A stretch of DNA of 64,000 nt from NCBI RefSeq assembly GCF_017352215.1, contig NZ_CP071444.1:2108001-2172000 (forward strand). The letters run 5' to 3'. The notes under the pieces are model-generated. The model had not been told where the DNA came from. It worked only from the letters and a program-made list of their open reading frames with translations, and made no database searches. Every line of letters starts with the position of its first letter. Within the stretch, counting starts at the first letter, position 1. Source of the stretch: Alkalibacter rhizosphaerae. GTDB taxonomy: Bacteria; Bacillota; Clostridia; Eubacteriales; Alkalibacteraceae. The position numbers and the translations under genes were made by a program. This document shows, piece by piece, positions 1 to 64,000 of the stretch.

Positions 1-1
1 G

Positions 2-658
2 GACGAAAAAGGGCCTCATTTGGACAAACGACTATTGGGCAATCCTGCAGTGGCCATGGGTCAGGTTGTAAAGGAAATTACCCGAATGGGGAGACTTGCA
101 AACAAAAACCTTCATTCCTCCATCGAAGCCATTCTCCACAAGGATGAAGCTTTGGTTGAAAAAGTCTTTCGGCGGGAGAAATTGATCAATGACTTTGCAA
201 AGGAGATCACCCAGTTTTTGGTTTTGCTATCCAACGAACAAACAGCAGATCTTCGTCAAGGTAGAGTTATGGATCTGTTCAGCTGTGTTCACGACATCGA
301 AAGGATCGGCGACCATGCAGAAAATCTGGCGGAATTGGCCCAGTATCGGATCGACAACAAAGTCAGTTTCAGCGATTTGGCGGTAGATGATCTAAAAATC
401 ATGATGGATCTGGTAGAAAAGGTTTGTTATGACGTCATTGAAGGATTTGAACAGGAAGATTCCAAAGCGGCTCTCAGCACTATCAAGATCGAAGACGAGA
501 TCGACGCCATGGAAGAGAAACTTCGAACCAGTCACATTGCCAGACTTAATGAAGGGGTATGCAATGCACCATCCGGGATCATTTTTCTGGATGTCATCAG
601 CAATCTTGAAAGAGTCGGCGATCATGCAACCAACATCGCAGAATATATTCTTAATTGA
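2..658 (+). CDS. Na+/phosphate cotransporter, C-terminal PhoU-like domain (5' end outside window)
   Basis: The frame is open from the left edge, so this is the tail of a longer gene. The visible 218 residues are helical and PhoU-like, with two repeats of the DxxRIGDHAEN type (ERIGDHAENL and ERVGDHATNI). The entry sequence, LDKRLLGNPAVAMGQ followed by KEITRMG, matches the linker into the PhoU-like tail of NptA/YjbB-type Na+/Pi cotransporters rather than the start of a free-standing PhoU. The family imports or exports phosphate with Na+ at the inner membrane. The membrane part is not in the window, so a stand-alone PhoU with a TTG start at 20 cannot be fully excluded, but no ribosome binding site supports it. 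Confidence 0.75.
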   Translation, partial: DEKGPHLDKRLLGNPAVAMGQVVKEITRMGRLANKNLHSSIEAILHKDEALVEKVFRREKLINDFAKEITQFLVLLSNEQTADLRQGRVMDLFSCVHDIERIGDHAENLAELAQYRIDNKVSFSDLAVDDLKIMMDLVEKVCYDVIEGFEQEDSKAALSTIKIEDEIDAMEEKLRTSHIARLNEGVCNAPSGIIFLDVISNLERVGDHATNIAEYILN

Positions 659-681
659 TTGTGGAAAGAAGGGAGAAACTC

Positions 682-1602
682 ATGGATTACGATATGATCA
701 TCATCGGAGGAGGCCCGGCCGGATTGAGTGCAGGTCTGTACGCATCTCGGGCAAACTTAAAGAATCTGGTGTTGGAGAAAGCGGAAGCCGGCGGTCAGAT
801 CGCCACTACAAGCGAAGTGGATAATTATCCTGGTTCTCCTAAGGACGCTACCGGTCCAGTACTTTCTCAACGGATGAAAGACCAATGCGAAGCCTTCGGC
901 ACCGAGTTTCGAAAAGAAGAGTGTAAAGAGATCGTAAAAGAAGGGGACTACTTTAAGATAGTAACCAATAAGGAAACCTACAAAACCAAGACCGTTATCG
1001 CAGCCATGGGTGCCAATCCCAGAGAGATCGGATGCAAAGGTGAAAATGAGTTTCGCGGAATGGGAGTGTCCTATTGTGCCACTTGCGACGGTTTCTTTTT
1101 TCGGGATCTGGATGTAGCGGTGGTAGGTGGAGGAGATTCCGCATTGGAAGAAGGAATTTTTCTTACCAAATTTGCCAAGAAAGTGTACATCATCCATCGA
1201 CGAGATGAGCTCCGAGCCGTACCGTCCATTCAGGACAAGGCAAAAGCCAATCCGAAAATAGAGTTCATTTTGGATTCGGTGGTGGAAGAAATCAAAGGAG
1301 ACGGACTGGTGCAATCCGTACGGATCAAAAACGTTAAATCCGGAGAAGAATCCGATTTGCCGGTAGATGGAGTTTTTGTATTTGTCGGATACTATCCCAG
1401 CACGGAACTGATCAAGGACATGGCGACCTTGGATGAATCCGGATACGTCCTGGCCGGGGAAGACATGAAAACGAATGTACCCGGTTTGTTTGTTGCCGGA
1501 GACATTCGCAAAAAAGTGGTGAAACAGGTCATCACCGCCGCAGCGGATGGTGCCATTGCAGCAGTCCTGGGTGAAAAGTATATATCGGAACATTTTGAAT
1601 AA
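682..1602 (+). CDS. trxB: Thioredoxin-disulfide reductase
   Basis: A 306-residue cytoplasmic flavoenzyme that passes electrons from NADPH through FAD to thioredoxin. The FAD-binding GGGPAG is at residues 9-14, the redox CATC motif at about 132-135, and the NADPH-binding GGGDSA just after it at about 149. The C-terminal FAD motif (GLFVAGD) is also present. The length is typical of low-molecular-weight bacterial TrxB. I chose ATG 682 because an AGAAGGGAG ribosome site sits 6-8 bases upstream; extending to 655 would require a non-canonical ATT start. A hairpin follows the stop and separates it from rpoN. Confidence 0.95.
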   Translation: MDYDMIIIGGGPAGLSAGLYASRANLKNLVLEKAEAGGQIATTSEVDNYPGSPKDATGPVLSQRMKDQCEAFGTEFRKEECKEIVKEGDYFKIVTNKETYKTKTVIAAMGANPREIGCKGENEFRGMGVSYCATCDGFFFRDLDVAVVGGGDSALEEGIFLTKFAKKVYIIHRRDELRAVPSIQDKAKANPKIEFILDSVVEEIKGDGLVQSVRIKNVKSGEESDLPVDGVFVFVGYYPSTELIKDMATLDESGYVLAGEDMKTNVPGLFVAGDIRKKVVKQVITAAADGAIAAVLGEKYISEHFE

Positions 1603-1604
1603 TC

Positions 1605-1652
1605 AAACGCTCGTCAACATTCCATATTGAGAATGTGGGATGGGCGTTTTCC
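1605..1652 (+). terminator. Stem-loop after trxB
   Basis: Complementary arms (AAACGCTCGTC on the 5' side, GGATGGGCGTTT on the 3' side, with wobble pairs and a small internal loop) enclose a short AT-rich loop and end in GTTTT. The position between trxB and rpoN fits a moderately strong intrinsic terminator. The U tract is short, so read-through is possible. Confidence 0.5.
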
Positions 1653-1690
1653 ATGTGAGTTGTCGAATTGAACAAAAGGAGGATATGACC

Positions 1691-3037
1691 GTGCGTTTGG
1701 AAGTGGGAACAACGATCAACCAGCAGCAAAAGCAACAACTAAGCGCCAATGTGATCCATTCCATTCGTCTGCTGACTTACAATACGCTGGAATTGTCCAA
1801 GTATTTGGAAGAACAACTCCTGGACAATCCCATGTTGGAAATGGTGGAGGAAAGGCAAGAAGAAGAGCGCGAAGACGAGATCAACTGGGTGGAATTCATT
1901 AAAAACACGTATTCTTATGATGAAACCACTTTTCTACCGGGGAAAGATCCATTGGATGTATCGGTACAACCTCAAACGTTGAAGGATGTACTCTTGGAAC
2001 AGCTTCATTATCAAAAGCTCACCGAGGTGGAAATCTTTATCGGAGAATGGCTTATCGACTATGTGGATGACAGCGGTTATCTGACCATCGAGGTGGAAGA
2101 AGTGGCGTCTTTCATGCAGGTGCCCGTTACTTTGGTGGAGCAAATGGTGGAAAGGATCCAGTCGTTCGAGCCAAGTGGAGTGGGAGCAGGCAATCTGGGA
2201 GAGTGCCTGTCCATTCAGTTAATAGCCAAAGGGATCAAGGATCCGAAGATCCACCGTTTAGTTTTGCATCATCTAGAGGATTTGGCCCATCGCCGTCGAA
2301 AAATCTTGGAGGACACCCTTAACATATCGAATGAACAGTTGGAGAAATATCTTGCGATCATCCAAGGATTGGAACCCAGACCCGGTCAGGCCTATTCCAG
2401 TTCCGAACCTGTCTATATATTGCCGGATCTATTTGTCGGAGAGATCCATGGGAAGGTGTTGGTACGACATAACAAGTATCAATTTTCTAAACTGGTGATC
2501 AGTCCATATTATTTGGGATTGTTGAAAAAAAGTTCCGATGAAAGAGCTCTTCAATTCATTAAAGAACGGTTGGAGTCTGCCAAGCTGCTGGTCAACAGCC
2601 TGGAAAAGAGAGAGGAAACCGTTTTGTCGGTGACAGAAGCCATCTTTAAGCGGCAGATCATGTTTTTGAAAGAAGGGGACACAGGATTGGTGCCGCTGAC
2701 CATGAAAGAGATCGCCGATGAAGTGGATGTCCATGAATCCACGGTCAGCAGGGTAGTGAAAAACAAATATGTGTTGTGTGAAAGAGGCGTGTATCCTTTG
2801 AAGCATTTTTTTCCTTCCCGGCTGGACAGCCGCAGCGGAGACGGGATCTCGTCCGGGCAAGTAAAGGAAATAATTCGAGAATGGATTCAAAACGAAAACA
2901 AGGAAAAACCCTACAGCGATCAAAAACTGACAAACATGCTGCAAGACCAGGGTTTTGATGTTTCCAGGCGCACAGTGATGAAATACAGGGAACAGCTGGG
3001 GTTTCTTTCCAGCAGAGAACGCAAAACAGGATTGTAA
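1691..3037 (+). CDS. rpoN: RNA polymerase sigma-54 factor
   Basis: A 448-residue sigma-54. The N-terminal glutamine/leucine-rich activator-binding region (INQQQKQQLSANVIHSIRLL) is followed by the core-binding region, a helix-turn-helix (EIADEVDVHESTVSRVVKNKY) and the RpoN box SRRTVMKYRE near residue 425, which reads the -24 promoter element. I preferred GTG 1691 over ATG 1685 because AAAAGGAGG ends at 1682, which gives 8-base spacing to the GTG and only 2 to the ATG. Placement just upstream of cggR-gap is a common clostridial and bacillar arrangement. No enhancer-binding activator is encoded in this window. Confidence 0.95.
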   Translation: MRLEVGTTINQQQKQQLSANVIHSIRLLTYNTLELSKYLEEQLLDNPMLEMVEERQEEEREDEINWVEFIKNTYSYDETTFLPGKDPLDVSVQPQTLKDVLLEQLHYQKLTEVEIFIGEWLIDYVDDSGYLTIEVEEVASFMQVPVTLVEQMVERIQSFEPSGVGAGNLGECLSIQLIAKGIKDPKIHRLVLHHLEDLAHRRRKILEDTLNISNEQLEKYLAIIQGLEPRPGQAYSSSEPVYILPDLFVGEIHGKVLVRHNKYQFSKLVISPYYLGLLKKSSDERALQFIKERLESAKLLVNSLEKREETVLSVTEAIFKRQIMFLKEGDTGLVPLTMKEIADEVDVHESTVSRVVKNKYVLCERGVYPLKHFFPSRLDSRSGDGISSGQVKEIIREWIQNENKEKPYSDQKLTNMLQDQGFDVSRRTVMKYREQLGFLSSRERKTGL

Positions 3038-3043
3038 AAACGG

Positions 3044-3093
3044 TTGCGTTTCTCATAAAAACGGTATATAATTATATTATGTCCCGGCGGGAC
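3044..3093 (+). promoter_or_regulatory. cggR promoter with CggR-like operator
   Basis: TTGCGT (3044-3049) and a perfect TATAAT (3067-3072) are 17 bases apart. Nine bases downstream lies the dyad GTCCCG-G-CGGGAC at 3081-3093. CGGGAC is the core element of the B. subtilis CggR operator. The placement just after the promoter fits autoregulation of the glycolytic operon in response to fructose-1,6-bisphosphate. The operator assignment is inference from the known core plus the neighbouring cggR gene. Confidence 0.65.
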
Positions 3094-3131
3094 AAAAACA
3101 TCCCATCTAGTGGATGGGTGGAGGAATACTG

Positions 3132-4154
3132 GTGGAACAAAATCGATTCATGGATGTCCAAAAAAAAATAATGCCGGAGATCCTTTCCCTGATGGATCTG
3201 CGCTACGGCATACTCATGATGGTGAAGGACAAACAACCGGTAGGCAGAAGACAATTGGCCGGATTATTGGATGTCAGCGAACGGACCGTTCGAAATGAGA
3301 TCGAATTTTTATTGAAAGAAGATTTTGTAGCGGTCGGGCGCCAAGGGATCGAATTGACGGCCAACGGCATGGAAATATTGTCCGGTCTGCGGGAAATCAT
3401 CTATGCCTATAAAAATTTTGACTGGCTGTCTGAAGAATTGAAAGATAAATTGGGTATAAGTAGTGTATTCATCATACCGGGTGACAGCCAAACCAATGAT
3501 TCCGTCATGGATTTTATGGGGAAACGTACCGCCACCTACGTTTTGGGCATTCTCAAAAACCGATCGGTCATCGGGGTCACGGGCGGCCACTCCGTGGCTG
3601 CAGTTGCTGAAAATATGCCCCAAGGTCATTATCCCAAAGTAACAGTGATCCCTGCCAGAGGCGGCATGGGGAAAAGCCACGGAACCCAGGCCAACAGCAT
3701 AGCCGCACGGTTGGCTGGAAGACTGGGGGCCCAAAAGGAACTGATGTACATTCCGGACAATGTAGATCAAAAGATCCTGGAAGCGTTGAAGACCGATGTT
3801 CAGGTCAAGGCCGTTTTTGAGAAGCTGCAGGAAATGGATATCCTGGTTTTTGGGATCGGTCGGGCCGATGTCATGGCCAAGACGAGAAACATGTCGCAAG
3901 ATCGGATCAAGGAATTGATGTCTCAAGGAGCATGTGCAGAAGCCTTCGGGTATTATTTCAATATCCGGGGAGAAATGGTGTATCCATCCAGCAGCGTGGG
4001 TATTACCCTGGAGCAATACAGATCCGTGGATCACGTCGTGGCCGTAGCAGGTGGTGCTGATAAAAAGGAAGCCATCATGGCAACAGCCCTTGTTCGTCCC
4101 GACATGGTACTGGTCACCGATGAAAGCGCCGCAAGGGCCATCATCGAACAATAG
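3132..4154 (+). CDS. cggR: Central glycolytic genes regulator (SorC/DeoR family)
   Basis: A 340-residue repressor, the same length as B. subtilis CggR. An N-terminal winged helix ([20 protein letters not shown]) precedes a SorC-type sugar-phosphate-binding domain, which includes the [13 protein letters not shown] loop and a C-terminal VAVAGGADK segment. Family members repress the gap operon and are released by fructose-1,6-bisphosphate. I chose GTG 3132 because TGGAGGAAT lies 6-8 bases upstream. The gene directly precedes gap, and the CGGGAC dyad ahead of it is the likely autoregulatory site. Confidence 0.92.
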
Positions 4155-4180
4155 CGTCCATTATTAAAAAAAATATAAAA

Positions 4181-4197
4181 GTGCCGTTAAACGGTAC
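4181..4197 (+). other. Small hairpin between cggR and gap
   Basis: GTGCCGT-TAA-ACGGTAC forms a 7-bp stem (one wobble pair) just after the cggR stop, in an A-rich spacer and ahead of the gap ribosome site. It has no U tract, so it is not a terminator. In B. subtilis the cggR-gapA message is cut in this interval and a 5' stem stabilises the gap transcript. A similar role here is inference. Confidence 0.35.
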
Positions 4198-4222
4198 GGT
4201 AACGAAAGAGGAGGAAATGTTT

Positions 4223-5227
4223 ATGGCAGTACAAGTAGCAATCAACGGATTTGGAAGGATCGGCAGGTTGGCGTTTCGATTGATGTTTGGGGATTCGGAT
4301 TTTGATATCGTCGCGATCAACGACTTGACCGATGCAAAATCTTTGGCTTATTTGCTGAAATATGACACATCCCAAGGAAAATACAAGGAAGATGCCATCA
4401 CCGCAGGTGACGGATTCATTACAGTGGATGGAAAAGAGATCAAAATCTATGCCCAAAGAGATCCGGAAGAACTTCCCTGGGAAGAACTGGGCGTGGATGT
4501 CGTTATTGAATCCACCGGATTTTTCACCACGAAAGAATTGGCAGAAAAACACATACGGGCAGGAGCAAAAAAAGTATTGATCAGTGCGCCTGCTAAAGGT
4601 GACTTGAAAACCGTTGTATATAATGTAAACCATGAAGTACTGGACGGATCCGAGACCGTCGTCAGTGGCGCTTCCTGCACCACCAACTGTCTTGCACCGG
4701 TTGCAAAAGTTCTTCATGACAATTTCGGACTGGAAAGCGGTCTGATGACCACGATCCATGCATACACCAATGACCAGGCAACCCTGGATGGTCCCCACAA
4801 GGATCCTCGAAGAGGCCGAGCCGCTGCAGCCAACATTGTGCCGACAAGTACAGGAGCCGCCGCAGCCGTTGGTTTGGTTTTGCCGGAATTGAACGGCAAG
4901 CTGGATGGCGGAGCCATGCGTGTACCAGTGACAACCGGTTCCCTGGTGGATCTGACGGTCAAACTTTCCAAAAAAACCACAGCAGAAGAAATCAACGCAG
5001 CCATGAAAGCGGCAGCCAACGAAACGCTGGGTGTGACGGATGAACCTCTTGTATCTTCCGACATCATCGGCATTCGATTTGGATCCCTCTTCGATCTGAG
5101 CCAGACGAAAGTCATGGAAGCAGATGGAGAGCAAATGGTGAAAGTGGTTTCCTGGTACGACAACGAAATGAGCTACACTTCCCAGTTGGTGCGATTGGCA
5201 AAATACGTAGTAGACATGATCAAATAA
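4223..5227 (+). CDS. gap: Glyceraldehyde-3-phosphate dehydrogenase, type I
   Basis: A 334-residue cytoplasmic enzyme of glycolysis: glyceraldehyde 3-phosphate + NAD+ + Pi to 1,3-bisphosphoglycerate. The N-terminal NAD fold opens with INGFGRIGR. The catalytic cysteine is C152 in SCTTNC, and the usual WYDNE segment is near the C-terminus. ATG 4223 follows GAGGAGG at 8-base spacing. It is the first enzyme gene after cggR, and a hairpin with a T tract right after the stop probably sets its expression apart from pgk. Confidence 0.97.
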
Positions 5228-5243
5228 TTCGATACACTGAAAG

Positions 5244-5268
5244 GGAAGGGGCGACCCTTTCCTTTTTT
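5244..5268 (+). terminator. Hairpin with T tract between gap and pgk
   Basis: GGAAGGGG-CGA-CCCTTTCC (8-bp stem with one G-T pair) is followed directly by TTTTTT. It sits inside the glycolytic operon, 26 bases before pgk. It may act as a partial terminator, giving more gap mRNA than pgk-eno mRNA, or as a 3' end that protects the cggR-gap message. Confidence 0.75.
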
Positions 5269-5293
5269 CAACGAGTATGAAAGGAGCTTACCC

Positions 5294-6481
5294 ATGACAA
5301 AAAAAAGCATAAGAGACATAGATTTAAAAGGGAAAAAGGTGTTGGTGCGAGTAGATTTCAATGTGCCGTTGGATGGGGATCGGATCACTGATGATACTCG
5401 GATCCGGGCATCCCTGCCGACGATCCGGCATATTTTGGACCATGGAGGAAAAATCATCCTCATGTCCCATCTTGGTCGACCGAAAGGATCTCCGGATCCA
5501 AAGTATTCCCTGGCACCGGTAGCAAAAGAGTTGTCGGAGCTGCTGGGGCGTGCCGTGCTGTTTGCCGACGATGACAAAGTCGTTGGAGAATCGACGCGTA
5601 ATGCGGTAGATTCCATGAAGGAGGGAGATGTGGTACTTCTTCAGAATACTCGGTTTAGAAAAGAAGAAACGGACAACGATCCGGCCTTCTCCAAGGAGCT
5701 GGCTTCCTTGGCGGATGTTTTTGTCAATGACGCCTTCGGCGCCGTACATCGAGCCCATGCATCCACAGTAGGTGTAGCAACCTACATTCCGGCTGTCTGC
5801 GGCTTGCTTATCGAAAAAGAACTGGAATTTTTGGGAGGTGCACTGGATGCGCCAAAACGTCCTTTCACCGCTATTCTGGGTGGCGCGAAAGTCAGCGACA
5901 AGATCGGCGTCATCAATAACCTAATGGAGAAGGTGGACAACCTGATCATTGGCGGAGGAATGGCCTACACATTTTTGAAAGCAAAAGGGTATGAAGTTGG
6001 GACTTCTCTTTTGGAAGAAGACAAGATTGATCTGGCAAAAGAATTGATGGAAAAGGCGAAAGATAAAAACATCGACCTGTTGCTTCCCGTGGATGTGGTT
6101 GTGGCAGAAAAATTTGCAGCAGATGCACCCCATACGATCGTGAAAGCCGATGTCATGCCAGCCGATCAAATGGGTTTGGACATCGGACCGGAAACGTCGG
6201 ACTTGTTTGCAAAAACCATCGGAGAAAGCCAGCTGGTCATTTGGAACGGACCCATGGGCGTTTTTGAATTTGAAGCATTTGCAAAGGGGACCATCGCCGT
6301 AGCCAAGGCCATGGCACAGTCGGAAGGGGTGACCATCGTCGGCGGAGGAGACAGTGCTTCTGCCGCCGTAAACCTTGGATTTGCAGATCAAATGACACAT
6401 ATTTCCACGGGAGGCGGAGCTTCTCTGACGTTTTTGGAAGGAAAAGCATTGCCCGGCATCGATATTTTGGAAGATAAATAA
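5294..6481 (+). CDS. pgk: Phosphoglycerate kinase
   Basis: A 395-residue two-domain kinase that makes ATP from 1,3-bisphosphoglycerate. The N-terminal substrate-binding segment [13 protein letters not shown], the SHLGRPKG loop and the C-terminal nucleotide-binding GGGDSASA segment are all present. The start follows GAAAGGAG at 8-10 bases. It is separated from tpiA by 12 bases. The length is standard for a monofunctional PGK, not the PGK-TPI fusion seen in Thermotoga. Confidence 0.97.
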
Positions 6482-6493
6482 GGAGGGGTCTCA

Positions 6494-7243
6494 TTGAGAA
6501 AACCGATCATCGCTGGAAATTGGAAAATGAATAAGACGGCAACAGAAGCGGTAGCCCTGGTGGAGTTGTTGAAAGAGAAAGTGGCCAATAAGGATGTGAA
6601 AGTGGTCTTTTGTCCGCCTTATACGTCTCTTGTGGCTGTTAAAGAAGGTCTGGATGGTTCAACAGTAGGTCTGGGCGCCCAGAACATGCACTTTGAAGAC
6701 AATGGTGCCTTTACGGGAGAGATCAGCGCAGACATGTTATTGGATCTGGGTGTGGAATACGTGATCATCGGCCATTCGGAACGCAGACAGTATTTCAACG
6801 AGACCAATGAAACGGTGAACAAAAAATTGCACAAGGCCCTGGAAAAAGGGTTGATCCCCATCGTTTGTGTGGGAGAATCCCTCCAAGAACGGGAAGAGGG
6901 AATCCAGGAAGCGGTGGTGACCACCCAGGTATGTGAAGCCTTTAAAAACGTCCAAGCGGATGATGCCGCCAAGACAGTGGTAGCCTATGAACCCATCTGG
7001 GCCATCGGAACGGGAAAGACTGCCACTAGCGACCAGGCGGAGGAAGTTTGCCGATGGATCCGGGAGAACCTGGAAAAAATATACGATTCCGAAGTGGCGC
7101 AAACAGTTCGGATCCAGTACGGTGGAAGTGTCAATGCTTCCAACGTGGATGAACTGATGGGCATGCCCAATATCGACGGCGCTCTTGTCGGTGGAGCCAG
7201 TTTGAAGGAAGATTTTGTGCGCATCGTTCAATTTGGTGCGTGA
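6494..7243 (+). CDS. tpiA: Triosephosphate isomerase
   Basis: A 249-residue TIM barrel that interconverts dihydroxyacetone phosphate and glyceraldehyde 3-phosphate. N-terminal AGNWKMNK carries the substrate-binding Asn and Lys, the catalytic His is in IGHSERR, and the catalytic Glu with the flexible loop is in [11 protein letters not shown]. The start is TTG 6494, supported by AGGAGGGG 6-8 bases upstream and by alignment to the usual N-terminus. It is coupled to pgk and gpmI in the operon. Confidence 0.97.
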
Positions 7244-7266
7244 TCGGACTGGAGAGAGGAGAATTC

Positions 7267-8796
7267 ATGTTAACAGCAATCATCATCCTGGACGGATATG
7301 GATATTCAGAATACGTAGAAGGAAATGCGACCTTGGCGGCAAACACTCCGGTATTGGACAAGCTTTGGGAGGAAAAACCCCATTCTTTCATGCGGTGCAG
7401 CGGATTGGATGTAGGCCTGCCCCCGGGACAGATGGGAAATTCAGAAGTGGGTCATCTCAACATCGGAGCAGGCCGGATCGTGTATCAGGAGTTGACCAGG
7501 ATCACCAAGTCCATTGAAGATGGGGATTTTTTTGAAAACCCGACTCTGGTTGAAGCCGTAGATCAAGCTGTCCAAGGAGGAAAAGCACTGCATCTGCTTG
7601 GATTGGTTTCCGATGGCGGGGTCCACAGTCACAACACCCACATATATGCGTTGTTGGAACTGGCAAAGCGCAGAGGCTTGGATCGGGTCTTTGTCCATTG
7701 TTTTTTGGATGGCAGGGATACACCGCCCAACAGCGGGAAAACCTATGTCAAAGAATTGATGGAAAAAATGGAAGAGCTGGGTGTTGGAAAAGTTTCCACC
7801 ATTTCAGGAAGGTACTATGCCATGGACCGGGACAATCGGTGGAAGCGAACCTTGAATTCCTATGACGCCATGACTGTTGGTTTTGGAGAATCAACGGACG
7901 ATCCCCTGGCTGCCATCCAGTCATCTTACGAAGAGGGCGTTACCGATGAGTTTATGGAACCCACGGTGGTTTTGGAAAACGAAGCACCGGTAGGCATGAT
8001 CCGTCCTGGTGATTCTGTCATCTTTTTCAACTTCCGTCCGGACCGGGCTAGACAAATGACCCGGGCTTTGACGGAGCCGGAGTTTGATGGATTTGAACGA
8101 AAGACGGGATTTCTTGGATTGCATTATGTGACCATGACCATGTATGACACGACCATGACCAACTTGAAGGTTGCCTATGCACCACAAACCGTGACCAACA
8201 CCCTGGGATCCTATTTGAGTGATAAGGGAATGCGGCAGCTTCGCATTGCCGAAACGGAAAAATACGCTCATGTCACCTATTTTTTCAACGGTGGAGTCGA
8301 AAAGGAATATCCCTTGGAAGATCGGATCCTAGTGCCGTCACCCAAGGTGGCCACCTATGATCTGAAACCGGAAATGAGTGCAGTTGAAGTGACGGACCGG
8401 GTGGTGGAAGCCATACAAACCCAGGATTACGATTTGATCGTTCTCAACTATGCCAATTGCGACATGGTGGGGCATACCGGCGTATTCGATGCAGCAGTTA
8501 AAGCGGTGGAAACGGTGGATGCCTGTTTGGGACGAACCTTGGAGGCTTTGGAGAAAAAAGGGGGAGTAGCGATCATTACTGCAGATCACGGAAATGCGGA
8601 ACAAATGATCGATCCTCAAACGAAGAAAGTATTTACCGCCCATACCAGCAATCCGGTGAAGTGCATCCTTTTCGGCAAGGACGATGTACAGATCCGGGAT
8701 GGCCGTCTGGCGGATCTGGCGCCAACCATTTTGGAGCTGCAAGGGCTGGAAAAACCGCAGGAAATGACAGGAGAAAGCCTGATCGTACGTTTATAA
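7267..8796 (+). CDS. gpmI: 2,3-bisphosphoglycerate-independent phosphoglycerate mutase
   Basis: A 509-residue Mn2+-dependent mutase of the alkaline phosphatase superfamily that converts 3- to 2-phosphoglycerate. The phospho-acceptor Ser is at residue 59 in GNSEVGH. Metal-ligand motifs include the early DGYG, the late [11 protein letters not shown] and AHTSNPV. ATG 7267 follows GAGAGGAG at 5 bases; a GTG at 7240 overlaps the tpiA stop but lacks a ribosome site. The position between tpiA and eno is the classical glycolytic operon order. Confidence 0.97.
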
Positions 8797-8807
8797 AATA
8801 ATAATGA

Positions 8808-10118
<1,311 letters not shown>

Positions 10119-10127
10119 CACAAATCC

Positions 10128-10154
10128 AACAGCGCCTTTTAAAGGCGCTGTTTT
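10128..10154 (+). terminator. Terminator after eno
   Basis: AACAGCGCCTTT and AAAGGCGCTGTT form a near-perfect inverted repeat with a minimal loop, followed by TTTTA. It closes the glycolytic operon. Confidence 0.85.
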
Positions 10155-10263
10155 ACTCTCTATTGTGACATACAATTGCGCAATAAAATTTTCCAAAATA
10201 AAATTGATATTCGACTACCCCTATGTTACAATACATATGTTAAGCGTTAAGGGAGGTAAAAAA

Positions 10264-10491
10264 ATGGAAATTGTATTGTTGGTTTTGATCGTCGTGTCCA
10301 GTCTGGTATTGATTGCAAGCATCTTGCTTCAGCCGGGAAAAAGCGCTGGATTATCCGGATCGATTGCAGGAGGAGCGGAAAGTCTCTTTGGCAAAAAGCG
10401 GGCAAAAGGGTATGAAGCCATGCTGGAAAGAGCGACCACTATTTCTGCGGTTGTTTTTATGTTGTCTGCATTTATCTTTTCAATAATTTAA
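10264..10491 (+). CDS. secG: Protein translocase subunit SecG
   Basis: A 75-residue membrane protein of the SecYEG translocon. The first transmembrane helix (IVLLVLIVVSSLVLIASILLQ) is followed by the conserved loop with QPGKSAGLSGSIAGGAESLFG, and a second helix lies at the C-terminus. ATG 10264 follows AAGGGAGGT at about 8 bases. secG next to eno and upstream of rnr-smpB-ssrA is a widespread Firmicutes order; here the pyrophosphatase and DUF1294 genes have been inserted between secG and rnr. Confidence 0.9.
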   Translation: MEIVLLVLIVVSSLVLIASILLQPGKSAGLSGSIAGGAESLFGKKRAKGYEAMLERATTISAVVFMLSAFIFSII

Positions 10492-10522
10492 AAAAGCATA
10501 GCAAAAGGAGGAATTCAACACA

Positions 10523-12505
10523 ATGGAGTTATTGTATGTAGCCCCGGTCGTGGGCGTTCTTGCACTTTTGTTTGCACTATACCTTGCCGGTAAAGTCAAC
10601 AAAGTGGACGAAGGAACCGACCGAATGAAGGAGATCGCTTCGTACATTCAAGAAGGTGCCATGGCATTTTTAAGAAGAGAGTACAAGTACATCGCCATTT
10701 TTACTGTGGTATTATTCATTGTTCTAACATTTGCACCCGGGTTAGGGATCAAAACAGCCCTATCTTTTTTATTGGGCGCATTCTTTTCCGTTTTGGCCGG
10801 ATTCTTTGGCATGAAAGTGGCAACAAAAGCCAACGTTCGTACTGCCAATGCCGCCAGAGTCAGTGGAATGAACAAGGCGCTCAGTGTCGCTTTTTCCGGC
10901 GGAGCCGTCATGGGGATGAGCGTCGTTGGATTGGGCATCATTGGTGTCAGCGTCCTGTACCTTATTTTTAAAGATCCCACCATCATCACCGGATTTGGTC
11001 TTGGAGCCAGCTCCATCGCTCTTTTCGGACGTGTAGGCGGCGGTATCTATACCAAAGCGGCTGACGTTGGAGCAGACCTGGTAGGTAAAGTCGAAGCAGG
11101 GATCCCGGAAGACGATCCTCGAAATCCTGCTGTAATCGCCGACAACGTTGGAGACAACGTAGGTGACGTAGCCGGAATGGGTTCCGACTTGTTTGAATCT
11201 TATGTTGGATCCATCATCTCCGCCATTACCCTGGGCACATTGGCTTATGGGATCAACGGAGTATTGTTCCCGGTCATCTTGGCTGCCGTTGGTATCGTGG
11301 CATCCATCATTGGTAGCTTCTTTGTACGGGGCGACGAGAAATCCGATCCTCATAAAGCACTGAAGAATTCCACCTATGTAGCAGGCGGCATCATGGTCGT
11401 TGCAACTTATTTCCTGGCCAAGTACTTCCTGGGAGACGTCAGCGACAGTGAAGGTTTTGGCGAATTCATCGCCATCATCGCCGGATTGATCGTCGGAATC
11501 GCCATTGGACAAATCACAGAATTTTATACATCTGAAGAATACAGTTCCGTCAAGAAGATTGCACAGCAATCTGAAACAGGACCGGCCACTACCATTATCA
11601 GTGGTTTGGCGGTAGGGATGTACTCTACGACTCTGCCTATTGTCGGGATCGTTATTGCCATTCTCGTAGCGTTCCACTTTGCTGGCTTATACGGCATCGC
11701 ATTGGCTGCTGTAGGAATGTTGTCTATTGTCGGGATCACCATTGCCGTAGATGCTTACGGCCCCATCTCTGACAACGCCGGGGGTATAGCGGAAATGGCC
11801 GGGTTGCCGAAAGAAGTTCGAGGCATCACCGACAAGCTGGATGCTGTGGGCAACACCACTGCAGCCATCGGTAAAGGTTTTGCGATAGGTTCTGCAGCAT
11901 TGACTGCATTGGCCCTGTTTGCATCCTATTCTCAAGCGGTTGGCTTGGCGGTTATCGACTTGTTGAATCCTTTCGTTATTGCAGGTTTGTTCCTTGGGGG
12001 AGCGGCACCATATTTGTTCTCCGCGCTGACCATGGAAGCCGTTGGTTCTGCAGCTAACGAAATGATCGAAGAAGTGCGTCGTCAGTTCAAGACCATTCCT
12101 GGAATCATGGAAGGAACAGGCAAGCCGGATTACGCCACTTGCGTGGATATTTCCACTGCTGCTGCCCTTAAAAAGATGGTCGTACCTGGTTTGATCGCAG
12201 TCATTCTGCCTTTGGGAACCGGTTTCCTGTTGGGACCGGAAGCGTTGGGTGGATTGTTGGCTGGTGCACTGGTGTCCGGTGTATTGATGGCCATTCAAAT
12301 GGCAAACTCCGGAGGAGCCTGGGACAATGCCAAGAAGTACATTGAAGGCGGAGCCCATGGAGGAAAAGGCAGCGAAGCCCACAAAGCAGCTGTCGTTGGA
12401 GACACCGTAGGAGATCCCTATAAGGATACTTCCGGTCCATCCATCAACATCCTGATCAAGCTCATGACCATAGTAGCATTGGTATTTGCTCCATTATTCA
12501 TGTAA
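10523..12505 (+). CDS. hppA: Membrane-bound K+-dependent-type pyrophosphatase
   Basis: A 660-residue integral membrane pump with about 16 helices that couples pyrophosphate hydrolysis to Na+ or H+ export. The substrate-site segments [29 protein letters not shown] and a C-terminal [15 protein letters not shown] are intact. The sequence [10 protein letters not shown] near residue 443 has Ala where K+-independent enzymes have Lys, which places it in the K+-dependent class. That class includes Na+ pumps, and I cannot tell the pumped ion from sequence alone. AAAGGAGG precedes the ATG, and a strong terminator follows. Confidence 0.95.
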
Positions 12506-12512
12506 TATCCTG

Positions 12513-12538
12513 GCCGCGGATCGATCCGCGGCTTTTTT
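12513..12538 (+). terminator. Terminator after hppA
   Basis: GCCGCGGATC-GATCCGCGGC is a perfect 10-bp inverted repeat followed by TTTTTT. Confidence 0.92.
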
Positions 12539-12600
12539 CATGAAACTAAAAATTTACCGAATACCAACCATGTGTTAAAATAATAAAGAGGGGGAGTAGC

Positions 12601-12864
12601 ATGAAAACGGAATATTTGATTATTTATGGAATTATAAATTTGGTTTCTTTTCTGTTGATGACATACGACAAGCGAATGGCCGTTATTAAAGGATGGCGGA
12701 TCCCGGAGGTCGTTTTGTTGGGAGTCGCAGCCTTGGGCGGAGCACCAGGTACCCTGATGGCCATGCGGATGTGGCGTCATAAAAGGACAAAAATGTTGTT
12801 CAGTACGGGGGTGCCCCTGATGGTCATCGCCCATATATTGCTATATTATCAATTTTTGGCATGA
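12601..12864 (+). CDS. DUF1294 small membrane protein
   Basis: An 87-residue protein with about three hydrophobic segments. The family pattern is clear: an N-terminal helix, then MTYDKRMA, an R-x-PE motif (GWRIPEVVLL), ALGGAPGTLMAMRMWRHK, then KTMLFSTG-type residues before the last helix. The function of DUF1294 is unknown; it is sometimes found fused to cold-shock domains, but not here. It lies alone between hppA and rnr, with GAGGGGGAG upstream of the start. Confidence 0.8.
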   Translation: MKTEYLIIYGIINLVSFLLMTYDKRMAVIKGWRIPEVVLLGVAALGGAPGTLMAMRMWRHKRTKMLFSTGVPLMVIAHILLYYQFLA

Positions 12865-12916
12865 TTTTTTCCTGGAAGGTGCCGGAAACCGGAACTTTTG
12901 AAAGGAGCACACAATA

Positions 12917-15040
12917 ATGATAACAAAAGAAGGCATACTGGCGGTGTTGCAAAGCGACACATACAAGCCCATGAGTTTTAAAGATTTATTGAACCACATG
13001 GAGGTCAAGAGCAAAAGAGACCGCAATGAATTCAAAAAGATTGTGGATCGCATGTTGTCCCAGGGTGATGTGGTCAAAAACAAAAAAGGCCGATACATGA
13101 TCCCGCCGAAAGACACTTACGTCAAAGGGACCCTGCAGGGGCATGCCAAGGGATTTGGTTTTGTCATCCCCGAAGATGCCATCAGCGGAAACGATATCTT
13201 CATCAGTGCCAACAACTTGAACGGAGCCTTGGACAAGGACAAGGTTCTGGTGAAGGTGATCAAAAAAACGGACAAGCGGGACGAAGGAGAGATCTTTCAG
13301 GTACTGGAGAGAGGTCATCAGAAAATTGTCGGAACCTATGAGAAAAGCCGAAATTTCGGATTTGTCATTCCAGATAACGACAAGTTGTGCAAGGACATCT
13401 ACATTTCCCACGGGGATGCCATGGGTGCGAAAAATGGCGAAAAAGTCGTGGTGGACATTACTACCTGGCATCGGGATAAAAACCCGGAGGGGAAAGTTAT
13501 TGAGGTGTTGGGAGGACCGGACACCATCGGCATCGAGATCCTTTCCATCATTCGAGAATACGATTTCAACGTCGAGTTTCCCGACGAAGTGCAGGCACAA
13601 GCCAACAACTTGCCGGACACGGTGGAGAAGGGGGAACTGGAAGGCCGCAAGGATCTTCGGAATATTCCTACAGTCACCATTGATGGAAAAGATGCCAAGG
13701 ACCTGGACGATGCCATTACCATCAGCAAATTGGGTAACGGGAATTATCAGTTGGGTGTCCATATAGCGGATGTGACCCATTATGTGGAAGAAAACAGCCC
13801 GCTGGATCGGGAAGCCTACGAACGAGGCACCAGCGTTTACTTGGTGGATCGGGTCATTCCCATGCTGCCGCCCAAGCTTTCCAACGGCATCTGCAGTTTG
13901 AATGCAGGAGTGGATCGTCTGACTTTTAGTTGCATCATGGAGATCGATCCTCAAGGTAACGTTGCCTCCCATGAAGTGACCAAGTCGGTGATCCATGTAG
14001 ACGAACGGATGAACTACGAAGATGTGACCGCCATTCTGGTGGAAAAGGATCCGGAGATGATGGAGCGTTATAAGGACTTTGTTTCCATGTTTCAAGAGAT
14101 GCAGGATCTGGCAAATATCTTGAGTGTGGAACGCCGGGAAAAACGCGGTTCCATCGACTTTGACTTTCCGGAAGCCAAGATCATTCTGGACAATCAAGGA
14201 AAAACTGTTGACGTTAAGCTCTACGAACGGACCATTTCCCACAGAATCATCGAAGAGTTCATGCTGGTATGCAACGAAACCGTTGCAGAGTTCATGTTCT
14301 GGTCCAACTTGCCGTTTTTATATCGGGTCCACGAAGACCCTTCTCCGGAGAAGCTGGACGCATTACGGGAATTTCTCACCAACTTCGGATACACCCTGAA
14401 AAAGGGAGAGAAGGTCCCACCCAAGGAATTGCAAAAATTGGTTGAAGACATCAAGGGAACAAAGGAAGAGTACTTCCTGAGCAAGTTGATCCTCCGATCC
14501 ATGCAGCAGGCCAAATACGAAGCGGAAAACCTTGGTCATTATGGATTGGCGGCCAAGTACTACTGCCATTTTACTTCCCCCATTCGAAGATATCCAGACC
14601 TGTTGATCCACCGGATCATGGGACAGATGCTAGCAAAAGATCTTACAGAGAAACGGATCAAGAAATACAACAAGCACATGGACGAGTACGGAGATCATAC
14701 ATCCATTCGTGAACGTCTGGCGGAAAGAGCCGAACGGGATACGGATGATTTGAAAAAGACGGAATACATGGCGGACAAGATCGGTGAAACTTTCGAAGGC
14801 ATCATCTCCAGCGTTACTTCCTTCGGGTTCTTTGTGGAACTGAACAACACGGTGGAAGGATTGGTCCGGGTACAGGATCTCAATGACTATTTTGTCTATG
14901 ACGAGAAAAATCACCGCTTCATTGGAGAGCGGACCAAGGTCCAATACAAATTGGGGGATCCCGTCAAAGTCAAGGTAGCAAACGTTAGCATTCCCTTGAG
15001 CCAGGTGGATTTTGCCGTCGTTGACAAAGAATCGAAATAA
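12917..15040 (+). CDS. rnr: Ribonuclease R
   Basis: A 707-residue 3'-5' exoribonuclease. The domain order is a winged-helix-like N-terminus, two cold-shock domains (CSD1 around GHAKGFGFVIPE; CSD2 around SRNFGFVIPDN), the RNB catalytic domain with DLDDAI metal ligands near residues 256-262, and a C-terminal S1 domain (FEGIISSVTSFGFFVEL). It degrades structured RNA and works with SmpB-tmRNA in clearing defective messages, which fits its place directly upstream of smpB. GAAAGGAG precedes the ATG. Confidence 0.96.
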   Translation: MITKEGILAVLQSDTYKPMSFKDLLNHMEVKSKRDRNEFKKIVDRMLSQGDVVKNKKGRYMIPPKDTYVKGTLQGHAKGFGFVIPEDAISGNDIFISANNLNGALDKDKVLVKVIKKTDKRDEGEIFQVLERGHQKIVGTYEKSRNFGFVIPDNDKLCKDIYISHGDAMGAKNGEKVVVDITTWHRDKNPEGKVIEVLGGPDTIGIEILSIIREYDFNVEFPDEVQAQANNLPDTVEKGELEGRKDLRNIPTVTIDGKDAKDLDDAITISKLGNGNYQLGVHIADVTHYVEENSPLDREAYERGTSVYLVDRVIPMLPPKLSNGICSLNAGVDRLTFSCIMEIDPQGNVASHEVTKSVIHVDERMNYEDVTAILVEKDPEMMERYKDFVSMFQEMQDLANILSVERREKRGSIDFDFPEAKIILDNQGKTVDVKLYERTISHRIIEEFMLVCNETVAEFMFWSNLPFLYRVHEDPSPEKLDALREFLTNFGYTLKKGEKVPPKELQKLVEDIKGTKEEYFLSKLILRSMQQAKYEAENLGHYGLAAKYYCHFTSPIRRYPDLLIHRIMGQMLAKDLTEKRIKKYNKHMDEYGDHTSIRERLAERAERDTDDLKKTEYMADKIGETFEGIISSVTSFGFFVELNNTVEGLVRVQDLNDYFVYDEKNHRFIGERTKVQYKLGDPVKVKVANVSIPLSQVDFAVVDKESK

Positions 15041-15087
15041 CCGTATAATGGCTAATGCAGGCCATTTTGGGGCCAGAGGTGAAGCAT

Positions 15088-15555
15088 ATGAAGACAGAAA
15101 CCAAGACAATTGCACAAAACAGAAAAGCCAGACACGAATACTTCATTGAGGAAACCTTTGAAGCCGGCATTGAATTGTTCGGTACGGAAGTAAAGTCCAT
15201 CCGGGCAGGCAAGGTGAATCTAAAGGACAGCTATGCCGATGTATACAATGGGGAAATGTACATCTACAACATGCACATCAGTCCCTATGAACACGGAAAT
15301 ATCTTCAACAAGGATCCTCTGCGTACCAGGAAGCTTTTGATGCACAAGAAAGAGATCACCAAGCTGATGGGGTTGAAACAGACCCAGGGATATACGTTGG
15401 TGCCCCTAAGCTTGTACTTCAAGGGCAGCAGGGTGAAAGTGCAACTGGCTCTGGCCAAAGGGAAGAAAGTCTACGACAAGCGCCACGACATAGCCAAGAA
15501 GGATGCGGAACGACGGATCCAAAAGGCGACCAGGGTGGATCGAAGAAGCGAGTAG
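15088..15555 (+). CDS. smpB: SsrA-binding protein SmpB
   Basis: A 155-residue partner of tmRNA in rescuing stalled ribosomes. The oligonucleotide-binding barrel includes [20 protein letters not shown] and the SYADV segment. The C-terminal basic tail ([19 protein letters not shown]) inserts into the mRNA channel. ATG 15088 follows AGAGGTGAAG; the frame is open upstream to 15055 but has no better start. ssrA begins 67 bases downstream, and rnr is directly upstream. Confidence 0.96.
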
Positions 15556-15622
15556 AACAACTTAAGCAGAAATAAAGACGGATCTGTTACAATATGATTG
15601 GTGGGAAACCACCAATACCCAT

Positions 15623-15973
15623 GGGGGCGCAATGGCTTCGACGGGGGTTTTGAAGCAAGAGAAGCGAGTCGATGTGTCCAATCATCGTTAAAAGTGGCAA
15701 CCTAAATATAAACGCTAAAAACAATAATTACGCCTTAGCTGCGTAAAGCAGCTTTCGTCCGACCCAGAAGACCTGCGATCAGGGACTCGGGCGTCAACCT
15801 AGCAGGGAACCGTTTCACAGGATGTCTCGACTGTAAAACGAACAATTGAGGCTGGTCCAATTGGAATTCTGTCACTGGAAGTCCAAGCGGCGAGATTAAA
15901 TAAGTGACTGCACTCGGAGAAACTCTTGTGAATGGACTTTCGGACGCGGGTTCGATTCCCGCCGCCTCCACCA
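15623..15973 (+). ncRNA. ssrA: Transfer-messenger RNA (tmRNA)
   Basis: A 351-nt one-piece tmRNA. The 5' end GGGGGCG pairs with the 3' CGCCTCC before the encoded ACCA. The start AATGGCTTCGACGGGGGTT is the typical tmRNA signature, and the 3' end holds the T-arm GGGTTCGATTCCC. The internal reading frame starts at GCT 15714 and encodes the tag AKNNNYALAA, then TAA at 15744. The tag keeps the YALAA degradation signal, while its N-terminal part is asparagine-rich rather than the common ANDE form. Confidence 0.97.
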
Positions 15974-16005
15974 ATATTTTCTATAATTGTAATAATATAA
16001 ATTAT

Positions 16006-16034
16006 GCCGCGTTAGCTTGCTGATGCGGTTTTTT
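16006..16034 (+). terminator. Terminator after ssrA
   Basis: GCCGC and GCGG arms enclose a 14-base loop region and are followed by TTTTTT. The position about 35 bases after the tmRNA CCA end fits transcription termination of ssrA. The next 200 bases, up to the blaI promoter at 16240, show no gene. Confidence 0.6.
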
Positions 16035-16239
16035 CTATGTGCCCAGCAGTGAAGACCATTTGCGGATTTGAAATCATGCATATGATTCAAAAAGGACAGG
16101 TTGAAGGAGTTTAATTTGTCCTTTCTAAAAGTGATTAACGAGTTGTATTGGATTGGCGCAAAAGATTTAAAAGAGACATTGGCTGGAATCTGCACTGTTG
16201 AAGTTTTTTGCACCGGAACCAAAAATCGCAGAAAATATA

Positions 16240-16293
16240 TTGACACTATTGTCTAATAACGATAGACTGTAATTGTCTAGAGGAAATAGACAA
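16240..16293 (+). promoter_or_regulatory. blaI-type promoter with two dyad operators
   Basis: TTGACA (16240-16245) and TAGACT (16263-16268) are 17 bases apart. Two copies of the same dyad occur: GTCTA-N7-TAGAC at 16251-16267, which covers the -10 region, and TTGTCTA-N7-TAGACAA at 16273-16293, just ahead of the ribosome site. Their centres are 24 bases apart. Paired dyads overlapping the promoter are typical of BlaI/MecI autoregulation. The exact core differs from the staphylococcal TACA/TGTA element. Confidence 0.75.
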
Positions 16294-16305
16294 GGAGGAA
16301 AAGTA

Positions 16306-16668
16306 ATGGAAAAATATAAACTAGGAGAAATGGAACAGAGATTTGCAGATTTGATTTGGGACCAAGCACCGATAAAGACGCGTGATCTCATTGCAAAGTG
16401 TTCCGAAGAATTCAATTGGAAAAGGACAACTACTTATACAATGCTCAAGCGCCTGTGCGATCGGGGAATTTTCATCAATGAAAACGGTTTTGTAACCGTG
16501 CTTATTCCGAAAAATGATTTCTTGACTGGCAAAGGCGAAGAATTCCTGGAAGAATCCTTCGGCGGCTCCCTACCAAAGTTTGTTGCTGCATTCGCAAAAC
16601 GTAAAAAGCTAAGCAAACGCGAAATAGAAGAAATACAGCAGCTCATTAACGATTACAAGAAGGAGTGA
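16306..16668 (+). CDS. BlaI/MecI-family transcriptional repressor
   Basis: A 120-residue winged-helix repressor. The N-terminal segment MEQRFADLIWDQAPIKTRDL and the recognition region FNWKRTTTYTMLKRLCDRGI match the BlaI/MecI/CopY pattern (x-W-x-R-T-T-V-x-T-x-L-x-R-L). The C-terminal half is the dimerisation region that BlaR1-type proteases trigger for cleavage. ATG 16306 follows AAGGAGG at about 7 bases. The stop codon lies 5 bases before the likely start of the M56 protease gene, so the two are translationally coupled. Confidence 0.9.
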   Translation: MEKYKLGEMEQRFADLIWDQAPIKTRDLIAKCSEEFNWKRTTTYTMLKRLCDRGIFINENGFVTVLIPKNDFLTGKGEEFLEESFGGSLPKFVAAFAKRKKLSKREIEEIQQLINDYKKE

Positions 16669-16673
16669 TCAAC

Positions 16674-18314
16674 GTGTTGGAACAGATGTTTCTCCAAGTG
16701 CTAAACATGACTTTTGTGGGGAGTTTTGTCATTCTGTTTGTTTTAGTTGCAAGACTTCTCCTTAAAAAAGCACCTAAAAAATATTCCTATTTGCTGTGGA
16801 TTGTTGTTTTGTTCCGGCTGATCGTCCCCTTTTCCGTGAAAAGTGTGCTGAGCTTGATTCCTGTGAATCCCACACCAATTGTTCGGGAAACCATCTACTC
16901 TGCAACACCCCAAATAACTACTGGTATCACTAACGTAGATCAATCCATTAATGCAATGTTACCAGCAATTCGTGGCAACGGAGCAGGAAACCCTATGGTG
17001 GACTGGATATTTTTTGCCGCCCTTCTTTGGCTTATGGGAGTTGCTTTTTTCATGATTTCCGGAGCTGTATCTCTAAGTAAAACAAAGAACTCAGTAAAAA
17101 ATGCGATTCACTGGAAAGACAATGTGTACCGTTCCAAAGAGGTGAAAATACCATTTGTAATGGGACTGGTTAAGCCAAGAATTTATATGCCGGACTATTT
17201 GAATCAAAGTGAAGAAGAATACATATTGCTTCATGAGCAAACCCACATCAAAAGGTTGGATCACGGTATTAGAATTTTAAGCTATCTAGTTTTGTCTCTG
17301 CATTGGTTCAATCCATTGGTATGGATCGCGTTTTGGCGAAGTGGGGACGATATGGAAATGTCTTGCGACGAGTCCGTCATCAATACATTAGGATACAGCT
17401 TAAAGAAAGACTATTCCCAATCCCTATTGAATTTTGCCACGGGGAAAAGGACTTTTGGTATATCTCCACTTGCCTTTGGAGAAGGAAATACAAAAGGGCG
17501 TATTAAAAACATATTGCGTTATAAAAAACCTAGGTTCTACATCATGCTGGCAATAGTAGTCATAGTGATTCCGCTAGCCATTGGGTTATTGCTGAATCCA
17601 GAAAACGAAACAGGCGCTCCATATATTGATCAAATCAATGAATGGAGCGAAAAAAACTTGGAACAAGCAGATAACTATACCATGCTTATCAATACAATCA
17701 ATATTTGGCGTGGTGAAGACGGCGTTGAATTAACGCATAGTGAAAGTGAATATGAAAGAGTAGTATTCTTTGACCCGTACAAAACAAAACAAACCACACT
17801 TTCAAAAACAGAATATACGACACAGGCATACTACGAATTGCATCAAAATGAAGAAATCGCACAATATTCATTCTTTTTGCAAGATGAGGTTTATGTTATT
17901 TCAAGGGTTACTAAAGAAGATTTGGGAGAATCTGCGGATGCCTTTGATAATTTGTATATTGGCGAAGGAGAACACAGCCCAGGACTGCTGTCCGGTATGG
18001 TTGATTATGAAGTAGTGGAAGAAACAGAGGAACAGTACGTGCTGAAAGCGACGATTGAACAGGGAGATCTTTATGGTGAAGTTGGAGCGAGCTTCATTTT
18101 AACCAACACACGAACAATCTACTATGACAAAACAAGCAATCAGGTAATGAAGGTGGAGAATCATGTAATACAGGATGCAGAGGTGCTGAATCCAGGCATG
18201 ACAGTCGATGGACAATCTGTTAAGGAAATGGATTTCACCACCACGATACAATATGTCAATATCAATACATCTGAGGACTTTGATTTGCCAGAGGGTGAGG
18301 AGCTTGTCAACTAA
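16674..18314 (+). CDS. BlaR1-like M56 sensor metalloprotease with a non-penicillin-binding sensor domain
   Basis: A 546-residue membrane protein. Helices near the N-terminus are followed by a zinc-protease core with HEQTH at residues 187-191, a final transmembrane helix (MLAIVVIVIPLAIGLLL) and an external domain from about residue 314 to the end. In BlaR1 the external domain is a penicillin-binding serine enzyme; here there is no SxxK/KTG pattern. Instead the domain is homologous along its length to the lipoprotein at 18812-19606. By analogy it should sense an envelope signal and inactivate the adjacent repressor. GTG 16674 was chosen over GTG 16665 for its ribosome-site spacing (AAGGAG, 8 bases). 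Confidence 0.85.
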   Translation: MLEQMFLQVLNMTFVGSFVILFVLVARLLLKKAPKKYSYLLWIVVLFRLIVPFSVKSVLSLIPVNPTPIVRETIYSATPQITTGITNVDQSINAMLPAIRGNGAGNPMVDWIFFAALLWLMGVAFFMISGAVSLSKTKNSVKNAIHWKDNVYRSKEVKIPFVMGLVKPRIYMPDYLNQSEEEYILLHEQTHIKRLDHGIRILSYLVLSLHWFNPLVWIAFWRSGDDMEMSCDESVINTLGYSLKKDYSQSLLNFATGKRTFGISPLAFGEGNTKGRIKNILRYKKPRFYIMLAIVVIVIPLAIGLLLNPENETGAPYIDQINEWSEKNLEQADNYTMLINTINIWRGEDGVELTHSESEYERVVFFDPYKTKQTTLSKTEYTTQAYYELHQNEEIAQYSFFLQDEVYVISRVTKEDLGESADAFDNLYIGEGEHSPGLLSGMVDYEVVEETEEQYVLKATIEQGDLYGEVGASFILTNTRTIYYDKTSNQVMKVENHVIQDAEVLNPGMTVDGQSVKEMDFTTTIQYVNINTSEDFDLPEGEELVN

Positions 18315-18351
18315 CTTCTATTGTGTAATTGGTGGATATTACGACATGATT

Positions 18352-18374
18352 AAGCTGGGGAACCCAGCTTTTTT
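18352..18374 (+). terminator. Terminator after the M56 protease gene
   Basis: AAGCTGGG-GAA-CCCAGCTT is a perfect 8-bp stem with a 3-base loop, followed by TTTT. It ends the repressor-protease transcript. Confidence 0.88.
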
Positions 18375-18450
18375 GTTGCTTTAAATTTTCAGTAATGCTA
18401 GACTAATAACAGTAATTTAAAGTGTGAGTTATTTATAGGAGTGACAAAAA

Positions 18451-18666
18451 ATGAAAAAGGAAATTGTTATATTCATAGTTGCTTATATTGTTGCAACCAT
18501 CATTCGGGGATTGATTTTTCTCTATACTGGGTTTTCTTTTAATATTTTTCAAGACAGATTTGGTTTAATACCCTTTTTAGGGGACGTTATGATCTGGGCA
18601 CTATCATATATAGGAGTAAGATTGGTTATTATTAACTTGGCTGTTAAGAGAATTAAATCTTCCTAA
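18451..18666 (+). CDS. Small two-helix membrane protein, unknown
   Basis: A 71-residue protein with two predicted membrane segments (residues about 4-25 and 43-64) joined by a loop, and a basic C-terminus (KRIKSS). TAGGAG precedes the ATG at 6-8 bases, and codon use looks like that of its neighbours, so I regard it as real. I do not recognise the family. It sits between the M56 protease and the sensor-like lipoprotein, in the same orientation. Confidence 0.6.
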   Translation: MKKEIVIFIVAYIVATIIRGLIFLYTGFSFNIFQDRFGLIPFLGDVMIWALSYIGVRLVIINLAVKRIKSS

Positions 18667-18811
18667 TAGGTGGATACAGCGTACTAAAGCTGGGAGCTCG
18701 CCCTGATTTTTCGTATTTTTTCGGTACTGAGTTCAACTACGATATGACCAGAGTTAAGAGAAACAACTTCTATATTGCTAATATAATTTGTGTAAGGTTG
18801 GAGGTAAACAC

Positions 18812-19606
18812 ATGAAATTCAAAAAAGAACACATGATTTTAGTGCTTTTATTGATGCTATCTTTAATCGTTGTTGGGTGTGCTGGACAAGCATCTAGTTC
18901 TGATGAAGGTCCATACATTGCCGGTATTAAAAAGTGGAGCTATAATAACTTGGAAAACGTAAATAACTACACGGTTATTGCTGATGTCACTAATTTATAC
19001 CTTGATGAAGATGGAAATGAAATTCGTAGAAACGAGAGCCGTGGTGAAAGAATAATATTTTACGATCCATATAGAACAAAGGTAACCACTTTATCAGAGA
19101 CGGAATATCCAACGGCACCTAGTTATGCGTTGCATCAAAATGGAACCATCACGAATTATTTTTATTTTCTTCAAGAGGAAAAATATTTAGTAAGCGAAAT
19201 AACAGAAGAAACATATCCGGAGCCAGCACTTTTTGATAGTCTATATATTGGAAATGGTGAACGTACCCAAGGGATACTATTGGGTATGGTTGATTATGAA
19301 ATTTTAGAAGACACTGATGAACAAGTAGTTATCAAAGCGACAATAAACCCGGAAGAAGTACATGGCGCGGCAATTGAGTATATGTATATTAAATCACTAA
19401 CGCAAACTGTTTATTATAATAAGGACACCCAACAGGTTATTAAGGTCGAAGATCATCAACTTGTTAATACACAAGAACTTTCACCGAACATGGTGATAGA
19501 CGGTAAATCAGTTTATGAGCAGGATCTTACTATAGTATCTGAATATAAAAATATTAATTCATCACCAGACTTTGAATTGCCAAAAGATGACGAGATTATC
19601 AGTTGA
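18812..19606 (+). CDS. Lipoprotein homologous to the external sensor domain of the neighbouring M56 protease
   Basis: A 264-residue lipoprotein. The signal peptide ends in LIVVGC, so the mature protein is anchored through a cysteine at about residue 21. From PYIAGIKKWS to the end it aligns with the external domain of the M56 protease (PYIDQINEWS onwards), sharing blocks such as GMVDYE, LYIG-GE, DPY-TK-TTLS-TEY, and a Y-NIN-S-DF-LP end. I estimate about 40-45% identity by eye. TTGGAGGT lies 7-8 bases before ATG 18812. It may compete for, bind or present the sensor's ligand. No function is known to me. Confidence 0.85.
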   Translation: MKFKKEHMILVLLLMLSLIVVGCAGQASSSDEGPYIAGIKKWSYNNLENVNNYTVIADVTNLYLDEDGNEIRRNESRGERIIFYDPYRTKVTTLSETEYPTAPSYALHQNGTITNYFYFLQEEKYLVSEITEETYPEPALFDSLYIGNGERTQGILLGMVDYEILEDTDEQVVIKATINPEEVHGAAIEYMYIKSLTQTVYYNKDTQQVIKVEDHQLVNTQELSPNMVIDGKSVYEQDLTIVSEYKNINSSPDFELPKDDEIIS

Positions 19607-19697
19607 CTTCCATTGAAACATTCTGCGCAGTAGATGGATAATATGTCGTGATAGGTGGATATTGAGAAGTAACTTAAGATTATGAGGTGTATTTTAT

Positions 19698-19868
19698 ATG
19701 GAAATAGCGGTTATAAAGGGAAGTGTGAATTATATAGATGATTACGAGAATGCATTAGTAAATTCGGAACTGGGGAAAAGAGATTTTTCAGAAGAGGGAA
19801 AAGCTCGAAAAGCACTAGAAGAAGGAATTTGTAGATTTGTTTTGTGGATGTATGCACAATTTAGCTGA
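19698..19868 (+). CDS. Small 56-residue protein, unknown
   Basis: An open frame of 56 codons starting MEIAVIKGSVNYID. GAGGTG sits 8 bases before the ATG. The stop at 19866 is 15 bases before the next gene's ATG, whose ribosome site immediately follows, so the two could be cotranscribed. The product is soluble and charged in the middle (GKRDFSEEGKARKALEEG) with an aromatic C-terminus. I do not recognise it. The ribosome site and spacing are the main support. Confidence 0.5.
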   Translation: MEIAVIKGSVNYIDDYENALVNSELGKRDFSEEGKARKALEEGICRFVLWMYAQFS

Positions 19869-19883
19869 GACTAGGAGGTTTAT

Positions 19884-21938
19884 ATGGAAAAGATATTTGC
19901 CAAAAGCATAAAACTGGTTTCAGTACTGATCATTGTATTAATCTTATTTATTCAATCATCAGTTTTTGCTATTTCGGTACCGGGTTCCATGACGGTATCG
20001 GCAAAATCCACGTATGCAGCAGGAGAAAGCATCGTGTTCAACTGGACGGCCTCCAGCGGCGCGACCAAATACGGATTGTCCGTGTGGAAGGAACCATACG
20101 GCAACGACCAGTACTTGGTATTTGACAACTATGTAACCGGAACCTCCAAGAACATCGGATCCTTGCCGGCAGGGAAATACTGTGTGCAGATGAAGCCATA
20201 CAATAGTGCCGGTGGCGGACCAAACAGCAATGTGGTCTATTTCACGGTGCAATCATCACAGCCCACTGTATCGGTACCGGGTTCCATGACGGTAACGGCA
20301 AAATCCACGTATGCAGCAGGAGAAAGCATCGTGTTCAACTGGACGGCATCCAGCGGTGCAGCCAAATACGGATTGTCCGTATGGAAGGAACCATACGGAA
20401 ACGACCAGTACTTGGTGTTTGACAACTATGTAACCGGAACCTCCAAGAACATCGGATCCTTGCCGGCAGGGAAATACTGTGTGCAGATGAAGCCATACAA
20501 TAGTGCCGGTGGCGGACCAAACAGCAATGTGGTCTATTTCACGGTGCAATCATCACAACCCACAGTAACGGTACCGGGTTCCATGACGGTATCGGCAAAA
20601 TCCACGTATGCAGCAGGAGAAAGCGTCGTGTTCAACTGGACGGCCTCCAGCGGCGCGACCAAATACGGATTGTCCGTATGGAAGGAACCATACGGAAACG
20701 ACCAGTACTTGGTGTTTGACAACTATGTAACCGGAACCTCCAAGAACATCGGATCCTTGCCGGCAGGGAAATACTGTGTGCAGATGAAGCCATACAATAG
20801 CGCCGGTGGCGGGCCAAACAGCAATGTGGTTTACTTCACGGTGCAATCATCACAACCCACAGTAACGGTACCGGGCTCCATGACGGTATCGGCAAAATCC
20901 ACGTATGCAGCAGGAGAAAGCGTCGTGTTCAATTGGACGGCATCCAGCGGTGCAGCCAAATACGGATTGTCCGTATGGAAGGAACCATACGGAAACGACC
21001 AGTACTTGGTGTTTGACAACTATGTAACCGGAACCTCCAAGAACATCGGATCCTTGCCGGCAGGGAGATACTGTGTGCAGATGAAGCCATACAATAGTGC
21101 CGGTGGTGGGCCAAACAGCAATGTGGTCTATTTCACGGTGTATGAAAAAGCGACGATGAAAAATCCGCTTGTGCAGGAAGAAGAACCGATTGGTAAATAT
21201 ATACCTCCACCTGTAAAAACTACTAATGATTCAAAAGAAACGTCTGAATCGGTCAATAATGATAGTGATGAAACCATTTCAGATGCGGCTAAAGAATCAA
21301 AAAATATCTTTGATTTTGTGTCTGAAAAGATTTCAGTCAGTGTTTCTAAAGTGATTTCGTGGATCAAAGGATTCTTTAATAGCAATGATGATAAGGAATC
21401 TACGCCGACTCAAACACCGAAACCATCACTTATACCAGAAAAGGAACAAATTAATTCGGATGTTCCTGAACAAAATGTTGAACCGGATCTTATAAATGAA
21501 AGGATAGCTGAGGTTGCGGAGACTTATGCTAATGGAACTTGGGGTGGTCAGTGTAAAGCTTTTGTGAATAGTGTCGTCTCAAAGGCAAGTGATGGAAAGA
21601 TCAGCGTTGGTAATGGTTATCAAAATGCATTTGCGAGAGCAGGAGGTATAGAGATAAACCCTCAAGATGCTGTACGAGGAGACATTATTCAGGTTACTCC
21701 TGCAGGAAGTGATGGCAGCTCTGTTTATGATATGTATGACAAAAACGATCCATCGAAACAATTACATACCGCAATAATACTTTCTAATAGTGGGGGCGGG
21801 AATTTTTGGGTCATCGATTCCAATACTTTTTATTCAAAACTCAATCCGGTAATGACACCAGAACTTGTCTTTCGGCATTCGTATAATCCATACTCCAGCG
21901 CGGCTGGGAGTATCATTAAAATATGGAGGCTAAATTAG
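19884..21938 (+). CDS. Secreted protein with four ~99-residue repeats and a C-terminal CHAP/NlpC-like domain
   Basis: A 684-residue exported protein. A signal peptide (to about residue 29, ending SSVFA) is followed by four nearly identical beta-rich repeats of 99 residues beginning PGSMTV and ending YFTVQSSQPTV, of fibronectin-III-like character. A charged, Ser/Pro-rich linker (about residues 425-545) leads to a C-terminal domain with GGQCKAFV (Cys 557) and LHTAII (His 628), the Cys-His arrangement of CHAP or NlpC/P60 peptidoglycan hydrolases. AGGAGG precedes the ATG. It probably binds and trims the cell wall, downstream of the BlaR1-like sensing genes. Confidence 0.8.
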   Translation: MEKIFAKSIKLVSVLIIVLILFIQSSVFAISVPGSMTVSAKSTYAAGESIVFNWTASSGATKYGLSVWKEPYGNDQYLVFDNYVTGTSKNIGSLPAGKYCVQMKPYNSAGGGPNSNVVYFTVQSSQPTVSVPGSMTVTAKSTYAAGESIVFNWTASSGAAKYGLSVWKEPYGNDQYLVFDNYVTGTSKNIGSLPAGKYCVQMKPYNSAGGGPNSNVVYFTVQSSQPTVTVPGSMTVSAKSTYAAGESVVFNWTASSGATKYGLSVWKEPYGNDQYLVFDNYVTGTSKNIGSLPAGKYCVQMKPYNSAGGGPNSNVVYFTVQSSQPTVTVPGSMTVSAKSTYAAGESVVFNWTASSGAAKYGLSVWKEPYGNDQYLVFDNYVTGTSKNIGSLPAGRYCVQMKPYNSAGGGPNSNVVYFTVYEKATMKNPLVQEEEPIGKYIPPPVKTTNDSKETSESVNNDSDETISDAAKESKNIFDFVSEKISVSVSKVISWIKGFFNSNDDKESTPTQTPKPSLIPEKEQINSDVPEQNVEPDLINERIAEVAETYANGTWGGQCKAFVNSVVSKASDGKISVGNGYQNAFARAGGIEINPQDAVRGDIIQVTPAGSDGSSVYDMYDKNDPSKQLHTAIILSNSGGGNFWVIDSNTFYSKLNPVMTPELVFRHSYNPYSSAAGSIIKIWRLN
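19974..21140 (+). repeat. Four tandem 297-bp repeats inside the secreted protein gene
   Basis: Units begin at 19974, 20271, 20568 and 20865, each at TCGGTACCGG or ACGGTACCGG. The last is cut short near 21140. DNA identity between units is very high, with scattered, mostly third-position differences (for example GCGACC against GCAGCC). This pattern fits recent duplication or ongoing gene conversion, so copy number may vary between strains. Confidence 0.95.
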
Positions 21939-22499
21939 GTTAGGATATCTTAATGACTTATACAAGGGCTACAGAAAGATCCGCTTGATGGATGCTGTTT
22001 TATCCAGCGGTTCAATGAGGATGGAGTTAATTCATACTCTCGACTGATTTCTGCTTGGATTCGTTGCGAAGGTATTATTTCACCATTTGTAGTTTAAATT
22101 CACCGGTGTACTCTATTGTCCAACTTTGTGTAGCCTATCCATTGCGGCATAGCACCATCCATAGGAGCCTCATCTAGTGTTCTACATGGAGCAGCATGAA
22201 AAAAATTCGTCAGGACAGCACTTGCGGATGCAGTAGAGATCGTAGAATCAGAAGATGATTTAATTTGAAGCACGAAAAACGATGAGATTAGTATGTACCC
22301 ATAGTGATCGGCATCCACATGGGTGTCGGTCTGAAAAATGTAGGTTCTACAGCAACTAACTTGGATATTGTTGACCGTTAGACAAAAGATTCTTAGAAAA
22401 GTAATGCACCCCAAATATTCAAAAGGATTTAATATTTGGGGTGTGATTTCCTGACGTTGTTTCATGAAAAGACGAAAAGGTGGAATCTTCAAATTGTGC
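21939..22499 (+). other. About 560 bases without a convincing gene
   Basis: Both strands carry only frames lacking ribosome sites or recognisable motifs. The longest, on the minus strand (22100-22492), has an unnatural composition. A short plus-strand stretch near 22300-22378 reads VIGIHMGVGLKNVGSTATNL before a stop, and a stop also lies just upstream, so it could be a gene relic. The base composition is mixed, and neighbouring genes on the right are damaged. Confidence 0.5.
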
Positions 22500-22723
22500 T
22501 TATTTACCTTCCAAAAGATCTTTTGCCCTTAGATAATTTTCTTCCGTAATTTCCCCGCGCGCAAAGCGTCTGTCTAATAATTCTTTCGCATTGTTCTCCG
22601 AAGGATTCAATTTTCTTTTATTCCCCAAATTAGCATTAAGACGGCGATAATAATTACTGTCCCAATACCAAACAATATCCACGGCAAATAGTACCACTCT
22701 CGTTGATCCCGAAACATTGGCAT
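22500..22723 (-). pseudogene. SHOCT-domain membrane protein, frameshifted
   Basis: Read on the minus strand, the first frame gives MPMFRDQREWYYLPW, a transmembrane segment (ILFGIGTVIIIAVLMLIW) and GIKEN, then a stop. The next frame continues with NPSENNAKELL and the SHOCT motif DRRFARGEITEENYLRAKDLLEG. Adding one base in the A-rich run near 22615 joins the two into a normal short SHOCT protein (helix plus C-terminal SHOCT). This is a single-base loss in the strain or a sequencing error in a homopolymer. Confidence 0.7.
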
Positions 22724-22932
22724 ACGACCAAAATTCACGGAACCTTCACTATTTTCAGATTTTCAACGATTCATGCGTCCTTAACCAAGCTCTTCAAATC
22801 TAAAGAATATTTCCAACCAAGTTTCTTTTGTGATTTTGTTTACCTATTTGCACACTGTGGTAGAAGTAAAACGAAAACTAAGTTATTGCTGTGGCATACA
22901 AGTTTTACCGAGACTTAAGGAGGATCATTTGT

Positions 22933-24099
22933 ATGAAGAAGAAATGGTTGGTAATACCTATCGCGTTGGTCCTCCTATTTGTTTTCTGGCAAATGGGAGG
23001 AATCGATTTTTTCCTGGCTCGAACTATTTTTGCTCCAGATCAAAATCCTGATTCACAGGACGAAGGAGATGGGTTGGACAACGATGAACTTGACATTGGG
23101 AAGCTGGATTATGATATTGAAGTAATTGGGGAAAATTTCGAAATTCCATGGGAGATCGTGCCTTTACCGGATGGACGTCTTCTGGTGACAGAGAGACCCG
23201 GAAGAGTGGTCATGCTGGATGGGAAGGAAGTGAATATCGTGCTTGATGTGGAACATACAGGCGAAGGAGGTCTCCTGGGTATGGAGATCAGCCCGGATTT
23301 CAAGGATAGCAATCACCTTTTTCTGTATTACACCTACAGCGCAGACAATCAAACATTTAACAGAGTTTCCCGGTTTACCCTTGAAGAAAATGCCCTTGTG
23401 GATGAGGTGTATATTCTAGACAAAATTCCAGGATCCAGATTCCATAATGGAGGAAGGCTGAAATTCGGTCCGGACGAAAAACTTTATATTACGACCGGTG
23501 ATGCCCAGAACCCAGAACTGTCTCAAGATCTGGACTCCTTGGCTGGCAAGATCCTGCGAATCAATCCAGATGGTTCCATACCTGCCGATAATCCATTTGA
23601 GGATAGTCCCGTGTTTGCCTATGGATTTCGCAATCCACAAGGCATTGCCTGGCATCCTGTCAGCGGAGACCTATTTGCCAGTGACCATGGACCCGATAGC
23701 CAGGATGAAATAAATCGGATATTGCCAGGCAAGAATTATGGGTGGCCGGTAGTCACGTGCCTCGATGGGGATACGGAATACGAGGATCCCATATCCTGTT
23801 ATTCCGAGTTTACCTTGGCTCCTTCGGGGATCGCTATTGATTCTTGGGATCAATCTGAGAGATCCCATTTGTATGTAGCGGGATTAAGAGGGAATATGGT
23901 TATGAGAATGGAGTTGGATGACAAGGGCGGATATGTTCGCCAGGAAGAGCTTTTCAGAGACTACGGACGCATAAGAACGATTGTCCACTATGAAGGGGCC
24001 TTATATGCGGCAACGAACAATAGAGATGGAAGAGGTGTTCCAAAAGAAAATGATGATGTGGTTTTAAAAATAACACCGATTTTTCCATCAACAAAATAA
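22933..24099 (+). CDS. PQQ-dependent sugar dehydrogenase-like beta-propeller (YliI/Asd family)
   Basis: A 388-residue protein with an N-terminal membrane anchor or signal (KKKWLVIPIALVLLFVFW) followed by a six-bladed propeller of the glucose/sorbosone dehydrogenase family. Family landmarks include RPGRVVMLDG, GEGGLLGMEISPDF, HNGGRLKFGPD, YGFRNPQGIAWHP and DHGPDSQDEIN with LPGKNYGWP. Known members oxidise aldose sugars outside the cytoplasm with PQQ and Ca2+. PQQ synthesis is not expected in a clostridium, so the substrate and even catalysis are uncertain. ATG 22933 follows AAGGAGG at 8 bases. Confidence 0.8.
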   Translation: MKKKWLVIPIALVLLFVFWQMGGIDFFLARTIFAPDQNPDSQDEGDGLDNDELDIGKLDYDIEVIGENFEIPWEIVPLPDGRLLVTERPGRVVMLDGKEVNIVLDVEHTGEGGLLGMEISPDFKDSNHLFLYYTYSADNQTFNRVSRFTLEENALVDEVYILDKIPGSRFHNGGRLKFGPDEKLYITTGDAQNPELSQDLDSLAGKILRINPDGSIPADNPFEDSPVFAYGFRNPQGIAWHPVSGDLFASDHGPDSQDEINRILPGKNYGWPVVTCLDGDTEYEDPISCYSEFTLAPSGIAIDSWDQSERSHLYVAGLRGNMVMRMELDDKGGYVRQEELFRDYGRIRTIVHYEGALYAATNNRDGRGVPKENDDVVLKITPIFPSTK

Positions 24100-24151
24100 G
24101 CAGCAGAGAGAAGCTTTTAATGTGAAAAAGACTAGAAAGGATATGAGTATT

Positions 24152-25033
24152 ATGAATAAAATAATTCCTCATCTGTGGTATGACAAAGAGGCCAAAGAAG
24201 CAGCTGTATTATATACAAAAGCATTTCGAGACTCGCGGATCATGGGTTCAACCATATTGAGAGATACACCATCTGGAGACACTGAGATCGTTGATTTCGA
24301 ATTGATGGGCACCCGGTTTCAAGCGATCAGCGCAGGCCCATATTTTACGTTCAACCCATCCATCTCCCTTATGGTTTCGTTGAATGCGAAAGAAGAAGTG
24401 GAGCGTCTGTGGTCTGTCTTATCGGAAGGCGGCGAAGCCTTGATGCCCCTCCAGGAATATCCGTTCAGCAAGTTGTATGGGTGGGTGAAAGACAAATTCG
24501 GGCTCACTTGGCAGTTGATGTTTGTCGAAGACGAAGCGAGACAGAAAATCAAGCCCAGCCTACTGTTTTCAAATGGGGTCTGCGGCCTAGCGGAAGAAGC
24601 GGTGAGGTTCTACTTGGAGGTTTTTGAGGATTCCAGCATAGCGTGGATCAATCACTACAGAGAGGGAGAAGCCCAGGATAAAGAGGCCAGGGTGAATTTT
24701 GCGGCATTCACGCTATCGAACATGGAAATGGTTGCAATGGACAATGGCATGGGTGGAGACTTTACTTTTACTGAAGCCTTTTCTCTGATCGTATTTTGCA
24801 AGAACCAGCTGGAGATCGATTATTATTGGGAGAAGCTCTCGGCAGATCCTGCTGCAGAACAATGCGGGTGGATCAAGGACAAATACGGTCTGTCCTGGCA
24901 AATCATACCAGAAGGATTGGACGAATTGTTGGTTCAAGGTTCTGAAGAAGAAATTTCAAGAGCTACCAAAGCATTCCTCCAAATGAAAAAAATCGATTTG
25001 AAAGAATTGGAACGAGTCCGAAAAGGATCATGA
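24152..25033 (+). CDS. Two-domain VOC family protein (PhnB/3-dmu-9_3-mt type)
   Basis: A 293-residue protein with two tandem glyoxalase-like units, each opening with a signature of the family: IIPHLWYDKEAKEAAVLYTKAF at the start, and LLFSNGVCGLAEEAVRFYLEVF after the middle. Each half ends in a GWxKDKxGLxWQ motif (GWVKDKFGLTWQ and GWIKDKYGLSWQ), which shows an internal duplication. The family is mostly uncharacterised and is not a ubiquinone methyltransferase despite its old name. ATG 24152 has AAAGG at about 11 bases. A terminator follows. Confidence 0.82.
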   Translation: MNKIIPHLWYDKEAKEAAVLYTKAFRDSRIMGSTILRDTPSGDTEIVDFELMGTRFQAISAGPYFTFNPSISLMVSLNAKEEVERLWSVLSEGGEALMPLQEYPFSKLYGWVKDKFGLTWQLMFVEDEARQKIKPSLLFSNGVCGLAEEAVRFYLEVFEDSSIAWINHYREGEAQDKEARVNFAAFTLSNMEMVAMDNGMGGDFTFTEAFSLIVFCKNQLEIDYYWEKLSADPAAEQCGWIKDKYGLSWQIIPEGLDELLVQGSEEEISRATKAFLQMKKIDLKELERVRKGS

Positions 25034-25073
25034 AAGGATCATGAAATGGAAAAAATGGAGGCATAACACAAAG

Positions 25074-25097
25074 AAACGGAGTGCTATCCGTTTTTTT
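25074..25097 (+). terminator. Terminator after the VOC gene
   Basis: AAACGGA-GTGCTA-TCCGTTT forms a 7-bp stem with a 6-base loop and runs into a T7 tract. Confidence 0.8.
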
Positions 25098-25166
25098 CTT
25101 GCAAATGGACCGGATCCCGTACGTCACTAAAGTGATGCATCCGTGAATTTTGGTTGCATTTCATGC

Positions 25167-25219
25167 TTGACATTTTCCAATAGTTGGATTACTATGTATG
25201 TAGTTATAATAACTACATA
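25167..25219 (+). promoter_or_regulatory. Promoter with a 23-bp perfect palindrome ahead of the DUF1836-degV operon
   Basis: TTGACA (25167-25172) and TACTAT (25190-25195) are 17 bases apart. Immediately downstream is a perfect palindrome with 11-base arms, TATGTAGTTAT and ATAACTACATA, around one central A (25197-25219). A dyad at the expected transcription start is a strong operator candidate. The DUF1836 protein, which carries a helix-turn-helix-like region, is the obvious autoregulator to test. Confidence 0.7.
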
Positions 25220-25245
25220 TGAGCGTTATTGATATAGGGAGAGAC

Positions 25246-25788
25246 ATGATAAAAAAAATGGAATTATACGACTACAGCATGATCATGAGCGAAGTAAAAC
25301 TTACTTTATGGGATGACTTGCCGGATTTTGCAATTTATTCGGACCAGATGTTGAAAATCGTTACAGACGAAATATCTTTTATGCAAAACGGTGATGAAAA
25401 ACTCCTTACCAAAAGCATGGTGAACAATTATGTAAAATGGGGGATGATGCCAAAGCCAGTAAAGAAAAAGTATGAAAGGCAACATATTGCATATGTTATA
25501 GTCATCACCATACTCAAACAGGTGCTGCCGATTTCGAAAATCAAAGATGGGATCCAATTGCAGATCGCTTTGCAGGGAAATGAAAAAACAGCCTACGATT
25601 CTTTTTGCGAAGCATTCGAGGAATCCATGAGAACCGTTTTTCTTCCGATCTTAGACCAAAGCAGTCCCTATACCTTGGCGGAAAGGGAAATAAGCGCTGA
25701 AAAGCTTGCCATTTCTTCCATTACGACAGCATTATGCTGTAAATTGTTAACGGAAAAAATCATAGAAACGAAAATTGAAAGTATATAA
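25246..25788 (+). CDS. DUF1836 family protein, probable DNA-binding regulator
   Basis: A 180-residue soluble protein. The family core is visible: MLKIVTDEISFM, then the TKSMVNNYVKWGMMPKPVKKKY segment, typical of DUF1836 and resembling a MerR-like helix-turn-helix, followed by YVIVITILKQVLPISKIK. Function is not established; the DNA-binding role is inference from that segment. It is followed 26 bases later by degV, a neighbour often seen with this family. I chose ATG 25246 because the ATG at 25219 lies inside the palindrome and has no ribosome site. Confidence 0.75.
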   Translation: MIKKMELYDYSMIMSEVKLTLWDDLPDFAIYSDQMLKIVTDEISFMQNGDEKLLTKSMVNNYVKWGMMPKPVKKKYERQHIAYVIVITILKQVLPISKIKDGIQLQIALQGNEKTAYDSFCEAFEESMRTVFLPILDQSSPYTLAEREISAEKLAISSITTALCCKLLTEKIIETKIESI

Positions 25789-25814
25789 ATGACTAAAATC
25801 AAAAGGAGAAGATC

Positions 25815-26675
25815 ATGGATCAAAATAAAATTGCGATACTAACAGATTCTTGCTCGGATGTACCTCAAAGTTTATTGGAAAGATTTCATATTTATGAAAT
25901 GGCACTAAGGATCAATTATAAAGACAGATCTTATCGGGACAGAGTCGACATAAGCCCGGAAGAAGTATATGAAAACCTGCAAAAAGAAATACCCCATACA
26001 AGTTTTCCAACGATCGGTGAAATGCATGAGACCATCGAAAAAATTGTAGCCGACGGATACGATCAAATAATCATTCCAGTGATCTCTTCAGGGTTGAGCG
26101 GAACATTCAAGGCAATCAAAATGGTTTGTGAGGATTTTAAAGACATCAAAACGAAAGTGATAGACACAAAAAATATTGGGCTTGGTTCTGGTTTTCTGTC
26201 CGTTTATGCAGCACAATTACGTGATCAAAAATTAAATTTTGAAGAAATCGTTGAGAAAGTCGAAAATAAAATCGCAACCTCCAATATTTACTTTAGTTTG
26301 AAAACATTGGAGTATCTTATCAAGGGTGGAAGATTAGGACGTGTAGAAGGAATGATCGGAAGACTCCTCCAAGTCAAGCCAATTATTACCTGCGACACAG
26401 ACGGGATCTATTATACCGTAGAAAAAGCTCGGGGAAGAAAACAGAGCATCAGCAAGCTCATAAAAATCGTTCAAGATAAAATCAAAGACAAGAAAAATTA
26501 TTATCTTTGCATTTGTCATGGTTATGCCCAAGAAGAAGCAGACAAAATAAGAGAAATGATGCAGCCATATGTAGACAGTGCAGCATTATTCATGGAAGGG
26601 CAAATCTCTCCAGCCCTTGGTGTTCATACAGGACCGGGACTTATTGGTATCGGATGCTTCGAACTGGATGATTGA
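25815..26675 (+). CDS. DegV family fatty-acid-binding protein
   Basis: A 286-residue two-domain DegV (EDD fold) protein. Landmarks are ILTDSCSDVPQ near the start, the fatty-acid head-group region with TSFPTIGEMHE and VISSGLSGTFKAI, and SLKTLEYLIKGGRLGR in the middle. Members bind fatty acids, and one class (FakB) hands them to the kinase FakA for phosphorylation. No fakA is in this window, so its pathway role is open. AAAAGGAG precedes the ATG. Confidence 0.9.
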   Translation: MDQNKIAILTDSCSDVPQSLLERFHIYEMALRINYKDRSYRDRVDISPEEVYENLQKEIPHTSFPTIGEMHETIEKIVADGYDQIIIPVISSGLSGTFKAIKMVCEDFKDIKTKVIDTKNIGLGSGFLSVYAAQLRDQKLNFEEIVEKVENKIATSNIYFSLKTLEYLIKGGRLGRVEGMIGRLLQVKPIITCDTDGIYYTVEKARGRKQSISKLIKIVQDKIKDKKNYYLCICHGYAQEEADKIREMMQPYVDSAALFMEGQISPALGVHTGPGLIGIGCFELDD

Positions 26676-26694
26676 CAAGCAAGAAAAGAAACAG

Positions 26695-26723
26695 ACCGCA
26701 TCAGATCGCTGATGCGGTTTTTT
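26695..26723 (+). terminator. Terminator after degV
   Basis: ACCGCATCAG-ATCG-CTGATGCGGT is a perfect 10-bp stem followed by TTTTT. Confidence 0.92.
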
Positions 26724-26777
26724 GTTTGACAAATCCACTTTTGAAGAATAGATTGAATATATGGAGGAGGGTATGAT

Positions 26778-27284
26778 ATGTCCAAATACGAACAGCCTGA
26801 ATACAAGGTGGTATTGTCACAACCACCATTTGAGTTAAGGCTATATGATGAATTTATCGTTGTGGAATACAACAACGAAAAGGATCCAAAAATCGAAAAA
26901 GGGTTTGGAACTCTCTTTCGGTATATTTCCAATGACAATGAAAACAAGCAAAAGCTCAGCATGACCATACCTGTTATTGAGGAGGTCGTGGACGATCAAA
27001 TGAAAATGGCGTTTGTGGTACCAAAAGCTCACTGGGAAAACGCGCCGAAACCCAACAGTGAGTTGCTGTCTTTGAAAAAATTTGGAGGTGGTCTGTTTGC
27101 CGTGATCAAGTACGGCGGTAGATCAAACGAGAATATGGAAAAGAACATGAAGCAAAAACTTTCGGAATGGATCGAAGTAAAAGGATACAGGGCCATATCC
27201 AACCATATGCTGGCCTTCTATAATCCTCCCTTCGTTCCAGGTGTTTTTCGCCGTAATGAGATCATGATCCGAATCGAAATTTAA
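26778..27284 (+). CDS. SOUL family heme-binding-like protein
   Basis: A 168-residue protein with the SOUL/HBP fold. It opens with YEQPEYKVVLSQPPFELRLY and has the GFGTLFRYISNDN segment, the MTIPVIEE strand and the C-terminal AFYNPPFVPGVFRRNE motif typical of the family. Animal SOUL proteins bind heme or tetrapyrroles; bacterial roles are unknown. It stands alone, with TGGAGGAGG just before the start region. The next gene is on the other strand. Confidence 0.85.
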   Translation: MSKYEQPEYKVVLSQPPFELRLYDEFIVVEYNNEKDPKIEKGFGTLFRYISNDNENKQKLSMTIPVIEEVVDDQMKMAFVVPKAHWENAPKPNSELLSLKKFGGGLFAVIKYGGRSNENMEKNMKQKLSEWIEVKGYRAISNHMLAFYNPPFVPGVFRRNEIMIRIEI

Positions 27285-27305
27285 TGGATCGCCTCCCCTA
27301 TGGTT

Positions 27306-28145
27306 CTATAGTTTTTCTGCAAATCCATGCAGGTTTTCTACTGTGGATTGAAGTTCCTGGATGGAGGCAGTGATTTCCTCAAGGCTAGCTGCCTGGGTTT
27401 CGTAAACTTCCGTATTTTGGTCGATTTTTTTATGGATGGTCAATATGGATGATTTAATGTTTTTTAGGACTTCCGCCACTTCTTTTACGGAATCACTGGA
27501 TTTGCTCGATAGTTTCCGGATCTCTTTTGCCACTACATCGAAGCCCCGTCCATATTCACCTGCCCTGGCTGCTTCAATTGCAGCATTTAGTCCCAACAGA
27601 TTCGTTTGCGAAGAAATATCTTCGATAAAGGAAAGGATCTCATTGGTATTTTCCGTATTCACTTTGGATTCTTCCACAACTTTTTGAACTTCCAGGTTGG
27701 TGTCCACCACTTCCTGCACTTTGATATTCAAATCGCTGAGAGCGGAGGTGATCTGCTCCAGGGAAGAACGAACCGTTTGGGAAAGTTCGGTCAACTCATG
27801 TTTTTTTCGCATGGATTGGGCAGTGAAAACTCCACCGACAACGTTGCCTGTATCATCTTTTATAGGGATAACGATGGATTTGAAGGGGAAATCTACGGTG
27901 GGGATATTTTCCGCCGTTAAATCGGATTTGAACACCTTTCCGCTTTTTAATAGATCTTTTTCAAAATCCTGCAATTTGTCACCTGGTTTTGTGCCAAAAG
28001 GCAATTCGGGCACGTCAAATGTTGCTTTGTACTCATCTCCTTCGGCAATAAACGTTGTGATCGGTTCGTTGACCAGTTCCGAAATGAATTCAATGATCTT
28101 GTGAAATGCTTCCAATACGTCATTTTCAAATACTCGGTTGCTCAT
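27306..28145 (-). CDS. Soluble methyl-accepting chemotaxis-type signalling protein
   Basis: A 279-residue protein with no membrane segments. The N-terminal 110 residues form a PAS/Cache-like sensory domain ([23 protein letters not shown]). The C-terminal half is the coiled-coil MCP signalling domain with the conserved hairpin [25 protein letters not shown]. The cytoplasmic domain is short, and the flanking helices are brief. AGGAGG lies 7 bases before ATG on the minus strand. No che genes are in the window, so it reports to kinases encoded elsewhere. Confidence 0.88.
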
Positions 28146-28379
28146 GGATAATACCTCCTGAAAGTGATATTGTTCGGTATTGTTGTCATGTTTTTATTGA
28201 AGTGTAGCAAAAGAATGCTATATAAGATATCGGTCCATTTATGCAAAAGTTAATATGAATGATCAAATTTTTTAGACTCTTGAAAATAGTTTCTGCTTTC
28301 CTGAAAGATTCTCTGACGCAAACATATGGAATCTACAACATAGAATAGGATAGATATGTATTGAGTGGATCGAAGGATG

Positions 28380-28892
28380 TCAGGCTTGATTGCCGCAGTG
28401 ACTTGCCAGTTTGATCAGGGATTCGTCATTTACTCGATAAACGGTCCAGTCGTCCATGGGAACAGCGCCCATTTGTTTGTAGAAATCAATGGAGGGTTGG
28501 TTCCAATCCAGGCACCACCATTCCAGTCTTCCGCACTTTCTGTCCACACACAATTTTGCAAGAAAAGAAAGCATGGTTTTTCCGAATCCTCTACCTCTCA
28601 TCTCAGGCAGGACAAACAAATCTTCCAGGTAAATTCCGGGTTTGCCCAAAAACGTGGAAAAATTGTGAAAAAATAAAGCAAAAGCTACTGGTTTGTTCTC
28701 GTATTCTCCAATGACCACCTCCGCCATATTTCTTTCAAAGATGGATTCTTTCAGCAGCGCTTCTGTGGCTACCACTTCGTGAGACATTTTTTCGTACTTG
28801 GCCAATTCTTTGATAAAGTTAAAAATAGTTGGTACATCTGTTTCTTTGGCAAATCGCAAGGTGAAATTTGGAATGTTTGTAGTATGTGACAT
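28380..28892 (-). CDS. GNAT N-acetyltransferase, spermidine/thialysine acetyltransferase-like
   Basis: A 170-residue acetyl-CoA-dependent transferase. The order FTLRFAKETDVPTIFNFIKELAKYEK, then YLEDLFVLPEMRGRGFGKTML (the acetyl-CoA-binding Q/RxxGxG/A loop) and RLEWWCLDWNQPSIDFYKQMGA, is typical of the SAT1/thialysine group, which acetylates small polyamines or lysine analogues. GGAGGT lies 5 bases before ATG. It is divergent from the flavoprotein gene that follows. Confidence 0.85.
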   Translation of the reverse strand: MSHTTNIPNFTLRFAKETDVPTIFNFIKELAKYEKMSHEVVATEALLKESIFERNMAEVVIGEYENKPVAFALFFHNFSTFLGKPGIYLEDLFVLPEMRGRGFGKTMLSFLAKLCVDRKCGRLEWWCLDWNQPSIDFYKQMGAVPMDDWTVYRVNDESLIKLASHCGNQA

Positions 28893-29049
28893 GTGGCACC
28901 TCCAGATGGAATTGATCGAATAGAAATATTATCCCATAACTCCAGGAGTTTTTCAAAGTCTTGATTGTATATACGATGTAAGGTTTTATGGTATACTTTA
29001 CGAAAGAAACAGAGGGATCGTATCTCAATAGGAAAGGATGCTGCGTGGA

Positions 29050-31056
29050 ATGAAAACGATGAACAATCAAAAATTCAAACATCTTTTTGAACCCATTATT
29101 TTGGGAAAACAGGTTTTTCGAAACAGGATCTTCAATTCGCCAACAGGAGTGACGGAACAGCCGATCCAGGATTCCATGAATTACTATGAACGCAAGGCCT
29201 TGGGTGGAGCCGCTTCCGTCTGTATCGGGGATGCCTGTACCTCCCTGGATGGCATGTCCCGTCCTGGTCACATCAACCTGTGGGACGAGACCTCCAAACT
29301 CAATTTGATCGACATTGCATATGCCATCAATCGCCATGGAGCAGTGGCATCCATGGAAATTTTGCATAGTGGAAATTGTTCCTACCATTCATACAGCAAA
29401 GGGTTTCAACCTTATGGAGCGGTTGGGGGGATGACTCCCTTTGGTCAGGAGATCCTGGAGATGCCGGAAGAGATGATCCTTCGTTATATTGATGACTTTG
29501 CCAGGTCAGCAGCATATGCTAAAAAATGTGGTTACGGCATGGTCACCGTTCACGGTGGACATGGATGGCTGATCTCACAATTCTTCTCCAAGGAAAACAT
29601 GCGAAAAGACAAATGGGGTGGAACACCGGAAAACCGTGCTCGCTTCGCCGTTGCCGTTTGCGATCGGATCCATCAGGTGTGCGGATCCGGCTATCCGGTG
29701 GAGATCCGCATTTCCGGATCGGAGGTCTTCGATGGCGGCTATGGCGTGGAAACAGGGATCGAACAGGCAAAATTTTTAGATGGACATGCAGACTTGATCC
29801 ACGTGTCTGCCGGCAGTCACGAGGTCAATGAGGTTTTTACCGTGACCCATCCCAGCATGTTTCTGGAAGACGGGGTCAATGTAAAATATGCAGCGGAAAT
29901 CAAAAAACACGTAAAGAACTCAGCCATCGCCACGGTAGGTGCATTGTCGGAACCGGAACTCATGGAAGAGATCATTGCATCGGGGCGAGCGGACGTAGTG
30001 GAATTGGCAAGAGGTCTCATTTGTGATCCGGATCTTCCAATAAAACTGCAAACAGGAAAAGAAGATGAGATCAACAAATGTATGCGATGCCTGTACTGCT
30101 TTTCTCACCGGATGCAAAAAGAAAAAATCGTATGTGCCATCAATCCGGAGATCGGAAACGAAGAAGAAATCAAATACAACAACGATCCACCCAGAATCCA
30201 GAAACGCGTCTTGGTGGTAGGTGGGGGAATGGCCGGCATGGAAGCAGCGTTGACCAGTGCCGATCGAGGTCATCAGGTCATTCTTTGTGAAAAGAATTCC
30301 AAACTGGGAGGAGTCCTGTTGTGTGAGGAAAAGGTTTCTTTCAAGGAAAAGTTGGGGCAGTACATCGAATTGCAAACTCGGCTCATATCCAGACATCCTA
30401 ATATCGAAGTTCAACTAAATACGGAAGTAACTCCAGTTTTGGCGGAAGAGATCGCAGCGGACGTTATTATGGCTGCCCTGGGGGCACGGCCCATCAAACC
30501 GAAGATACCAGGCATTGACGGCAAGAACGTTTTTTCGGCAGAGGAGATCTACCTGGATCCGGCAAAAGTCGGGAACAAGGTCATCATTCTCGGTGGCGGA
30601 CTCGTCGGAATGGAGCTGTCCGTATTTTTGGCCATGAGCGGCCGCCAGTGTACCATCATCGAAATGATGCCGGAACTCAACGACGGGGGCAACAACCTCC
30701 AAGGACTAGCATTGAGTATTGAAATTGACAAATATGGAATACAGGTCAGTCCGGCAACCAAGGCTGTTGAAATCAATGAAAAGGGCGTAGTAGGATCTTT
30801 TACCGGGGAGAAACCACCGGAAGGATTTCGATTTGGACTTCCAAACTACAAGCCGGAGAGCCAGACCGGAACCAAGCTATTTGAGGGAGATACCGTCGTT
30901 TATGCAGTGGGACAGAAGCCCTTGTGGGAGGAAGCTAGAAAATTGCTCGACTGTGCCCCGGAATTCCATCCATTGGGTGATTGCATGGCGCCCAAAAACA
31001 TTTGGAATGCAACCAATACTGCCCACTTTGTATCCAGAGATTTGGGACGTTATTGA
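29050..31056 (+). CDS. NADH:flavin oxidoreductase, old-yellow-enzyme/2,4-dienoyl-CoA reductase type
   Basis: About 668 residues. An N-terminal FMN TIM barrel (HLFEPIILGKQVFRNRIFNSP) leads to an iron-sulfur motif CMRCLYC-x11-C near residues 346-364, and a C-terminal FAD/NAD(P)H domain (VLVVGGGMAGMEAAL, then VIILGGGLVGMELSVFL). The family reduces enoate or dienoyl double bonds, and includes BaiCD-like and enoate reductases of anaerobes. The cluster spacing CxxCxxC differs from the more usual CxxCxxxC. The start is uncertain: ATGs at 29038, 29050 and 29059 share one AAAGG; I used 29050 for spacing. Confidence 0.88.
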   Translation: MKTMNNQKFKHLFEPIILGKQVFRNRIFNSPTGVTEQPIQDSMNYYERKALGGAASVCIGDACTSLDGMSRPGHINLWDETSKLNLIDIAYAINRHGAVASMEILHSGNCSYHSYSKGFQPYGAVGGMTPFGQEILEMPEEMILRYIDDFARSAAYAKKCGYGMVTVHGGHGWLISQFFSKENMRKDKWGGTPENRARFAVAVCDRIHQVCGSGYPVEIRISGSEVFDGGYGVETGIEQAKFLDGHADLIHVSAGSHEVNEVFTVTHPSMFLEDGVNVKYAAEIKKHVKNSAIATVGALSEPELMEEIIASGRADVVELARGLICDPDLPIKLQTGKEDEINKCMRCLYCFSHRMQKEKIVCAINPEIGNEEEIKYNNDPPRIQKRVLVVGGGMAGMEAALTSADRGHQVILCEKNSKLGGVLLCEEKVSFKEKLGQYIELQTRLISRHPNIEVQLNTEVTPVLAEEIAADVIMAALGARPIKPKIPGIDGKNVFSAEEIYLDPAKVGNKVIILGGGLVGMELSVFLAMSGRQCTIIEMMPELNDGGNNLQGLALSIEIDKYGIQVSPATKAVEINEKGVVGSFTGEKPPEGFRFGLPNYKPESQTGTKLFEGDTVVYAVGQKPLWEEARKLLDCAPEFHPLGDCMAPKNIWNATNTAHFVSRDLGRY

Positions 31057-31443
31057 TCCAAGTTTCTCTTGACAAATACGAGGGTGATATCGTTGGATTC
31101 GGTTTTTGAGAATTCATAACCAAGACAGTTGAAGGAACGGATCTCTTCCATCTGGCGGATCTGGTTTTCCGCCATAAATCGAAACATTTCGCCTCGAGCC
31201 ATTTTGGCCAGAGTCCCTTTTTCAACGATCTTGTCTTGGATCCGTTCTCCAAAGACACAGGTAATGAATCGCGTGTTTTCAGCAAGATGATTTTTGATCG
31301 CCTTGCTGTATTCTTTGGAAGCCAGGTTCAAAATAACACCGGTACAGATCCATGTGAAGGATCCGGTCATGATTCAATCTGGAGATCTTATCATTGGCTT
31401 TCCAGAGTGCTTTTAAGGTGTCGTAGGACTGTTTCTTTAGCAT
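31050..31443 (-). pseudogene. yaaA: yaaA (DUF328) remnant with a large internal deletion
   Basis: On the minus strand the 5' part reads MLKKQSYDTLKALWKANDK and ISRLNHDRILHMDLYR, which matches the N-terminal third of YaaA. The other frame then gives VILNLASKEYSKAIKN, FITCVFGERIQDKIVEKG and TLAKMARGEMFRFMAE, the C-terminal third. The central region of the roughly 250-residue protein, including the region around the HLRILSG motif, is missing, as is the extreme N-terminus, and the junction near 31335 is out of frame. YaaA limits iron-driven peroxide damage. The last 6 bases overlap the end of the preceding gene. Confidence 0.75.
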
Positions 31444-31642
31444 AGTAGCTACCGTAATATTCTACCCAAAGAAGAGGCGGTTCAATAGAAAATCCGATAT
31501 ATTTTCTTTTAGCATACCATGTAATGTTACAGAGAAGTGCAGCCTGCTTCTGCCGTTACCTTTTGGGTAATTATGAAAAGGGAAAGGCCATAGCGTACAA
31601 ACGGCATTTGTTGAACATATTAAGAGAAGAGGGGTTTGATCC

Positions 31643-32455
31643 GTGAAGGAACCATTGCAGAAACGAGGTACCATCCTGTATTTTTCCCATGGGGGAGGAC
31701 CCTTGCCCATCCTGGGGGATCCATCTCATCAAAAGATGGTGGATTTCATGAAAGATTTGCCCCGGCAAATCCACGAACCAGAAGTCATGGTCGTCTTTAG
31801 CGCCCATTGGGAAGAAGCCCCCTTGCATGTCCAAAGCGGTGGGCAGCCTCCACTGGTTTACGATTATTACGGTTTCCCGAAAGAATCCTATGACCTGGAG
31901 TATCCATGCAAGGGACGACCGGCATTGGCGGAGAAAATCGTCGGTCTGCTGGAAGAAAATGGCATACAGGCAATTGCAGATCCAGCGCGCCCTTACGATC
32001 ACGGATCCTACATCCCCTTGACATTAATGTATCCGGATGCCCATATCCCTGTGCTTCAAATATCTCTCCACCATAGTCTGGATCCGTTGATGCACTTGAA
32101 CTTGGGCAGAGCGCTTCGGCCCTTGATGGATGAGAGCATCCTGTTCATCGGCTCCGGCTTCTCTTTTCACAACACGGGCGCCTTTGATATTGCCGGATTG
32201 GAAAAAGAGGATGAACAAAACAACGCCTTTCAAGATGCGATCACACGACTTTGTTGTGAAAAGGTGGAGGAAGCGGAAAAATGGGAACGATGGACGCATT
32301 GGACAAAACTGCCCTATGCCCGCTATTGTCATCCCCGAGAAGAACATCTTCTTCCCTTACTGGTTTGTGCCGGAATGGCATCCGAGCCGGCAACCAAAAT
32401 TTTTGACGATTATATCCTGGGGAAGAGAGCCACCGGATTTTTCTGGCAAGAGTAA
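31643..32455 (+). CDS. LigB-type extradiol dioxygenase family protein (DODA-like)
   Basis: A 270-residue protein of the class III ring-cleaving family. Family motifs are FSHGGGPLPILG at the N-terminus, VVFSAHWEE, the central YDYYGFPKESYDLEYPC, the RPYDHGSYIPL loop and LFIGSGFSFHN. The metal-binding His residues in SHGGG, SAHWE and YDHGS are all present. Known members open catechol-like rings using oxygen, so in an anaerobe the reaction may differ. The start is GTG 31643 with GAGGGG upstream. Confidence 0.85.
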   Translation: MKEPLQKRGTILYFSHGGGPLPILGDPSHQKMVDFMKDLPRQIHEPEVMVVFSAHWEEAPLHVQSGGQPPLVYDYYGFPKESYDLEYPCKGRPALAEKIVGLLEENGIQAIADPARPYDHGSYIPLTLMYPDAHIPVLQISLHHSLDPLMHLNLGRALRPLMDESILFIGSGFSFHNTGAFDIAGLEKEDEQNNAFQDAITRLCCEKVEEAEKWERWTHWTKLPYARYCHPREEHLLPLLVCAGMASEPATKIFDDYILGKRATGFFWQE

Positions 32456-32577
32456 GCAGGCTTTTCTTGAGGAGATATAGAAGAGGATGAAAGAATGCTG
32501 CTTTTGATGGATCCTCTCACAAAAGGTTTGTTTCCCGCGAAAAACAGAGAGACAATGCAAGATAGGAGGGATTTGTC

Positions 32578-33243
32578 ATGGAAAGAATCGTACTGGAACG
32601 AATTCCGTTGGTCTTTGATCGGGACCTGGTGATGGAAATGCACCGGATCCGAAAAGACTCGGAATTTGGAAAAGAATTCATGGAAATGTTGAAAATTGCA
32701 GAGGACAGGCTGCGTTGCAAAGCGATCTTGCGCTGGGCGGATGTCGTGGCAGTAAAAGACAGCACTGTCCAAATCAATGATGTCGTTTTTGAAAGCCGAG
32801 TCATGGCAGACAACTTGAAAAATACAGACAAGGTTTTTTTGTACATATTGACCGTTGGGGATGAATTGGACCAGGATACAGATTTCGACGAGTCGGTGAT
32901 CCGGGATATGATCAAGGGAACAGCTTTATATGCAGGGATGACATATTTGTATGACCTGTTAAAGGAAAAATTTGGGTTCGAGCAGATCGCCGCCATGAAT
33001 CCGGGATCTTTGCCGGATTGGTCTATCGAAAACAATGAAAAGCTATTCGAGCTCATTGGAAATGTGGAAGAGGCGGGAGCAAAACTGAATGAGCATCACT
33101 ATATCATCCCCTGGAATTCCAGCTCCGGGATCCTGTTTGAAAACGGAGACGGTTACTTGAACTGCGCCTTATGCAAAAACAAGTGCGAAAAAAGGCGGGC
33201 TCCATTCGATCAAAGAGAATACGACCGCATATTCACCGTTTGA
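32578..33243 (+). CDS. Corrinoid reactivation-type protein (vitamin B12-dependent methionine synthase activation-domain family)
   Basis: A 221-residue protein that ends in MNPGSLPDWSIENNEKLFELIG, a SSSGILFE loop and NCALCKNKCEKRRAPFDQREYD. These are hallmarks of the small MetH-activation-domain proteins found with corrinoid methyltransferases in anaerobes. The central segment (VFLYILTVGDELDQDTDF) also fits. It is likely to help restore or handle corrinoid cofactors, but is not adjacent to any corrinoid protein here. AGGAGG precedes the ATG. The next gene starts 14 bases later. Confidence 0.75.
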   Translation: MERIVLERIPLVFDRDLVMEMHRIRKDSEFGKEFMEMLKIAEDRLRCKAILRWADVVAVKDSTVQINDVVFESRVMADNLKNTDKVFLYILTVGDELDQDTDFDESVIRDMIKGTALYAGMTYLYDLLKEKFGFEQIAAMNPGSLPDWSIENNEKLFELIGNVEEAGAKLNEHHYIIPWNSSSGILFENGDGYLNCALCKNKCEKRRAPFDQREYDRIFTV

Positions 33244-33257
33244 CGGAGGTAGAAAAC

Positions 33258-33965
33258 ATGATGGAATTTGGCAAAGGTTATGGGATCCTACTTTTATACT
33301 TTGCAGTTTGTGCAACAGCAGCATTTTTGCTGCGTCGCAGGATCCGCGTACATAAAGAAGTGTTTAGAAAAACCCTACACATGATCTTATTGGGAACCGT
33401 ATTTATCCTTACATCGGCTTTTCAGACCTGGTGGACCGCTACCATTGCATGCGTGATTTTCATGGCTATGGTGTACCCGATTTTGTATCTGGCAGAAAAG
33501 ATCCCCGGTTACAGCGATCTGCTTACAGAACGAAAAAATGGAGAGATCAAAAACAGCCTGCTGGTGGTATTCACCATGTATGCCATGTTGATTTCCCTTG
33601 GTTGGGGTTTGCTGGGAGAAAAATATCTGGTGATCGCTTCGGTTTTGGCTTGGGGATTGGGAGACGCAGCAGCAGCATTGGTAGGCAAGCGATTTGGGAA
33701 AATCTATATAGAGGGCAAGCTTGTGGAGGGCCGGAAAAGTTTGGAAGGCAGTTTGGCCATGTTTTTCGTATCCTCCATTTCCGTATGGATCGTTCTAACC
33801 GTTTATGGAGTGGTCCATTTGCAATTGGCTCTGGTGGTAGCGATCGTGACCGCTGCCGTCAGCGCGACCGTGGAATTGTATACGAAAAATGGGATGGATA
33901 CCATCACTTGTCCCATGGCGGCAGCGAGTACCATGATCCTGATGTTGCAAGTATTGGGAGGTTGA
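33258..33965 (+). CDS. Dolichol/phytol kinase-like (VTE5/SEC59 family) membrane protein
   Basis: A 235-residue membrane protein with about seven helices. It has the family's KTLHMILLG at the start of the second helix, GDAAAALVGKRFG and the GRKSLEGSLAMF loop, all shared with CTP-dependent polyprenol/phytol kinases. The substrate is probably a lipid alcohol. GGAGGT lies 6-8 bases before ATG 33258. The order is corrinoid-reactivation-like, kinase-like, CDF-like, with spacing of 14 and 3 bases, so the three genes are probably one operon. Confidence 0.8.
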   Translation: MMEFGKGYGILLLYFAVCATAAFLLRRRIRVHKEVFRKTLHMILLGTVFILTSAFQTWWTATIACVIFMAMVYPILYLAEKIPGYSDLLTERKNGEIKNSLLVVFTMYAMLISLGWGLLGEKYLVIASVLAWGLGDAAAALVGKRFGKIYIEGKLVEGRKSLEGSLAMFFVSSISVWIVLTVYGVVHLQLALVVAIVTAAVSATVELYTKNGMDTITCPMAAASTMILMLQVLGG

Positions 33966-33968
33966 CGG

Positions 33969-34607
33969 ATGAGTAAGAAAAAATCAGGAGAAGGGACGTT
34001 GCTTGCTTCTGTTCTTCTCAGTGCACCAGGTCCCCTCGTGGTTGGATTGGGATTACTGGTGGGACGATCCGCCACCCAGTTGGCAGATTTCATACGCCGC
34101 TCGGCAGAGTTGGTTGCCATTGTGGTATCCTGGATCGTATTTCGAAAGATCCGTAAAGAAGGTACTATGGATATTGTCCGAAAGAGAAAATTGGAGCGAT
34201 GGTCCAATATTGCCGTGGGAACAGCCATGGTCCTCTCAGGTGGAGCCATGCTGATGGTTGCATTACTTCTGACTTCCACCGAAAAAGGCAACGTGATCCC
34301 CGGGTTGGTCATCGCAGTATTGGGAGTTATCACCAACACCTGGTTCTTTTTTCGATATCGAAGTATGGACCGTAAAACACCAAATCGGATCTTTCAAGTG
34401 CAAAGCAGACTGTATCTGGCAAAATCACTTGTAGACGGATGTGTCGTTATTGCACTGGGTGTCATCGTTATAATGCCTAATGCAAGATTTACCGGTTACG
34501 TGGATGTTGTCGGGTCCGCAGTGGTGGCTTTGTATCTGATTGCCAATGGACTGTTGACGATTCGAGGGAAAAATCTGGAAACGGTTGGCAGTAGTGGATC
34601 GTCGTAA
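33969..34607 (+). CDS. CDF-like cation efflux family membrane protein, atypical
   Basis: A 212-residue, probably six-helix protein similar to the membrane part of cation diffusion facilitators (ATQLADFIRRSAELVAIVVSW; RLYLAKSLVDGCVVIALG; YVDVVGSAVVALYLI). It lacks the C-terminal cytoplasmic domain of YiiP-type exporters. The metal-site His before the Asp of helix 5 appears to be Lys (KSLVD), so transport of Zn2+ is doubtful. It begins 3 bases after the preceding stop. The function is open: a degenerate or repurposed CDF is my best reading. Confidence 0.6.
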   Translation: MSKKKSGEGTLLASVLLSAPGPLVVGLGLLVGRSATQLADFIRRSAELVAIVVSWIVFRKIRKEGTMDIVRKRKLERWSNIAVGTAMVLSGGAMLMVALLLTSTEKGNVIPGLVIAVLGVITNTWFFFRYRSMDRKTPNRIFQVQSRLYLAKSLVDGCVVIALGVIVIMPNARFTGYVDVVGSAVVALYLIANGLLTIRGKNLETVGSSGSS

Positions 34608-34627
34608 AAAATGATGGATCACGAAAT

Positions 34628-34676
34628 GAGGATAGGAAAGAGGGGATACATCGATGTATCCCCTCTTCCTATCCTC
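34628..34676 (+). terminator. Long inverted repeat, bidirectional terminator
   Basis: Arms of about 24 bases (GAGGATAGG, then AGAGGGGATACATC, against GATGTATCCCCTCT, then CCTATCCTC) pair with a one-base bulge. It lies between the convergent CDF-like and dodecin genes. Neither side has a strong T tract, so if it is a terminator it acts through the very stable stem. Confidence 0.6.
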
Positions 34677-34682
34677 GCAATC

Positions 34683-34883
34683 TTATTCAACAACGAATGA
34701 AATTTTTACGTTGACGCGATAGTTCACGATTTTGCCGGCTTCCACGATCGCCTTGAATTCCTTGACATATACCGATTCTATGTGTTTGATGGTCTTGGAT
34801 GCCTGCGTGATCGCTTCCTGAGTTGCAGCCTCCCAACCTTCACTGGATTGGGCGATGATCTCAACCACTTTAACTACAGCCAC
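34683..34883 (-). CDS. Dodecin
   Basis: A 66-residue beta-alpha-beta-beta protein that forms flavin-storing dodecamers. The opening VVKVVEIIAQSSEGWEAATQ, with the flavin-stacking Trp, and ESVYVKEFKAIVEAGKIVNY are characteristic. The start is GTG 34883 with AAGGAGGT about 9 bases upstream on the minus strand. It stands alone, with an about 310-base spacer to the next gene. Confidence 0.92.
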   Translation of the reverse strand: MAVVKVVEIIAQSSEGWEAATQEAITQASKTIKHIESVYVKEFKAIVEAGKIVNYRVNVKISFVVE

Positions 34884-35197
34884 TTTTTTACACCTCCTTC
34901 TTCAATGGTTTTATAAGTATCTGATGAATTTTAGTGTCCTGGATGATCCAAAAGTAACGTAGTCAGACTGTCTTCATAGTACTAACTACCCTTTTTGATT
35001 ACCCTTAAACGAAAGTAAGATTGGAATTAAATGCATACAAAAAGTTTGCTGAAGTTATTGACTTTATTAAATTTAATGCATTATAATTGTTTAGTGTATC
35101 GAGCGTGTACAACAGACATACTTGGAAAGTGCATATTAGATTGTATTCGCTCTATTTTTGCGTTTGGAATCAAAAATAAAAATTTAAAGGAGGATTT
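34884..35197 (+). promoter_or_regulatory. Promoter region for the GPH transporter; no gene
   Basis: This 314-base spacer has no coding frame. TTGACT (35058-35063) and TATAAT (35082-35087) are 18 bases apart and point to the downstream transporter, leaving a leader of about 105 bases. I see no clear riboswitch or terminator fold in the leader. AAAGGAGG is the ribosome site before 35198. Confidence 0.55.
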
Positions 35198-36598
35198 ATG
35201 AACAAAAAACCACTGAGTAAAGCTTTGAAAACGTTTTATGGAGTAGGAGACTTTGGGTTTTCCTTAATGGCTGCCGTTGAAATGTATGCTTTCATGTACT
35301 TTTTAACAAATGTGGCCATGTTTCCTGTAGCTTTGGCAACCACCATAGCTGTTGTGACCAGTGCCATTGACGCGGCATTGTCGCCGATCTATGGAGCCAT
35401 TATTAATGGAGTAAAGGCCATGAAATGGGGTCGATACCGGTCCTGGTTGGTCGTTGCACCGATTCCTGTCATTATTTTTTACGCTTTGACCTTTACTAAA
35501 ATTGGTCCAGACAACATTGCAGCGGCGATCATCATTGTCGGATTTGTCGTCAGCCATGTTATTTGGAACATAGCATGGGTGGCAAATGTAGCTCTTATCA
35601 ATCTTTTATCCACGACGCCGGAGGAGACTGGATTATTGTCCTCCAGACGTCAAACCTACACCAGTATGAGTAATCTGTTTACGTCTTATACATCGTTACC
35701 TTTGGCTATATGGCTGGGTGTGGTGACCAACAACCCAATTTTAGGATTCACATTGGTTGCCGGTGGAATGGCCATGCTGATGGGCATCGGATACTATGTA
35801 CACTTTGTATTGACAAAAGGGTACGAGCCGGAAGGGGAAGAATTGAAGGCAATCGAAGCCCAAAGTGCCCAAAACAAGGACAAGGTCGGGTTGAAGGTCC
35901 TGTTGAGCAATTTATTCCAGAACAAGCATCTGATGTTCCTTTTGCTGGCGGATTTCTTCAAGTTCTTGCCCATGTTTATCGTTTTCGCAACCATTGCTTA
36001 TCAGTACACCTATGTTATCCAAAACGTGGCCATGATGCCGGTCCATATTTTGATCGGATCTGTCGGATCTATTTTGGGTTCTTATTTCGCCAGTTTCTTT
36101 TTCAAAAGATTTTCTACAAAAAATGCGGTACTTGTGAGCCTGTTGATTGCTGCAGTATCTTTTGCAGGAGCAAGAGTATTTGCCTATGAAATGATTCCCT
36201 TCATGGCACTTATGGCCTTGGGGATGTTTACCAGTGGTATCTACGGTGCAGGTTTTGTGGCCATGTACGCAGATACAGTCGTTTACGGGGAATGGAAGAC
36301 CGGTAAAAATACGGCAGCTTTCAACATGGGTCTGATGAACTTTCCTCTTAAAATGGCCATCATCGCCCGAAGCAGTTTGCTTGGTGCCATTCTGCTCAAA
36401 ATCGGTTTTGATGCCGCCGTTCCAGCGGAAGCAGTATCCTCTGCGGTCAGAGAAGGGATTGCGAATATCATCACTGTAGTACCTGCAATTAGTTTCGCGT
36501 TGAGCTTTTTGATTATCTTGTTTGGATATCGTTTGACGAATTCTACCCTGTTTGATTTGAGAAAAGATATAGAAGAGAGAAAACAACAGGCAGCTTGA
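35198..36598 (+). CDS. GPH (glycoside-pentoside-hexuronide) family MFS transporter
   Basis: A 466-residue protein with 12 predicted helices, like the melibiose permease family. The loop with IYGAIINGVKAMKWGRYRSWLV (family pattern: D/N-x-R/K-x-x-WGRYRxW) and the SSRRQTYTS segment are typical. These carriers bring in sugars or other small solutes with Na+ or H+. The substrate cannot be told. It is a single gene behind its own promoter and ends in a shared terminator. A second GPH carrier occurs at 47224. Confidence 0.85.
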   Translation: MNKKPLSKALKTFYGVGDFGFSLMAAVEMYAFMYFLTNVAMFPVALATTIAVVTSAIDAALSPIYGAIINGVKAMKWGRYRSWLVVAPIPVIIFYALTFTKIGPDNIAAAIIIVGFVVSHVIWNIAWVANVALINLLSTTPEETGLLSSRRQTYTSMSNLFTSYTSLPLAIWLGVVTNNPILGFTLVAGGMAMLMGIGYYVHFVLTKGYEPEGEELKAIEAQSAQNKDKVGLKVLLSNLFQNKHLMFLLLADFFKFLPMFIVFATIAYQYTYVIQNVAMMPVHILIGSVGSILGSYFASFFFKRFSTKNAVLVSLLIAAVSFAGARVFAYEMIPFMALMALGMFTSGIYGAGFVAMYADTVVYGEWKTGKNTAAFNMGLMNFPLKMAIIARSSLLGAILLKIGFDAAVPAEAVSSAVREGIANIITVVPAISFALSFLIILFGYRLTNSTLFDLRKDIEERKQQAA

Positions 36599-36610
36599 TC
36601 GATTTTCAAA

Positions 36611-36651
36611 AAAAAAACAGGAACTCCATTTTAATGGAGTTCCTGTTTTTT
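36611..36651 (+). terminator. Bidirectional terminator between convergent genes
   Basis: AAAACAGGAACTCCATT and AATGGAGTTCCTGTTTT pair almost perfectly around TT. There is a T run on the right for the transporter and an A run on the left that serves the minus-strand lipoprotein gene. Confidence 0.9.
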
Positions 36652-36656
36652 AGGGG

Positions 36657-37631
36657 TTATTTTGTTTTGACGGCAGTTTCGCCAGTGATCGTACTTTCTT
36701 TTTCGTTCACAAAGCTATCCATCATTTCCTGATTTGCAAAGTATAGGTTGCCTTCGATTTTTGCATCCGTCAACTTGAAGTTTGTAGTTTCTACATATAC
36801 GTCGCCAACGAATGTACCACCTTGGATCTTTGAATTCGGGCTCTTGATCGTCAAGGAAGGAGCGGTCAACGTGTATCTAGCAGTGACGTTTCGGTCTGCA
36901 TCTTGGGCATAGAGAGCGATTTTTCGATACAATTCAAGGGATGTATCGTCTTTATCATAGAAATCACCTTCCAGTACCAATTCTTGTTTGGTCGTAATGT
37001 TATTCAGCGCAGCGATGATCCAGGTTCCTTCGGTACCGATGGCATCGATGAAAGCAGTATCGTCGATCAGCAGGGAAGCAGTTGTAACAACGTCTGCGCC
37101 ATCAACAACGATTTTACCTGTCACTTTTCCACCGTTTTCCACAGTGAAAGCATTGGCCAATTCGGAAGAAGCAAAGTACACATCTCCATCAATCGTTGCA
37201 TCCGTCAACTTGAAACCTTCAGATTCAACATAAACATCACCAACGAATGTTCCGCCTTGGATCTTGGTGTTGGGGCTTTTCACCGTCAACTTTGGAGCTT
37301 TCAACGTATATCTATCTGTTACTTTGTGATCAGCATCTTGAGCATAAAGTGCAAGTTTGCGATAAAGATTGGACGTAGCATCGTCCTTGTTGTAAAAATC
37401 ACCTTCGATTACCAGCTCTTTATCGGTCTCAACGTCATTCAAAGTACAGACGATCCACTTGCCATCCGCTCCAATGGAAGCCTCTAGTACAGCCGCATCT
37501 TCCACCAAGGAAGCAGCAGTGACGGTATCGTTACCACCATCCGTGTTGTCATCGCCATTGTCGGATGAACCGCATCCTGCAAATAAAACTAGGGATAAAG
37601 CCAATAATACGATCAAAGATTTGAATTTCAT
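36657..37631 (-). CDS. Lipoprotein with two internal repeats, unknown
   Basis: A 324-residue lipoprotein (signal ending LVLFAGC) with an Asp/Asn/Gly-rich spacer and two repeats of about 150 residues. Each repeat runs LVIEGDFYNKDD, then LYRKLALYAQDAD, RYTLKAP, the stretch SPNTKIQGGTFVGDVYVE, then FKLTDATIDGDVYFAS (second copy with close variants). The G-x-V-Y-V and G-x-L-Y-F steps suggest a right-handed beta-solenoid surface. I do not recognise the family. AGGAGG precedes the ATG, and a strong promoter lies upstream. Confidence 0.75.
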   Translation of the reverse strand: MKFKSLIVLLALSLVLFAGCGSSDNGDDNTDGGNDTVTAASLVEDAAVLEASIGADGKWIVCTLNDVETDKELVIEGDFYNKDDATSNLYRKLALYAQDADHKVTDRYTLKAPKLTVKSPNTKIQGGTFVGDVYVESEGFKLTDATIDGDVYFASSELANAFTVENGGKVTGKIVVDGADVVTTASLLIDDTAFIDAIGTEGTWIIAALNNITTKQELVLEGDFYDKDDTSLELYRKIALYAQDADRNVTARYTLTAPSLTIKSPNSKIQGGTFVGDVYVETTNFKLTDAKIEGNLYFANQEMMDSFVNEKESTITGETAVKTK

Positions 37632-37677
37632 GTTTTTCCTCCTATTTCACGTTAATTTATTATTTAACTACTTTTGT

Positions 37678-37706
37678 ATTATACAATGACTAATTGAATT
37701 TGACAA
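37678..37706 (-). promoter_or_regulatory. Promoter of the two-repeat lipoprotein gene
   Basis: On the minus strand TTGTCA (37706-37701) and TATAAT (37683-37678) are 17 bases apart, about 45 bases before the lipoprotein ATG. The near-consensus match suggests vigorous expression. Confidence 0.75.
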
Positions 37707-37918
37707 CAAAATTTTCATTATTTGAATAAAAACATATAATAATTTTGATAATAGCAATTTAGTGTTGAGAAGCAGTGAAATGATGCAACCAATTCGAAAG
37801 CTGGATTCTGATGATTTCCGCTGGCCAAATGTCAAAATATGTGCATTGCAACAATACAGAATGGTGATCAAAATTAATTTTATGTGCAGGCGTTAACCTA
37901 CGTTTTATTTTTGCCGAT

Positions 37919-38521
37919 ATGGAAAAGGCACAAGTTGAAGATCTCAACATTATAATCAACACTACTCACGAGCCATGTTTTTGGTGAATGTAGTTGATAA
38001 CGAATTTCGATTTGCCAGAAACAATTTGGCTCATCAAAGGTTGACGGGTTTGAAGGATGAGATCATAAGAGGAAGAACTCTTTGTGAGCTGCTGGGAGCC
38101 GATTTGGGTACGACCATAGCTGAAAACTATACCAGATGTATGGAAACGGGAAGAACCATCGAATACAAAGAAACACTGTGTTTCTTCGGACAGGAGTTGA
38201 CCTTTCTGACCAGTCTCACTCCCGAAATCGAAAATGGTACGGTCAGAAAAATCGTAGGATGAGTACGCTTCCCTGGCGGAGTCCGTGCTCTATCATCACG
38301 AACGGTGGGATGGAAAGGGGTATCCAGAAGGTTTATCCGGAGAAGAGATCCCCATCGTTTCCAGGATCATTGCCGTAGCGGACGCATTCGAAGCCATGAC
38401 AGCCAACAGGCCATATCAGAAAATCAAAACGAAAATGGAAGCCCTTCAGGAATTGAAAAAATGTGCCGGAACACAGTTTGATCCGGAAATCGTTAAAGTA
38501 TTCGAAAAGATGATGGGTTGA
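37919..38521 (+). pseudogene. PAS/HD-GYP signalling gene, frameshifted and internally deleted
   Basis: A helix entering a PAS domain reads MEKAQVEDLNIIINTT, then the frame breaks near 37965. The next frame continues AMFLVNVVDNEFRFARNNLA and the rest of a PAS domain up to VRKIVG, then a stop at 38260. A further shift gives EYASLAESVLYHHERWDGKG, YPEGLSGEEIP and FEAMTANRPY, the C-terminal end of an HD-GYP cyclic-di-GMP phosphodiesterase. The metal-binding core (HD and following helices) between them is gone. The product cannot be functional as a phosphodiesterase. Confidence 0.75.
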
Positions 38522-38533
38522 GTATCCATCTCA

Positions 38534-38572
38534 AAAGAAACGACCCAGTTATAGAACTGGGTCGTTTCTTTT
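38534..38572 (+). terminator. Terminator after the PAS/HD-GYP remnant
   Basis: AAAGAAACGACCCAGTT-ATAG-AACTGGGTCGTTTCTTT is a perfect 17-bp stem with a 4-base loop. It is the surviving end signal of the broken gene and also insulates opuCA. Confidence 0.9.
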
Positions 38573-38724
38573 GTACAGACGTTGCATTTAAAAAACTTGG
38601 AAATTTGACATGTATTCCGATATGTTATATTATTATAGCGTTAGACTATATTGTGGTTCCGGATTAATAATAGGAACTCGTAGGATGAAACATAAGCACG
38701 GGACACGATAATATGGAGGTAAGT

Positions 38725-39840
38725 ATGGTAACGTTTGAAAATGTGCAAAAGAAATATCCAGATGGTACGCTGGCAGTGGAATCCATGAACCTTGAAGTAC
38801 AAAAGGGAGAACTGGTGGTACTGATCGGGCCAAGCGGTTGTGGAAAAACAACCAGCCTGAAAATGATCAACAGATTGGAAGAAAGTACTGGTGGCAAGAT
38901 CAGCATCAATGGAGAAGACATCAGGAGCCTCAACCCGGTCAAACTAAGGAGAGGTATCGGATATGTCATTCAGGAAAGAGGTTTGATGCCTCACCAGACA
39001 GTAGCGGAGAACATCGCCACAGTACCCCACTTGCTTGGATGGAAAAAAGACCGGATCGAAAAAAGAGTGGACGAACTTTTGGAGATGGCCGGTTTACCGA
39101 AAGACAAGTACAAATACAGGTTGCCCTCTCAAATGAGTGGAGGCCAACAGCAGAGGATCGGTGTATTGAGAGCATTGGCTGCCGACCCGGATGTAGTGTT
39201 GATGGACGAGCCATTTGGTGCATTAGATCCAATAAGCCGTGACAGTCTTCAAAACGAGTTGATCGACATCCACAAAAAACTTCAGAAAACGATCATTTTT
39301 GTTACCCATGACATCAACGAAGCAATAAAACTTGCGGATCGAATCGTTTTGATGCGGGACGGTAAAATCGAACAGGTTGGATCTCCAGAAGAATTATTGG
39401 AAAATCCGGCGAATCAATTTGTAAAGGATTTTCTAGGCAGTGAACAATTGACGCAGATCTCACCGGACAGTTCCGTAGAGGTGTTGCTGGAAGAAGTGAT
39501 CCTCGGCATCGATATTTCCAAATCCATCAACGAAATATTGGAGTTGATGGAAGACAACGACGTAAAATCTGCCCAGATCGTCGGGAAAAAAGGCATATGG
39601 CAAGGATCCGTTTTCTTGTCCACCTTGAACAAAGCAAAAAGAGAGGGAAAACAAATGGTTCGGGATGCTTTGTCTGTAAACCGAAAGCTATACATTGAAG
39701 ATGCAACATTAAAAGATGCTGCACAAATGTTGGTGGATCGAGAAGCGCCCATCCCTGTTTTGGATAAAAACAATAAATTGCTTGGTGTGGTCACCGATAA
39801 CGGAATGGCAAGATACACCATAAGCCGCTTGATCAAATAA
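38725..39840 (+). CDS. Glycine betaine/choline-type ABC transporter ATP-binding protein (OpuCA family)
   Basis: A 371-residue ATPase of the quaternary-amine uptake systems. Walker A is GPSGCGKTT, the signature is MSGGQQQRIGVLRALA, and Walker B ends in VLMDEPFGALDP. A C-terminal tandem CBS region (to residue 371), which senses ionic strength in OpuA/OpuC, follows the nucleotide domain. ATG 38725 has GGAGGT 5 bases upstream. It heads a three-gene operon with the permease and binding protein. Confidence 0.92.
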   Translation: MVTFENVQKKYPDGTLAVESMNLEVQKGELVVLIGPSGCGKTTSLKMINRLEESTGGKISINGEDIRSLNPVKLRRGIGYVIQERGLMPHQTVAENIATVPHLLGWKKDRIEKRVDELLEMAGLPKDKYKYRLPSQMSGGQQQRIGVLRALAADPDVVLMDEPFGALDPISRDSLQNELIDIHKKLQKTIIFVTHDINEAIKLADRIVLMRDGKIEQVGSPEELLENPANQFVKDFLGSEQLTQISPDSSVEVLLEEVILGIDISKSINEILELMEDNDVKSAQIVGKKGIWQGSVFLSTLNKAKREGKQMVRDALSVNRKLYIEDATLKDAAQMLVDREAPIPVLDKNNKLLGVVTDNGMARYTISRLIK

Positions 39841-39861
39841 TAGAAAGTAGAGGAGTATATT

Positions 39862-40551
39862 TTGACTAGTAGACCTGGTTTTTTTGAATCATTAATCGAC
39901 TATGTAACAAATAATCATCAGAGAATATTAACAGCAACTATTGAACATATATATATTTCGGCAATCGCTTTGGCGATCACTCTGGTCATTTGCATCCCTT
40001 TAGGAATTTATTTGACCCGAAACGAGAAAATCGCCCCATTTGTCATTGGGGTCGCCAATGTTTTTCAAACCATTCCCAGTCTAGCCTTATTGGGCTTTCT
40101 GATCTTTATTTTTGGAATAGGAAACGACAACGCGATCACGGCACTATTTTTGTATGCCATGCTGCCGATTTTACAAAACACCTACACAGGAATCAAAAGC
40201 GTGGATCAGGCAACCGTCTCCGCAGCAAAAGGAATGGGCATGACCAACATGCAGATTTTGACGAAAGTTCAGCTTCCCCTAGCATTGCCGGTCATTATCA
40301 GCGGGGTGCGTGTGGCAACGGTCTGGATCATCGGAACAGCAGCATTGGCTGCAGCCATCGGTGGTGGCGGGCTGGGACGACTGATTTTCTCCGGATTGTC
40401 CATGATTCGAGACGACATCATATTTGCGGGAGCATTTCCAGCAACCCTGCTGGCATTGTTAGCTGATTTTGGATTCAAGCGCTTTCAAAGGTTCACTGAA
40501 CCCATTGAACGGGCAGCAAGAATTGCTCGAAAGATGGAAAAAGCACATTAA
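39862..40551 (+). CDS. Glycine betaine/choline-type ABC transporter permease (OpuCB family)
   Basis: A 229-residue inner-membrane permease with about six helices. The coupling loop is AAKGMGMTNMQILTKVQLPLALPVIISG, and VANVFQTIPSLALLGFLI is typical of the OpuCB/OpuCD group. The start is TTG 39862 with GAGGAG 6 bases upstream. Only one permease gene is present, where B. subtilis OpuC has two, so it probably acts as a homodimer. Confidence 0.92.
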   Translation: MTSRPGFFESLIDYVTNNHQRILTATIEHIYISAIALAITLVICIPLGIYLTRNEKIAPFVIGVANVFQTIPSLALLGFLIFIFGIGNDNAITALFLYAMLPILQNTYTGIKSVDQATVSAAKGMGMTNMQILTKVQLPLALPVIISGVRVATVWIIGTAALAAAIGGGGLGRLIFSGLSMIRDDIIFAGAFPATLLALLADFGFKRFQRFTEPIERAARIARKMEKAH

Positions 40552-40578
40552 AAAATATATTTATGAAAGGGAGAACAA

Positions 40579-41478
40579 ATGAGGAAAAAAAGTTTTAGAA
40601 TGTTGGCAATGATCATGGTATTGGTTATGTTGGGGGTCGGCTTTGCCGGTTGCTCCAGCGAAAAGGAAGAACTTAATTTGGGAGGACAAAATGTCAATGA
40701 AATTGTCATCCTGATCAATATGGCAAAATTATTGATTGAAGATCAAACCGATTACGAAGTTACGTTGAATACGGAATTTAATGGATCCTCCGTATTGCAT
40801 CAGGCAATGGAACAGGGTGAGATCGACGTCTATCCTACATGGACGGGTACCCAATTGACAGGGATCCTTCGCTACGAAGGAGAAAACATGACCCAGCAGG
40901 ACACGTACGACTACGTTAAAAACGGGTTTGAAGAGGAATTCAACATGACCTGGTCCGAACCTTTTGGCTTCAACAACACCTATGCATTCGTTGTAAAAAA
41001 CGAAATCGCAGACCAATATGACCTGGAAACCTGTTCGGACCTTGCAGAATATGCACCGGAATGGGTACTGGCCGGTGACGAAAACTTTGACACCCGACAA
41101 GATGCTTATCCTGGTTGGTCGGAAGCGTACGGAATCGAATTTGCGGACGTTCTTACCATGCAATATGGTTTGATCTATCGAGCCGTTGATGCAGATGAAG
41201 TGGACGTTGCTGTTGCATACTCTACAGACTCCAGGATCGAGTCCCTGGGATTGACCATATTGGAAGACGACAAAGAATTTTTCCCGGCTTACAGCGGAGC
41301 TTATGTGATCAGCGAAGACGTCCAGGAAAACTATCCGGAAGTCATTGAGATCCTAAACCAACTTGGTGGTACCATCGATAATGAGCAAATGGTTTCTTTG
41401 AACTACCGATACGACAATGGAGAAGATCCAGACATTATTGCAAAAGACTTTTTAACGGAAATCGGATTATTGCAGTAA
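40579..41478 (+). CDS. Glycine betaine/choline-type ABC transporter substrate-binding lipoprotein (OpuCC family)
   Basis: A 299-residue lipoprotein. The signal ends in GFAGC, followed by a periplasmic-binding-protein fold opening with LNLGGQNVNEIVILINMAK. Family features include QAMEQGEIDVYPTWTGTQ and VAVAYSTDSRI. Members bind quaternary amines such as glycine betaine, choline or carnitine; the exact ligand is not visible. AAAGGGAG precedes the ATG, and a terminator closes the operon. Confidence 0.9.
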   Translation: MRKKSFRMLAMIMVLVMLGVGFAGCSSEKEELNLGGQNVNEIVILINMAKLLIEDQTDYEVTLNTEFNGSSVLHQAMEQGEIDVYPTWTGTQLTGILRYEGENMTQQDTYDYVKNGFEEEFNMTWSEPFGFNNTYAFVVKNEIADQYDLETCSDLAEYAPEWVLAGDENFDTRQDAYPGWSEAYGIEFADVLTMQYGLIYRAVDADEVDVAVAYSTDSRIESLGLTILEDDKEFFPAYSGAYVISEDVQENYPEVIEILNQLGGTIDNEQMVSLNYRYDNGEDPDIIAKDFLTEIGLLQ

Positions 41479-41484
41479 TAAATG

Positions 41485-41508
41485 ACCGGAGTCTTTAAGA
41501 CTCCGGTA
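41485..41508 (+). terminator. Terminator after the OpuC-type operon
   Basis: ACCGGAGTCTT-TA-AGACTCCGGT is a near-perfect inverted repeat followed by an AT-rich run (ATTATTT). The tail is weaker than usual. Confidence 0.75.
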
Positions 41509-41626
41509 TTATTTCGCTTGGGGCAAGTTTGCTTTTCTGCAATCACGCCTTTTCAGGCGGGATGAACACAGTAAAATTGCAGCAGATGCATTATTTGAAG
41601 CAGCGAATTGACTTGGAGGTACTAAA

Positions 41627-43240
41627 ATGAAAAAAACAGTAACGGGTGCTCAACTATTGGTGGAGACGCTTGAAAGAATAAATGTGGAAACGGTATTCGG
41701 AATTCCGGGAGTCCACAACTTGAAGATCTACGATGCTTTGACGAAAAGCAAGATCCATCATATCACCACTCGAAATGAAAGTGGAGCCGGATTCATGGCG
41801 GATGGATATGGAAGAAGGACTGGAAAGCCAGGAACAGCCATCGTCATTACCGGCCCTGGTTTGACCAATATCATGACGCCCATGGGACAAGCATATTTGG
41901 ATGCAGTGCCCATGGTGGTCATTTCCAGCCAACTGCCTACGACGATCATGAATCAAAGCACGGGTTTCTTGCATGAGCTGAAGAACTCGACGATCATGGC
42001 CAGTTCGGTAGCGAAAGAAAGCAGGACCGTGCCCAGTGTGGAATTGATCGAAAACTATGTAGTGGAAGCCTACAAACTTGCAGTTACCGGTCGTCCGGGC
42101 CCGGTTCATATCGAGATCCCCTTGGATCTTCTGGCAGAAAAAGTCCAGGTAAACAAAGAATTGAAAATCCAATTTACAGAAACCACTACACTCCATGAAG
42201 GATCCATAGACCAGGCGGCAGAGATCATCAATCAAGCCGACCGCGTTTCCGTGATCGCAGGTGGAGGAGCAGTGGATGCATCGAAAGAGGTGGAGGAGCT
42301 CATTGAAAAATTGTCTGCAGCTACGGTACAAACCTGTGCAGGCAAGGGCGTTGTTTCCGACAAAAGCAAGTGGAATTTGGGTGCAAGACTGCCTTTTGAG
42401 AACATTCGACAATTTATAGAAAATTCCGATGTGGTCATTGCACTTGGCACCCAGCTGTCACCGACGGACCTTTGGGAAAATTCTTTAAAATTCCAGGGAA
42501 CATTGATCCAAATCGATGTGGACAGCGATGCTTTTTATCGCAATGCTCCAGCAGATTTGGGTATCAAGGGGGATTGCACCAGTGTCCTTCAAAAGATGTT
42601 GCCCCTATTAAAAGAGAAAAATACGACGATTCCGGAAGAGCTGGATCAACTAAAAATCGATGCTGTCAAATCCGCACCTCAAGTGATCGGCAACGAAGTG
42701 ACCTTTGACATGGCCATTGACGTTCTGGATGTTTTTCGGGAAGTGTTGAAAGACGATGAAGCGCTTGTAGCGGATATGACAACTGCTGCTTACATTGCCT
42801 TGAGTGAATATCAGACCTACCAGCCAAGAACATTCTTGCATCCGGTGGGATTTGGTACCTTGGGATATTCCATGCCTGCGGCCATCGGAATGAAGGCAGC
42901 GCAACCGGACAAAAACCTGATCGCCTTGATCGGTGACGGGGGTTTTCAATTTACCATGCAGGAACTGGCAGTTGCCTGCGAACAAGAACTGCCGATCCCC
43001 ATCGTTATCTGGAACAATGCCGGATACGGAGAAATAAAACGAAATGAAAAATCCATGGATTTTGATTCCTTCATAGCAGTGGACAACCGAAATCCGGATT
43101 TCATGAAATTGGCAGACGCCTACGGAATCGAAGGTCAAATGCCCGTGAATAAAAAGCAGTTGAAGGAAGCCTTGCTTGGAAGTTTTGCAAAAAAAGAACC
43201 GACGATCATCGAGATCGACGTGAACAGATGGGAGCGATAG
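41627..43240 (+). CDS. Thiamine pyrophosphate-dependent 2-oxo acid decarboxylase, AruI-like
   Basis: A 537-residue three-domain TPP enzyme of the acetolactate synthase superfamily. The N-terminal catalytic Glu is in RNESGAGFMADGYGR, and the TPP/Mg2+ motif GDGGFQFTMQELAVA-x-WNN is near the C-terminus. The block FGIPGVHNLKIYDAL, then TGPGLTNIMTPMGQAYLDAVPM, resembles 5-guanidino-2-oxopentanoate decarboxylase (AruI) as I remember it more than a biosynthetic acetolactate synthase, and no small subunit gene is near. It is followed 1 base later by an aminotransferase gene and then by an aldehyde dehydrogenase gene, the order expected for transamination, decarboxylation and oxidation of an amino acid. 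Confidence 0.75.
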   Translation: MKKTVTGAQLLVETLERINVETVFGIPGVHNLKIYDALTKSKIHHITTRNESGAGFMADGYGRRTGKPGTAIVITGPGLTNIMTPMGQAYLDAVPMVVISSQLPTTIMNQSTGFLHELKNSTIMASSVAKESRTVPSVELIENYVVEAYKLAVTGRPGPVHIEIPLDLLAEKVQVNKELKIQFTETTTLHEGSIDQAAEIINQADRVSVIAGGGAVDASKEVEELIEKLSAATVQTCAGKGVVSDKSKWNLGARLPFENIRQFIENSDVVIALGTQLSPTDLWENSLKFQGTLIQIDVDSDAFYRNAPADLGIKGDCTSVLQKMLPLLKEKNTTIPEELDQLKIDAVKSAPQVIGNEVTFDMAIDVLDVFREVLKDDEALVADMTTAAYIALSEYQTYQPRTFLHPVGFGTLGYSMPAAIGMKAAQPDKNLIALIGDGGFQFTMQELAVACEQELPIPIVIWNNAGYGEIKRNEKSMDFDSFIAVDNRNPDFMKLADAYGIEGQMPVNKKQLKEALLGSFAKKEPTIIEIDVNRWER

Positions 43241-43241
43241 A

Positions 43242-44348
43242 ATGCCAAAGAAAAGTATAAGAAAAGCAGTAGAATTTGTAAATCCATATGTGCCGGGGAA
43301 GACTATTGATGAAGTACAGGAAGCCTATGGTTTGGATGAAGTGATCAAACTGGGTTCCAACGAAAATCCCTATGGTCCTTTCGATAATGCCAAAGAAGCG
43401 ATGATCCAGGAGATCGATCAGCTCTTTATGTATCCGGACCGGGAATACGAAGACTTGAAAGTGATCCTGGCGGAAATGAATGGTCTGCAGCATGAAAACG
43501 TCGCTTTGGCACATGGTGCCGGAGGGATGCTGGAGACCTTGGCGAGAACATTTATAGAAGAAGGGGATGAAGTCATTCTTCCGACCCAGTCCTATGGTTT
43601 GTATCGGGAGATCTCCAATCTGATGGGGGCCAAGGTGATCGAGTCTTCCTTGAATGCAGAGTACAAGATCGATATGAAAGACATGATGAGCAAGTTTTCG
43701 GACAAGACCAAACTCATATGGATGTGCAATCCAAACAATCCAACCGGGACCATGTTGGATCAAGCCATGTTTGATGTTTTTCTGGAAAAGTTGCCGGAAA
43801 AAGCCTGGATCATCATGGACGAAGCCTACATTGAGTTTTCCGACCCGGCAAAAAGGATCGAATCTATCGATTATATCAAGAAAAACAAAAGGATCATTGT
43901 CATTCGAACCATGTCCAAAGCTTTTGGTTTGGCGGGAGCTCGAATCGGCTATGCCTTTGCAAACAAAGAAATGATCCACATCATCGACACCGTAGCAGAA
44001 CCTTTCAATGCAAACAGGATCGGGCTGGCGGGAGCTATTGCGACCTTGACCAAAGATCAAAAAACCTACGAAAAAAGGCTCCAGGACATCATCAGTGAAC
44101 GGGAGAACCTGGTTCAACAACTCACGAAAATGGGTATGAACTGTATACCGACCCAGACCAATTTCGTCTTCTTCGAAACCGGCAGAAATGCTTCGGCCAT
44201 CGGGGAAGAGATGCTGAAAAGAGGAGTCATCGTCCGACCTTGTACCGGGTGGGGATACGAGGAAGCGATACGAGTCACCATCGGAACCGAATATGAAAAC
44301 CAGCGTTTTTTGGAAGAGTTTGGCAAAGTTATAAAGGAGATCCAGTGA
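43242..44348 (+). CDS. HisC-like PLP-dependent aminotransferase
   Basis: A 368-residue fold-type I aminotransferase. The sequence GSNENPYGP near the N-terminus, MCNPNNPTGT, IMDEAYIEFSD and the PLP-lysine loop TMSKAFGLAGARIGYA are characteristic of the HisC/class II group. HisC makes histidinol phosphate, but no his genes are nearby. Coupling to the TPP decarboxylase gene suggests that it produces the 2-oxo acid used by that enzyme. The start overlaps the upstream stop by operon spacing of 1 base. Confidence 0.8.
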   Translation: MPKKSIRKAVEFVNPYVPGKTIDEVQEAYGLDEVIKLGSNENPYGPFDNAKEAMIQEIDQLFMYPDREYEDLKVILAEMNGLQHENVALAHGAGGMLETLARTFIEEGDEVILPTQSYGLYREISNLMGAKVIESSLNAEYKIDMKDMMSKFSDKTKLIWMCNPNNPTGTMLDQAMFDVFLEKLPEKAWIIMDEAYIEFSDPAKRIESIDYIKKNKRIIVIRTMSKAFGLAGARIGYAFANKEMIHIIDTVAEPFNANRIGLAGAIATLTKDQKTYEKRLQDIISERENLVQQLTKMGMNCIPTQTNFVFFETGRNASAIGEEMLKRGVIVRPCTGWGYEEAIRVTIGTEYENQRFLEEFGKVIKEIQ

Positions 44349-44367
44349 TTGGAGGCAGGCCTTTAAA

Positions 44368-45837
44368 ATGAATAAGAATATGTATGGATTGTTCATCGAT
44401 GGCGCTTTTGTGAAACCGGTAAAGGGTGCATATCAGGATGTTCATGATCCGGCTACAGGAGATCTGTTGGCAAAAACGGCCAAAGGGTCAAAGGAAGATG
44501 TTGAAAAAGCCGTGGAAGCAGCCGACAGATCCAAAAATTTATGGAAAACTGTTTCCATACAGCAACGTTCAAGGATCTTGCACAAAATAGCGGAGATCAT
44601 TCGAGAAAACAAAGACCATTTGGCAAGGATCGAGACTCAGGACAGCGGGAAACCCATTGTAGAGACAGTGGAAGATGTGAAAGCCATTGCAGATCAGTTC
44701 GACTATTTCGGTGGAGCGATCCGTGTAGAAGCGGGGGAATTCATGCGTCAAGATCAGCATAGCATGACCATGATCCTAAGAGAACCCCATGGAGTTGTTG
44801 CCCAGATCATTCCTTGGAATTTTCCCTTTCTGTTGGCAGGTTGGAAAATTGCTCCTGCTTTGGCGGCCGGAAACTGCATCGTGATCAAACCTGCATCAGA
44901 GACCCCCTTGTCCTTGCTGGAATTTGCCAGATTGACCCAGGATGTACTTCCAAATGGAGTATTGAATGTGGTTACAGGCTCTGGCTCTGTTGTGGGACCT
45001 GCATTGTTGGAAAATCTGAAAGTGGATAAGATCGCATTTACGGGATCGACGAAAGTGGGGCGGTCCATCGGAGAGGCGGCAGCCAAGAGGATCCTTCCTG
45101 CATCTTTGGAGTTGGGCGGAAAGTCGGCCAACATCATTTTTCCGGATGCACCCATGGATAAGGCCATTGAAGGAGCGGCCTTGGCCATATTATATGGACA
45201 AGGGCAGGTTTGCAATGCCGGTTCCAGGCTGTTCGTTCATTCTTCCATCTACAAAAACTTCGTAGAGAAATTGGAGAGAATTTTTCGAAACGTAAAAATC
45301 GGAGATCCGGCAGATCCGGCAACGAGAATGGGTCCGTTGATCAACAAAGAACAGCTGGATGTGGTGCTCGGTTACGTGGAGACTGGAATCAAGGAGGGAG
45401 CCCGACTTGTTTGCGGAGGCAAGCAAATAGAAAAGTCCCCATTTGATAAAGGATGGTTTATGGAGCCAACCCTGTTTGCAGATGTGAAAAACCACATGAA
45501 AATTGCCCAAGAAGAGATCTTCGGACCGGTTTTGGTGGTCATACCATTTGAAACGGAAGAAGAAGTCACTGCCATGGCCAATGATTCCAAATACGGTTTG
45601 GCAGGAGCTTGCTGGACCAAGGACATCAACCGGGCTTTGCGGGTCGCCAATGGAGTGGAGACAGGGTTGTTTTGGATCAATGAGTATCATTTAACTCCTT
45701 CTGGAACACCTTTTGGCGGGATCAAAGAATCTGGTCATGGAAGAGAAAACCATAAAATGGCATTGGATGCCTATAGTCGATTAAAAACCATATACATCAG
45801 CATGAATGAGAGCCCTACAGGTCATTACGACTCATAA
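44368..45837 (+). CDS. Aldehyde dehydrogenase (NAD(P)+), betaine-aldehyde/aminoaldehyde type
   Basis: A 489-residue ALDH. Catalytic Glu is in LELGGKSANIIFPDAP, and the active-site Cys is in GQGQVCNAGSR. The C-terminal FGGIKESGHGRENH is typical of the betaine aldehyde and 4-aminobutyraldehyde dehydrogenase branch. It would oxidise the aldehyde released by the decarboxylase to an acid. GGAGG precedes the start, and a terminator with T6 follows. Confidence 0.88.
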   Translation: MNKNMYGLFIDGAFVKPVKGAYQDVHDPATGDLLAKTAKGSKEDVEKAVEAADRSKNLWKTVSIQQRSRILHKIAEIIRENKDHLARIETQDSGKPIVETVEDVKAIADQFDYFGGAIRVEAGEFMRQDQHSMTMILREPHGVVAQIIPWNFPFLLAGWKIAPALAAGNCIVIKPASETPLSLLEFARLTQDVLPNGVLNVVTGSGSVVGPALLENLKVDKIAFTGSTKVGRSIGEAAAKRILPASLELGGKSANIIFPDAPMDKAIEGAALAILYGQGQVCNAGSRLFVHSSIYKNFVEKLERIFRNVKIGDPADPATRMGPLINKEQLDVVLGYVETGIKEGARLVCGGKQIEKSPFDKGWFMEPTLFADVKNHMKIAQEEIFGPVLVVIPFETEEEVTAMANDSKYGLAGACWTKDINRALRVANGVETGLFWINEYHLTPSGTPFGGIKESGHGRENHKMALDAYSRLKTIYISMNESPTGHYDS

Positions 45838-45858
45838 TGATCGAAAAGTGTGCAACTG

Positions 45859-45898
45859 CGTCAGCCAGGAAAAGAGATCCTCCCGGCTGACGTTTTTT
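45859..45898 (+). terminator. Terminator after the aldehyde dehydrogenase gene
   Basis: CGTCAGCC and GGCTGACG flank an 18-base loop region, followed by TTTTTT. It closes the AruI-like/HisC-like/ALDH operon. Confidence 0.85.
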
Positions 45899-46010
45899 GT
45901 TATCCAAATCGATGCAAACAGATTGATAACCGGCAAAAACAGTGAGACAATGGTATCAACCGATCCAAGAGGTCGTAATGGGAATTTGAAGCACAATTGT
46001 GAGGATGCTT

Positions 46011-47009
46011 ATGAAAATGGATTGGAACAGCGTTGACGAAGAATTGAAAAGAAGAGGCAAAATCTTTCAAATCATCTCCAAGATCGTATTTACAAAGTGG
46101 GGATTTCCGTTGTTGAACAAACTATCCAGCAAAAGACCGGCTGTCAAAAACAATTCTACAATGTTGGTGGAACAACAATGGATCCAGCGAAAAGACGGGG
46201 AAAAAATTCGGATATGCATCTACAGGCCTGCAAAGGAAGAGAAAAACATGCCAGGTCTTTTATGGCTTCATGGGGGAGGCTATATTTTGGGGTCCCCTGA
46301 GCAGGGAGCAGCCATGGCAATGCGGTTTATGGAAAGATGTCCCTGTGTCGTTGTGGCACCGGAATATCGCTTGTCTCTGAATGCCCCCTATCCGGCGGCA
46401 TTGGAAGATGCTTACGATTCCCTTTTGTGGATGAAGAAAAACGCACATCTGCTGGGGATCCGGGACGACCAGCTCATGGTGGGTGGAGATAGCGCAGGAG
46501 GCGGTTTGACAGCCGCATTGAGTCTTTATGCGAGAGATCGAGGGGAAGTGTCCATTGCATTTCAAATGCCCTTATATCCCATGCTGGACGACCGGAGGAT
46601 CACTGAATCTTCCGGTTTTGAAGACACACCGGTGTGGAATGCAAAAGCAAACAAAATATGCTGGGAAGTATATCTGAAAAATTACCAAGTAGCTTCAGAT
46701 ATACCTTGTTATGCAGCACCTTCCAGAGCGACAGACTTCAGCGGCCTGCCACCAACGGCCACTTTCGTTGGGGAATTGGAACCCTTTCGAGACGAAACGA
46801 TCCAATATGTGGAAAGCTTGCGGTCTGCAGGAGTATCCGTGGATTTTGCATTGTACAAAGGTTGCTATCACGCTTTTGAACAAATGTGCCCAAAAGCAGC
46901 GGTCAGCAAAACCGCCATATCCAGACTGTTGGATTCCTACGAAGATGCAGTGGCCCATTATACGGCAAAGCAGAAACCAGATCCGCAAAATGGAGTAGAA
47001 GAAAGATGA
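46011..47009 (+). CDS. Alpha/beta hydrolase of the hormone-sensitive lipase family
   Basis: A 332-residue esterase. The oxyanion HGGGYILGS motif, the nucleophile GDSAGGG and the later catalytic residues (DETIQYV; GCYHAFE) fit the HSL family. There is no signal peptide, so it should act on short-chain esters in the cytoplasm. The start is uncertain: ATGs at 46005, 46011 and 46017 all follow GAGG; I chose 46011, which has 6-base spacing. A terminator follows. Confidence 0.85.
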   Translation: MKMDWNSVDEELKRRGKIFQIISKIVFTKWGFPLLNKLSSKRPAVKNNSTMLVEQQWIQRKDGEKIRICIYRPAKEEKNMPGLLWLHGGGYILGSPEQGAAMAMRFMERCPCVVVAPEYRLSLNAPYPAALEDAYDSLLWMKKNAHLLGIRDDQLMVGGDSAGGGLTAALSLYARDRGEVSIAFQMPLYPMLDDRRITESSGFEDTPVWNAKANKICWEVYLKNYQVASDIPCYAAPSRATDFSGLPPTATFVGELEPFRDETIQYVESLRSAGVSVDFALYKGCYHAFEQMCPKAAVSKTAISRLLDSYEDAVAHYTAKQKPDPQNGVEER

Positions 47010-47013
47010 CTGC

Positions 47014-47043
47014 AAAACCCTCAATCCAAAGAGGGTTTTTTGT
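47014..47043 (+). terminator. Terminator after the esterase gene
   Basis: AAACCCTC-AATCCAAA-GAGGGTTT followed by TTTTG. Confidence 0.88.
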
Positions 47044-47223
47044 GGTAAAAATTATTTTTAATGCAATAAATTTAATCAAATAAATAATTGTAATACGTTA
47101 GGATTTATGCTAAAATGTAAATGAGTTTAAATATAATCACACTTAAATATGATGAGCTTCGAGTCAATACCCATAAAGGGTGTGATATAAATCTTAGATC
47201 AAAAAAATTAAAGGAGGAAAAAA

Positions 47224-48627
47224 ATGGACAACAAGATCACAGTAAAAACCCAGTTGACTTTTGCCTTTTTCCAGTTTTGTTCGGTAATGGCAGTCACAAT
47301 CCCGATGATGTATTTGACATTCTATTTGACGGAAAGTGTTGGCATGTCTGCAGCACTGATGGGTACGGTATTATTGATCGCAAGAATCGTGGACTTTATA
47401 ATTGGCCTGGTTTCAGGTGGCGTTGTTGAAAAATCGAGAATGAGGTGGGGTACTTATAGATCCTGGCTCATCATCTTGAAGTATGTCGTTTTTATCGGAG
47501 TTTGTTTGCAATTTTGGAATACTTCTTCTTTACCGCCGGTAGCACGTGGTGCTGTCACCATTATCGGATACATCATGATGCATGGTTCCATGAACTTTGT
47601 ATCTTTGGCACAGTATGGTTTGATCCAGCGTCGTGCCGGCAGCGACATGAATGGTCGTGCAAAGCTTTCCATTGCTTATGCACGTGGAATGACGGTAGCC
47701 AATATCATAATCTCTGCAGTGGCTTTACCGGCAGTCATTTGGATCGGAGGATTTTTCCCTGGCTATGACTACTTGATCACAGCAGCCTTTTTTGCCTTGT
47801 TCTTCTTCATCGGATCCACCGTATTGGTAAAAGCTACGGAAGAGTATGACCGTGTAGTGACCGAAGAGGAAGCAAAAAAAATTCCCCAGATCTCTTTCAA
47901 GGACATGGTAAAAACTGCAGCTGGGAACGGACAGCTGATGCTAGTTCTTTTGGCGTTTTGTTTGACTTATATCGGCATGTTTATCGTGCAGACCATCATG
48001 CAGTATTACTTTGTCTTTATCATTGGAAATCAGTTAATGATGTCTGTTTCTTTGACAGCAAGTATGGTATTTGCTTTTGTGGGTAGTATTTTTGGTCCGA
48101 TTTTTGGTCAAAAGGCTGGTAAGAAAGCGGCGCTTGTCACAGGAATGCTGCTATGGGGCGTTTTCTCTGCCTTGATCACTTTCCTTGCAAAAGGGAATGT
48201 ATGGATCTACATTGTTTTGGGAGGCCTTGGACAGGTAGCTTTCTACATGTTCTTCTCCTTTGGAATGAACTACTTTCTGGATGCAGGAGAGTATGGATTT
48301 TACAAAACCGGAAAAGACAATCGAAACGTGGCACTGGCCATGTACAATATGCCCATGAAAGTCGGTATGGGACTTGGCGGTGCCATTGGTTCCTTTGGCT
48401 TGGCATTTATTGGGTATACTTCGGGAATGACCCAAGTGACGGATGCCTTTGTCGACAAGTTCATGATGCTGACGGGGATCGTTCCGGCCGTATTCATGTT
48501 TGCATCAGGTCTACTGATCCTTTTCTTCTGGAAAATCACAGATGCAGATGCGCAAAAGTATGCAACGGCAAATGCAGAAAAGCTGGCAGCAATGGCGGCC
48601 CAGACAAGCGACGAAAAAGCAAGTTGA
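47224..48627 (+). CDS. GPH family MFS transporter
   Basis: A 467-residue, 12-helix carrier related to the one at 35198. Both have the WGxYRSWL loop, here MRWGTYRSWL, and the SDMNGRAKLS segment replaces the usual arginine-rich motif. Substrate unknown. It is preceded by AAAGGAGG and followed by a terminator. It stands alone just upstream of a UroD-family methyltransferase with its own promoter, so it may supply that enzyme's substrate. Confidence 0.85.
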   Translation: MDNKITVKTQLTFAFFQFCSVMAVTIPMMYLTFYLTESVGMSAALMGTVLLIARIVDFIIGLVSGGVVEKSRMRWGTYRSWLIILKYVVFIGVCLQFWNTSSLPPVARGAVTIIGYIMMHGSMNFVSLAQYGLIQRRAGSDMNGRAKLSIAYARGMTVANIIISAVALPAVIWIGGFFPGYDYLITAAFFALFFFIGSTVLVKATEEYDRVVTEEEAKKIPQISFKDMVKTAAGNGQLMLVLLAFCLTYIGMFIVQTIMQYYFVFIIGNQLMMSVSLTASMVFAFVGSIFGPIFGQKAGKKAALVTGMLLWGVFSALITFLAKGNVWIYIVLGGLGQVAFYMFFSFGMNYFLDAGEYGFYKTGKDNRNVALAMYNMPMKVGMGLGGAIGSFGLAFIGYTSGMTQVTDAFVDKFMMLTGIVPAVFMFASGLLILFFWKITDADAQKYATANAEKLAAMAAQTSDEKAS

Positions 48628-48636
48628 CAAGATCAC

Positions 48637-48676
48637 GACTGCAAACTTTCTGAAGGGAGTTTGCAGTCTGTTTTTT
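48637..48676 (+). terminator. Terminator after the second GPH transporter
   Basis: GACTGCAAACT and AGTTTGCAGTC form a perfect 11-bp stem with a 10-base loop, followed by TG and TTTTTT. Confidence 0.9.
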
Positions 48677-48701
48677 AATGAAGATCTAGGTCGTTGCATT
48701 A

Positions 48702-48730
48702 TTGACAATCATAATCATTAGGGATATTAT
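48702..48730 (+). promoter_or_regulatory. Promoter ahead of the first UroD-family gene
   Basis: TTGACA (48702-48707) and TATTAT (48725-48730) are 17 bases apart, which leaves an about 70-base leader to the start codon. Confidence 0.75.
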
Positions 48731-48807
48731 AAAATTGAAAGGGATAAACTTTTGCAGGCTATCGCAGTTAAAATGCTTGGAATTCAATAAAGATAGGAGA
48801 GATGCAC

Positions 48808-49971
48808 ATGGATCAGGTAGAAAAGCTTTATCAGGAACGGCTGACCAGAGTTTCCACGGCCTTTAAAAACGGGAAACCGGACAGGGTACCCATATTCAGT
48901 TTGGCAACCACTTATGTTTACACATCCCAGGATATAAAACCTGCGGAGGCGTTTAATGATCCGGCAGTTGCACAAAAGGCGAATGTGGATTTTTACAACC
49001 GATTGTACTTTGACGGTTGTGGTGGCGTTCATGCATCCAGCAACAGAAAAGTGGGAGAAATTCTGGGCGGGGGCATTTATGAACACATCGATGATGGAAC
49101 ATTTCAAGTGAAACCCAATTCCATCAATCGAATGGAAGCGGACGAATACGACGAACTCATCGAATCGCCCCATAAATTTTTCATCAATAAAATCTGGCCC
49201 AGACGATTCGATCTGATGGCGGAAGAATACACACCCGAAAAGTATGAAAAATTTGCTGCTGCAATTGCAGAGGCCGGAAAAGGCCGGCAGGTCAATGGCC
49301 CCATCACCGAAGTGATCGAAAAGCAACTGGGCTTGCCCTGCATGTTTCGTGGTGGCATGACCAATCCGGTAGATATTATTTTCGATTATCTACGTGATTT
49401 TGACGGGACCATGAGAGATGTAAAAAGAAATCCGACGAAAGTTCGAGATGCCGGATTGGCCATGGTGGACTGGATGCTGGGAATGGCGACCATGAGTCCG
49501 CCAGATCCGGATAAAGTATTGATTGCGCCTATGCACCTGCCAACTTTTTTGAATCCTCGAGATTTCGAAAAAGTGTATTGGCCTTCCTGGAAAAAATTAG
49601 TGGACGAAGTAACAAGCAGGGGATATCGCGTCGTATACTTGTTTGAAGGCAAATACGAGCATATCTATGATTACCTGCAAGAGTTGCCAAAAAACAAAGT
49701 AGCAGGGGTGTTCGAACACGATGACTTGAAGTTGGCGAAGGAAAAGCTGGGTGATACCATGTGTATTTGCGGTGGAATGCCAACCAGCGTGATCCAGAAT
49801 AAAACAGTGCAGGGATCCATTGATTATGTCAAGGAAGTCATTGATACGATCGCCATGGACGGTGGTTTTGTATTGACATCCACCATCCCGATGATGTTCA
49901 AGAATGATGGAAAACTGGAAAATTATGAAGCGGTCAACAAATTCGTCCACGAATACGCCGTGTACAAGTAG
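48808..49971 (+). CDS. Uroporphyrinogen decarboxylase (UroD)-family protein, methyltransferase type
   Basis: A 387-residue TIM-barrel protein of the UroD superfamily (KNGKPDRVPIFSLATTY at the start). It lacks the clustered active-site arginines of true UroD and has no hem genes around it. In anaerobes, such proteins move methyl groups between corrinoid proteins and a second acceptor. The usual zinc motif (H-x-C with a later C) is not obvious: FEHDDLKL and TMCICGGMP are the candidates. ATG 48808 was chosen because AGGAGA sits 7-8 bases upstream; the ATG at 48802 is too close. A 36-residue gene follows. Confidence 0.75.
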   Translation: MDQVEKLYQERLTRVSTAFKNGKPDRVPIFSLATTYVYTSQDIKPAEAFNDPAVAQKANVDFYNRLYFDGCGGVHASSNRKVGEILGGGIYEHIDDGTFQVKPNSINRMEADEYDELIESPHKFFINKIWPRRFDLMAEEYTPEKYEKFAAAIAEAGKGRQVNGPITEVIEKQLGLPCMFRGGMTNPVDIIFDYLRDFDGTMRDVKRNPTKVRDAGLAMVDWMLGMATMSPPDPDKVLIAPMHLPTFLNPRDFEKVYWPSWKKLVDEVTSRGYRVVYLFEGKYEHIYDYLQELPKNKVAGVFEHDDLKLAKEKLGDTMCICGGMPTSVIQNKTVQGSIDYVKEVIDTIAMDGGFVLTSTIPMMFKNDGKLENYEAVNKFVHEYAVYK

Positions 49972-49981
49972 GAGGAGAACA

Positions 49982-50092
49982 ATGGATAATGTAGAAATGG
50001 TTGAAAGAGCTGCGAAGGAAATTTTCCATGCGGAAACTCCGGAGGAAGTAGAGTTTTTTGTCAAATTGATCGCTTTGATGTTTTTAGGGTGA
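49982..50092 (+). CDS. Small 36-residue protein after the UroD-family gene
   Basis: A 36-codon frame starting at ATG 49982, with the strong ribosome site AGGAGGAG 3-9 bases upstream and only 10 bases after the UroD-family stop. The product runs MDNVEMVERAAKEIFHAETP then EEVEFFVKLIALMFLG. It looks like an acidic helix followed by a hydrophobic helix. I know no family. It is too short for standard gene callers. The ribosome site and the coupling are the reasons to call it. Confidence 0.55.
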   Translation: MDNVEMVERAAKEIFHAETPEEVEFFVKLIALMFLG

Positions 50093-50174
50093 CAGGATAC
50101 TTGTGTATTTCCAAAATATGTGATATTTTGTGTAGATAACTGTAGTATACGATCGTTTTCATATGGAGGACTGC

Positions 50175-51098
50175 ATGAAATATTCAAAAAAATTGTTGAT
50201 GGTTGCACTATTGCTGCTGGCTACGGCAGCAATAGTGTTTTTTATGAATAAGAATATAAAATCTATGGACGTTGATCAAGACCCTGTGATGGATGTCCCG
50301 TCGGCATATTTGACGGAGGACCATCCCGAGGCTCCTGTATATCTTGGAAGCATCGTCGTTGATGACGGCGATACATTGGACAGGGATATCATTCCCCAAT
50401 TGGTTGAGATTTTTGGGCTGACCGATAAAGAAGTGAAGGAAGCCCTGGAAACTCCGATAGAATCAAGATGGATCTCACCGGATCTTTCTGATTACCGACG
50501 TTTGGAAGGGATCATTCCTCCCGGGAGGTATGACATACCCGCAGATTCTACAGTAGGGGATTGGGTGGTTTCCAGGGTAAAAGACGGAGAAAAACGTTTT
50601 GAGAGTATTTTTTTCATCCAAGAAAATACCAACCATCTAGCACCCTTCCAACAAATAATCCTTGCATCCATGGTCGAAGCCGAATGTCTTCATGACAGAC
50701 AGTATGAACAGACAGCAGCTGTTTTTTTGAATCGTCTGGAGGATAAACAGAAACTGCAAAGTTGTGTGACCGCGGAATACGCACTGGGGTTTCAACGCCC
50801 TTTTCTCTATGGAGAAGACGTGAAGATCCAAAGTCCCTATAATACCTACCAAAAGGCCGGTCTTCCCATAGGACCGATCTGCAGCGTGGATGATGAAAGC
50901 TTGATGGCGGCCATGTCCTTGCCGAAATATGAAGATCTATATTATTTTTATTATGATTACTTGATGAATGAAATGTTCTTTTATTTGGATTACGAATCGT
51001 TCAAGAAGGAAGCCAATAAATCGCGGGAACGTTTTATCGATGCAGCAGCCATCGGGTTCCGGGATAAGATCAACAAACAGGAAATATTCGGATATTAA
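50175..51098 (+). CDS. MltG-like endolytic murein transglycosylase (YceG family), short
   Basis: A 307-residue membrane-anchored protein. The N-terminal helix (LLMVALLLLATAAIVFFM) leads to an external domain with LEGIIPPGRYDIP, then ILASMVEAECLHDRQYEQTA, VFLNRLEDKQKLQSC and SPYNTYQKAGLPIGPICSVDD, all core signatures of MltG. The Glu pair in MVEAE matches the catalytic segment. The typical family is 330-380 residues, so this one is compact, with a short LysM-like region. MltG cuts nascent glycan strands. ATG 50175 follows GGAGGA. Confidence 0.85.
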   Translation: MKYSKKLLMVALLLLATAAIVFFMNKNIKSMDVDQDPVMDVPSAYLTEDHPEAPVYLGSIVVDDGDTLDRDIIPQLVEIFGLTDKEVKEALETPIESRWISPDLSDYRRLEGIIPPGRYDIPADSTVGDWVVSRVKDGEKRFESIFFIQENTNHLAPFQQIILASMVEAECLHDRQYEQTAAVFLNRLEDKQKLQSCVTAEYALGFQRPFLYGEDVKIQSPYNTYQKAGLPIGPICSVDDESLMAAMSLPKYEDLYYFYYDYLMNEMFFYLDYESFKKEANKSRERFIDAAAIGFRDKINKQEIFGY

Positions 51099-51166
51099 GG
51101 CGATGAAACGGAGTGAAATAAAAATCCAATCAACGATTTTCGCAAGCAAGTAGGGTATTGTAAAGG

Positions 51167-51194
51167 GGATGGTCTACTTAGACCATCCTACTTT
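51167..51194 (+). terminator. Terminator after the MltG-like gene
   Basis: GGATGGTCTA and TAGACCATCC form a 10-bp inverted repeat followed by TACTTTTG. The tail is short. Confidence 0.7.
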
Positions 51195-51307
51195 TGTTGT
51201 AAGTCTTGCAGGAACCGTTCTGGTCATAACATCCTTTCATGAAATCATGAACAAAGTTCACAAAGACTGAGATCTGCTGGAGGGGGAAAGATTATTTGAA
51301 AAAATAT

Positions 51308-51361
51308 TTGACAAGAAGGACTTCATGTATTAAAATTAAACTAAAGTTAACCTAGGTTAAC
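51308..51361 (+). promoter_or_regulatory. Promoter and iron-box operator of the feo operon
   Basis: TTGACA (51308-51313) and TAAAAT (51331-51336) are 17 bases apart. At 51346-51361 is the perfect 16-bp palindrome GTTAACCTAGGTTAAC, right at the expected start of transcription. Its TTAACC/GGTTAA halves resemble the DtxR/IdeR box. The regulator gene begins 32 bases later. Confidence 0.8.
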
Positions 51362-51392
51362 AATATAAGGCAAACACGAAGGAATGAAATCA

Positions 51393-51785
51393 ATGAGTCT
51401 TACAGAATCGGTGGAAATGTATCTGGAAACCATCTATTTCATACAGCAGGACCATGGTCACGCACACGTGGTAGACATTGCAGACCGTATGGGTGTATCC
51501 AAGCCCAGTGTCACTAAGGCCATGAACCAATTGAAGGAAGAAGGTTTCGTGAACAAGGAGTCCTACGGGCATATCACTCTGACCAAAAGAGGCGTGGAAA
51601 TTTCTGAATTGGTGGCGAAAAGACATAAAGCCATCACCGTTTATTTAGAACGAACCTTGAAGTTGACTTCAGAAGAAGCATCTGAAAACGCATGCAGGAT
51701 GGAGCACATTGTCAGTACCGGTATGATGGACGCCATTGAAAGGTTTCTGGAATCCGATCAAGGAAGTACATTGAGATCAGAATAG
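51393..51785 (+). CDS. DtxR/MntR-family metal-dependent regulator
   Basis: A 130-residue regulator. The N-terminal winged helix (SVEMYLETIYFIQQDHGHAH and ADRMGVSKPSVTKAMNQLKEEG) is followed by the metal-binding and dimer region, including EEASENACRMEHIVS, with the Cys/Glu/His of the DtxR ligand set. It lacks the SH3-like third domain, as in MntR. The context with feoA and feoB points to Fe2+ sensing. ATG 51393 was chosen for AAGGAA spacing. Confidence 0.88.
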   Translation: MSLTESVEMYLETIYFIQQDHGHAHVVDIADRMGVSKPSVTKAMNQLKEEGFVNKESYGHITLTKRGVEISELVAKRHKAITVYLERTLKLTSEEASENACRMEHIVSTGMMDAIERFLESDQGSTLRSE

Positions 51786-51794
51786 GAGGTTCAC

Positions 51795-52106
51795 ATGGAA
51801 TTGGCTTTTGGAAGAAGAAAGAGAAGAAGGATGAGGAACGGAGTGTTCCAGCATCAGGCACAAGCAAATAAAGAAGTTATGCTCAGCGGGGACCGTCTTA
51901 TTCATGCACAAGTCAATTTTCCCTATGTGATCCAAAGCATTGAGACGGATGATGCAAGCATGAAAGATTTTTTGTTTACGCTGGGTTGTTTTCCCGGAGA
52001 AGAGATCACGATTTTGTCCATATTGGCGGACAACTATATTATCAATGTCAAGGATGCGCGATACAGCATCGATTCCGAACTGGCGAAAACCATTCAGATC
52101 AAATAA
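51795..52106 (+). CDS. feoA: FeoA domain protein with basic N-terminal extension
   Basis: A 103-residue small SH3-like protein of ferrous iron uptake, which associates with FeoB. The family core is LGCFPGEEITILSILADNYIINVKDARYSIDSELAKTI. The first 25 residues are a basic extension (GRRKRRRMRNG) that most FeoA proteins lack. AGGAGG lies about 6 bases before ATG. It follows the regulator by 9 bases, and feoB has an additional operator in front of it. Confidence 0.85.
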   Translation: MELAFGRRKRRRMRNGVFQHQAQANKEVMLSGDRLIHAQVNFPYVIQSIETDDASMKDFLFTLGCFPGEEITILSILADNYIINVKDARYSIDSELAKTIQIK

Positions 52107-52146
52107 AAATATTGCGGGAAACCGAAATATTTTTTTACGTGTAATG

Positions 52147-52164
52147 TTAACTAAGGCTAACAAA
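52147..52164 (+). promoter_or_regulatory. Second iron-box operator, upstream of feoB
   Basis: TGTTAAC-TAAG-GCTAACA at 52147-52164 is an 18-bp dyad with one mismatch, matching the first operator (AGTTAAC-CTAG-GTTAACA) in arm sequence and spacing. It lies 26 bases before the feoB start, which suggests feoB has its own iron-regulated control. Confidence 0.7.
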
Positions 52165-52190
52165 TACTTTAACTATTCAGGAGGTCGCAC

Positions 52191-54188
52191 ATGCGAATAG
52201 CACTAACAGGAAACCCCAACAGCGGCAAGACGACGTTATTCAATGCCATTACAGGAAAAGTGGAAAAAGTCGGGAACTGGGCTGGGGTCACGGTGGAAAA
52301 AAAAGAGGGAGACGTGAAAAAGGATTTGGTCGCGTCAGGAATGCATATTCGGGCAGTTGATCTACCTGGTGCTTACTCCATGTCTCCGTACTCTTCAGAA
52401 GAAAGTATAACAAGCAACTTTGTGAAAAATGAAAATCCGGACGCTATCATCAACATAGTGGATGCGACGAATTTGAACAGAAGTCTGCTGTTGACGACAC
52501 AGTTGATGGAATTGAACATTCCAGTAGTTGTGGCATTAAATAAAAGCGATCTTCTCCGAAAAAAGGAGATCGAGATCGATACCAGAGAACTTTCCAAAAT
52601 GCTGGGATGTCCTGTAGTAGAGACCTCTTCAGTAAAGGGGACCGGACTGATGGAATTGATGGAACACGTAAAAAATGTGTCCGGGAAAGGACAAACGGCT
52701 CCCTTTGAAGGCGGGATCACCGATGAGTCCATGAACAAGGACGCTTTTGAAGCACGAGAAAGAGAAAGGTATGCTTTCGTTGACCACTTGGTGAAGATCA
52801 CAGAAAATCGAAAAGTGGAAAGCAACCGGTTGACGAAACAAGATACCTTCGATCGAATCATAGCGCATAAAGTATGGGGGATTCCAATTTTTGCAGCGGT
52901 GATTTACCTGGTATTCTCCATATCTCAAAACTATTTAGGTCCTTTTCTGGCTGATTTTTTTGTAGGGTGGATCGATGGATTGTATGCATTGGTGGAAGGA
53001 TGGATGGGAGAACAGGTATCTCCTTTGTTGCGGACCTTGCTGTTGGACGGGATCATTGGTGGGGTTGGAGCCTTGGTTGGCTTTCTTCCTTTGATTATGG
53101 TCTTGTTCTTCTTTCTGGCTTTGCTGGAAGATAGCGGATATATGGCCAGGGTGGCCGTTGTCATGGATCGGCATTTAAAAAAGGTCGGCTTATCCGGTAA
53201 ATCCATCATACCCATGGTCATCGGAACTGGCTGTGCCATACCGGGTATCATGGCAACGCGAACCATACGAGACGAACGTCAACGTCGTACGACGGCAATG
53301 TTGACTCCTTTCATGCCATGCGGTGCAAAATTACCGGTAATAGCGTTGTTTTCCGGTGTGTTTTTTAAAAATGCTGCCTGGATCGGTACATCTATGTACT
53401 TTATAGGAATTGCGATCATCATTGTAAGTGCATTGATCGTTCGTAAAATTACCAAAGTAGGACCGGAACGCTCCTACTTCATCATGGAGTTGCCGGAATA
53501 TCGATGGCCCAGTGTTAAGAGGGCGTTTTTTTCCATGATGTCCAGAGCAAAAGAGTTTTTGACTAAGGCAGCCACCATCATTTTGATCTCCAACGTAACG
53601 GTACAGATCATGCAGATGTTTACTTGGAACTTTCAATTGGTGGAAGAGGGAATGGAATCTACCAGTATTCTTGCAAGTATCGCAAACCCCATCGCATTTT
53701 TGTTGATCCCTTTGGGATTCGGGGCATGGCAACTTGCAGCGGCAGCCATAACAGGATTTATTGCCAAGGAAAACGTAGTCGGAACACTGGCTGTAGTATA
53801 TGGGATCAGCAACTTTATTGACCCGGAAGAACTGGTTCTGGTTTCAGGAGCTAATGATGTTGCTTCTGTCATGGGGCTTACATCGGTTGCTGCTCTATCG
53901 TATCTGATGTTCAACCTGTTTTCCCCGCCTTGCTTTGCAGCCATCGGAGCGATGAATGCAGAAATGGGCAGTAAAAAATGGCTTTGGGGCGGAATCGGAT
54001 TTCAGTTGGGAATGGGTTACACAGTGTCTTATTTCGTCTATCAAATCGGCACACGGATCACCACAGGTGCATTTGGTGAGGGTGCCTTGCCGGGATTGAT
54101 GGCCGTTGCCTTGATCGTTGGGTTCATCATTTATCTGATGCAACGAAACGAGGAAAAAATGTACCAAACTGCAAAGGAGATGATTTAA
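52191..54188 (+). CDS. feoB: Ferrous iron transport protein FeoB
   Basis: A 665-residue GTP-dependent Fe2+ transporter. The N-terminal G domain has G1 GNPNSGKTT (residues 8-16), G3 DLPGAYS and G4 NKSD. Downstream are the membrane domain with two Gate regions (GTGCAIPGIMATRTI and CGAKLPVIALF) and FeoB core helices. AGGAGG precedes the ATG. It is followed 1 base later by a FeoB-associated cysteine-rich gene. All motifs look intact. Confidence 0.96.
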   Translation: MRIALTGNPNSGKTTLFNAITGKVEKVGNWAGVTVEKKEGDVKKDLVASGMHIRAVDLPGAYSMSPYSSEESITSNFVKNENPDAIINIVDATNLNRSLLLTTQLMELNIPVVVALNKSDLLRKKEIEIDTRELSKMLGCPVVETSSVKGTGLMELMEHVKNVSGKGQTAPFEGGITDESMNKDAFEARERERYAFVDHLVKITENRKVESNRLTKQDTFDRIIAHKVWGIPIFAAVIYLVFSISQNYLGPFLADFFVGWIDGLYALVEGWMGEQVSPLLRTLLLDGIIGGVGALVGFLPLIMVLFFFLALLEDSGYMARVAVVMDRHLKKVGLSGKSIIPMVIGTGCAIPGIMATRTIRDERQRRTTAMLTPFMPCGAKLPVIALFSGVFFKNAAWIGTSMYFIGIAIIIVSALIVRKITKVGPERSYFIMELPEYRWPSVKRAFFSMMSRAKEFLTKAATIILISNVTVQIMQMFTWNFQLVEEGMESTSILASIANPIAFLLIPLGFGAWQLAAAAITGFIAKENVVGTLAVVYGISNFIDPEELVLVSGANDVASVMGLTSVAALSYLMFNLFSPPCFAAIGAMNAEMGSKKWLWGGIGFQLGMGYTVSYFVYQIGTRITTGAFGEGALPGLMAVALIVGFIIYLMQRNEEKMYQTAKEMI

Positions 54189-54189
54189 G

Positions 54190-54381
54190 TTGCTGGGTGA
54201 TTTTATTGTGATTTTTGTAATAGCAGTGATCATGATCGGTGCGGTCTTGAAGATACGAAAAGATAAAAAAAACGGAGGTCACTGTTCGGCATGTCCATAT
54301 AGCAAAAGCTGTCCCAGCCAGACCAGTTGCACCATGGCGGTAGAGGAACAACGCTCTCTGGATGGTTTTGACAAACCCTGA
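54190..54381 (+). CDS. FeoB-associated Cys-rich membrane protein
   Basis: A 63-residue protein: one membrane helix (LGDFIVIFVIAVIMIGAVL), then a basic stretch and a cysteine-rich tail (HCSACPYSKSCPSQTSCTM). This matches the small FeoB-associated family that may replace FeoC as a partner. The start is TTG 54190, only 1 base after feoB, with AAGGAGA at 10 bases. Its cysteines could bind iron or an Fe-S cluster; function is not known. Confidence 0.82.
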   Translation: MLGDFIVIFVIAVIMIGAVLKIRKDKKNGGHCSACPYSKSCPSQTSCTMAVEEQRSLDGFDKP

Positions 54382-54402
54382 AAAATTATTATGAATGAAA
54401 AA

Positions 54403-54430
54403 AGCGCCGGAGCACCAAGCCGGTGTTTTT
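54403..54430 (+). terminator. Terminator of the feo operon
   Basis: CGCCGG-AGCACCAAG-CCGGTG with one wobble pair, followed by TTTTTT. Confidence 0.75.
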
Positions 54431-54523
54431 TAGTTCGTTGACAGAATGAATGCAGGATCCTACAATAAAAGAGGATGGCTAAGATCAAAAGTCCAATCGA
54501 CCTTAAAAATGGAGGTAGTCGTA

Positions 54524-55270
54524 ATGAATGTAATTTATGAATCGCTTCTCGATCGCAGATCCGTTCGAGCCTATGAAGAAAAAAGTGTGGAAGATCCCAT
54601 CAAAACAGCAATATTAAATGCTGCCTTTCAAGCGCCTACTGCTGGAAATCAAATGTTGTACAGCATTATTGATGTTACCGATCAACAGCTGAAAGAAAAA
54701 CTGGCGAAAACCTGCGACAACCAGCCTTTTATAGCGAAAGCACCCCTGGTATTCGTATTTTTGGCAGATTGTAGACGATGGCTGGATGCTTACCAAGAAG
54801 CAGGTCTGAAACCAAGAGAACCTGGTGTCGGAGATATTCTGTTGGCCATACAGGATGCGATGATCGCAGCCCAAAACGCTGTGGTGGCGGCAGAATCATT
54901 CGGGTTGGGATCCTGCTACATCGGGGATATCCTGGAAAATGTAGAAGAACACAAGCGTTTATTTCACTTGGATGATTATGTGATCCCTATTACCATGCTA
55001 GTAATGGGGTATCCAACAAAACAGCAGCAAGAAAGGACGAAACCTGTCCGATTTGAAGGAAAATACATCGTCCATGAAAACCAGTATCGTCGACTGACGC
55101 CCCAAGAACATCGGGAAATGTTTGAGAAACATGCAAGAGAAACAACATTCGACTATGACGATTTTATGAGAAAATTTTGTGATCGAAAATATATGTCAGA
55201 CTTTTCTTTGGAAATGAGCAGGTCCAGTGAAATCTATGTAAAGCAATTTCTAACCACCAAAAAAGCATGA
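54524..55270 (+). CDS. Nitroreductase family protein (NfsA-like)
   Basis: A 248-residue FMN enzyme. The opening VIYESLLDRRSVRAYEEKSV, AAFQAPTAGNQMLYSIIDV and LGSCYIGDILEN are typical of nitroreductase family flavoproteins; it has the C-terminal extension of the NfsA group. ATG 54524 follows GGAGG at 8 bases. An upstream ATG at 54446 would add 26 residues lacking family features. It stands alone. Confidence 0.85.
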   Translation: MNVIYESLLDRRSVRAYEEKSVEDPIKTAILNAAFQAPTAGNQMLYSIIDVTDQQLKEKLAKTCDNQPFIAKAPLVFVFLADCRRWLDAYQEAGLKPREPGVGDILLAIQDAMIAAQNAVVAAESFGLGSCYIGDILENVEEHKRLFHLDDYVIPITMLVMGYPTKQQQERTKPVRFEGKYIVHENQYRRLTPQEHREMFEKHARETTFDYDDFMRKFCDRKYMSDFSLEMSRSSEIYVKQFLTTKKA

Positions 55271-55382
55271 AGGTATAATTGAAAAAATAAGAAAATACTC
55301 AAAAAGATGATATAAAGAATCGATCTTGGGTAACAATAAGTTATGAGAAATATTTGGATCATTAAAAAAGGAGTGAATGTCC

Positions 55383-56360
55383 ATGTTGTCGATTAGGGAA
55401 AATTTGATGGAAACGATCAAAGGTGGAAATCCGGATCGATTCGTCAAGCAGTATGAATTTTTGGAGCTGATCATGAATACGCCCATTACACGATTAAAGC
55501 CGCCTATCGGCGGGCAGATCGTCAATGAGTGGGGAATTACCGTACGTTGGCCGGAAGGTCAAATCGGCGCGTTTCCGGTCCATGATGAAGAACACATTTT
55601 GTTGAAAGATATCTCCAAGTGGAAAGAGGTCATCAAAGCGCCGAATATCATCCACCCGCCGGAAGATTGGAAAGCCGCCCAGGAAACGGTGTCCAAGATC
55701 GATCGAAACGAAAAATTTGTCACCATCTTTGTAGCGCCTGGCATTTTTGAACATCTCCATTATTTTATGGGCATGGAAGGTGCCATGATGAATTTTTACG
55801 AAGAACCGGAATTGATGCATGAATTGATCGATTTTCTGGTAGATTGGGAAATCAAACTGGCAGACGAATTCATTAAATATTTGAAACCAGATGCGTTGTT
55901 CCATCATGATGATTGGGGCAGCAGTTTGAATTCGTTAATAGCTCCGCCAACATTTGAAGAGTTTATTTTGCCGGCTTACAAAAAAATTTATGGGCATTGG
56001 AAAGAAAACGGGGTACTGATCGTTCATCACAATGATGCCTACAGCGCCAACTTGGTTCCTTACATGATCGAGATGGGAATCGACATTTGGCAGGGTGTTG
56101 TGACCAGCAATAATACACCGGAATTGATCAAAAAATATGGTGGACAAATTTCCTTTATGGGAGATCTCGATAGTGGAGTCATCGATTTTCCCAAGTGGGA
56201 AAAAGAGATCATTGCCAGAGAAGTGGAGCGGGCGTGCAAAAGCTGCGGCAAGCATTATTTCATTCCTTCTCAGACACAGGGCGGACCCGACAGTTCATTC
56301 CCAGGAGTTTATCAAACGATCAATGAAGAGATCGACCGCATGAGCAAAGAAATGTTCTAA
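55383..56360 (+). CDS. UroD-family protein, methyltransferase type
   Basis: A 325-residue TIM barrel of the UroD superfamily (SIRENLMETIKGGNPDRFV; EWGITVRWPEGQ; DALFHHDDWGSS; IVHHNDAYSAN and MIEMGIDIWQGVV). The histidine-rich loops suggest metal binding, but it again lacks the UroD arginine set. It differs clearly from the one at 48808. The likely role is methyl transfer in a corrinoid pathway, with no corrinoid protein or partner alongside. AAGGAG lies 9 bases before ATG 55383. A strong terminator follows. Confidence 0.75.
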   Translation: MLSIRENLMETIKGGNPDRFVKQYEFLELIMNTPITRLKPPIGGQIVNEWGITVRWPEGQIGAFPVHDEEHILLKDISKWKEVIKAPNIIHPPEDWKAAQETVSKIDRNEKFVTIFVAPGIFEHLHYFMGMEGAMMNFYEEPELMHELIDFLVDWEIKLADEFIKYLKPDALFHHDDWGSSLNSLIAPPTFEEFILPAYKKIYGHWKENGVLIVHHNDAYSANLVPYMIEMGIDIWQGVVTSNNTPELIKKYGGQISFMGDLDSGVIDFPKWEKEIIAREVERACKSCGKHYFIPSQTQGGPDSSFPGVYQTINEEIDRMSKEMF

Positions 56361-56371
56361 GTAAATTTTTG

Positions 56372-56408
56372 AACCAGCACAAACACAAAATGTGCTGGTT
56401 TTTTTTGC
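56372..56408 (+). terminator. Terminator after the second UroD-family gene
   Basis: AACCAGCACA-AACACAAAA-TGTGCTGGTT is a perfect 10-bp stem followed by TTTTTT. Confidence 0.93.
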
Positions 56409-56510
56409 ATGAAAAATCATATCCCACAAGGCGTAAGAATCCATGTATAATAAAAATAAGCAGTGTTGAAATGTGAATCGGAAAAATTTGAGATGGTGAG
56501 GTGTCTGCAC

Positions 56511-57293
56511 ATGAATTTGGAAGGCAAGGTAGCATTGATCACAGGAGCAGGAAGCGGGATCGGAGAAGGGATCGCCAGGAGATTTGTGGAAGATGGTGCG
56601 AAAATCGTCATGGTTGGCCGGAGAAAGGAAAAGCTGGAGGAAGTGGCTGCAACTTTCCCTCCCGGTTCGGCCAAGGTTTGCCAGGGGGATGTCTCCATTC
56701 CGGAAGATATTTTGCGCATCGTGGAGGAGACGTTGGAATTTGGAGATGGTAAGATCGACGTTCTTGTAAACAACGCGGGGATCAATGTTCCAGGAGGAGT
56801 AGCGGAGATCGCTTTGGAAGACTGGAAAACGATATTTGATGTAAATTTGAATGGGCCATTTCTTTTGATGAGGGAGGTCATTCCTCACATGAAAGCTGCT
56901 GGAGGGGGATCCATTGTCAACATTGCTTCCATTGGAGGGTTGCGATGTCTTTCCCAACGAGTCGGATACTGTACCACAAAAGCTGCACTGATCATGATGA
57001 GCAAACAAGCCGCACGTGACTATGGGGTGGATAATATTCGAGTCAATGCGGTTTGCCCGGGATTTGTATTGACGGAAATGACGGAGGAACATTTTGGAGG
57101 ATTGACGGAAGATGCTTTTATTGGAGCTCCGATGCAACGAGGGGCCATGCCGGAAGAAATTGCAGGGATCTGCAGTTATCTGGCCAGCGACGATGCATCT
57201 TACACAACGGGTTCTGTTATTACAGTTGATGGCGGAGCAACGGTGGTGGATCCGTTTGAAATCGGGATCATGGGTGCAGCGAGAAACAAGTAG
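56511..57293 (+). CDS. Short-chain dehydrogenase/reductase
   Basis: A 260-residue classical SDR. NAD(P) binding TGAGSGIGEG is at residues about 12-21, the NNAG motif is present, and the catalytic set is Ser (NIASIGG) with YCTTK. The pattern CVNxxCPG (NAVCPGFV) is also seen. It follows a terminator and shares an operon (18-base gap) with the metallo-hydrolase gene. Substrate unknown. Confidence 0.88.
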   Translation: MNLEGKVALITGAGSGIGEGIARRFVEDGAKIVMVGRRKEKLEEVAATFPPGSAKVCQGDVSIPEDILRIVEETLEFGDGKIDVLVNNAGINVPGGVAEIALEDWKTIFDVNLNGPFLLMREVIPHMKAAGGGSIVNIASIGGLRCLSQRVGYCTTKAALIMMSKQAARDYGVDNIRVNAVCPGFVLTEMTEEHFGGLTEDAFIGAPMQRGAMPEEIAGICSYLASDDASYTTGSVITVDGGATVVDPFEIGIMGAARNK

Positions 57294-57311
57294 ATCAAAG
57301 GAGGAGAATCA

Positions 57312-58163
57312 ATGGAAGTACGAGTAGTAGGTCATGGACCGAACAAGTTGTCAACAAAAGTGTTTTTTAGCGATGAATCGGGATTTGAAGTAGCTTCTGT
57401 GATCGTTATGGGGAAAGAGGACGCCATTCTTATCGATACCCAGTGGACTTTATCCAATGCCCATCGTGTCATTGCCGAGGTACTGGAAACAGGCAAGAAG
57501 TTGAAATATATTTTTTTGTCACACGCACACCCGGATCATTATTTTGGCACAGGACATATCGCAGAAGCATTTCCGGATGCAAAGGTAGTGGCCTTGGCAG
57601 ATACGGCAGAAATGGTCAATGAACAATTTTTTGGAAAAATCGAACATTGGGAGGGAGTCATCGGTTCCCACAATGTGGCGAGAAAGGAAGTTCCAGTGGA
57701 AGTGCTGGAGGATCATTACTTGGAGTTGGAAGGAGAACGTTTGGAGATCATACCGAACGTAGTGGGAGATCTGGTTTACAACACCATGGTTTGGATCCCC
57801 TCCATAAAAACTTTATACGGAAGTGATGTTTTGTTCAATCAAGCCCATCCATTTACTTGCGAAGTAACAGCAGAGGAAAGAAAAGAGTGGATCCAGGCAT
57901 TGGACGACATCGAAAAGATGGGTGCGGAAGTCATCATTCCGGGGCATCAAAAACCGGGGATGCCCTTTGATCTTAGTTCAGTCTATTTTACGAGAGATTA
58001 TTTGATCGCCAACGATGAAGAGTTGGAAAATACCGAGGATGTGGCTGGTTTTTATTACAACATGGTGCAGCGTTTTCCCGATGCAAACTTGTTTATCAGC
58101 ATTGAGATGAATGCCAATGTATTCAAAGGCGGTCGAGATTGGAACTGGAGAGCAATAGAATGA
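57312..58163 (+). CDS. Metallo-beta-lactamase-fold hydrolase
   Basis: A 283-residue MBL-fold protein. The metal motif SHAHPDHYFGTGH is at residues about 72-84, with further ligands in YGSDVLFN and IPGHQKP. There is no signal peptide, so it is probably a cytoplasmic thioesterase or lactonase rather than an antibiotic enzyme. AGGAGG precedes the start, 18 bases after the SDR. The two may act in one catabolic route. Confidence 0.82.
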   Translation: MEVRVVGHGPNKLSTKVFFSDESGFEVASVIVMGKEDAILIDTQWTLSNAHRVIAEVLETGKKLKYIFLSHAHPDHYFGTGHIAEAFPDAKVVALADTAEMVNEQFFGKIEHWEGVIGSHNVARKEVPVEVLEDHYLELEGERLEIIPNVVGDLVYNTMVWIPSIKTLYGSDVLFNQAHPFTCEVTAEERKEWIQALDDIEKMGAEVIIPGHQKPGMPFDLSSVYFTRDYLIANDEELENTEDVAGFYYNMVQRFPDANLFISIEMNANVFKGGRDWNWRAIE

Positions 58164-58170
58164 TCAAAAA

Positions 58171-58216
58171 TTAAAAAAAGGAGTGCTCATCTTGGTGAGC
58201 ACTCCTTGATTTTTCT
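58171..58216 (-). terminator. Bidirectional terminator between the MBL-fold gene and metF
   Basis: AAGGAGTGCTCA and TGAGCACTCCTT form a perfect 12-bp stem around a 6-base loop, with an A run on the left and T run on the right. It serves the convergent metF and metallo-hydrolase genes. It overlaps the last base of metF. Confidence 0.9.
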
Positions 58217-59097
58217 TAAAGTCCTGCCAGATCCAGAATATCTGGAACTTTTGATTCCCAACCAAGTGCCATGATGTGGACACCCTGACAGTAGTCTTTA
58301 CATTCTTTGATGATGCGGGCGGAAATCTCCACACCGGTGATCCCGGCTTTGGTTTTTTCCTTGTCTGCTTTCAATTCCTCGATCATTTCTTCGGGAACGT
58401 GGACGCCGGCTACATTTGCATTCATATAGCGGCACATTCCGACGTTTTTTGGAATGATGATGCCCAGTTGTACCGGTACCCCAAATTGTTTTGCTTGTTC
58501 CATGAATTTGATGAATTTTTCCGGTTCGTAAACGCCTTGGGTTTGGAAGTATTCTGCACCGGCTTTTACTTTTGCTTCCATCTTTGCCAACTGCACATCG
58601 ACGGAATCGCTGCATGGAGAAACAACAGCACCTTTTGCAAATTTTGGTGGCTCACCATCCAAAGGATTTCCTGCCAGGTCCACTCCCTGTTCCAACAATT
58701 TTACTGCATGGATCAGGGATACGGAATCCAGATCAAAAACCGGTTTTGCCTGAGGATGATCCCCCAGGGTAGTATAGTCGCCGGTTAGCAGAAGCAGATT
58801 GTCAATGCCCAACAGTGCGGCACTTAAAATATCGGATTGCAGTGCGATTCGATTTCGATCCCGGCAAGTAATTTGAAAAATACTGTTCAAGCCTTGATCT
58901 TCAAGAACTTTGCACGTAGCAAGGGATCCAAGTCTCATTACCGAAGACTGGTTGTCTGTTACATTGACAGCGTGTACCCGCCCTTTTAGATACTCATTTG
59001 CTTCTTCCACCAAATGATCGATATTGATTCCTTTTGGTGGTCCAACTTCTGCTGTAACTACAAATTCACCACGCTGAAACATCTCAGTTATTCTCAT
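58216..59097 (-). CDS. metF: Methylenetetrahydrofolate reductase catalytic subunit
   Basis: A 293-residue FAD-type MetF that reduces methylene-tetrahydrofolate to methyl-tetrahydrofolate. Landmarks are FVVTAEVGPPKGIN at the start, the VNVTDNQSSVMRLG loop, ITCRDRNRIALQSDILSA and the LLTGDYTTLGDHP substrate region. In acetogens this acts in the methyl branch of the Wood-Ljungdahl pathway. It is the last of three minus-strand genes, after rnfC2 and metV. GGAGTG lies 7 bases before ATG. Confidence 0.93.
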   Translation of the reverse strand: MRITEMFQRGEFVVTAEVGPPKGINIDHLVEEANEYLKGRVHAVNVTDNQSSVMRLGSLATCKVLEDQGLNSIFQITCRDRNRIALQSDILSAALLGIDNLLLLTGDYTTLGDHPQAKPVFDLDSVSLIHAVKLLEQGVDLAGNPLDGEPPKFAKGAVVSPCSDSVDVQLAKMEAKVKAGAEYFQTQGVYEPEKFIKFMEQAKQFGVPVQLGIIIPKNVGMCRYMNANVAGVHVPEEMIEELKADKEKTKAGITGVEISARIIKECKDYCQGVHIMALGWESKVPDILDLAGL

Positions 59098-59157
59098 TTA
59101 CAATCACTCCTAATCATCGTATTCTTTGTTTTTCTGTGTGTTGTGAATAAAGATATT

Positions 59158-59787
59158 TTACTCCTCTTCTGAAGTCGTTCGATCCGGATGCCAGTAGTTT
59201 CGAACTTTGGGTTCGTATTTAAGCGTATCCAACTTGTCGAGTTTTTCCAACTTTCGGTAGATCCGCTCCCAACCGCATTCCATATCTTTGTCTACTTCAC
59301 ACATGCCGTCTTTGGCTCCTCCACATTGCCCGTTGACCAAACTTTTAGAGCAGGCGGTTATGGGGCAGATCCCTCCAGTGTAGTTCAGATAGCATTCTCC
59401 ACATTGGGCACAGTCGAATTCCATGGGAGTGACGCCTTGAAAACCCGGAAGGGGATAAGTGTCACATCCGGAATAGACTCGAGTGTTTTCCAGATATTTG
59501 GCGACGGTTTGGATCCCAACTCCGCAAGAAAATACGATGACACTATCTGCGTCGTTGACTTTTTCCATGTGTTTTTTCAATTGTAAAGCCAGATTGTCCG
59601 GATGACATATATAATCCGTTGTAACGATCTGGGTGATCTCCTTGTTTTCTGCAAGTTCTTTTTGCAGTTCATCGGCCGCATGCTCCGGGAAATATACTTC
59701 CTTGCAGCCATGACAATTTATGATCACGGTTTTTCCTTTTGCCAGTTCCTCGATGACTTCTTTTGATTTTAGTTGGGTAATCAGCAT
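59158..59787 (-). CDS. metV: Methylenetetrahydrofolate reductase zinc/iron-sulfur subunit
   Basis: A 209-residue MetV. The opening region holds NCHGCKEVYFPEH and a Cys-rich core: FDCAQCGECYLNYTGG, then ICPITACSKSLVNGQCGGAK, with the C-terminal CEVDKDMECGWERIYRKLEK. It forms a complex with MetF. It starts 1 base after the RnfC2 stop, with AGGGAGGG upstream, so the two are translated together. Its C-terminal region is duplicated at the N-terminus of RnfC2. Confidence 0.9.
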   Translation of the reverse strand: MLITQLKSKEVIEELAKGKTVIINCHGCKEVYFPEHAADELQKELAENKEITQIVTTDYICHPDNLALQLKKHMEKVNDADSVIVFSCGVGIQTVAKYLENTRVYSGCDTYPLPGFQGVTPMEFDCAQCGECYLNYTGGICPITACSKSLVNGQCGGAKDGMCEVDKDMECGWERIYRKLEKLDKLDTLKYEPKVRNYWHPDRTTSEEE

Positions 59788-59788
59788 T

Positions 59789-61759
59789 TTATTTACCCTC
59801 CCTTATGGCTTTTTTTCCGATTTTGATTCGTTCCACGATCGGTATTTTTGATGAACAGATATATTCGCAGCTTCCGCATTCGATGCAATCCATGACATTT
59901 TGTTCCTTGAAGCCTTCCCAATCTTCCGTTGTTGCATATTTTGTATAATAGAAAGGTCGAAGTTCCATGGGACAGACATCCACGCAACGTCCGCATTTGA
60001 TGCATTCGTCTGCTTCTTTGACCACCGTTTCTACGGCAATGATCCCGTTGGTACTTTTGATGATGGAAACATTGAGGTCTGTCACCGGGATACCCATCAT
60101 GGGGCCGCCCAGTTTGATCGTGACATCGTCTCCTACAACTCCACCACAATGTTCAATGATCTCCTTGACGGAGGTGCCGTTTTTAACCAGGTAGTTGCCC
60201 GGATTTTTGATCCGATCTCCTGTAACGCTTACGATTCTTTCAACGAGAGGCATTCCGGTCTGAATCGCATCGGCAACTGCTTTTGCAGTACTGACGTTGG
60301 ATACCAGAGCACCTACATCCGTAGGGAAGCCTCCGCTTGGAATGGATACGCCCAACATGCGTTTAACAAGCATTTTTTCTGCACCTTGCGGATATTTGGT
60401 TTTAACAACAGCGATTTCAATGTTGGGAATGTCTGTTGTCTTTGCTTCTAGAATTTCAATGGCATCGTGTTTGTTGTCTTCTATTACGATGATGCCTTTA
60501 TCTGCTCCGGATCCCTTGATCAAGGCCTTCATGCCGAAGATGAGTTGATCCGGATAGTTGGTCATCAGTTTCTGGTCTGCAGTCAACATGGGCTCGCATT
60601 CGCAACCGTTGAGCAGCACCGTGTGCACCTTCTGGGGAGCTTTTAACTTCACGGAAGTCGGGAAACCTGCTCCTCCCATGCCGACAATGCCTTTGTCCCG
60701 AATGATTTCGATGATTTCATCTCGAGTCAGTTCGTCTAGATCTTTTGCCGGTTTCACAGATTCGTGCAACGTATTTTCACCGTCGGACTGGATGACTACG
60801 GACAGGGTCTTGACTCCTTGGGTCGGATGGAGTCGTGGTTCTATTGCTACTACTGTGCCGCTGACGCTGGAGTGGATCGGACTGCTGACAAAACCATTGG
60901 CCTCTCCCAATTTTTGTCCAACTTTTACCTTTTGTCCAACTTCGACCAGCAACTCCGCGGGAGCTCCTGCATGTTGCGATAAAGGAAGAACGACAGTGCG
61001 TGGTTGAGGGTAGGAAACCAGGTCGACATTCTCGCTGAATTCCTTTTTCTCGCTGGGATGGATACCTCCATAATAACCTTCAAACCGGCTATCTCGAACA
61101 GAATTGACATATTCGTTGACGATCTTGAAATTGACTTTCGAGTAGTCCCTTAGTTCCACCGGTTGATCCAACAGTTCTTCAAGTCTGCCCAAAGAATCCA
61201 TTTTTCGATAGATCTTTTCCCATGCACAATCCTTGTTTTTATCGACTTCACACTTGCCGTCCTTCGCTCCGCCGCATTGGCCGTTGAGAAGGCTCTTGGC
61301 ACAGTCGACAATGGGACAGATACCACCGGTCAAGTTCAGGTAACATTGTCCGCAAGCATCGCAAAGGGTCGTCGTTAATGCCATTCCGTGCTGTCCGTCT
61401 ACCGATATGGTATCGCTTGCCGCGTACACTGGGTGGTCCAGCATTTCCGCTACAGCCTGGATCCCCAAACCGCAGGATATGACAAATACGTTTTTGGCTT
61501 CTTCCGGAATGATGTCCTGGAGACTTTTTGCGGTCAACGTGGTGTTGCACAGGAAATCGATTTTGGCGGAGCCAACAACGGTTTTTCCTTTTTCGTTGGC
61601 CAACTGTTCAAAATTTGCCAGTTCGGGTTCGTCTTCGATTTTAAATTCCTTGAAGCATTTGTTACAGGCGATGACAAACAAACCGTCCTTGTCTTCCAAA
61701 AACGGTGCCAACTCTTCCTTTCTTTTTAATTTAAATTTGGTGTAATCTTCCAATTCCAT
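59789..61759 (-). CDS. rnfC2: RnfC2-type flavo-iron-sulfur subunit with N-terminal MetV-like domain
   Basis: A 656-residue fusion. Residues 1 to about 205 are a MetV-like domain: NKCFKEFKI, then DACGQCYLNLTGG, ICPIVDCAKSLLNGQCGGAK and CEVDKNKDCAWEKIYRKMDS, close to MetV. Residues from about 230 are RnfC-like: the barrel start with VLPLSQHAGAPAELLVEVGQ, then GIVGMGGAGFPTSVKL (FMN/NADH) and two C-terminal [4Fe-4S] motifs CIKCGRCVDVCP and CIECGSCEYICS. In Acetobacterium, RnfC2 links MetVF to an NADH source. AAGGGGGG precedes the ATG. Confidence 0.88.
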   Translation of the reverse strand: MELEDYTKFKLKRKEELAPFLEDKDGLFVIACNKCFKEFKIEDEPELANFEQLANEKGKTVVGSAKIDFLCNTTLTAKSLQDIIPEEAKNVFVISCGLGIQAVAEMLDHPVYAASDTISVDGQHGMALTTTLCDACGQCYLNLTGGICPIVDCAKSLLNGQCGGAKDGKCEVDKNKDCAWEKIYRKMDSLGRLEELLDQPVELRDYSKVNFKIVNEYVNSVRDSRFEGYYGGIHPSEKKEFSENVDLVSYPQPRTVVLPLSQHAGAPAELLVEVGQKVKVGQKLGEANGFVSSPIHSSVSGTVVAIEPRLHPTQGVKTLSVVIQSDGENTLHESVKPAKDLDELTRDEIIEIIRDKGIVGMGGAGFPTSVKLKAPQKVHTVLLNGCECEPMLTADQKLMTNYPDQLIFGMKALIKGSGADKGIIVIEDNKHDAIEILEAKTTDIPNIEIAVVKTKYPQGAEKMLVKRMLGVSIPSGGFPTDVGALVSNVSTAKAVADAIQTGMPLVERIVSVTGDRIKNPGNYLVKNGTSVKEIIEHCGGVVGDDVTIKLGGPMMGIPVTDLNVSIIKSTNGIIAVETVVKEADECIKCGRCVDVCPMELRPFYYTKYATTEDWEGFKEQNVMDCIECGSCEYICSSKIPIVERIKIGKKAIREGK

Positions 61760-62104
61760 GCCCCCCTTAAACTTTATGCTTTCTTGAATTGAAGAAAGAA
61801 AATAATGGAACTCTTGTAAAATAGAAAGAAAAACAAAAAAATAAGAATGATTCTAATATTGCAATTAATCCTTTTGAATCTTCATAAATCGTATCACAGA
61901 TGATCCTTGATTTCTAGTGGTTTGTAACCGATAACATAGCTGGAATGGTTGTTTTTTTTTGAATATTTTTCAATGCTTCAGTATGTAAAATAGAACCGGT
62001 TTTACTTTCGTATAACAAAACATTTATATTACCTATTTGTTTTTGTTTCAAAATTGAAATAGGTTTGATAAAATAAAGAAACTCGATAAACAAAGGATGA
62101 GATC
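61760..62104 (-). other. 345-base divergent intergenic region without a gene
   Basis: This spacer separates the rnfC2 operon (minus) from the GGDEF gene (plus) and must hold both promoters. It is AT-rich. I find no coding frame, no tRNA and no clear inverted repeat large enough to be an operator. No close match to a -35/-10 pair stands out. Confidence 0.4.
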
Positions 62105-63664
62105 ATGCGAAAAAAGTCGTTTTATAAAATTCGGGATGTAGATCCTGTGAGAAAAAAATATTTGGCCATTGCCATTGCCATATTTCTTTGTTTTGCCTTG
62201 ATCCTTACATTGGTTTTGATTAACCAACTGGATCGTATCGATCAGATCCATGCAACAAGCACCCGTGATCAGATCGTGTCCATCAAAAGGGAATTTTTGC
62301 AGGATTCCGTCAACAATACCATCGATTTCATCGAAGAGAGCAAATTGATCCATGAATCCAGGTTGGAAGAAAGGATCCATCAACTGAAAGTGTATGTCCA
62401 AACCCATCAAAGAGATTACAGCATCGACGATATTCGAGAATACTTTGAAGGAAAGACTGTAGGGGAAAATTTGGTCATTTGGATCGTTGATGTAAAAAAG
62501 AAGATCAATTATGTCAACGATGATGCATCCGAGATGCATGCGTTGGAAAAGATTATTGATTTTAATGATCAACATCTGTTTTTTCGGCTGGAAGTGATCC
62601 CGTTCAACAACTACACCATATACTTGGGTGCATTGAATCAAGAAGTGAAAAACGCTGTGGAAGAGTCATTGAGAAGAAGGATCTATGGAGACATCTATTT
62701 TCAAGACTCTTATATGTGGGTGAATGAAGTGATCGATTTTGATGGAGGGAAGGATTACGCTGTTCGGTTGATCCATCCGAATTTAAAAGAGACGGAGGGA
62801 ACCTTGCTTTCAACGGATATGGAAGACATTGCAGGAGGAAAGCCATATTTGGAAGAATTGGAAGGGATCAAAAGAGATGGAGAGTTGTTTTTCAATTATT
62901 TCTTTAAAAAGTTGGGAACAGAAGAACTTGCCGAAAAAATGACCTATGCGAAGTTATATGATGAATACAACTGGGTCGTGGCCATGGGCGTATATTATGA
63001 TAATCTGCAGGATTACATAAACGATGCATCGGAAAATTCAAGAACGGAACGAAATCGTGGATTGCTGACCGTAGCTTTGTCTGCGCTGCTGCTCCTTCTT
63101 GTGGGGATCCTGGTTTTTTTGTGGTCTGAGAAAAGATACTACAGCAAATCTACACAGAAGCTCAAAGATGAAATCGACATGGATCTGCTGACAGGTGCCG
63201 GAAGCAGAAAAGCAGGACTGGTCAAATTGCAGGAAAGTTTTCGTAAATTCAAGGAACAACAAGAAATGTACAGCTTGCTGATGCTGGATCTGGATGACTT
63301 CAAACACATCAATGATACGTACGGCCACGATACGGGGGATCGTGTTTTGGTCGAAATCGTAAAGCGAATCAAGGAAGTGATTCGGGAAGAAGACGGATTG
63401 TATCGATGGGGAGGAGAGGAATTTGTCATTTTGGCAAAGGGCATCACGCCGGAAAATCTGGATATTTTGATCGATAAGGTGTTGAAGGCTGTAGAAGGAT
63501 CCAAATGCATCCAAGAAGGGGCCAATGTACCAACCACTGTATCCATAGGGGCAACCAACTACCTGGAGAATGATGAAACCTATGAAAGTGCGTTGATCAG
63601 AGCGGATCAGGCCTTATATGAATCCAAAAAAAGCGGGAAGAACAAAGGAACAAAATTTTTTTGA
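62105..63664 (+). CDS. Membrane-bound diguanylate cyclase with a Cache-type sensor
   Basis: A 519-residue protein. An N-terminal helix (LAIAIAIFLCFALILTLVLI), an external Cache-like domain (to about residue 310), a second helix (LLTVALSALLLLLVGILVFL), and a C-terminal GGDEF domain follow. The active site is RWGGEEF, and an RxxD inhibitory site (REED) sits five residues before it, so it is probably an active, product-inhibited c-di-GMP synthase. The external domain binds a small ligand in other members. Confidence 0.9.
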   Translation: MRKKSFYKIRDVDPVRKKYLAIAIAIFLCFALILTLVLINQLDRIDQIHATSTRDQIVSIKREFLQDSVNNTIDFIEESKLIHESRLEERIHQLKVYVQTHQRDYSIDDIREYFEGKTVGENLVIWIVDVKKKINYVNDDASEMHALEKIIDFNDQHLFFRLEVIPFNNYTIYLGALNQEVKNAVEESLRRRIYGDIYFQDSYMWVNEVIDFDGGKDYAVRLIHPNLKETEGTLLSTDMEDIAGGKPYLEELEGIKRDGELFFNYFFKKLGTEELAEKMTYAKLYDEYNWVVAMGVYYDNLQDYINDASENSRTERNRGLLTVALSALLLLLVGILVFLWSEKRYYSKSTQKLKDEIDMDLLTGAGSRKAGLVKLQESFRKFKEQQEMYSLLMLDLDDFKHINDTYGHDTGDRVLVEIVKRIKEVIREEDGLYRWGGEEFVILAKGITPENLDILIDKVLKAVEGSKCIQEGANVPTTVSIGATNYLENDETYESALIRADQALYESKKSGKNKGTKFF

Positions 63665-63668
63665 CGCG

Positions 63669-63699
63669 GAGGTCTCCATTATTAAAAGGAGACCTCTTT
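63669..63699 (+). terminator. Terminator after the GGDEF gene
   Basis: GAGGTCTCC-ATTATTAAAA-GGAGACCTC is a perfect 9-bp stem followed by TTTCC. Confidence 0.8.
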
Positions 63700-63768
63700 C
63701 CATTCTAAAAGAGTAAAGGAAATGATTGAAACGACCACACGCGAAATATAACAAAATAAAAAACGGTA

Positions 63769-63798
63769 TTGACTTTACAAAATATAAACGATTAAAAT
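63769..63798 (+). promoter_or_regulatory. Promoter of the last, partial gene
   Basis: TTGACT (63769-63774) and TAAAAT (63793-63798) are 18 bases apart, 35 bases before the GTG start. Confidence 0.65.
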
Positions 63799-63832
63799 AG
63801 ATGTGTAAATAATAAATGAAGGAGGAAAGAAA

Positions 63833-64000
63833 GTGAAAGAAGAGGTAAGGAAACTTCAAGAAGAGAGGATCCAAATAAACACGGACTTTTACAACAACAT
63901 AATTCCGAAACGGATGCCTGCGAATTTTATGATTTCGGCGTACATCACTGCTGCTTACGGCGGTGTGGATGTATTTGATTTTCAGTACGATTTTTCCAAG
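63833..64000 (+). CDS. Possible UroD-family protein, N-terminal part only
   Basis: Starts at GTG 63833 with GGAGGA 6-7 bases upstream and runs off the right edge. The first 56 residues include a charged helix (KEEVRKLQEERIQINTDFYN), then KRMPANFMISAYITAAYGGV, DVFDFQYDFSK. The layout (short helix, then a proline turn, then a strand entering an AAYGG-type region) resembles the N-terminus of some UroD-family methyltransferases. The call is based only on that resemblance. Confidence 0.45.
   Translation, partial: MKEEVRKLQEERIQINTDFYNNIIPKRMPANFMISAYITAAYGGVDVFDFQYDFSK

Follow-up and report, generated by a model that had tools for sequence, protein, structure and literature searches.

A predicted BlaI/BlaR1-type switch with an unclassified sensor domain and a neighbouring lipoprotein paralogous to that domain in Alkalibacter rhizosphaerae

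Introduction

The signals to which BlaI repressors and their M56 metalloproteases respond are known mainly for beta-lactam sensors. In the S. aureus system, according to the portion of PMC9834060 drawn on here, BlaR1 cleaves itself at Ser283-Phe284 and cuts BlaI at Asn101-Phe102. For C. thermocellum, the portion of PMC8457756 used reports that BlaI_0696 binds inverted GTCTAT repeats that are five bases apart and arranged in ordered pairs, the motif having been obtained by DAP-seq with EMSA support, and that the BlaI regulons comprise one and three operons. Regulated proteolysis of another kind is described in the consulted portion of PMC7400510, in which the LolA-like domain of MucB/RseB binds lipid and controls the proteolysis of MucA/RseA.

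Here, a 64-kb stretch of A. rhizosphaerae DNA, referred to as the window, was analysed and the features of interest were collected in Table 1. The reading that we favour, with fair rather than strong confidence, is that a two-gene BlaI/BlaR1-type switch is accompanied by a neighbouring lipoprotein paralogous to its sensor domain and that the remaining genes of the region are unrelated or decayed.

Table 1. Coordinates of features in the window, with the evidence for each.
Feature	Position	Strand	Evidence
ssrA (tmRNA), last gene of the block conserved in five relatives	15623..15973	+	ARAGORN; synteny
Sigma-70-like promoter of blaI-M56, TTGACA-17-TAGACT	16240..16268	+	10/12 consensus positions; operator 1 overlaps
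Candidate operator dyad 1, GTCTA-N7-TAGAC	16251..16267	.	0 mismatches; pattern shared by homologous pairs
Candidate operator dyad 2, 24 bp from dyad 1	16275..16291	.	0 mismatches; tandem pattern compared with shuffles
blaI, BlaI/MecI/CopY-family repressor, 120 aa	16306..16668	+	PF03965; aligned to 1sd4
M56 membrane metalloprotease, 549 aa, 4 predicted TM helices	16665..18314	+	PF05569; alignment to BlaR1 8exs
M56 extracellular C-terminal domain, residues 318-549	17616..18311	+	No match in Pfam/NCBIfam; lipoprotein paralogue
Intrinsic terminator behind M56	18352..18370	+	8-pair stem; folding energy compared with shuffles
2TM protein, 71 aa, two predicted membrane helices	18451..18666	+	No family match
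Lipoprotein, 264 aa, lipobox VVGC	18812..19606	+	Stand-alone paralogue of the M56 ectodomain
Promoter-like site, TTGAAA-18-GATAAT	19613..19642	+	10/12, consensus match only
Truncated GNAT acetyltransferase fragment (56-residue ORF)	19698..19868	+	Alignment to longer ORFs; GNAT by Pfam
Secreted 684-aa protein: signal peptide, four repeats, linker, cysteine-protease-like C-terminal domain	19884..21938	+	

Results

A preliminary description of this DNA had listed six ORFs in a single orientation, and all six are present as described. It had also taken the first two, encoding a repressor and an M56 protease, for one unit ending in a terminator, which agrees with a 4-base overlap between the genes, with operators of their own and with a terminator of -16.2 kcal/mol, whose stability was equalled by 1 of 200 shuffles. 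Both family identities were borne out, as the repressor reached 80 bits against PF03965 (Penicillinase_R; curated cut-off 22.6) and the M56 protein 189.8 bits against PF05569 (cut-off 31). Besides this profile match above the cut-off, the M56 protein shows the HExxH motif (HEQTH at 190) with downstream Glu231 and Asp235 and four membrane helices (hydrophobic stretches at residues 15-33, 46-64, 115-133, and 292-310), which together place it in the M56 family, and it has an autocleavage-type Phe271. When 16 M56 loci were examined, 15 could be compared in this region, which locus L041 does not reach; HExxH and Glu/Asp are present in all 15 and the Phe of the autocleavage loop is retained in 14, the copy in the window being counted in both cases.

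The solved structure of S. aureus BlaR1 (8exs) aligns to M56 residues 14-303 and its alignment ends at the start of the ectodomain. In the alignment of the repressor with S. aureus BlaI (1sd4), the scissile Asn101-Phe102 falls on Ala95-Phe96, the predicted scissile bond of the repressor from the window, and the aligned cleavage positions are Ala-Phe in the repressor and the M56 protein alike. Given that catalytic and scissile residues are conserved in these alignments to BlaR1 and BlaI, the proteolytic relay of the pair is probably the known BlaR1-type one. No class-D-like penicillin-binding sensor domain was detected in the C-terminal domain, which gave no Pfam match above cut-off and lies beyond the region of BlaR1 similarity, and NF000326 scored 98.9 bits on the M56 protein, far under its cut-off of 400. 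As the beta-lactam sensor domain is absent, the M56 protein was not filed as BlaR1. Judged from its sequence, the blaI-M56 pair is an ordinary self-regulating BlaI/BlaR1-type switch with an unclassified ectodomain.

The two dyads ahead of blaI are candidate operators of the repressor. Their tandem pattern of four half-sites occurs a single time in the 64-kb window and never arose in 100 shuffles. Of the 16 M56 loci, 15 yielded a BlaI homologue and 7 have tandem dyads of the GTCTA type in which neither dyad shows more than one mismatch (window included in both counts); at locus L033 the dyads are spaced 27 bp and not 24. Most of the remaining M56 loci seem, as judged by eye, to have other inverted repeats. 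The complete genome from which the window comes contains 4 exact dyads, two at blaI in the window, one at a second blaI gene and one in an unrelated ORF. As a control, the dyad pattern read backwards gave 6 matches in the same genome versus 4 for the true pattern, and therefore single dyads are uninformative and it is the tandem arrangement that carries weight. The dyad at 1137164 was rejected as an additional target, since it sits within an ORF that we take, from reading the sequence by eye, to be antitoxin-like.

The second blaI gene belongs to another blaI-M56 pair, located at 1.06 Mb, whose repressor is 69% identical to the repressor in the window and whose promoter carries an exact dyad and, upstream of it, a dyad with one mismatch, likewise at an offset of 24 bp. 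Its ectodomain differs from that of the M56 protein in the window. Besides this pair, no further operator-bearing target came to light in the genome, the search beyond the window having covered exact dyads, so that degenerate targets such as the one-mismatch dyad of the second blaI promoter could escape it. Since the sole other target found has such a similar repressor, the two switches probably cross-talk.

The homology of the lipoprotein to the sensor domain, likewise claimed before, was confirmed, 110 of 233 residues being identical between the lipoprotein and the C-terminus of the M56 protein (47%, E 2e-71). A signal peptide with a lipobox and its Cys marks a bacterial lipoprotein, and the translation of this gene shows a single hydrophobic stretch at residues 7-25 and the sequence VVGC. 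Between the coding sequences of ectodomain and lipoprotein, the NG86 method gave a dN of 0.42 and a saturated dS of 3.67, and identity amounts to 63, 72, and 42% at first, second, and third codon positions. The low dN against a saturated dS and the 72% versus 42% identity at second and third positions point to long protein-level constraint and indicate that the duplication is old and that both copies have been held under purifying selection. Homology 3' of the M56 and lipoprotein stop codons, considered as a trace of a recent duplication, is not claimed, because 28 of 1000 shuffles were equally good and synonymous sites are saturated.

Among 67 genomes of the order, a profile of the ectodomain and the lipoprotein matched a single one, namely the genome of the window itself. 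Weak partial matches were obtained besides in 6 of 391 genomes of the class and 2 of 398 genomes of the phylum (E 9e-4 to 0.01; the three samples overlap), but they covered fewer than 80 of 265 positions and were treated as chance. Searches for relatives of the ectodomain returned 248 and 72 pattern matches in genome contigs and 122 in viral contigs, 0 of which were confirmed, and none was found in plasmid and phage collections. A paralogue of the ectodomain in the neighbourhood was then sought at the 16 M56 loci (4.5-18 kb each; L042 is the window, and L031, L040, and L041 were dropped as their ectodomains were unusable), and at E<=0.001 it was found at 0 of the 12 other loci with an ectodomain, the best value being 0.022 over 28 residues. 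A sensor with an adjoining lipoprotein twin is therefore no general habit of M56 sensors, and the open-access literature searched yielded no paper describing an M56 ectodomain that has a paralogous lipoprotein.

AlphaFold2 models from two sequences had mean pLDDT values of 45.6 and 47.4. When these models, both with pLDDT <50, were submitted to Foldseek, LolA came first for one of them (E 4.3e-4), and the other gave 0 matches at 0.001, LolA appearing there at E 0.14 or weaker. With VIA-align, LolA, LppX, RseB, and MucB reached Z 5.5-6.4 and porins scored higher at 7.1-7.8, all of these values lying in the uninformative range of the tool. Kinship with DUF6612 is not supported: two DUF6612 proteins, compared by profile, matched with a probability of 0.6%, and a reversed-sequence control scored low too. 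A LolA-like lipid-binding fold is thus suggested as a lead only, by models of low confidence.

The 2TM protein had 0 matches in plasmids or viral contigs. The preliminary description had proposed a search for GTCTA-N7-TAGAC dyads ahead of the later genes, and none that is operator-like was encountered there: the best tandem-operator scores before the 2TM, lipoprotein, and 56-aa ORFs are 10, 12, and 9 of 20, whereas the blaI promoter scores 20 and the background elsewhere in the window reaches 14 at best, and no tandem operator other than that of blaI exists in the 64 kb. The 2TM gene is probably outside BlaI regulation. On the + strand, no promoter-like site of at least 9/12 lies between the M56 and 2TM genes or between the 2TM and lipoprotein genes, and the idea of a promoter duplicated in front of the 2TM gene was discarded, because 488 of 1000 shuffles score equally well. 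As neither the 2TM gene nor the lipoprotein gene showed a good promoter, transcription may run on into them from blaI-M56.

The 56-residue ORF, formerly regarded as a gene of its own, matches the first 44-50 residues of ORFs of 155-164 aa. Such ORFs were met in 9 genomes when 390 others of the class were searched, and in 0 of 40 closer relatives. An intact homologue of it is a GNAT acetyltransferase by Pfam, from which the ORF in the window diverges after about residue 45; by this comparison it is a truncated and decayed GNAT start that does not contain a complete acetyl-CoA-binding domain. The promoter-like site upstream of it could serve the last gene independently. The product of this gene carries at 19975-21140 four near-identical Ig/Fn3-like repeats of 99 aa (period 297 at 96%), and in the region of the CHAP/NlpC-like domain attributed to it CHAP (PF05257) scores 20.3 bits, under the Pfam cut-off of 26, although Cys557, His628, and Asp645/Asn647 follow each other in a plausible triad order. 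The protein matches 2 of 120 genomes including its own, the other one (G042) having no M56 match and a protein of different architecture, in which the repeats recur but the CHAP part is lacking, and no phage kinship of the CHAP-like part was found. This 684-aa protein is a probable passenger.

The order of the six genes, whose conservation among relatives had been proposed as a check, is not conserved. A block of rnr (which we take to be the 707-aa ORF), smpB, and ssrA is common to the five closest relatives examined and the DNA behind ssrA is different in each: in G001 recombinase genes directly adjoin the ssrA end, G005 has a prophage-like stretch, and G002, G003, and G004 have other genes, about 5 kb of the DNA 3' of ssrA having been covered for G001 and for G002. 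As the similarity to G002 runs on through the ssrA terminator, an integrase-made junction is not claimed, and a search of the 64-kb window turned up no repeat of the ssrA end. Of 61 genomes, 15 gave an M56 match, the genome of the window being one of them, whereas neither genome of the same genus did. Third-position GC falls from 0.61-0.66 in rnr and smpB to 0.40-0.43 in blaI and M56 and to 0.27-0.29 in the 2TM and lipoprotein genes, the GNAT fragment having 0.25 and the CHAP-like gene 0.47. Since it differs block by block, the stretch behind ssrA is probably a mosaic of unrelated or decayed genes around the switch and the lipoprotein.

Discussion

In the reading that we prefer, the repressor would occupy the four half-sites of the two dyads over its own promoter and so keep blaI-M56 repressed. 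A ligand or an envelope disturbance outside would be sensed by the C-terminal domain of the M56 protein, which is probably specific to this lineage, the cytoplasmic-facing zinc protease would be activated and the repressor cut before Phe96, and the promoter would open. The lipoprotein probably binds the same ligand as the ectodomain and may act as a membrane-anchored sink or as a co-sensor.

It is unlikely, though worth considering, that the lipoprotein is instead the output of the switch. On strong derepression, transcription would read through the terminator, the 2TM protein and the lipoprotein would capture the inducer and the signal would end; sensor and effector would then share a ligand-binding fold, by analogy with the class-D-like sensor and the beta-lactamase of bla systems. 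The location of the M56, 2TM, and lipoprotein genes on one strand, the lack of intervening promoter-like sites of that strength, the 47% identity with selection retained and the failure of the exact-dyad search to reveal another output in the genome are all consistent with such a role, but a strong terminator separates M56 from the other two genes, third-position GC drops from 0.40 in M56 to 0.27-0.29 in these, and at the 12 other M56 loci that possess an ectodomain no paralogue of it was found nearby.

A more specific proposal, which we regard as rather doubtful, is that ectodomain and free lipoprotein form a matched pair from a family outside Pfam/NCBIfam with one envelope ligand, perhaps a lipid or a lipid-linked wall precursor held in a LolA-like pocket, and that the free lipoprotein fixes the threshold for destruction of the repressor by the protease. 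If true, BlaR1-type machinery would here serve a kind of sensing comparable in principle to that of lipids by RseB/MucB.

That the lipoprotein is a neutral leftover of duplication, functionally unlinked to the switch, appears quite improbable: its neighbourhood is variable and partly decayed and it occurs in one genome only among the order, class, and phylum samples, but the ORF is intact with its lipobox, and the low dN (0.42) against a saturated dS (3.67) and the excess of second- over third-position identity (72% versus 42%) speak for maintenance. Finally, the preliminary proposal that all 5.7 kb make up a single envelope-stress module, in which one repressor governs sensor, co-sensor, and wall-active effector, has very little probability left, for although the genes are co-oriented and close together and the last one encodes a cysteine-protease-like domain, the later genes lack operators, a terminator stands behind M56, a broken GNAT gene separates the lipoprotein from the CHAP-like gene, which has its own promoter-like site, gene order is unconserved in the genomes searched and third-position GC is mixed. 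The outcomes that the preliminary description had itself named as refuting it have thus largely been observed. Co-orientation in the variable stretch behind ssrA should not be taken for a module.

With the switch and its lipoprotein paralogue as the favoured reading, one genome offers two pairs whose repressors and operators are similar and whose ectodomains differ entirely, a free lipoprotein copy existing for one of these, which makes it testable what signals non-beta-lactam M56 sensors perceive and whether sensors with common operators are cross-wired.

Among known systems, the lipid-binding lipoproteins LolA, LppX, and DUF6612 resemble the domain in that LolA is the best Foldseek match of one low-confidence model, and differ from it in that the domain has no Pfam match and in the DUF6612 profile probability of 0.6%. 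The likeness to MucB/RseB is by analogy only, a LolA-like lipid-binding domain controlling the proteolysis of a regulator in the portion of PMC7400510 considered and RseB and MucB being among the weak structural matches; protease and regulator belong to other families, and the suggested LolA-like fold of the domain in the window comes from low-confidence models. C. thermocellum BlaI_0696, as far as presented in the portion of PMC8457756 used, shares the GTCTAT-type repeats, two pairs of them per promoter, a self-regulated operon of blaI and blaR1-like genes, and a very small regulon. As that study reports a matching motif, the two-pair arrangement and small regulons, the operator architecture is already known; what may set the locus in the window apart is an ectodomain that matches no classified family and a lipoprotein paralogue downstream. 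The operators are GTCTA-type, whereas those of BlaI and MecI in the S. aureus bla and mec systems are TACA-type. The M56 protein lacks the penicillin-binding sensor domain of S. aureus BlaR1 and MecR1, its similarity ending at residue 303, but the pair has in common with BlaI/BlaR1 and MecI/MecR1 the partnership of repressor and protease, the M56 gluzincin motifs, the autocleavage-loop Phe, and the scissile Phe of BlaI (8exs, 1sd4, and the portion of PMC9834060 cited above).

Second blaI-M56 pair and apparent operators of other BlaI homologues

The second blaI-M56 pair of the same genome (L032) displays the same operator pattern as the window pair, and the ectodomain of its M56 protein is unrelated to that of the window M56 protein; the two pairs are possibly cross-wired. 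At other M56 loci (L034-L040 and L043), apparent tandem dyads of different sequence, read by eye as TTCTAA-, GTTTA- or ATCTA-like, are located 5' of blaI homologues, and the encoded repressors differ in the sequence of their recognition region. This by-eye reading suggests that among these BlaI homologues the operator code may vary along with the repressor. At locus L033, the C-terminal part of the M56 protein comprises 883 residues and is much longer than in the other M56 proteins compared.

Features located in this analysis
Feature	Location	Strand	Remark
Second blaI-M56 pair	L032:8734-10910		near 1.06 Mb
M56 protein	L033:3112-6741		1209 residues
Small membrane protein gene, SHOCT-like C-terminus	window 22500-22738	-	two overlapping ORFs, 43-aa and 65-aa

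Probable decayed gene and ssrA

The SHOCT match of the small membrane protein (21.4 bits) is under the cut-off. Its reading frame seems to be broken across two frames and therefore this is probably a further decayed gene in the window. In a relative of the same genus (G001, L064), a pair of long ORFs resembling recombinase genes, one of 528 aa and one of 499 aa, abuts the 3' end of ssrA, so ssrA is likely an integration site in the genus.

Follow-up and report, generated by a model that had tools for sequence, protein, structure and literature searches.

The window analysed here is the whole 64,000-nucleotide stretch of Alkalibacter rhizosphaerae DNA. It contains a blaI-M56-lipoprotein locus that begins approximately 0.3 kb behind ssrA, with the following features.

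15623-15973, + strand: ssrA (tmRNA); the AT-rich segment with the locus starts at its 3' end.
16240-16268, + strand: promoter of blaI-M56, TTGACA - 17 nt - TAGACT, with its -10 element inside operator 1.
16249-16269, + strand: BlaI-type operator 1, TTGTCTA-ATAACGA-TAGACTG.
16273-16293, + strand: BlaI-type operator 2, TTGTCTA-GAGGAAA-TAGACAA, a perfect dyad that ends at the Shine-Dalgarno sequence.
16306-16668, + strand: blaI-like repressor, 120 aa, ATG start assigned by comparison with relatives (Pfam PF03965, 3e-22).
16674-18314, + strand: M56 (BlaR1-type) membrane metalloprotease, 546 aa, HEQTH (Pfam PF05569, 7.9e-56, 189.8 bits).
17619-18311, + strand: M56 ectodomain, copy 1 of the domain, orphan family, predicted to be LolA/RseB/LppX-like.
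18325-18338, + strand: tail motif GTAATTGGTGGATA after M56.
18352-18370, + strand: intrinsic terminator after M56.
18376-18404, + strand: possible promoter of the downstream pair of genes, TTGCTT-17-TAGACT.
18451-18666, + strand: ORF71, a small predicted membrane protein that matches no known family; it lies between the M56 and lipoprotein genes.
18812-19606, + strand: lipoprotein of 264 aa with the lipobox LIVVGC (Cys 23); its mature part is the second copy of the ectodomain.
18666-18676 (after ORF71) and 19651-19661 (after the lipoprotein gene): related tail motif ATAGGTGGATA.

The ORF listing opens blaI at TTG 16273, and ATG 16306 was taken as the start. The M56 frame is open from GTG 16665 (16665-18314), and the true start is likely GTG 16674, giving 546 residues in agreement with relatives beginning MLEKIF. 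The blaI and M56 genes overlap or abut. The first-pass annotation had described the protease as BlaR1-like and had placed its external domain at residues 314-546; the framework was supported by the PF05569 and PF03965 matches and by the BlaI-type operators, and the numbering agrees with the start at 16674. Its coordinates for the duplicated domain (17613-19606) were also correct, with the small membrane-protein ORF at 18451-18666 lying inside them as well.

Both promoter dyads, which are predicted BlaI operators, have the form TGTCTA-N7-TAGACA. Operator 1 was found at the same promoter-relative position in Acetobacterium-like relatives and in a second blaI-M56 operon of this genome, and the dual-operator layout ahead of blaI was also found in the Acetobacterium-like relatives and at many other loci. 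When up to one mismatch was allowed, the operator pattern occurred three times in the whole genome, with two of the sites at this locus and the third ahead of the other blaI-M56 operon. Since these are the only sites and all of them lie at blaI promoters, the strong regulon presumably consists of the two operons themselves. The two BlaI repressors of the genome may cross-regulate each other's promoter. The second operon (L213 4737-6542, L005) carried the same operators and an M56 gene with a different, unrelated ectodomain; its neighbourhood yielded no related lipoprotein.

The M56 and lipoprotein genes are separated by the terminator and by a separate, AT-richer stretch; therefore, they need not be co-expressed. 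A weak partial operator (18385-18405) near the possible downstream promoter was not above background. The best candidate BlaI operator for the lipoprotein gene scored 4.2 bits; since the window has 16 positions of this kind, no claim is made for it. The lipoprotein gene has an intact frame and a good Shine-Dalgarno sequence. By inspection of the translation, its product has a predicted signal peptide with lipobox and Cys+1, MKFKKEHMILVLLLMLSLIVVGC, and the lipobox predicts lipid anchoring on the external side of the membrane. ORF71 also has a good Shine-Dalgarno sequence.

The claim that the external domain of the protease and the lipoprotein are homologous from end to end held. The M56 ectodomain (residues approximately 316-546; DNA 17619-18311) aligned end to end with the lipoprotein (18812-19606) at 47-48% identity in the domain. 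BLASTP of M56 against the lipoprotein gave 237 bits; the 267 aligned columns, of which 43% were identical and 67% positive, included the C-terminus of both proteins. The Smith-Waterman score of the two sequences was 591, whereas 1000 shuffles scored 43 +/- 7.5 with a maximum of 83; the observed score was thus more than 70 standard deviations above the shuffles. Codon-position identities of the two copies were 64/72/42%, and dN was 0.42 with pS at 0.75, i.e., with synonymous sites saturated. It follows from this saturation, combined with the dN value, that the duplication is old and that both copies are under purifying selection and have been retained by selection. The closed 2.45-Mb genome contains these two copies of the domain only.

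The nature of the domain was studied at the levels of sequence and fold. The ectodomain matched no Pfam or NCBIfam family, and a PDB sequence search with the domain gave no match. A class D or penicillin-binding ectodomain was ruled out because there was no SxxK or KTG motif and no Pfam/NCBIfam match; the NCBIfam model blaR1_generic scored 98.9 bits (cut-off 400) and covered residues 16-302 only. No sequence match to the LolA-like superfamily was found among Pfam and PDB sequences at E values up to 10. AlphaFold2 models built from two-row alignments were poor for both copies (mean pLDDT 47.5 and 51.7). Both of these low-confidence models had an N-terminal helix followed by long antiparallel strands, which is the element order of the LolA-like N-terminal helix and approximately 11-strand half-barrel. 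Foldseek placed LolA chains at ranks 1-3 for the first model (best E 0.04) and at ranks 1-5 for the second (best E 2.9e-3, probability 0.92), with no E value below 1e-3 for either. In VIA-align, the first model matched LolA, RseB and LppX with Z scores of 6.2-6.5; for the second, Z was below 7 and porins were mixed in above LolA, and values of approximately 5-6.5 across both models are below the level taken as firm. The structure prediction proposed in the first-pass annotation thus gave a resemblance to the LolA/RseB/LppX fold for both domains, in low-confidence models. The LolA-like fold is a lead that is probably correct, and a LolA/RseB/LppX-like half-barrel holding a lipid or an amphiphile is supported but not shown.

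The predicted helix and antiparallel half-barrel, which come from weak models, would be shared with RseB/MucB, LolA, LppX/LprG and GerS, a group of lipoprotein or periplasmic partners that regulate envelope signalling or an amidase. MucB is lipid-sensing and has a LolA-like fold (PMC7400510), and GerS, a LolA-fold lipoprotein of a clostridium, is an allosteric partner (PMC8496864). The domain described here differs from this group in its sequence, and the use of LolA-like proteins as M56 ectodomains was not reported in the literature searched.

The domain was not found in 100 relatives, in 67 genomes of the order, or in a 391-genome sample of the class and a 398-genome sample of the phylum (the samples overlap). 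In the samples of the order, class and phylum, profile searches returned chance matches only (FtsH, RecQ, signal peptides). The domain was likewise not found in plasmids or phages, nor in viral contigs or genome contigs scanned with peptide patterns (two for the genome contigs), such scans being narrow tests, and an hhalign comparison with ectodomain clusters did not outperform the reversed profile. Conservation in relatives, on which the earlier claim had been made to depend together with an alignment better than shuffled sequence, was therefore not observed: in all collections searched, the domain occurred only in this M56/lipoprotein pair. This confinement limits generality and leaves the homology untouched, since the alignment did exceed the shuffles (591 versus at most 83 in 1000).

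For none of the 139 M56 ORFs outside this locus did a neighbouring ORF resemble the ectodomain of that M56 protein (flanks of up to 7 kb for 80 loci and of approximately 1.5 kb for the rest). A lipoprotein-like ORF of any kind was located within 2.5 kb downstream of M56 in 2 of the 64 cases with enough sequence. At another locus (L049 6885-9597), genes for a membrane-fusion-protein-like lipoprotein and an ABC transporter begin 26 bp after the M56 gene, forming a possible BlaI-controlled efflux operon.

In Acetobacterium-like genomes, M56 cores were 52-55% identical and carried unrelated ectodomains, making the M56 sensor a swappable module. Among 98 ectodomain sequences, including the two copies from this window, the commonest families were DUF4825 (11), DUF4829 (5) and DUF5301 (4), and transpeptidase, amidase and other cell-wall domains were also present. 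Searches for DUF4825 and DUF4829 yielded both M56-fused forms and free lipobox lipoproteins; the latter were found at loci L164, L171, L173, L177, L180, L182, L188, L191 and L192, with no blaI or M56 gene within approximately 1.4 kb. A general exchange of modules between Clostridia M56 sensors and lipoproteins is suggested by these shared families. The literature search found no report on duplicated sensor lipoproteins and no paper naming DUF4825. The earlier view that BlaR1-type sensor modules have no described free counterpart was too strong in view of the DUF4825/DUF4829 lipoproteins and the free OXA relatives; what stands is that such a copy as a tandem neighbour is unusual (0 of 139).

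Traces of how the copy arose were found in the flanks. Of the four occurrences of the 8-mer GGTGGATA in the 64 kb, three lie directly behind stop codons, namely those of M56, ORF71 and the lipoprotein gene. Compared with base shuffles, the M56 tail resembled the ORF71 tail (p 0.007) and the lipoprotein tail (p 0.03), and the alignment of the ORF71 tail with the lipoprotein tail was not significant. Similarity thus seems to extend past the stop codons of the three genes. When the lipoprotein N-terminus, MKFKKEHMILVLLLMLSLIVVGC, was aligned with LRYKKPRFYIMLAIVVIVIPLAIGLL, the final transmembrane segment of M56, the score was 23, and only 2 of 44 control lipoprotein-like N-termini scored as high, a weak hint. 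The tail motifs and this likeness were taken as weak signs that the tandem duplication included the 3' flank and that the signal peptide was derived from a transmembrane segment. The reverse origin, in which the lipoprotein gene was fused to an M56 core and displaced an older ectodomain, is a doubtful alternative. The unrelated ectodomains borne by the related cores show that domains were swapped, and ectodomain families also have free lipoproteins, both of which favour it; against it stand, neither of them strong, the N-terminal likeness, which points to the direction from M56 to lipoprotein, and the possible similarity in the 3' flank. This alternative concerns history only and is compatible with any functional reading.

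The surroundings of the locus were also considered. Over 16.0-19.9 kb, GC content drops to 0.35-0.40 from 0.47-0.50, and the lipoprotein gene has a GC3 of 0.27 versus 0.61 in rnr. Judged from translations, the region 3' of ssrA holds serine recombinase-like genes in one relative and prophage-like genes in another; a search of the 64-kb window for an att-like repeat of this ssrA end gave nothing. The AT-rich stretch behind ssrA (15623-19900) looks like a variable insertion site, with which the differing cargo in relatives fits, and such a site would account for the domain not being found in other members of the genus. Two further proteins of the window contain internal repeats. One, an exported protein (19884-21938), contains nearly four Ig-like tandem repeats of 297 bp that are almost identical to one another (96% matches); behind them come a stretch rich in proline and threonine and a weak match to CHAP (peptidoglycan hydrolase). 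The other, a lipoprotein (36657-37631), has two internal copies of an approximately 150-residue domain with a weak bactofilin-like match.

The locus shares with BlaR1-BlaI and MecR1-MecI of S. aureus and B. licheniformis a repressor-M56 operon with BlaI-type operators over the promoter, and an HExxH M56 core with one C-terminal extracellular sensor. Unlike in BlaR1/MecR1, the ectodomain is not penicillin-binding class D-like, the sensor has a free lipoprotein paralogue, and no linked beta-lactamase or PBP gene was recognised among the ORFs scanned at 13-25 kb. The BlaR proteins belong to the OXA family together with the class D beta-lactamases, and in 963 strains one member of each kind occurs (PMC9045261). 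There, too, a single ligand-binding module serves both as the ectodomain of an M56 protein and in free, exported form, and some strains have both; however, the free copy is an enzyme, whereas here both copies are of an orphan domain and lie in tandem. The DUF4825/DUF4829 families show the same kind of ectodomain exchange, with M56 proteases on one side and free lipoproteins on the other, in the same bacterial class, but they are other domain families and the free copies examined are not beside blaI or M56.

The first-pass annotation had offered a decoy, a ligand carrier or a co-sensor as roles for the lipoprotein. The reading preferred here, to which we assign a probability of approximately 0.4, is BlaI/M56 signalling with a non-beta-lactam sensor, in which the lipoprotein copy would bind the same ligand and act as a first-line sink or presenter that sets the threshold. 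By analogy with BlaR1 (PMC9834060), a ligand at the ectodomain would change the M56 core; the activated protease would then cleave BlaI, and both blaI promoters would be derepressed. The lipoprotein would be made without strong BlaI control and, having the same binding module at the same membrane face, would most likely bind the same ligand. As a sink or presenter, it would set the amount of ligand reaching the sensor and hence the threshold of the sensor. Such sharing of a ligand-binding module would parallel that of free class D enzymes and BlaR1. The terminator after M56 and the lack of an operator above background at the lipoprotein gene are consistent with this reading. Against it stand the occurrence of the pair in one genome only, the weak fold models, and the terminator and AT-richer stretch between the two genes.

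That the lipoprotein is independent, i.e., a domain copy with a separate envelope function whose place beside M56 is a trace of tandem duplication, is an unlikely alternative. It agrees with the lack of a strong BlaI operator at the lipoprotein gene and with the free DUF4825/DUF4829 lipoproteins that lie apart from blaI and M56 genes. However, the copies have remained side by side until synonymous saturation, despite a hypervariable, gene-losing site, which suggests linked function.

It is no more probable that the system is a lipid- or amphiphile-sensing one of the BlaR1 type in which a membrane-anchored sensor paralogue directly controls M56 as a decoy or RseB-like co-sensor. In the RseB-like form, which is the main rival to the sink or presenter and rather improbable, the lipoprotein would bind M56 via an inherited dimer contact and keep the protease inactive until ligand releases it. 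BlaR1 is a dimer with a mobile sensor domain in which extracellular loop 1 signals (PMC9834060); MucB lets its partner go on lipid binding (PMC7400510), and GerS acts as a strand-exchanged dimer (PMC8496864). The close relation of the two copies and the neighbourhood of their genes also favour docking. However, divergence to 47% identity may have erased a common interface, and the target of RseB is an anti-sigma factor, not an M56 protease. If direct control were true, a lipoprotein-controlled M56 would be an example of a wider trade in ligand-binding modules between M56 proteases and lipoproteins in Clostridia. A non-functional relic or a chance similarity, which would accord with a domain known from this genome only, is refuted by the distance of the alignment score from the shuffles and by the intact frame, lipobox, Shine-Dalgarno sequence and purifying selection.

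Therefore, it may be concluded that the tandem duplication of the sensor domain is real and well preserved, and that the arrangement is unusual, a single occurrence, and in principle with precedent. In Clostridia M56/BlaI systems, most sensors have no assigned ligand. The free lipoprotein would provide a soluble handle on the sensor module, which could be expressed to identify the bound ligand and to measure its effect on the protease. Since M56 ectodomains and free lipoproteins share families such as DUF4825 and DUF4829, the ligands of uncharacterised M56 sensors might likewise be approached via their free relatives.
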